Of a stretch of 10,262 nt of DNA, positions 1 through 10,262 are shown piece by piece. This stretch comes from Capsulimonas sp. (lineage in GTDB: Bacteria; Armatimonadota; Armatimonadia; Armatimonadales; Capsulimonadaceae): positions 1 through 10,262 of the forward strand of contig JAOQAA010000527.1 of the NCBI GenBank assembly GCA_025963815.1, given 5' to 3'. The notes under the pieces were generated by a model. It was not told the DNA's origin. It worked only from the letters and a program-made list of their open reading frames with translations, and made no database searches. The position numbers were made by a program, and so were the translations under genes. Numbering within the stretch: the stretch's first letter is position 1; each line of letters starts with the position of its first letter.

Positions 1-594
1 CATGTCGCCGGGGCCGTGCGAAATCCCGGCCTTTACCATTTTGCCCTCGGCAGCCGCATCGACGCCGCGATCCATGCGGCGGGCGGCGGGACGAATAAGG
101 CAGACCTTGACGCCGTCAACCTCGCCGAACCACTCGTGGACGGCGAGAAGGTCTACGTTCCCGAGCGCCACGAAGATCCCGCCCAGATCCGTCATTACGC
201 ACCCAGTAACAGCATCGGCCACACGGCAATACGGGTCGCGCACGCGTCGCGCATCCCCACGGTTCCCAATCTCCCCACTTCCATCAACGCAATCCCACCG
301 CCAGTCGACGCCAGCGACGTCCAGCCCATGAACATGGCGCCGACTTTCCCTGGGTCGGGATCACACGCTCCACGCCCCGCGAAGGTCAGCATGGACTCCG
401 GCGAGCGTATCAACATCAACACTGCTTCCGAAACGGATCTGGAGCGCCTTCCGGGTGTCGGCCCCGCCACGGCCGCGCGCATCATCGACTTTCGGCAGAC
501 AAACGGCGGCTTCCGAACATTGGACGACTTGCGCGACGTCAAAGGCATCGGCGAAAAGAAGCTGGCGAAACTCGCTCCGTTTGTGACGCTGTGA
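1..594 (+). CDS. ComEA-like SLBB / helix-hairpin-helix DNA-binding protein (5' partial)
   Basis: The reading frame is open from the first base of the window, so the start lies upstream and the N-terminus (probably a membrane anchor) is missing. The visible part begins with an SLBB-type domain: a GAVRNPGLY segment, then GSRID, an AGG turn and a DGEKVYVP end, about residues 1-56. A proline-rich linker of about 75 residues follows. The C-terminal 60 residues form a classic ComEA helix-hairpin-helix pair, with ININTAS, a LPGVGPATAARI hairpin and a second KGIGEKKLAKL hairpin. In competent bacteria ComEA binds incoming double-stranded DNA at the outer face of the membrane and feeds the ComEC channel. 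No comEC is visible here, so a role in DNA uptake is inferred from the family. The gene ends at TGA 592-594, and the next promoter begins 39 bases later. Confidence 0.88.
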   Translation, partial: HVAGAVRNPGLYHFALGSRIDAAIHAAGGGTNKADLDAVNLAEPLVDGEKVYVPERHEDPAQIRHYAPSNSIGHTAIRVAHASRIPTVPNLPTSINAIPPPVDASDVQPMNMAPTFPGSGSHAPRPAKVSMDSGERININTASETDLERLPGVGPATAARIIDFRQTNGGFRTLDDLRDVKGIGEKKLAKLAPFVTL

Positions 595-633
595 ACGGAC
601 GAAGTCCGCATGAAAAGATTCTGCCACTCCCTA

Positions 634-662
634 TTGACATTCCCAATCCGCTCCGGTATAAT
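634..662 (+). promoter_or_regulatory. Consensus sigma70-type promoter
   Basis: TTGACA (634-639) and TATAAT (657-662) are both perfect consensus hexamers separated by the optimal 17 bases. Transcription would start near A669. It faces the pseudopilin gene and lies about 135 bases upstream of that gene's preferred start. There is no obvious alternative promoter in the 48-base gap before the asfA-like gene, so this promoter could also feed the cluster downstream. Confidence 0.8.
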
Positions 663-668
663 CCCCAC

Positions 669-757
669 ATCACTAGTTTTACTAGTAACTAAATAGTTAA
701 TCCCGCTCACTAGACATCTGGAGGCCCAAGCGTATCGCTTTGGGCCTCCTTGTGTTG
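669..757 (+). ncRNA. Candidate leader RNA or small RNA between promoter and pseudopilin
   Basis: The expected transcript from the 634-662 promoter starts near 669 and meets a strong hairpin at 720-749. The stretch has no start codon with a ribosome site, so it does not look coding. Its first half is AT-rich and contains two ACTAGT palindromes (672-677 and 681-686), an AACTA-AA-TAGTT inverted repeat (687-698) and a third ACTAG (709-713). Two readings fit: an attenuated 5' leader of the pseudopilin mRNA, or a stand-alone RNA of about 85-90 bases ending at the hairpin. It matches no riboswitch class that I recognise; a SAM-I core was looked for and not seen. Confidence 0.3.
720..749 (+). terminator. 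Strong GC hairpin, terminator- or attenuator-like
   Basis: GGAGGCCCAAGCG (720-732) pairs with CGCTTTGGGCCTCC (736-749) across a TAT loop, with one bulged T at 739. The trailing TTGTGTTGT is only moderately T-rich. It could end transcripts from the ComEA-like gene. However, it sits downstream of the 634-662 promoter, so it would also act on that promoter's own RNA, which favours an attenuator or a 5' stabilising stem. The CCTCCTT at 745-751 resembles the 3' end of 16S rRNA, which may be chance. Confidence 0.45.
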
Positions 758-798
758 TCAGGCAGCGGCGTCAGTCGATGATAAGAGGGAGAAATAGA

Positions 799-1665
799 GT
801 GAAGATCAAGGCGCCTGTCTCAGCTACGAAATCTAAATTAGGCTTTACGCTTATAGAACTACTCGTTGTGATCGCAATTATAGCGATTCTCGCAGCAATT
901 CTGTTCCCGGTCTTTGCACAGGCCCGTGAGAAAGCCCGCCAGACGACTTGCTCCTCCAACGAGAAGCAGATTGGCCTGGGCATCGCTCAGTATATCCAGG
1001 ACTACGATGAGCTGCTGCCGGTGGCGAACCACCGTGTGGACGCCACGCATTTTGAGAACTGGCAGTATTACATCGATCCCTACATCAAGGGCGGATACCC
1101 CAGCGCGAACGCCAGCCTGGGAACGTCCCGCTTGAGCGTGTTCTTCTGCCCGACCTGGGACAAAACGCACGATCTATTCTATGACGATGGAACGCCGAAT
1201 GGATCGACGGCGGGCGACCGGGCGGCTCCTTCCAAGAGCTATCTGATCAATGAAAACTACACTCACGCCGATGTGTGGGCGGCGCCAAGCGGCGGTCCGA
1301 ACACGGATTTCGATAAGCCTTCCGCCTCACTCGCCGTTTTCAAGACGCCGGCGCAGACGGTTCTGATCTCCGAAGGACGCGGCAACACGGTGAACACATC
1401 GGGTAATGACACCATTAGCGCGGTTCTTTCGGGCGACAACAGCGTCGCCGTCACGGATTACGGCAACTACATCTCGGGGCGCGCACGGCACACCGGCGGC
1501 TCGAACTACCTGTTCATCGACGGTCATGTCAAGTGGTTCCGCGCTCCGGGCGCCAACCGAAACCCGAATTATACTCCGGTCGAAAGCACGACGGGCGTCG
1601 TCTACAGCCAGGCTCAGCATCCGACCGCCGGCGGCTGGTTCGTGGAAGACCCGAACGGCGCATAG
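799..1665 (+). CDS. DUF1559 (SBP_bac_10-type) prepilin-like protein with H-x9-DG motif
   Basis: This is a type IV pilin / type II secretion-like pseudopilin processed by prepilin peptidase. From the GTG at 799, the basic leader has 15 residues ending KLG, cleavage falls before FTLIE, and the conserved Glu is residue 20 (position +5). A hydrophobic helix follows. The mature part has about 250 residues, and near its end the H231-x9-D241-G242 motif typical of the family appears. The longer start at ATG 778 has no ribosome site. GTG 799 lies 7 bases after GAGGGAG (785-791) and gives a normal-length leader, so it is preferred. The assembly or surface role of this family in Armatimonadota and Planctomycetota is not established. 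The bases coding for the leader and helix (about 820-900) are much more AT-rich than the rest of the gene. No terminator is visible after it, and the asfA-like gene begins 48 bases on. Confidence 0.88.
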
Positions 1666-1713
1666 CCGATCATTCACAGCTTCAAAACTATTGGAACGAC
1701 GGGAGAAATCGGA

Positions 1714-3348
1714 ATGAGCGAAATATCATCGAACTTGAAACTCGGCGCCGAGCCGCTGGATCTGACGGCGGACGTGCTGGTCATCGGCGGCGGCCCCGCC
1801 GGAACGTGGGCGGCGTGGAGCGCGGCGTCGAAGGGCGCGCGCGTGGTGCTGGCGGACAAAGGGTACTGCGGCAGCAGCGGCGCGACTGCGCCGTCGGGCG
1901 TCGGAGTATGGTATGTCGAGCCCAATCCCGAGGAGCGCGCCAAGGCCAAATCGAGCCGGGAAGCGCTCGGCGGCTTTCTCGCCGACCATGGCTGGATGGA
2001 CCGCGTGCTCGACCAGACCTATGAAAACGTCGCGCATCTCGCCCAGTGGGGCTACCCGTTCCCGACCAACGAGCGCGGCGAACAGGTCCGGCGCGGCCTG
2101 CAAGGGCCCGAGTATATGAAGATCATGCGCAAGATCGTCAAACAGGCCGGCGTGCGCATTCTGGACCACAGCCCCGCTCTGGAGCTGCTGCTGGACTTCG
2201 ATGGGACGGTCGCCGGCGCTGCGGGCGTCCAGCGCCAGGATGATCGCCCCTGGTCGGTCAAGGCCGGGGCCGTGGTGATCGCCACCGGCGGCTGCGCGTT
2301 CCTAAGCAAGGCGCTGGGGACAAACGTCCTGACCGGCGACGGCGGCTTGATGGCGGCCGAAGTCGGCGGCGAGATGAGCGGCATGGAGTTCTCCAACGCC
2401 TATTCGCTCGCCCCCGCGTTCTCCTCAGTCACGAAGAGCGCTTATTACAACTGGGCGTCGTTTACCTACGAAGACGGCCGAATCATTGAAGGCGCGGGAT
2501 CGCAGCGCGGACGTTCGGTGATCGCCCGAACGCTTCTCACGCAGCCGGTCTTCTGCCGCCTCGACAAGGCTGACGAAGAGACGCAGGTCTGGATGCGCAA
2601 GGGACAGGCGAACTTCTTCCTGCCCTTCGACCGCGCGGGGATCAATCCCTTCACGGATCGGTTCCCGGTCACGATGCGTCTCGAAGGCACCGTGCGCGGC
2701 ACCGGTGGCATTCGGATCGCTGACACGACCTGCGCCACGACCGCTCCGGGCTTATATGCGGCGGGCGACGCGGCGACGCGCGAGCTGATCTGCGGTGGCC
2801 TCACCGGCGGCGGCAGCCACAATGCGGCCTGGGCGATCTCCTCGGGATACTGGGCCGGCGGCGGAGCGGCGGATTACGCGCTGGCTCTGGGCGACAAAGC
2901 CCACAGCCGCCGCTTGCGCGGCGCGGGTCGCGCTGGACTGCGACCTTCGGGAGCAGGCTTCGAGACCGCTGAGGTCGTGCGCGCCGTCCAATCCGAAGTC
3001 TCGCCTTATGATAAGAACCTGTTCCGGACCGAGCAGGGCCTGAGCGATTCGTTGACCCAACTGAATGGGCTGTGGCGGGCCGTCCAGGGACGCCCGGATT
3101 CGGCGACAACGGCGGAAGGCGCGCTCCAAGCCCGCCAGGCGGCGGCGATGGTCGCGACCGCCCGCTGGATGTACGCCAGCGCCCGTGTCCGCACCGAGAC
3201 GCGCGGCATGCACAAGCGCATCGACCACCCGGGGCAGTCTCCAGAACTGCAATATCGCCTTCTGAGCGGGGGGCTGGACACTGTCTGGGTCAAGCCCGAC
3301 CCAACCAGCGTCGCCGCTCCGTCCTCGAAAGAAACGGTGGCTTCATGA
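1714..3348 (+). CDS. asfA: AsfA-like FAD-dependent oxidoreductase (SdhA/FrdA/AprA-type flavoprotein)
   Basis: This is a 544-residue cytoplasmic flavoprotein of the fumarate reductase / adenylylsulfate reductase alpha superfamily. Visible features are the N-terminal dinucleotide fold VLVIGGGPAG (G25, G27, G30) with D48 ending the second strand, the CGSSGATAPSG FAD segment (52-62), IATGG (189-193), GTGGIRIAD (329-337), the second FAD contact GLYAAGDAA (346-354), GGGSHNAAWA, and a C-terminal helical domain with RTETRGMH (493-500) resembling the family's ESRG-H motif. It is shorter than typical AprA. GGGAG at 1701-1705 is 8 bases from the ATG. Its partner is the ferredoxin directly downstream, followed by a sulfonate-type ABC transporter. 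That order fits the asfA-asfB-binding-protein arrangement of the arylsulfonate locus in Pseudomonas putida S-313, where AsfA is considered the reductase. The substrate is inferred only from context. A divergent AprA-like or other flavoprotein dehydrogenase is the main alternative. Confidence 0.85.
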   Translation: MSEISSNLKLGAEPLDLTADVLVIGGGPAGTWAAWSAASKGARVVLADKGYCGSSGATAPSGVGVWYVEPNPEERAKAKSSREALGGFLADHGWMDRVLDQTYENVAHLAQWGYPFPTNERGEQVRRGLQGPEYMKIMRKIVKQAGVRILDHSPALELLLDFDGTVAGAAGVQRQDDRPWSVKAGAVVIATGGCAFLSKALGTNVLTGDGGLMAAEVGGEMSGMEFSNAYSLAPAFSSVTKSAYYNWASFTYEDGRIIEGAGSQRGRSVIARTLLTQPVFCRLDKADEETQVWMRKGQANFFLPFDRAGINPFTDRFPVTMRLEGTVRGTGGIRIADTTCATTAPGLYAAGDAATRELICGGLTGGGSHNAAWAISSGYWAGGGAADYALALGDKAHSRRLRGAGRAGLRPSGAGFETAEVVRAVQSEVSPYDKNLFRTEQGLSDSLTQLNGLWRAVQGRPDSATTAEGALQARQAAAMVATARWMYASARVRTETRGMHKRIDHPGQSPELQYRLLSGGLDTVWVKPDPTSVAAPSSKETVAS

Positions 3349-3376
3349 TCCAGAAAGAAACGGTAATCTCATGATC
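3327..3376 (+). repeat. Imperfect 24-base tandem duplication over the asfA/asfB junction
   Basis: Bases 3327-3350 and 3353-3376 share GAAAGAAACGGT and TCATGATC, separated by GGCT in the first copy and AATC in the second. That gives 20 or more identities in 24, at a period of 26. Each copy carries an ATGATC. The first ATG (3345) overlaps the TGA of the flavoprotein gene; the second (3371) is the ferredoxin start. A local duplication of the translation-initiation region explains the pattern best. Confidence 0.75.
3345..3374 (+). other. Nine-codon micro-ORF bridging asfA and asfB
   Basis: The ATG at 3345 overlaps the flavoprotein stop as ATGA. It opens a frame encoding MIQKETVIS and stops at TGA 3372-3374, which overlaps the ferredoxin ATG as a second ATGA. 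It appears to be a by-product of the 26-base-period duplication. A ribosome could terminate, restart, terminate and restart across it, keeping the two large proteins translationally coupled. Whether the peptide is made is unknown. Confidence 0.3.
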
Positions 3377-3715
3377 GAGCTCGTCAGCCAATCGCGCTGC
3401 ATCGAATGCAATCTCTGCGTCAAGGTCTGCCCGACCAACGTCTTCGACGAGGTCGAAGGCGGCGCGCCCGTGATCGCCCGTCAGTCCGCATGTCAGACCT
3501 GCTTCATGTGCGAGGTCTACTGCCCAGTCGACGCCCTTTATGTCGCCCCCGAAGCGGAGACTTCGGTCGAGGTGAATGAAGATCGTCTGATCGATCTGGG
3601 ACTGCTCGGCAGCTACCGCGAGGCGGTTGGCTGGGGACCGGGACGCACGCCCGGCGCGGCGAAAGTCGACGCGTCGGAATACATGCAGGAAAAGATACGC
3701 AAGACGCTGCACTAG
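3371..3715 (+). CDS. asfB: AsfB-like 2x[4Fe-4S] ferredoxin
   Basis: This 114-residue soluble ferredoxin has two complete C-x2-C-x2-C-x3-C-P motifs: C10, C13, C16, C20 and C41, C44, C47, C51. Each should hold a [4Fe-4S] cluster. The C-terminal 55 residues are acidic then basic, with no further cysteines. The two-cluster layout beside a flavoprotein recalls AprB with AprA, but the tail is shorter than in AprB. It probably passes electrons to or from the AsfA-like flavoprotein. The start codon overlaps the stop of a nine-codon micro-ORF that itself overlaps the flavoprotein stop, which indicates translational coupling. The only purine-rich site upstream is a weak GAAACGG, so coupling may matter for expression. 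The four-base ATGA junctions tie this gene firmly to the same mRNA as asfA. Confidence 0.88.
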   Translation: MIELVSQSRCIECNLCVKVCPTNVFDEVEGGAPVIARQSACQTCFMCEVYCPVDALYVAPEAETSVEVNEDRLIDLGLLGSYREAVGWGPGRTPGAAKVDASEYMQEKIRKTLH

Positions 3716-3744
3716 GGCGGCTCTTTAACAGACGTAAAGCTTCG

Positions 3745-3822
3745 GCCCCTCCGCCCCAATTCTGGGGGACCGGAAAATGCCGTTGTCCGAAATCGGGTCC
3801 CCCAGAATTGGGGCGGAGGGGC
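3745..3822. repeat. 27-base perfect inverted repeat (palindromic intergenic element A)
   Basis: GCCCCTCCGCCCCAATTC at the start of the left arm (3745-3771) is mirrored exactly in the right arm (3796-3822), with 27 of 27 pairs and a 24-base spacer. Each arm also contains a small internal palindrome, CCCCA-GAAT-TGGGG on one strand. It looks like a REP or BIME-type element, or a small non-autonomous mobile repeat. It lies between asfB and the binding-protein gene, inside the cluster, and could act as an mRNA stability stem or partial terminator. There is no T-run after it. Confidence 0.8.
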
Positions 3823-3830
3823 TCTTCTCA

Positions 3831-3857
3831 GGTTCCCTAGAATTGGGGCGGAGGGGC
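3831..3857 (+). repeat. Third, diverged copy of the element A arm
   Basis: This 27-base unit matches the right arm at 3796-3822 in the same orientation with two changes (C to T at its fourth and eighth bases), at a spacing of 35 bases. The core AGAATTGGGGCGGAGGGGC is unchanged. Its presence shows that the arms are a dispersed or tandemly multiplying unit rather than a single hairpin. Confidence 0.75.
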
Positions 3858-3929
3858 GATCCTAACTCTGCTCCTTACGACGGGGACGGGTCCGAAGCTC
3901 TGCGGCGTAGATTACGAAAGGAATTTGTG

Positions 3930-4973
3930 TTGAGGACGATGGACAACGAAACGCGAACGAAACGCCGATGGATGGCCGCCGCGACCGGCGCGCTAGCCCT
4001 GCCGATCCTGTTCTCCGGCTGCGGCCCCAAAGGTGAAAACTCTCGAAACGGCGCCGAGGGCGACGCGGCGGGCGTTCTGCGGGTCGGCATCATCAGCACG
4101 ACCGGCAAGCAGCCTTCGGGACCGGAAGGCCTCGCCTACAAGCAGGGGACTTTTATCAAGGATCTTGCGAGCGCAGGAATTACGAAGATCGAGTTCACTC
4201 CCTTCGGCAACGGCCCGGATTTGAATGAGGCGATGGCGGCGGGCGGTCTGGATGTCGGCGAGTATGGCGACACACCTTCCCTCGTCGGCCGCGCGGCGGG
4301 ACTCAAGACCCGCGCGATCAACCAGGGAACGGTCGGGATGAACGCCTGGCTGATCGCCCGCACCGACGGTCCCAAAACCGTGGAGGAGCTGCGCGGCAAG
4401 ACGGTCGCCACTTCCAAGGGTTCCTACATGGCGCGTTATCTGTTGGGACTTCTGGCGGAGAAGGGACTGTCGAAGGAAGTCAAGTTCATCCATCTGCTGC
4501 CCAATGCCGCAGAAGCCGCGCTTCAGCACGGCGACATCGCGGCGTACGCGGCCCCGAGCGGAACGGGCCCGCTTCTGATCCAGCATGGTTACAAAGCCAT
4601 CGATCAGGCCAATCAGCATCCGGGGCTCAGCGGCAGCAGCGTCACGGTAGTCTCCGAGAAGTATCTCGCGGCTCACTCCGATTTCCCAACGATCTGGAAC
4701 AAGGCCCGCGCGAATGCGATCGGCTACTCGATTGCGCATTCCGAAGAGTATTACCAGTATCAGACAGCGCAGAGCAAGCTGCCGGTGGAGATCGTCAAGG
4801 CCTCCTACCCGATCACGCTTTATTCCAAAGAGCCATTTACAGCGAAGGGGCTCGCGCTGCTGGGTGGAACCAAGGCGTTTCTCGTACAGCAGGGGCTCGC
4901 CAAATCAGACTTCGATCTGAAAGGCTGGACTGTTTCCTCGGCGGACGCCAAGCAGGCGGCGCTGCCGAAATAG
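3930..4973 (+). CDS. ABC transporter substrate-binding lipoprotein, SsuA/TauA (NMT1-like) type
   Basis: This is a periplasmic or membrane-tethered binding protein for sulfonates or a related anion. From the TTG at 3930 the product has 347 residues. An N-terminal TKRRWMAAATG segment with a twin arginine precedes a hydrophobic stretch, and the lipobox-like LFSGC ends at C31. The domain starts at LRVGIISTTG and includes GDTPSLVGRAAG, KTVEELRGKTVATSKGS and TVVSEKYLAAH, all standard for the SsuA/TauA/nitrate-binding group. The frame stays open back to ATG 3777, but that extension runs through palindromic repeats and has no export signal, so it is judged not translated. AAAGGA (3917-3922) sits 7 bases before TTG 3930; GTG 3927 and ATG 3939 are alternatives. 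It corresponds in position to asfC of the P. putida locus. TAG at 4971 is 13 bases before the permease start. Ligand identity is inferred from the neighbours. Confidence 0.85.
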   Translation: MRTMDNETRTKRRWMAAATGALALPILFSGCGPKGENSRNGAEGDAAGVLRVGIISTTGKQPSGPEGLAYKQGTFIKDLASAGITKIEFTPFGNGPDLNEAMAAGGLDVGEYGDTPSLVGRAAGLKTRAINQGTVGMNAWLIARTDGPKTVEELRGKTVATSKGSYMARYLLGLLAEKGLSKEVKFIHLLPNAAEAALQHGDIAAYAAPSGTGPLLIQHGYKAIDQANQHPGLSGSSVTVVSEKYLAAHSDFPTIWNKARANAIGYSIAHSEEYYQYQTAQSKLPVEIVKASYPITLYSKEPFTAKGLALLGGTKAFLVQQGLAKSDFDLKGWTVSSADAKQAALPK

Positions 4974-4986
4974 GAGAATTTCAACG

Positions 4987-5850
4987 ATGAGCACACCCAT
5001 CGCGTCGCGACGGATTTGGCGCGGCTCTCTCACGCAAGATAACACAATTCCGGCGGCGTCCAAGTCAAAGACGCGTACTCCAGGCGATCTTTGGGGACGC
5101 GTACTGCCCTGGGCCGTCCCGCTCGTCATTCTGGCGGTCTGGCAATGGCTGTCGCTGCGCGGGACGATCGCGCCCCAAGTTCTGCCGTCGCCGATCGGCG
5201 TCGTCAAGGCCGGCGTCTTACTGGCGCACACCGAACTGGCGGCGGATATCGCCATCAGCGCCAAGCGCGCCTTCACCGGCTTCGCGATTGGCGGTTCATT
5301 GGGCTTCGTCTTCGGATTGATCAATGGACTGATCCGCCGCAGCGAGCAAACGCTGGACAGCACCATTCAAATGGCGCGCACCATCCCGCACCTAGCGCTG
5401 ATCCCATTGCTGATTCTCTGGTTCGGCATCGGTGAAGAGACCAAGATCGTGCTGGTCGCTCTGGGCGTCTTCTTCCCGATCTATCTCAACACGTTTCACG
5501 GGATGCGCGCCGTCGATCCCGCCCTGGTGGAAGCCGGCCGCGTCTACGGGATCAAAGGCTTTCGGCTGTTCCGGCAAGTGATCCTGCCGGCCGCCCTGCC
5601 ATCCATCTTGATCGGCCTTCGGTTCGCCCTCGGCTCGATGTGGCTGACCCTGATCGTCGCCGAAACCGTCGCCGCAGACTCCGGCATCGGATATATGACG
5701 ACCAACGCCCGCGAGTATATGCAAACCGACATCGTCGTCTTCGGCATTTTGCTTTACGCCCTGCTCGGAAAGGGCGCCGACCTCGCCGCGCGACTGCTGG
5801 AGCGCGTGCTCCTGCCGTGGCACACGGGATATGGCCGGGCGGGGAAGTAA
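4987..5850 (+). CDS. ssuC: ABC transporter permease, SsuC/TauC type
   Basis: This 287-residue inner-membrane permease of the binding-protein-dependent transport family has a long basic N-terminal tail (about 38 residues), then roughly six membrane spans starting with PWAVPLVILAVWQWLSL. The cytoplasmic EAA loop that docks the ATPase is clear: EAGRVYGIKGFRLFRQVILP (182-201). MARTIPHLALIPLLILWFGIG and AETVAADSGIGYM are typical of the SsuC/TauC/NrtB branch. AGGAGA (4972-4977) lies 9 bases before the ATG and overlaps the stop of the binding-protein gene. It would form the translocation pore with the ATPase at 6045-6845. The 194 bases between them contain a large inverted repeat, so permease and ATPase levels may not be equal. 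Confidence 0.88.
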   Translation: MSTPIASRRIWRGSLTQDNTIPAASKSKTRTPGDLWGRVLPWAVPLVILAVWQWLSLRGTIAPQVLPSPIGVVKAGVLLAHTELAADIAISAKRAFTGFAIGGSLGFVFGLINGLIRRSEQTLDSTIQMARTIPHLALIPLLILWFGIGEETKIVLVALGVFFPIYLNTFHGMRAVDPALVEAGRVYGIKGFRLFRQVILPAALPSILIGLRFALGSMWLTLIVAETVAADSGIGYMTTNAREYMQTDIVVFGILLYALLGKGADLAARLLERVLLPWHTGYGRAGK

Positions 5851-5862
5851 GATTCGGCCCTC

Positions 5863-6035
5863 ACCCTCTCCGGGTGACCCACCCCCGGCCTTCGGCCGCC
5901 CCCTCCCTTGAAGCAGGGAATGGTAATTAGGAATGGATGTCGCAGGCGACTTTCGTCCGAGTATTTCTTTCCAACCCTTCCCTGCTTCAAGGGAGTGGGC
6001 GGCCGAAGGCCGGGGGTGGGTCACCCGGAGAGGGT
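5863..6035. repeat. 58-base inverted repeat with 57-base core (palindromic intergenic element B)
   Basis: Left arm 5863-5920 and right arm 5978-6035 are reverse complements at 57 of 58 positions; the single mismatch is C5902 versus T5996. Each arm holds a small stem, CGGCC-TTC-GGCCG. The 57-base centre (5921-5977) includes the palindrome GTCGC-AG-GCGAC (5939-5950). No ORF of transposase type is inside, so this resembles a MITE or a large REP pair. It sits between the permease and ATPase genes. The right end supplies GGAGAGGG (6027-6034), which is the best ribosome site for ATG 6045. Confidence 0.85.
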
Positions 6036-6044
6036 TACACGGGC

Positions 6045-6845
6045 ATGTACAATACAAACAAAGCAGGGTTAACTAACGTGACCACGATCTTACAAAAACC
6101 GCAAACAACAGACACGAAAAACACATCCCGGGGCGCACGCGTCGCCGTGCGCGGGGCGCATAAATCGTTTGGGAATAATCATGTCCTGATCGATTTAGAT
6201 CTGGATATCGCCCCCGGCGAGTTCGTGGCGGTAGTCGGGCGCAGTGGATGCGGAAAGAGCACGCTGCTGAGACTTCTGGCGGGCCTGGAGCCGGCGAGCA
6301 GTGGGTTAGTCGCGATCGACGACGCGCCGCTGCGTGCTCTGCATCCCGACGTCCGTGTGATGTTCCAGGACGCGCGTCTGATGCCCTGGATGCACGTTTT
6401 GGAAAACGCCGGCCTGGGTCTTAATGGTGATTGGAAGCCGAAGGCGCAGGCCGCTCTGGATGACGTCGGCCTCGGCGACCGGGGCGGCGACTGGCCCGCA
6501 ATCCTGAGCGGCGGCCAGCGCCAGCGCGTCGCTCTTGCACGCGCCCTCGCGAGCCACCCGCGCTTTCTGCTGCTCGACGAGCCTCTCGGAGCTCTTGACG
6601 CGTTGACGCGGCCGGACATGCAGCGCCTGATCGAAGACCTCTGGCGTCAGCGCGGCTTCACGACTCTGCTGATCACCCATGACGCCGAAGAAGCCGTCGC
6701 CCTCGCCGACCGGGTCGTCCTCATTCAAAACGGCGTCATCTCGGTCGATATCCCGATCGAGCTTCCGCGCCCCCGCGACCGGGCCTCCGCCGAATTCATC
6801 GCCCTGCGCGAGGAAATCCTGCGCCACGTACGAGCGGCGGAGTGA
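6045..6845 (+). CDS. ssuB: Sulfonate ABC transporter ATP-binding protein SsuB
   Basis: This ATPase subunit powers the sulfonate importer at the inner face of the membrane. From ATG 6045 it has 266 residues with Walker [10 protein letters not shown] (65-73), Q-loop Q108 in [10 protein letters not shown], signature LSGGQ (154-158), Walker B FLLLDEP (174-180) and H-loop H212. Long stretches recall E. coli SsuB closely: FVAVVGRSG, the MFQDARL-PW segment, [17 protein letters not shown], and the IPRPR tail. This is the strongest single pointer to sulfonates in the cluster. The open frame extends back to 5937 through the repeat, which is unlikely to be real sequence. ATG 6045 uses GGAGAGGG at the repeat's end, 10 bases away. 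GTG 6078, with CAGGG 9 bases upstream, is a reasonable alternative and still keeps the whole domain. The gene closes the cluster. Confidence 0.88.
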
Positions 6846-6904
6846 GAAAATACGGAGTTTGAAGGACTTGGAACGGATTTTGCAGTTGCTCACTCATAGA
6901 TACC

Positions 6905-6920
6905 GACGCTCCCCAGCGTC
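6905..6920 (+). other. Short hairpin ahead of the small-protein gene
   Basis: GACGCT and AGCGTC form a perfect six-pair stem with a CCCC loop, ending 2 bases before the ribosome site GGAGA (6923-6927). There is no T-run, so it is a poor terminator for ssuB. It may shape the 5' end of the next gene's mRNA or be chance. Confidence 0.35.
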
Positions 6921-6934
6921 ATGGAGATATTTGA

Positions 6935-7267
6935 GTGAGCACACTGCCGAGGATCGTCGAAATCCTCACCAAGATCAAAAACCGTCCGTCCATGTTCCTG
7001 CGGCGGCCTGACGACATCACAAGCCTGGACACACTATTGACGGGTTTCGAGATGGGCGTCGTCGCCGGCTGCGGCCCCGAGGACATGCGCCACGCCCAAT
7101 GCCTCTTCGCGGCGATGCGCGCCCATGGCTACACCAGCGATCCCGCCGCCGGCGACATTTACGATCAGATCCGTAAACGCGGCATGTCTCCCGAGATGAT
7201 TATTCAGGAACGGCTCATGCTGGAAATTGAAGCCTGGGAAATCTATTTTGCGGACGAGGCCGAATAA
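6935..7267 (+). CDS. Small conserved-looking protein of unknown function
   Basis: This 110-residue protein starts at GTG, with GGAGA (6923-6927) 7 bases upstream. It is soluble, with no signal peptide or membrane span. The N-terminal part, ILTKIKNRPSMFLRRPDD followed by SLDTLLTGFEMG, resembles small uncharacterised proteins that begin with a helix and an I-x2-RPGMYLG-type turn. The second half is helical and acidic, ending IEAWEIYFADEAE. Two cysteines (C66 and C77 region) do not form a recognisable metal site. It lies 89 bases after ssuB on the same strand and 14 bases before the convergent glycosidase gene. No function can be assigned, and the link to the sulfonate cluster is only positional. 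Confidence 0.7.
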   Translation: MSTLPRIVEILTKIKNRPSMFLRRPDDITSLDTLLTGFEMGVVAGCGPEDMRHAQCLFAAMRAHGYTSDPAAGDIYDQIRKRGMSPEMIIQERLMLEIEAWEIYFADEAE

Positions 7268-7281
7268 GCGCCGGCTCTTGG

Positions 7282-8625
7282 TTACCGAGGAATTTCGATG
7301 ATCACCGGATGATCGGCCAGCGCGAGCTTGACGGAGCGGACTCGGCCCAGCGTCTGCGTCGGATCCGTCCCCACCGTCGGATCGTAAACCTTCACGCCTG
7401 CGTACTCCCCTCCTAAGTTCACTGTGATATCATCCGACCCCGTCACTCGTTCACCCCATACAATCAATTCCAGAGTCCCATCGCTCTTTTGCAGCAGCAA
7501 ATCGTGGACAGTCGCCGGTGGGTTTGGGATCGAATAGGCAAGGCTCTTCAAGCTGAGAACTTTCTTCGATTTCATGGGCGCTGTGTCGGCAAGGATCGTT
7601 GTCATGTTGTGCAGATAGATACCGGACTTCTTCGCATGGTAGTCCGTATCGAACAATCCCCAGTATCCCTGGTTCGGGTCGTCTCGGAGCATATAGATAA
7701 ACGTGTACTTCCAGTTTTGCTTGAAGCCGTCTAAATAGAGATTCAGAAATACGCGCCCCTGCTGCTCCTCGGTGACGCTATTCGCGCCCCGTGTCTGCCA
7801 GCCTGTTTCCGTGCAAACCTTCGGCAGAGTTATCAGCTGATCGTTCGTATAGCCCGAGAAGCCGCCATGCCATGTGCGGCCATACTCGACATAGAGTCCA
7901 TCCCAATCGCCGTTCAGCGTCGGATTGGTGGCGTTCCAGCAGATGTTGTCCACCAATTTGCTGCTATGGCCGCAAACATAGTTGTGCGTGTTCGCATAGT
8001 CAGCGAGTTGGGTTCCGTCTGGCGTCAGCGCGCTGGCGCCAGACGGAACAGTCAAGTATTGCAGACCAACATTGTCTTTCTCCGACCCGCCCGCTTCGCT
8101 GGTGTGAAATATGGGAACGCCCTTCAAACTCGGTTCGGCTTGGACCGCTTTGTACAGATCGCTCTGGAAACGGGCGATCGGCAGCGCGGTCGTCTCATAC
8201 CCCGACGTCTTGCCTTCATAGGTCACCGGCCAGTTATTCGGCTCGTTCGGCCCTTCCACCGCCAGAAGAGCGCCTGCCGCCTTCAGCTGTTTCGCCATAC
8301 TGATGGTCTCGGCGATGTTGTGATTGGTCAGCAGACAGGTGCGAACGCCCGACTTTTGATAAACGCTGATCCAATCGGGGACATGAGCAGGGCTGCCATC
8401 GTCCCGAAGGTTCTTCACCCCCAGATACGACAAACAAACCGCGCTTTTCGACGGATCGTCGATCCCCTGGGCCATATGCGTACAGACGCCTAGCGAGTTC
8501 AGAAACTCCTCAGCTCGGACGGCTTTTGTCGCCGCCATAGCCGAGACAGGGCAAAATATGGTCGCCATAAGCAAGCTTGGGATTACATATTGCCGAAGGG
8601 AAATTGGGAATATGTTTTGCGCCAT
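7282..8625 (-). CDS. Secreted glycoside hydrolase-like (beta/alpha)8 barrel protein, clan GH-A type
   Basis: This is a 447-residue exported protein. A signal peptide covers about residues 1-31, with R11, a hydrophobic stretch and an A-M-A cleavage site. The mature part reads as a TIM barrel. GVKNLRDDG (69-77) fits an early strand. VEGPNEPNNWP (123-133) has the Asn-Glu of a clan A acid/base (E128). THNYVCG (213-219) fits strand 6. VCTETGWQT (270-278) carries the likely nucleophile E273. YMLRDDP fits strand 8. The last 80 residues look like a beta-sandwich with VIWGER- and VYDP-like strands, as in GH39/GH30/GH5-related enzymes. The family and sugar cannot be fixed by eye. The preceding minus-strand SDR gene ends 74 bases upstream, and a 14-bp hairpin occupies that gap just before the ATG. 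The stop is 14 bases from the convergent small-protein gene. Confidence 0.75.
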   Translation of the reverse strand: MAQNIFPISLRQYVIPSLLMATIFCPVSAMAATKAVRAEEFLNSLGVCTHMAQGIDDPSKSAVCLSYLGVKNLRDDGSPAHVPDWISVYQKSGVRTCLLTNHNIAETISMAKQLKAAGALLAVEGPNEPNNWPVTYEGKTSGYETTALPIARFQSDLYKAVQAEPSLKGVPIFHTSEAGGSEKDNVGLQYLTVPSGASALTPDGTQLADYANTHNYVCGHSSKLVDNICWNATNPTLNGDWDGLYVEYGRTWHGGFSGYTNDQLITLPKVCTETGWQTRGANSVTEEQQGRVFLNLYLDGFKQNWKYTFIYMLRDDPNQGYWGLFDTDYHAKKSGIYLHNMTTILADTAPMKSKKVLSLKSLAYSIPNPPATVHDLLLQKSDGTLELIVWGERVTGSDDITVNLGGEYAGVKVYDPTVGTDPTQTLGRVRSVKLALADHPVIIEIPR

Positions 8626-8628
8626 ATT

Positions 8629-8670
8629 GCCAAGTTCACCAGAAACGTGTGGATTCCTGGTGAACTTGGC
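8629..8670 (-). promoter_or_regulatory. Perfect 14-bp hairpin immediately before the glycosidase start codon
   Basis: GCCAAGTTCACCAG (8629-8642) and CTGGTGAACTTGGC (8657-8670) are exact reverse complements with a 14-base loop. On the minus strand the stem ends 3 bases before the ATG at 8625, and the only ribosome-site-like sequence, GGTGA, lies inside it. There is no T-run, so an intrinsic terminator for the SDR gene is unlikely. Translational masking or an operator are possible readings. Confidence 0.5.
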
Positions 8671-8699
8671 CTGGCTTTGTGGCTTTATGAATTTCGTCT

Positions 8700-9470
8700 C
8701 TAGTGAGCCGACATGGCGTCGTTCAGCCCGTTGAATATCTGGGCGTACTTTTCCTGGCCGCCATCAGCCGCAAAGCGCAGCGGGTGGACGGTTTTGACGC
8801 AAATCTCCGCAGGAGTGGGATCCACCGCGAACAAGGACATCACCTCCGCTAGGAACGCATCCAAAGGCATGGCGCGCGGATCGCTGGCCTGCTGTTCCCC
8901 CATCAATTCCGTCTGGACGTACGGCGGTACGAGTTCCAGCACCTCCACCGAAGTGGCCTTGAGCTGGTAGCGCAGGGATTCCGTATACGAGTGCAGAGCC
9001 GCCTTCGTGGCGCAGTAAGTCGGCGTCATCGCAAGCGGCACAAACGCCAGTCCAGAGGAGACGTTCACAATCGTCGAATGCGGCTGCTTCAGCAGCGACG
9101 GCAGCAGAGCCGCCGTAAGACGAATGGGGCCGAGCAGGTTGGTGGCGATCACCGCTTCCACGTCGGGAACGCCCGGCTTCTGATCCAGCAGGTTTTCGGG
9201 AGCCATGACACCGGCGTTGTTGATGACGACGTTGAGCTCCGGATAGTCCTGGGTCAACTGGGCGGCGAAGGCCAAAATGCTGTCGCCATCCGTCATATCC
9301 ACCGTCAGCGAGTTCATGCCGGGATTGGCGCCAGTCGTCTCGTCCAGCTTCTTCTGACTGCGTCCCGCAATAATGACCTGATTTCCCAGCGCGTGAAAGG
9401 CTTCGGCAAGTCCGCGTCCGATGCCGGAACCGCCGCCCGTAATCAAAATTGTATTGTTCGTCGTGTTCAT
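8700..9470 (-). CDS. Short-chain dehydrogenase/reductase (classical SDR, DltE-like)
   Basis: This is a 256-residue cytoplasmic NAD(P)-dependent oxidoreductase. Visible features are the nucleotide motif TGGGSGIG (11-18), an AGRSQKK strand end with R37 that favours NADP, D58 in VDMTD, NNAG (84-87), N111, serine(s) at 138-139, and the catalytic Y152-CAT-K156. Length and motif order are those of classical SDRs, and the overall wording is close to proteins annotated as DltE or COG3967. The substrate is unknown. The frame remains open to 9620. ATG 9470 has GGAGA about 9 bases upstream and begins directly at the Rossmann strand, so the longer start, which would cross the AT-rich promoter region, is rejected. 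It is divergent from the acetyltransferase gene and upstream of the glycosidase gene on the same strand, perhaps but not certainly co-transcribed. Confidence 0.88.
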   Translation of the reverse strand: MNTTNNTILITGGGSGIGRGLAEAFHALGNQVIIAGRSQKKLDETTGANPGMNSLTVDMTDGDSILAFAAQLTQDYPELNVVINNAGVMAPENLLDQKPGVPDVEAVIATNLLGPIRLTAALLPSLLKQPHSTIVNVSSGLAFVPLAMTPTYCATKAALHSYTESLRYQLKATSVEVLELVPPYVQTELMGEQQASDPRAMPLDAFLAEVMSLFAVDPTPAEICVKTVHPLRFAADGGQEKYAQIFNGLNDAMSAH

Positions 9471-9510
9471 GTTGTGATTCTCCAGAGTATATCCGCGATG
9501 TGTTGGGAGG

Positions 9511-9539
9511 AGTATGACACGAATAATGACAAAAATCAA
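9511..9539 (-). promoter_or_regulatory. Possible sigma70 promoter for the SDR gene
   Basis: Read on the minus strand, TTGATT (9539-9534) and CATACT (9516-9511) are separated by 17 bases, each matching four of six consensus positions. It lies in the AT-rich divergent region and would start transcription about 35 bases before ATG 9470. Confidence 0.4.
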
Positions 9540-9560
9540 TATATGCCATTCAAATATCGT

Positions 9561-9566
9561 TAGAAT
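9561..9566 (+). promoter_or_regulatory. Possible -10 box for the acetyltransferase gene
   Basis: TAGAAT matches five of six -10 consensus positions and sits about 45 bases before ATG 9611 in an AT-rich stretch. No convincing -35 hexamer is seen at 16-18 bases upstream, so the assignment is weak. Confidence 0.28.
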
Positions 9567-9610
9567 TTTATTTATTTTCCGCCACCTCCCCAGCGCAGGT
9601 AAAATGGTGC

Positions 9611-10243
9611 ATGGACTCATTTTTACTGGAAACGCTCACCGGACCCAGAATCCAGCTCCGGCCATTGCGGGCGTCGGACGGCGACGCTCTAATCGAGGCC
9701 GCTGCGGACGGCGACCTCTGGAATCTACCCTTTACGGTCGTCCCATCTTCGGAAACCGTGGAGCGCTACATTCAGACCGCGCTCGCAGGCCGGGCGGCGG
9801 GGACGGTGATGCCCTTCGTCATCCAAGACCTCGCCTCGGATCGTGTCCTCGGCTCCACGCGCTTCTGGAAAATCGACCGACAGAACCGAAAGCTGGAGAT
9901 TGGCCACACCTGGCTCTCCGCCTCGTGGCAGCGGACATACGCAAACACCGAGACGAAATTCTTAATGCTGAGTTATGCGTTTGATACGCTCAACTGCGTC
10001 CGCGTGCAGTTCACAACGGATGAACTCAACGAAAAGTCCCGCCGCGCCATTTTACGTTTGGGAGCAAAGGAAGAAGGCGTCGTCCGCCACGAACGCATCA
10101 TGCCCGATGGTCGCAAGCGCAACTCCATTCGGTTCAGCATCATCGACGACGAGTGGGCAGACGTTCGCCGCACACTTGAAGAACGGCTTCGCACATCCTC
10201 AGAAATGCTCTTTAGCAACACATTTTTACCAATCGATCCATAA
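9611..10243 (+). CDS. GNAT-family N-acetyltransferase, RimJ/RimL-like
   Basis: This 210-residue cytoplasmic acetyltransferase uses acetyl-CoA. The N-terminal RIQLRPLRASDGDAL (13-27) is the usual first strand and helix of RimJ/RimL-type GNATs. The core has IQDLASDRVLGSTRF (71-85), EIGHTWLSASWQRTYANTE (96-114, the acetyl-CoA loop in the form typical of this branch), LMLSYAFDTLNCVRVQFTTDELNEKS and AILRLGAKEEG. Family members acetylate ribosomal protein termini, other proteins or small amines, and nothing here selects a target. The ATG has only a weak CAGG 11 bases before it; a nearby ATG at 9604 is out of frame. It is divergent from the SDR gene and shares its AT-rich promoter region. After the TAA, a five-pair ATTGA-CA-TCAAT palindrome lies within the last bases of the window, too weak to call a terminator. 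Confidence 0.88.
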   Translation: MDSFLLETLTGPRIQLRPLRASDGDALIEAAADGDLWNLPFTVVPSSETVERYIQTALAGRAAGTVMPFVIQDLASDRVLGSTRFWKIDRQNRKLEIGHTWLSASWQRTYANTETKFLMLSYAFDTLNCVRVQFTTDELNEKSRRAILRLGAKEEGVVRHERIMPDGRKRNSIRFSIIDDEWADVRRTLEERLRTSSEMLFSNTFLPIDP

Positions 10244-10262
10244 TTCATTGACATCAATAAAT

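Follow-up and report, generated by a model that had tools for sequence, protein, structure and literature searches.

An asf-type operon with an SsuABC-like importer in Capsulimonas (Armatimonadota), probably for scavenging sulfur from sulfonates

A flavoprotein and a ferredoxin encoded next to an ABC importer in a Capsulimonas genome raise the question of whether the asf system of sulfonate use is present in the phylum Armatimonadota, and which enzyme would complete it. The window, i.e., the whole stretch of DNA analyzed, comprises 10,262 nucleotides and includes a cluster of five genes (Table 1). An earlier note, made from the sequence alone, had described the genome as Armatimonadota-like, which was correct, as the host is Capsulimonas; the assembly is 69% complete. 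The five genes listed in that note (flavoprotein, ferredoxin, lipoprotein, permease, and ATPase) were confirmed by family scans and by their open reading frames (ORFs), which are co-directional and have no internal stops. Among the 11 window proteins scanned, two had no family match, and no regulator or oxygenase was recognized. Rfam gave no matches at the gathering score in the window, and no tRNA was found there by the tRNA scan.

Table 1. Features of the Capsulimonas asf/ssu-like locus (window coordinates)
Feature	Position	Strand	Details
Five-gene asf/ssu-like cluster	1714-6845	+	Capsulimonas, phylum Armatimonadota
asfA	1714..3348	+	FAD flavoprotein, 544 aa
asfB	3371..3715	+	small 2x[4Fe-4S] ferredoxin, 114 aa
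Inverted repeats, gap between asfB and binding-protein gene	3745..3857		related copy elsewhere in genome
SsuA-like substrate-binding lipoprotein gene, AsfC position	3939..4973	+	family scan; 344 aa; revised start
SsuC-like ABC permease gene	4987..5850	+	family scan; 287 aa
Inverted repeat, gap between permease and ATPase genes	5863..6035		62-nt arms, 97% complementary
SsuB-like ABC ATPase gene (ssuB)	6078..6845	+	family scan; 255 aa; GTG start

Two starts given in the ORF list were dropped. For the lipoprotein gene, 3939 is the most probable start instead of 3777, because the protein then equals in length a 99%-identical database relative; a lipobox-like stretch follows this start (by eye). 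For ssuB, the GTG at 6078 is most likely the start instead of 5937, since the Capsulimonas corticalis copy shares its length and start codon. Walker A, signature, and Walker B motifs were located in the ATPase by eye. The same five genes were found in the same order in C. corticalis, with 82-93% protein identity (90% for AsfA and 93% for AsfB) and a dN/dS of 0.04-0.12 for each gene; the conserved order and these ratios indicate that the cluster is more than a chance arrangement. For the inverted repeat between the permease and ATPase genes, blastn gave no match in the operon locus of C. corticalis.

The AsfA/AsfB assignment proposed in the note was borne out, with the Cupriavidus pair standing in for the P. 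putida S-313 proteins that the note had suggested as queries. The window flavoprotein was 57% identical to AsfA of Cupriavidus metallidurans over 552 aligned positions, and the ferredoxin was 58% identical to AsfB of the same organism over 102 positions. A tree with AprA and FrdA outgroups, as suggested in the note, placed the flavoprotein in the AsfA clade: a branch with 100/100 support parted 35 AsfA sequences, that of C. metallidurans included, from six outgroup sequences (E. coli FrdA, SdhA, and NadB, one AprA, one AprA-like, and one FrdA-like protein). AsfA belongs to the fumarate reductase/APS reductase superfamily and lacks the dicarboxylate-binding residues of FrdA. The positions aligned with FrdA H233, H356, R391, and H45 were occupied by Y, E, T or S, and G, respectively, in all 35 AsfA sequences; we take the first two histidines and the arginine to be the dicarboxylate-binding residues and the last histidine to be the FAD-linked one of Frd/Sdh. 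On the basis of the branch and these replacements, a fumarate reductase or aspartate oxidase function was rejected. AprAB shares with AsfAB, as does the PAPS reductase of Methanothermococcus thermolithotrophicus (8a8o), the combination of a FAD chain and a small ferredoxin-type chain, but membership in AprAB was ruled out: the AprA model scored 32.9 bits on the window flavoprotein, far below its cut-off of 641.75, and AprA fell outside the AsfA clade. AsfB carries two CxxCxxCxxxCP motifs, and this two-[4Fe-4S] motif set was present in 22 of 23 AsfB sequences, that of the window among them.

The binding-protein and ABC transporter genes are linked to asfAB in the window. The top models were SsuA_fam for the lipoprotein (106.5 bits), SsuC for the permease (323.7 bits), and SsuB for the ATPase (338.6 bits), all below the curated NCBIfam cut-offs (163.5, 347, and 395 bits, respectively). 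As the three parts missed the cut-offs and still had these best families, they were named SsuABC-like; the label SsuA/TauA-type in the note thus held for the lipoprotein at the family level and not at the curated SsuA cut-off.

Judged from the sequence, the cluster is probably an operon of the asf type that obtains sulfur from sulfonates. Which genes are present, their order, their conservation, and the families they belong to were observed directly, and from them we infer sulfonate use. The lipoprotein would capture a sulfonate outside the cell membrane, and the permease and ATPase would import it. AsfA, whose FAD would receive low-potential electrons from AsfB, may then support C-S bond cleavage by a flavin-dependent monooxygenase encoded elsewhere, and the released sulfite would be assimilated. 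By analogy to Pseudomonas putida S-313, the substrates are likely sulfonates beyond the reach of SsuD alone, e.g., aromatic ones: in the available text of the review PMC4267179, the asfA mutant of that strain lost the use of aromatic sulfonates and kept that of aliphatic ones. Several results weigh against this reading. Besides the missed transporter cut-offs, the binding proteins encoded next to asfAB in alphaproteobacteria were only 27-31% identical (none at 1e-8 in Azospirillum), so the ligands may differ. Six of 14 named asfAB loci had no LLM- or TauD-like gene by nine query proteins, no regulator was recognized in the window, and the searches of the window's own genome for a monooxygenase partner, described below, were negative.

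The asfRABC system of P. putida S-313, as described in the available part of PMC4267179, includes the LysR-type regulator AsfR. The reductase flavoprotein, ferredoxin, binding protein, and ABC transporter are alike in the two systems, and to that extent the arrangement claimed in the note was found, but Capsulimonas belongs to another phylum and no LysR gene was recognized among the 11 scanned window proteins. Membership in the AsfAB protein family does not depend on a LysR regulator. C. metallidurans CH34, for which AsfA and AsfB are named in the accessible text of PMC2864759 (Rmet_4334/5, taken to be the locus compared), has adjacent asfA and asfB in the same order and within one clade; its nearby ABC genes, however, are on the opposite strand, only 34-41% identical, and separated from asfAB by an amidohydrolase-like ORF (named by eye). 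The same parts as in Capsulimonas were present in the ssuC-ssuB-asfA-asfB-binding-protein cassettes of Paenibacillaceae (12 loci and Paenibacillus eucommiae), where the importer genes mostly precede asfA, whereas in Capsulimonas they follow the binding-protein gene. In these 12 loci, the top tblastn hits were 54-66% identical for AsfA, 57-70% for AsfB, 41-59% for the permease, 38-70% for the ATPase, and 39-54% for the binding protein. Some of them encode two permeases or two asfAB pairs, one has no binding protein, and P. eucommiae has one extra gene ahead of asfA. The triplet of asfA, asfB, and a binding-protein gene was found in 11 of the 12 fetched loci, and in Azospirillum, Paenibacillus cellulositrophicus, Haematobacter, Paracoccus, Shinella, and P. 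eucommiae. asfAB adjoining an SsuABC-like importer is thus a recurrent arrangement. Other sulfur genes near asfAB were cysDN (Paracoccus), cysE (Azospirillum), and ssuD (Nostoc).

C. corticalis also has an ssu locus apart from the operon, with two SsuD genes, both products exceeding the TIGR03565 cut-off, and one NtaA/DmoA monooxygenase gene nearby; any of the three enzymes could be the partner there. The window's own genome (69% complete) gave no SsuD match at E<=1e-5 and no NtaA/DmoA match at E<=1e-60. A search for an ssu locus in it gave 42 matches: two were the ATPase and permease genes of the cluster itself, and the other 40 all lay at the same end of a pilin-like gene. The association with monooxygenases was analyzed in 104 genomes of the P. 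eucommiae family, of which 44 had AsfA (best <=13, <=17, or <=15 candidates scored per genome, depending on the search). SsuD was present in 21/44 genomes with AsfA vs 22/60 without (P=0.31). An NtaA/DmoA-family monooxygenase (E<=1e-60) was present in 44/44 vs 43/60, where P=3e-5 overstates independence, because the genomes are related and the family is common (87/104). In genomes of at least 7 Mb, the counts were 34/34 vs 29/35 for NtaA/DmoA (P=0.025) and 15/34 vs 16/35 for SsuD (P=1.0). As AsfA was not tracked by SsuD, while NtaA/DmoA occurred in every AsfA genome, AsfAB may not have SsuD as its obligatory partner.

The importer and AsfAB could instead supply sulfur from another organosulfur compound (a sulfone, sulfamate, or sulfate ester) desulfurized by an NtaA/DmoA- or TauD-type oxygenase. 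We consider this somewhat unlikely. It agrees with the genes seen near asfAB elsewhere, which are not SsuD alone: all five LLM proteins submitted exceeded the TIGR03860 cut-off and are thus of the NtaA/DmoA family, genes of this family were near asfAB in five named replicons, and TauD-like dioxygenase genes were near some loci. The missed SsuA/B/C cut-offs fit as well. Against it, SsuA, SsuB, and SsuC remain the best family matches, and the asfA mutant phenotype reported in the available text of PMC4267179 concerns aromatic sulfonates.

Direct desulfonation by AsfAB, in which the AsfB-fed FAD of AsfA would attack the sulfonate as APS/PAPS reductases do with sulfite and no monooxygenase would be needed, appears distinctly improbable. 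Both chains resemble subunits of the methanogen PAPS reductase (AsfA profile A1 to 8a8o_A over positions 10-506, 7.8e-28; AsfB to 8a8o_C, 3.5e-8), but SdhA and FrdA chains are the best PDB matches of AsfA. An SsuD-like match at E<=1e-100 was absent from 16/44 AsfA genomes of the P. eucommiae family, and 10 of 11 loci from such genomes had no tblastn match to nine LLM/TauD-type queries within 14-17 kb each. The 12 Paenibacillaceae loci represent 11 of these 16 genomes and one with SsuD; together with P. eucommiae, they are those of the 44 covered by wide stretches. The NtaA/DmoA matches in all 44 genomes nevertheless argue against this reading. Oxygen from O2 is incorporated during desulfonation in P. 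putida S-313, which also argues against it. So does the complementation of ssu by asf in P. putida (review PMC4267179, available text). Finally, although Pfam and NCBIfam put the flavoprotein in the FrdA/NadB superfamily, the tree branch, the residues replaced in all AsfA sequences, and the repeated linkage to SsuABC-like importers make a fumarate reductase or aspartate oxidase relative without a sulfonate role, located by chance beside a nitrate/taurine-type importer, extremely unlikely.

AsfA relatives were also sought in other bacteria. The note had held such loci to be characterized mainly in Pseudomonadota and some Actinomycetota, and the carrier lists in the available parts of PMC4267179 and PMC9694294 name these two phyla only; by sequence, the view in the note was not borne out, as AsfA relatives with 53-73% identity also occur in Bacillota, Cyanobacteria, and Myxococcota. 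In Armatimonadota, AsfA was found in 2/291 genomes, both Capsulimonas (best <=4 candidates scored per genome). Contigs of named genomes, in one scan, yielded just one relative. The extension to a poorly studied phylum therefore stands, but is weak as a novelty, because AsfA also occurs in the 44 P. eucommiae-family genomes and in Cyanobacteria, Myxococcota, Pseudomonadota, and Actinomycetota. Literature searches returned nothing on asfAB together with sulfonate and nothing joining Capsulimonas with sulfonate; the terms 'sulfonate' and 'ssu' were absent from PMC12524902, and 'asf' from PMC13352529 and PMC7661421.

The Capsulimonas cluster thus represents a known system in a new host lineage and no new system. 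It is possible, though we incline against it, that AsfAB-importer cassettes represent SsuD-independent sulfonate desulfurization widespread beyond Pseudomonadota, whose electron carriers supply NtaA/DmoA monooxygenases or, in the most daring version, break the C-S bond on their own, with the asf add-on to ssu in P. putida as the exception. The lack of an AsfA-SsuD association in the P. eucommiae family makes the question of AsfAB chemistry testable in culturable strains. In soil ecology, asfA serves as the marker gene for aromatic-sulfonate mobilization, and since the family is, by sequence, also present in Armatimonadota, Bacillota, Cyanobacteria, and Myxococcota, list-based surveys may miss carriers.

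As the earlier note had claimed, all five genes of the proposed cluster were present and ran in one direction; none contained internal stops (see the table). The lipoprotein start was moved because the resulting length is that of a 99%-identical relative, and the ATPase start because its product then has the length seen in C. corticalis. In this species of the same genus, the order asfA-asfB-binding protein-ssuC-ssuB was kept, and the five proteins were 82–93% identical to those of the window (AsfA, 90%), with dN/dS values of 0.04–0.12, and the genes are therefore under purifying selection. Two spacers contain inverted repeats, and blastn against the C. corticalis operon locus matched neither; relatives were present in other fetched stretches of the window's genome, and the long repeats look like dispersed repeat elements. 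The end of the pilin-like gene upstream of asfA was matched at 40 places in the window's genome, so its adjacency may be chance. The 447-aa protein had no Pfam or NCBIfam match, and its PDB matches were short stretches only (~40 residues).

Features of the window and of the fetched loci (L-numbers)
Feature	Location	Product	Remarks
Pilin-like DUF1559 gene	window 778-1665		48 bp upstream of asfA
Five-gene cluster	window 1714-6845
asfA	in cluster	544 aa	FAD flavoprotein
asfB	in cluster	114 aa	ferredoxin; two CxxCxxCxxxCP motifs
Spacer inverted repeat	window 3745-3857
SsuA-like lipoprotein gene	start moved to 3939	344 aa
SsuC-like permease gene	in cluster
Spacer inverted repeat	window 5863-6035
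SsuB-like ATPase gene	start moved to GTG 6078	255 aa
Protein with signal-like start (by eye)	window 7282-8625, minus strand	447 aa
Copy related to spacer repeats	L017 10530-10613		adjoins second asfB
Copy related to spacer repeats	L005 1357-1435
Tandem SsuD genes, C. corticalis	L025 8597-11028		both over curated cut-off
Similar pilin-like gene, C. corticalis	L025 12105-12977		directly upstream of ssuA
Binding-protein similarity, C. corticalis	L016 10044-10487		over two reading frames; adjoins fourth asfAB pair

The asf assignment was well supported. AsfA and AsfB were 57% and 58% identical to a pair on the second large replicon of C. metallidurans CH34, made up of the replicon's sole AsfA match (E ≤ 1e-5) and the next ORF. 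The available text of PMC2864759 places asfRAB on that replicon, with AsfA/AsfB as Rmet_4334/5; the record used had no annotation, and the matched pair is presumably these genes. A maximum-likelihood tree was built from 41 rows, namely 35 AsfA and six outgroup proteins (E. coli FrdA, SdhA and NadB, AprA and an AprA-like protein of other Armatimonadota genomes, and a FrdA-like protein). A 100/100 branch separated the AsfA rows from the outgroup, AprA and FrdA included; closest to the window AsfA were C. corticalis, P0003, P0004, P0011 and a Sorangium protein. In sequence comparisons with the PDB, AsfA matched SdhA and FrdA chains best. A fumarate reductase is not likely, since the positions aligned with the dicarboxylate-binding and FAD-linking residues of FrdA were substituted in 35/35 AsfA rows. 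The methanogen PAPS reductase 8a8o matched AsfA across nearly its full length, and its small chain was also among the AsfB matches. AprA exceeded its curated cut-off in one of the 291 Armatimonadota genomes (G007, locus L078).

Among these 291 genomes, AsfA was matched (E ≤ 1e-60) only in the window's genome and C. corticalis. Literature searches, limited to open-licence papers, turned up no work on asf for either Capsulimonas or Armatimonadota. C. corticalis carries three asfAB pairs besides the operon copy; the split binding-protein similarity beside the fourth pair reflects either a disrupted gene or an error in sequencing. A second pair is present in the window's genome; the 13.9 kb fetched for it showed no transporter match. 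At L014 and L017, the second pairs of the two Capsulimonas genomes, no transporter match was found nearby, and each pair adjoins a gene judged by eye to encode a PAS-domain-like sensor.

A search of ~5.8 billion proteins gave 5116 AsfA matches (E ≤ 0.001; 7999 scored candidates), probably including wider superfamily members; the 120 listed included Sorangium, Nostocales and Capsulimonas. AsfA was also matched in 77 plasmid records (58 covering ≥80% of the query), including Azospirillum, Paenibacillus, Cupriavidus, Nocardia, Pseudonocardia and Nostoc, and in 44 of the 104 genomes of the Paenibacillus eucommiae family (E ≤ 1e-60). The idea that the cluster is an unusual outlier among phyla was weakened, because the family covers at least six phyla (Armatimonadota, Bacillota, Cyanobacteria, Myxococcota, Pseudomonadota and Actinomycetota). 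Twenty-six loci were compared. Fourteen were named ones (P. eucommiae, C. metallidurans and 12 more from the plasmid collection); the rest were 12 further Paenibacillaceae loci. asfA was followed by asfB in all 26, and asfB by a binding-protein gene in 11/12 of the further Paenibacillaceae and in P. eucommiae, P. cellulositrophicus, Azospirillum, Haematobacter, Paracoccus aminophilus and Shinella. asfAB with an SsuABC-like importer is therefore a recurrent cassette, not peculiar to the Capsulimonas genome. The binding proteins vary more (39–54% identity to the window's in Paenibacillaceae; 27–31%, or undetected at 1e-8, in alphaproteobacterial triplets).

Beyond the observed gene content, order, constraint and family of the cluster, a likely pathway can be proposed. 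A sulfonate would be imported by the SsuA/SsuC/SsuB-like proteins, electrons would pass from AsfB to the FAD of AsfA, the C-S bond would be cleaved by a flavin monooxygenase encoded elsewhere, and the sulfite would then be assimilated. PAPS-reductase-family genes in both Capsulimonas genomes are in keeping with sulfur assimilation. The transporter proteins had SsuA, SsuB and SsuC as best family matches, yet scored below the curated cut-offs, and the importer ligand is therefore uncertain.

According to the available text of a review (PMC4267179), asf complements the ssu genes, and a P. putida S-313 asfA mutant lost aromatic and kept aliphatic sulfonates. Whether AsfA goes together with SsuD was tested in the 104 genomes of the P. 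eucommiae family: SsuD exceeded its curated cut-off in 21/44 AsfA genomes vs 22/60 others (Fisher P = 0.31), whereas NtaA/DmoA monooxygenase (TIGR03860, E ≤ 1e-60) was present in 44/44 vs 43/60 (P = 3e-5; genomes ≥7 Mb, 34/34 vs 29/35, P = 0.025), a test weakened by kinship of the genomes and abundance of the NtaA/DmoA family. No SsuD-like match at E ≤ 1e-100 was found in 16 of the 44. When nine LLM/TauD-type proteins were run by tblastn against the 14 named loci, an LLM-like (flavin monooxygenase) gene was placed in six, a TauD/2OG-type (dioxygenase) gene in five and neither in six; the queries came from C. corticalis and five of the loci searched, where they match themselves. LLM proteins near asfAB exceeded the NtaA/DmoA cut-off in 5/5 scored (Pseudonocardia, Bradyrhizobium, Rhizobium daejeonense, Sphingobium and Nostoc edaphicum), a count leaving out an R. 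etli end-of-locus fragment and further LLM genes of Nostoc and Sphingobium. The C. corticalis ssu locus (L025) holds an SsuA-like protein, two SsuD, SsuC and SsuB, with an NtaA/DmoA gene ~4.9 kb upstream of the first SsuD. Searches of the window's own genome, which is 69% complete and so lacks about a third, gave no SsuD and no NtaA/DmoA. Possible SsuD-independence of AsfA is the lead worth following.
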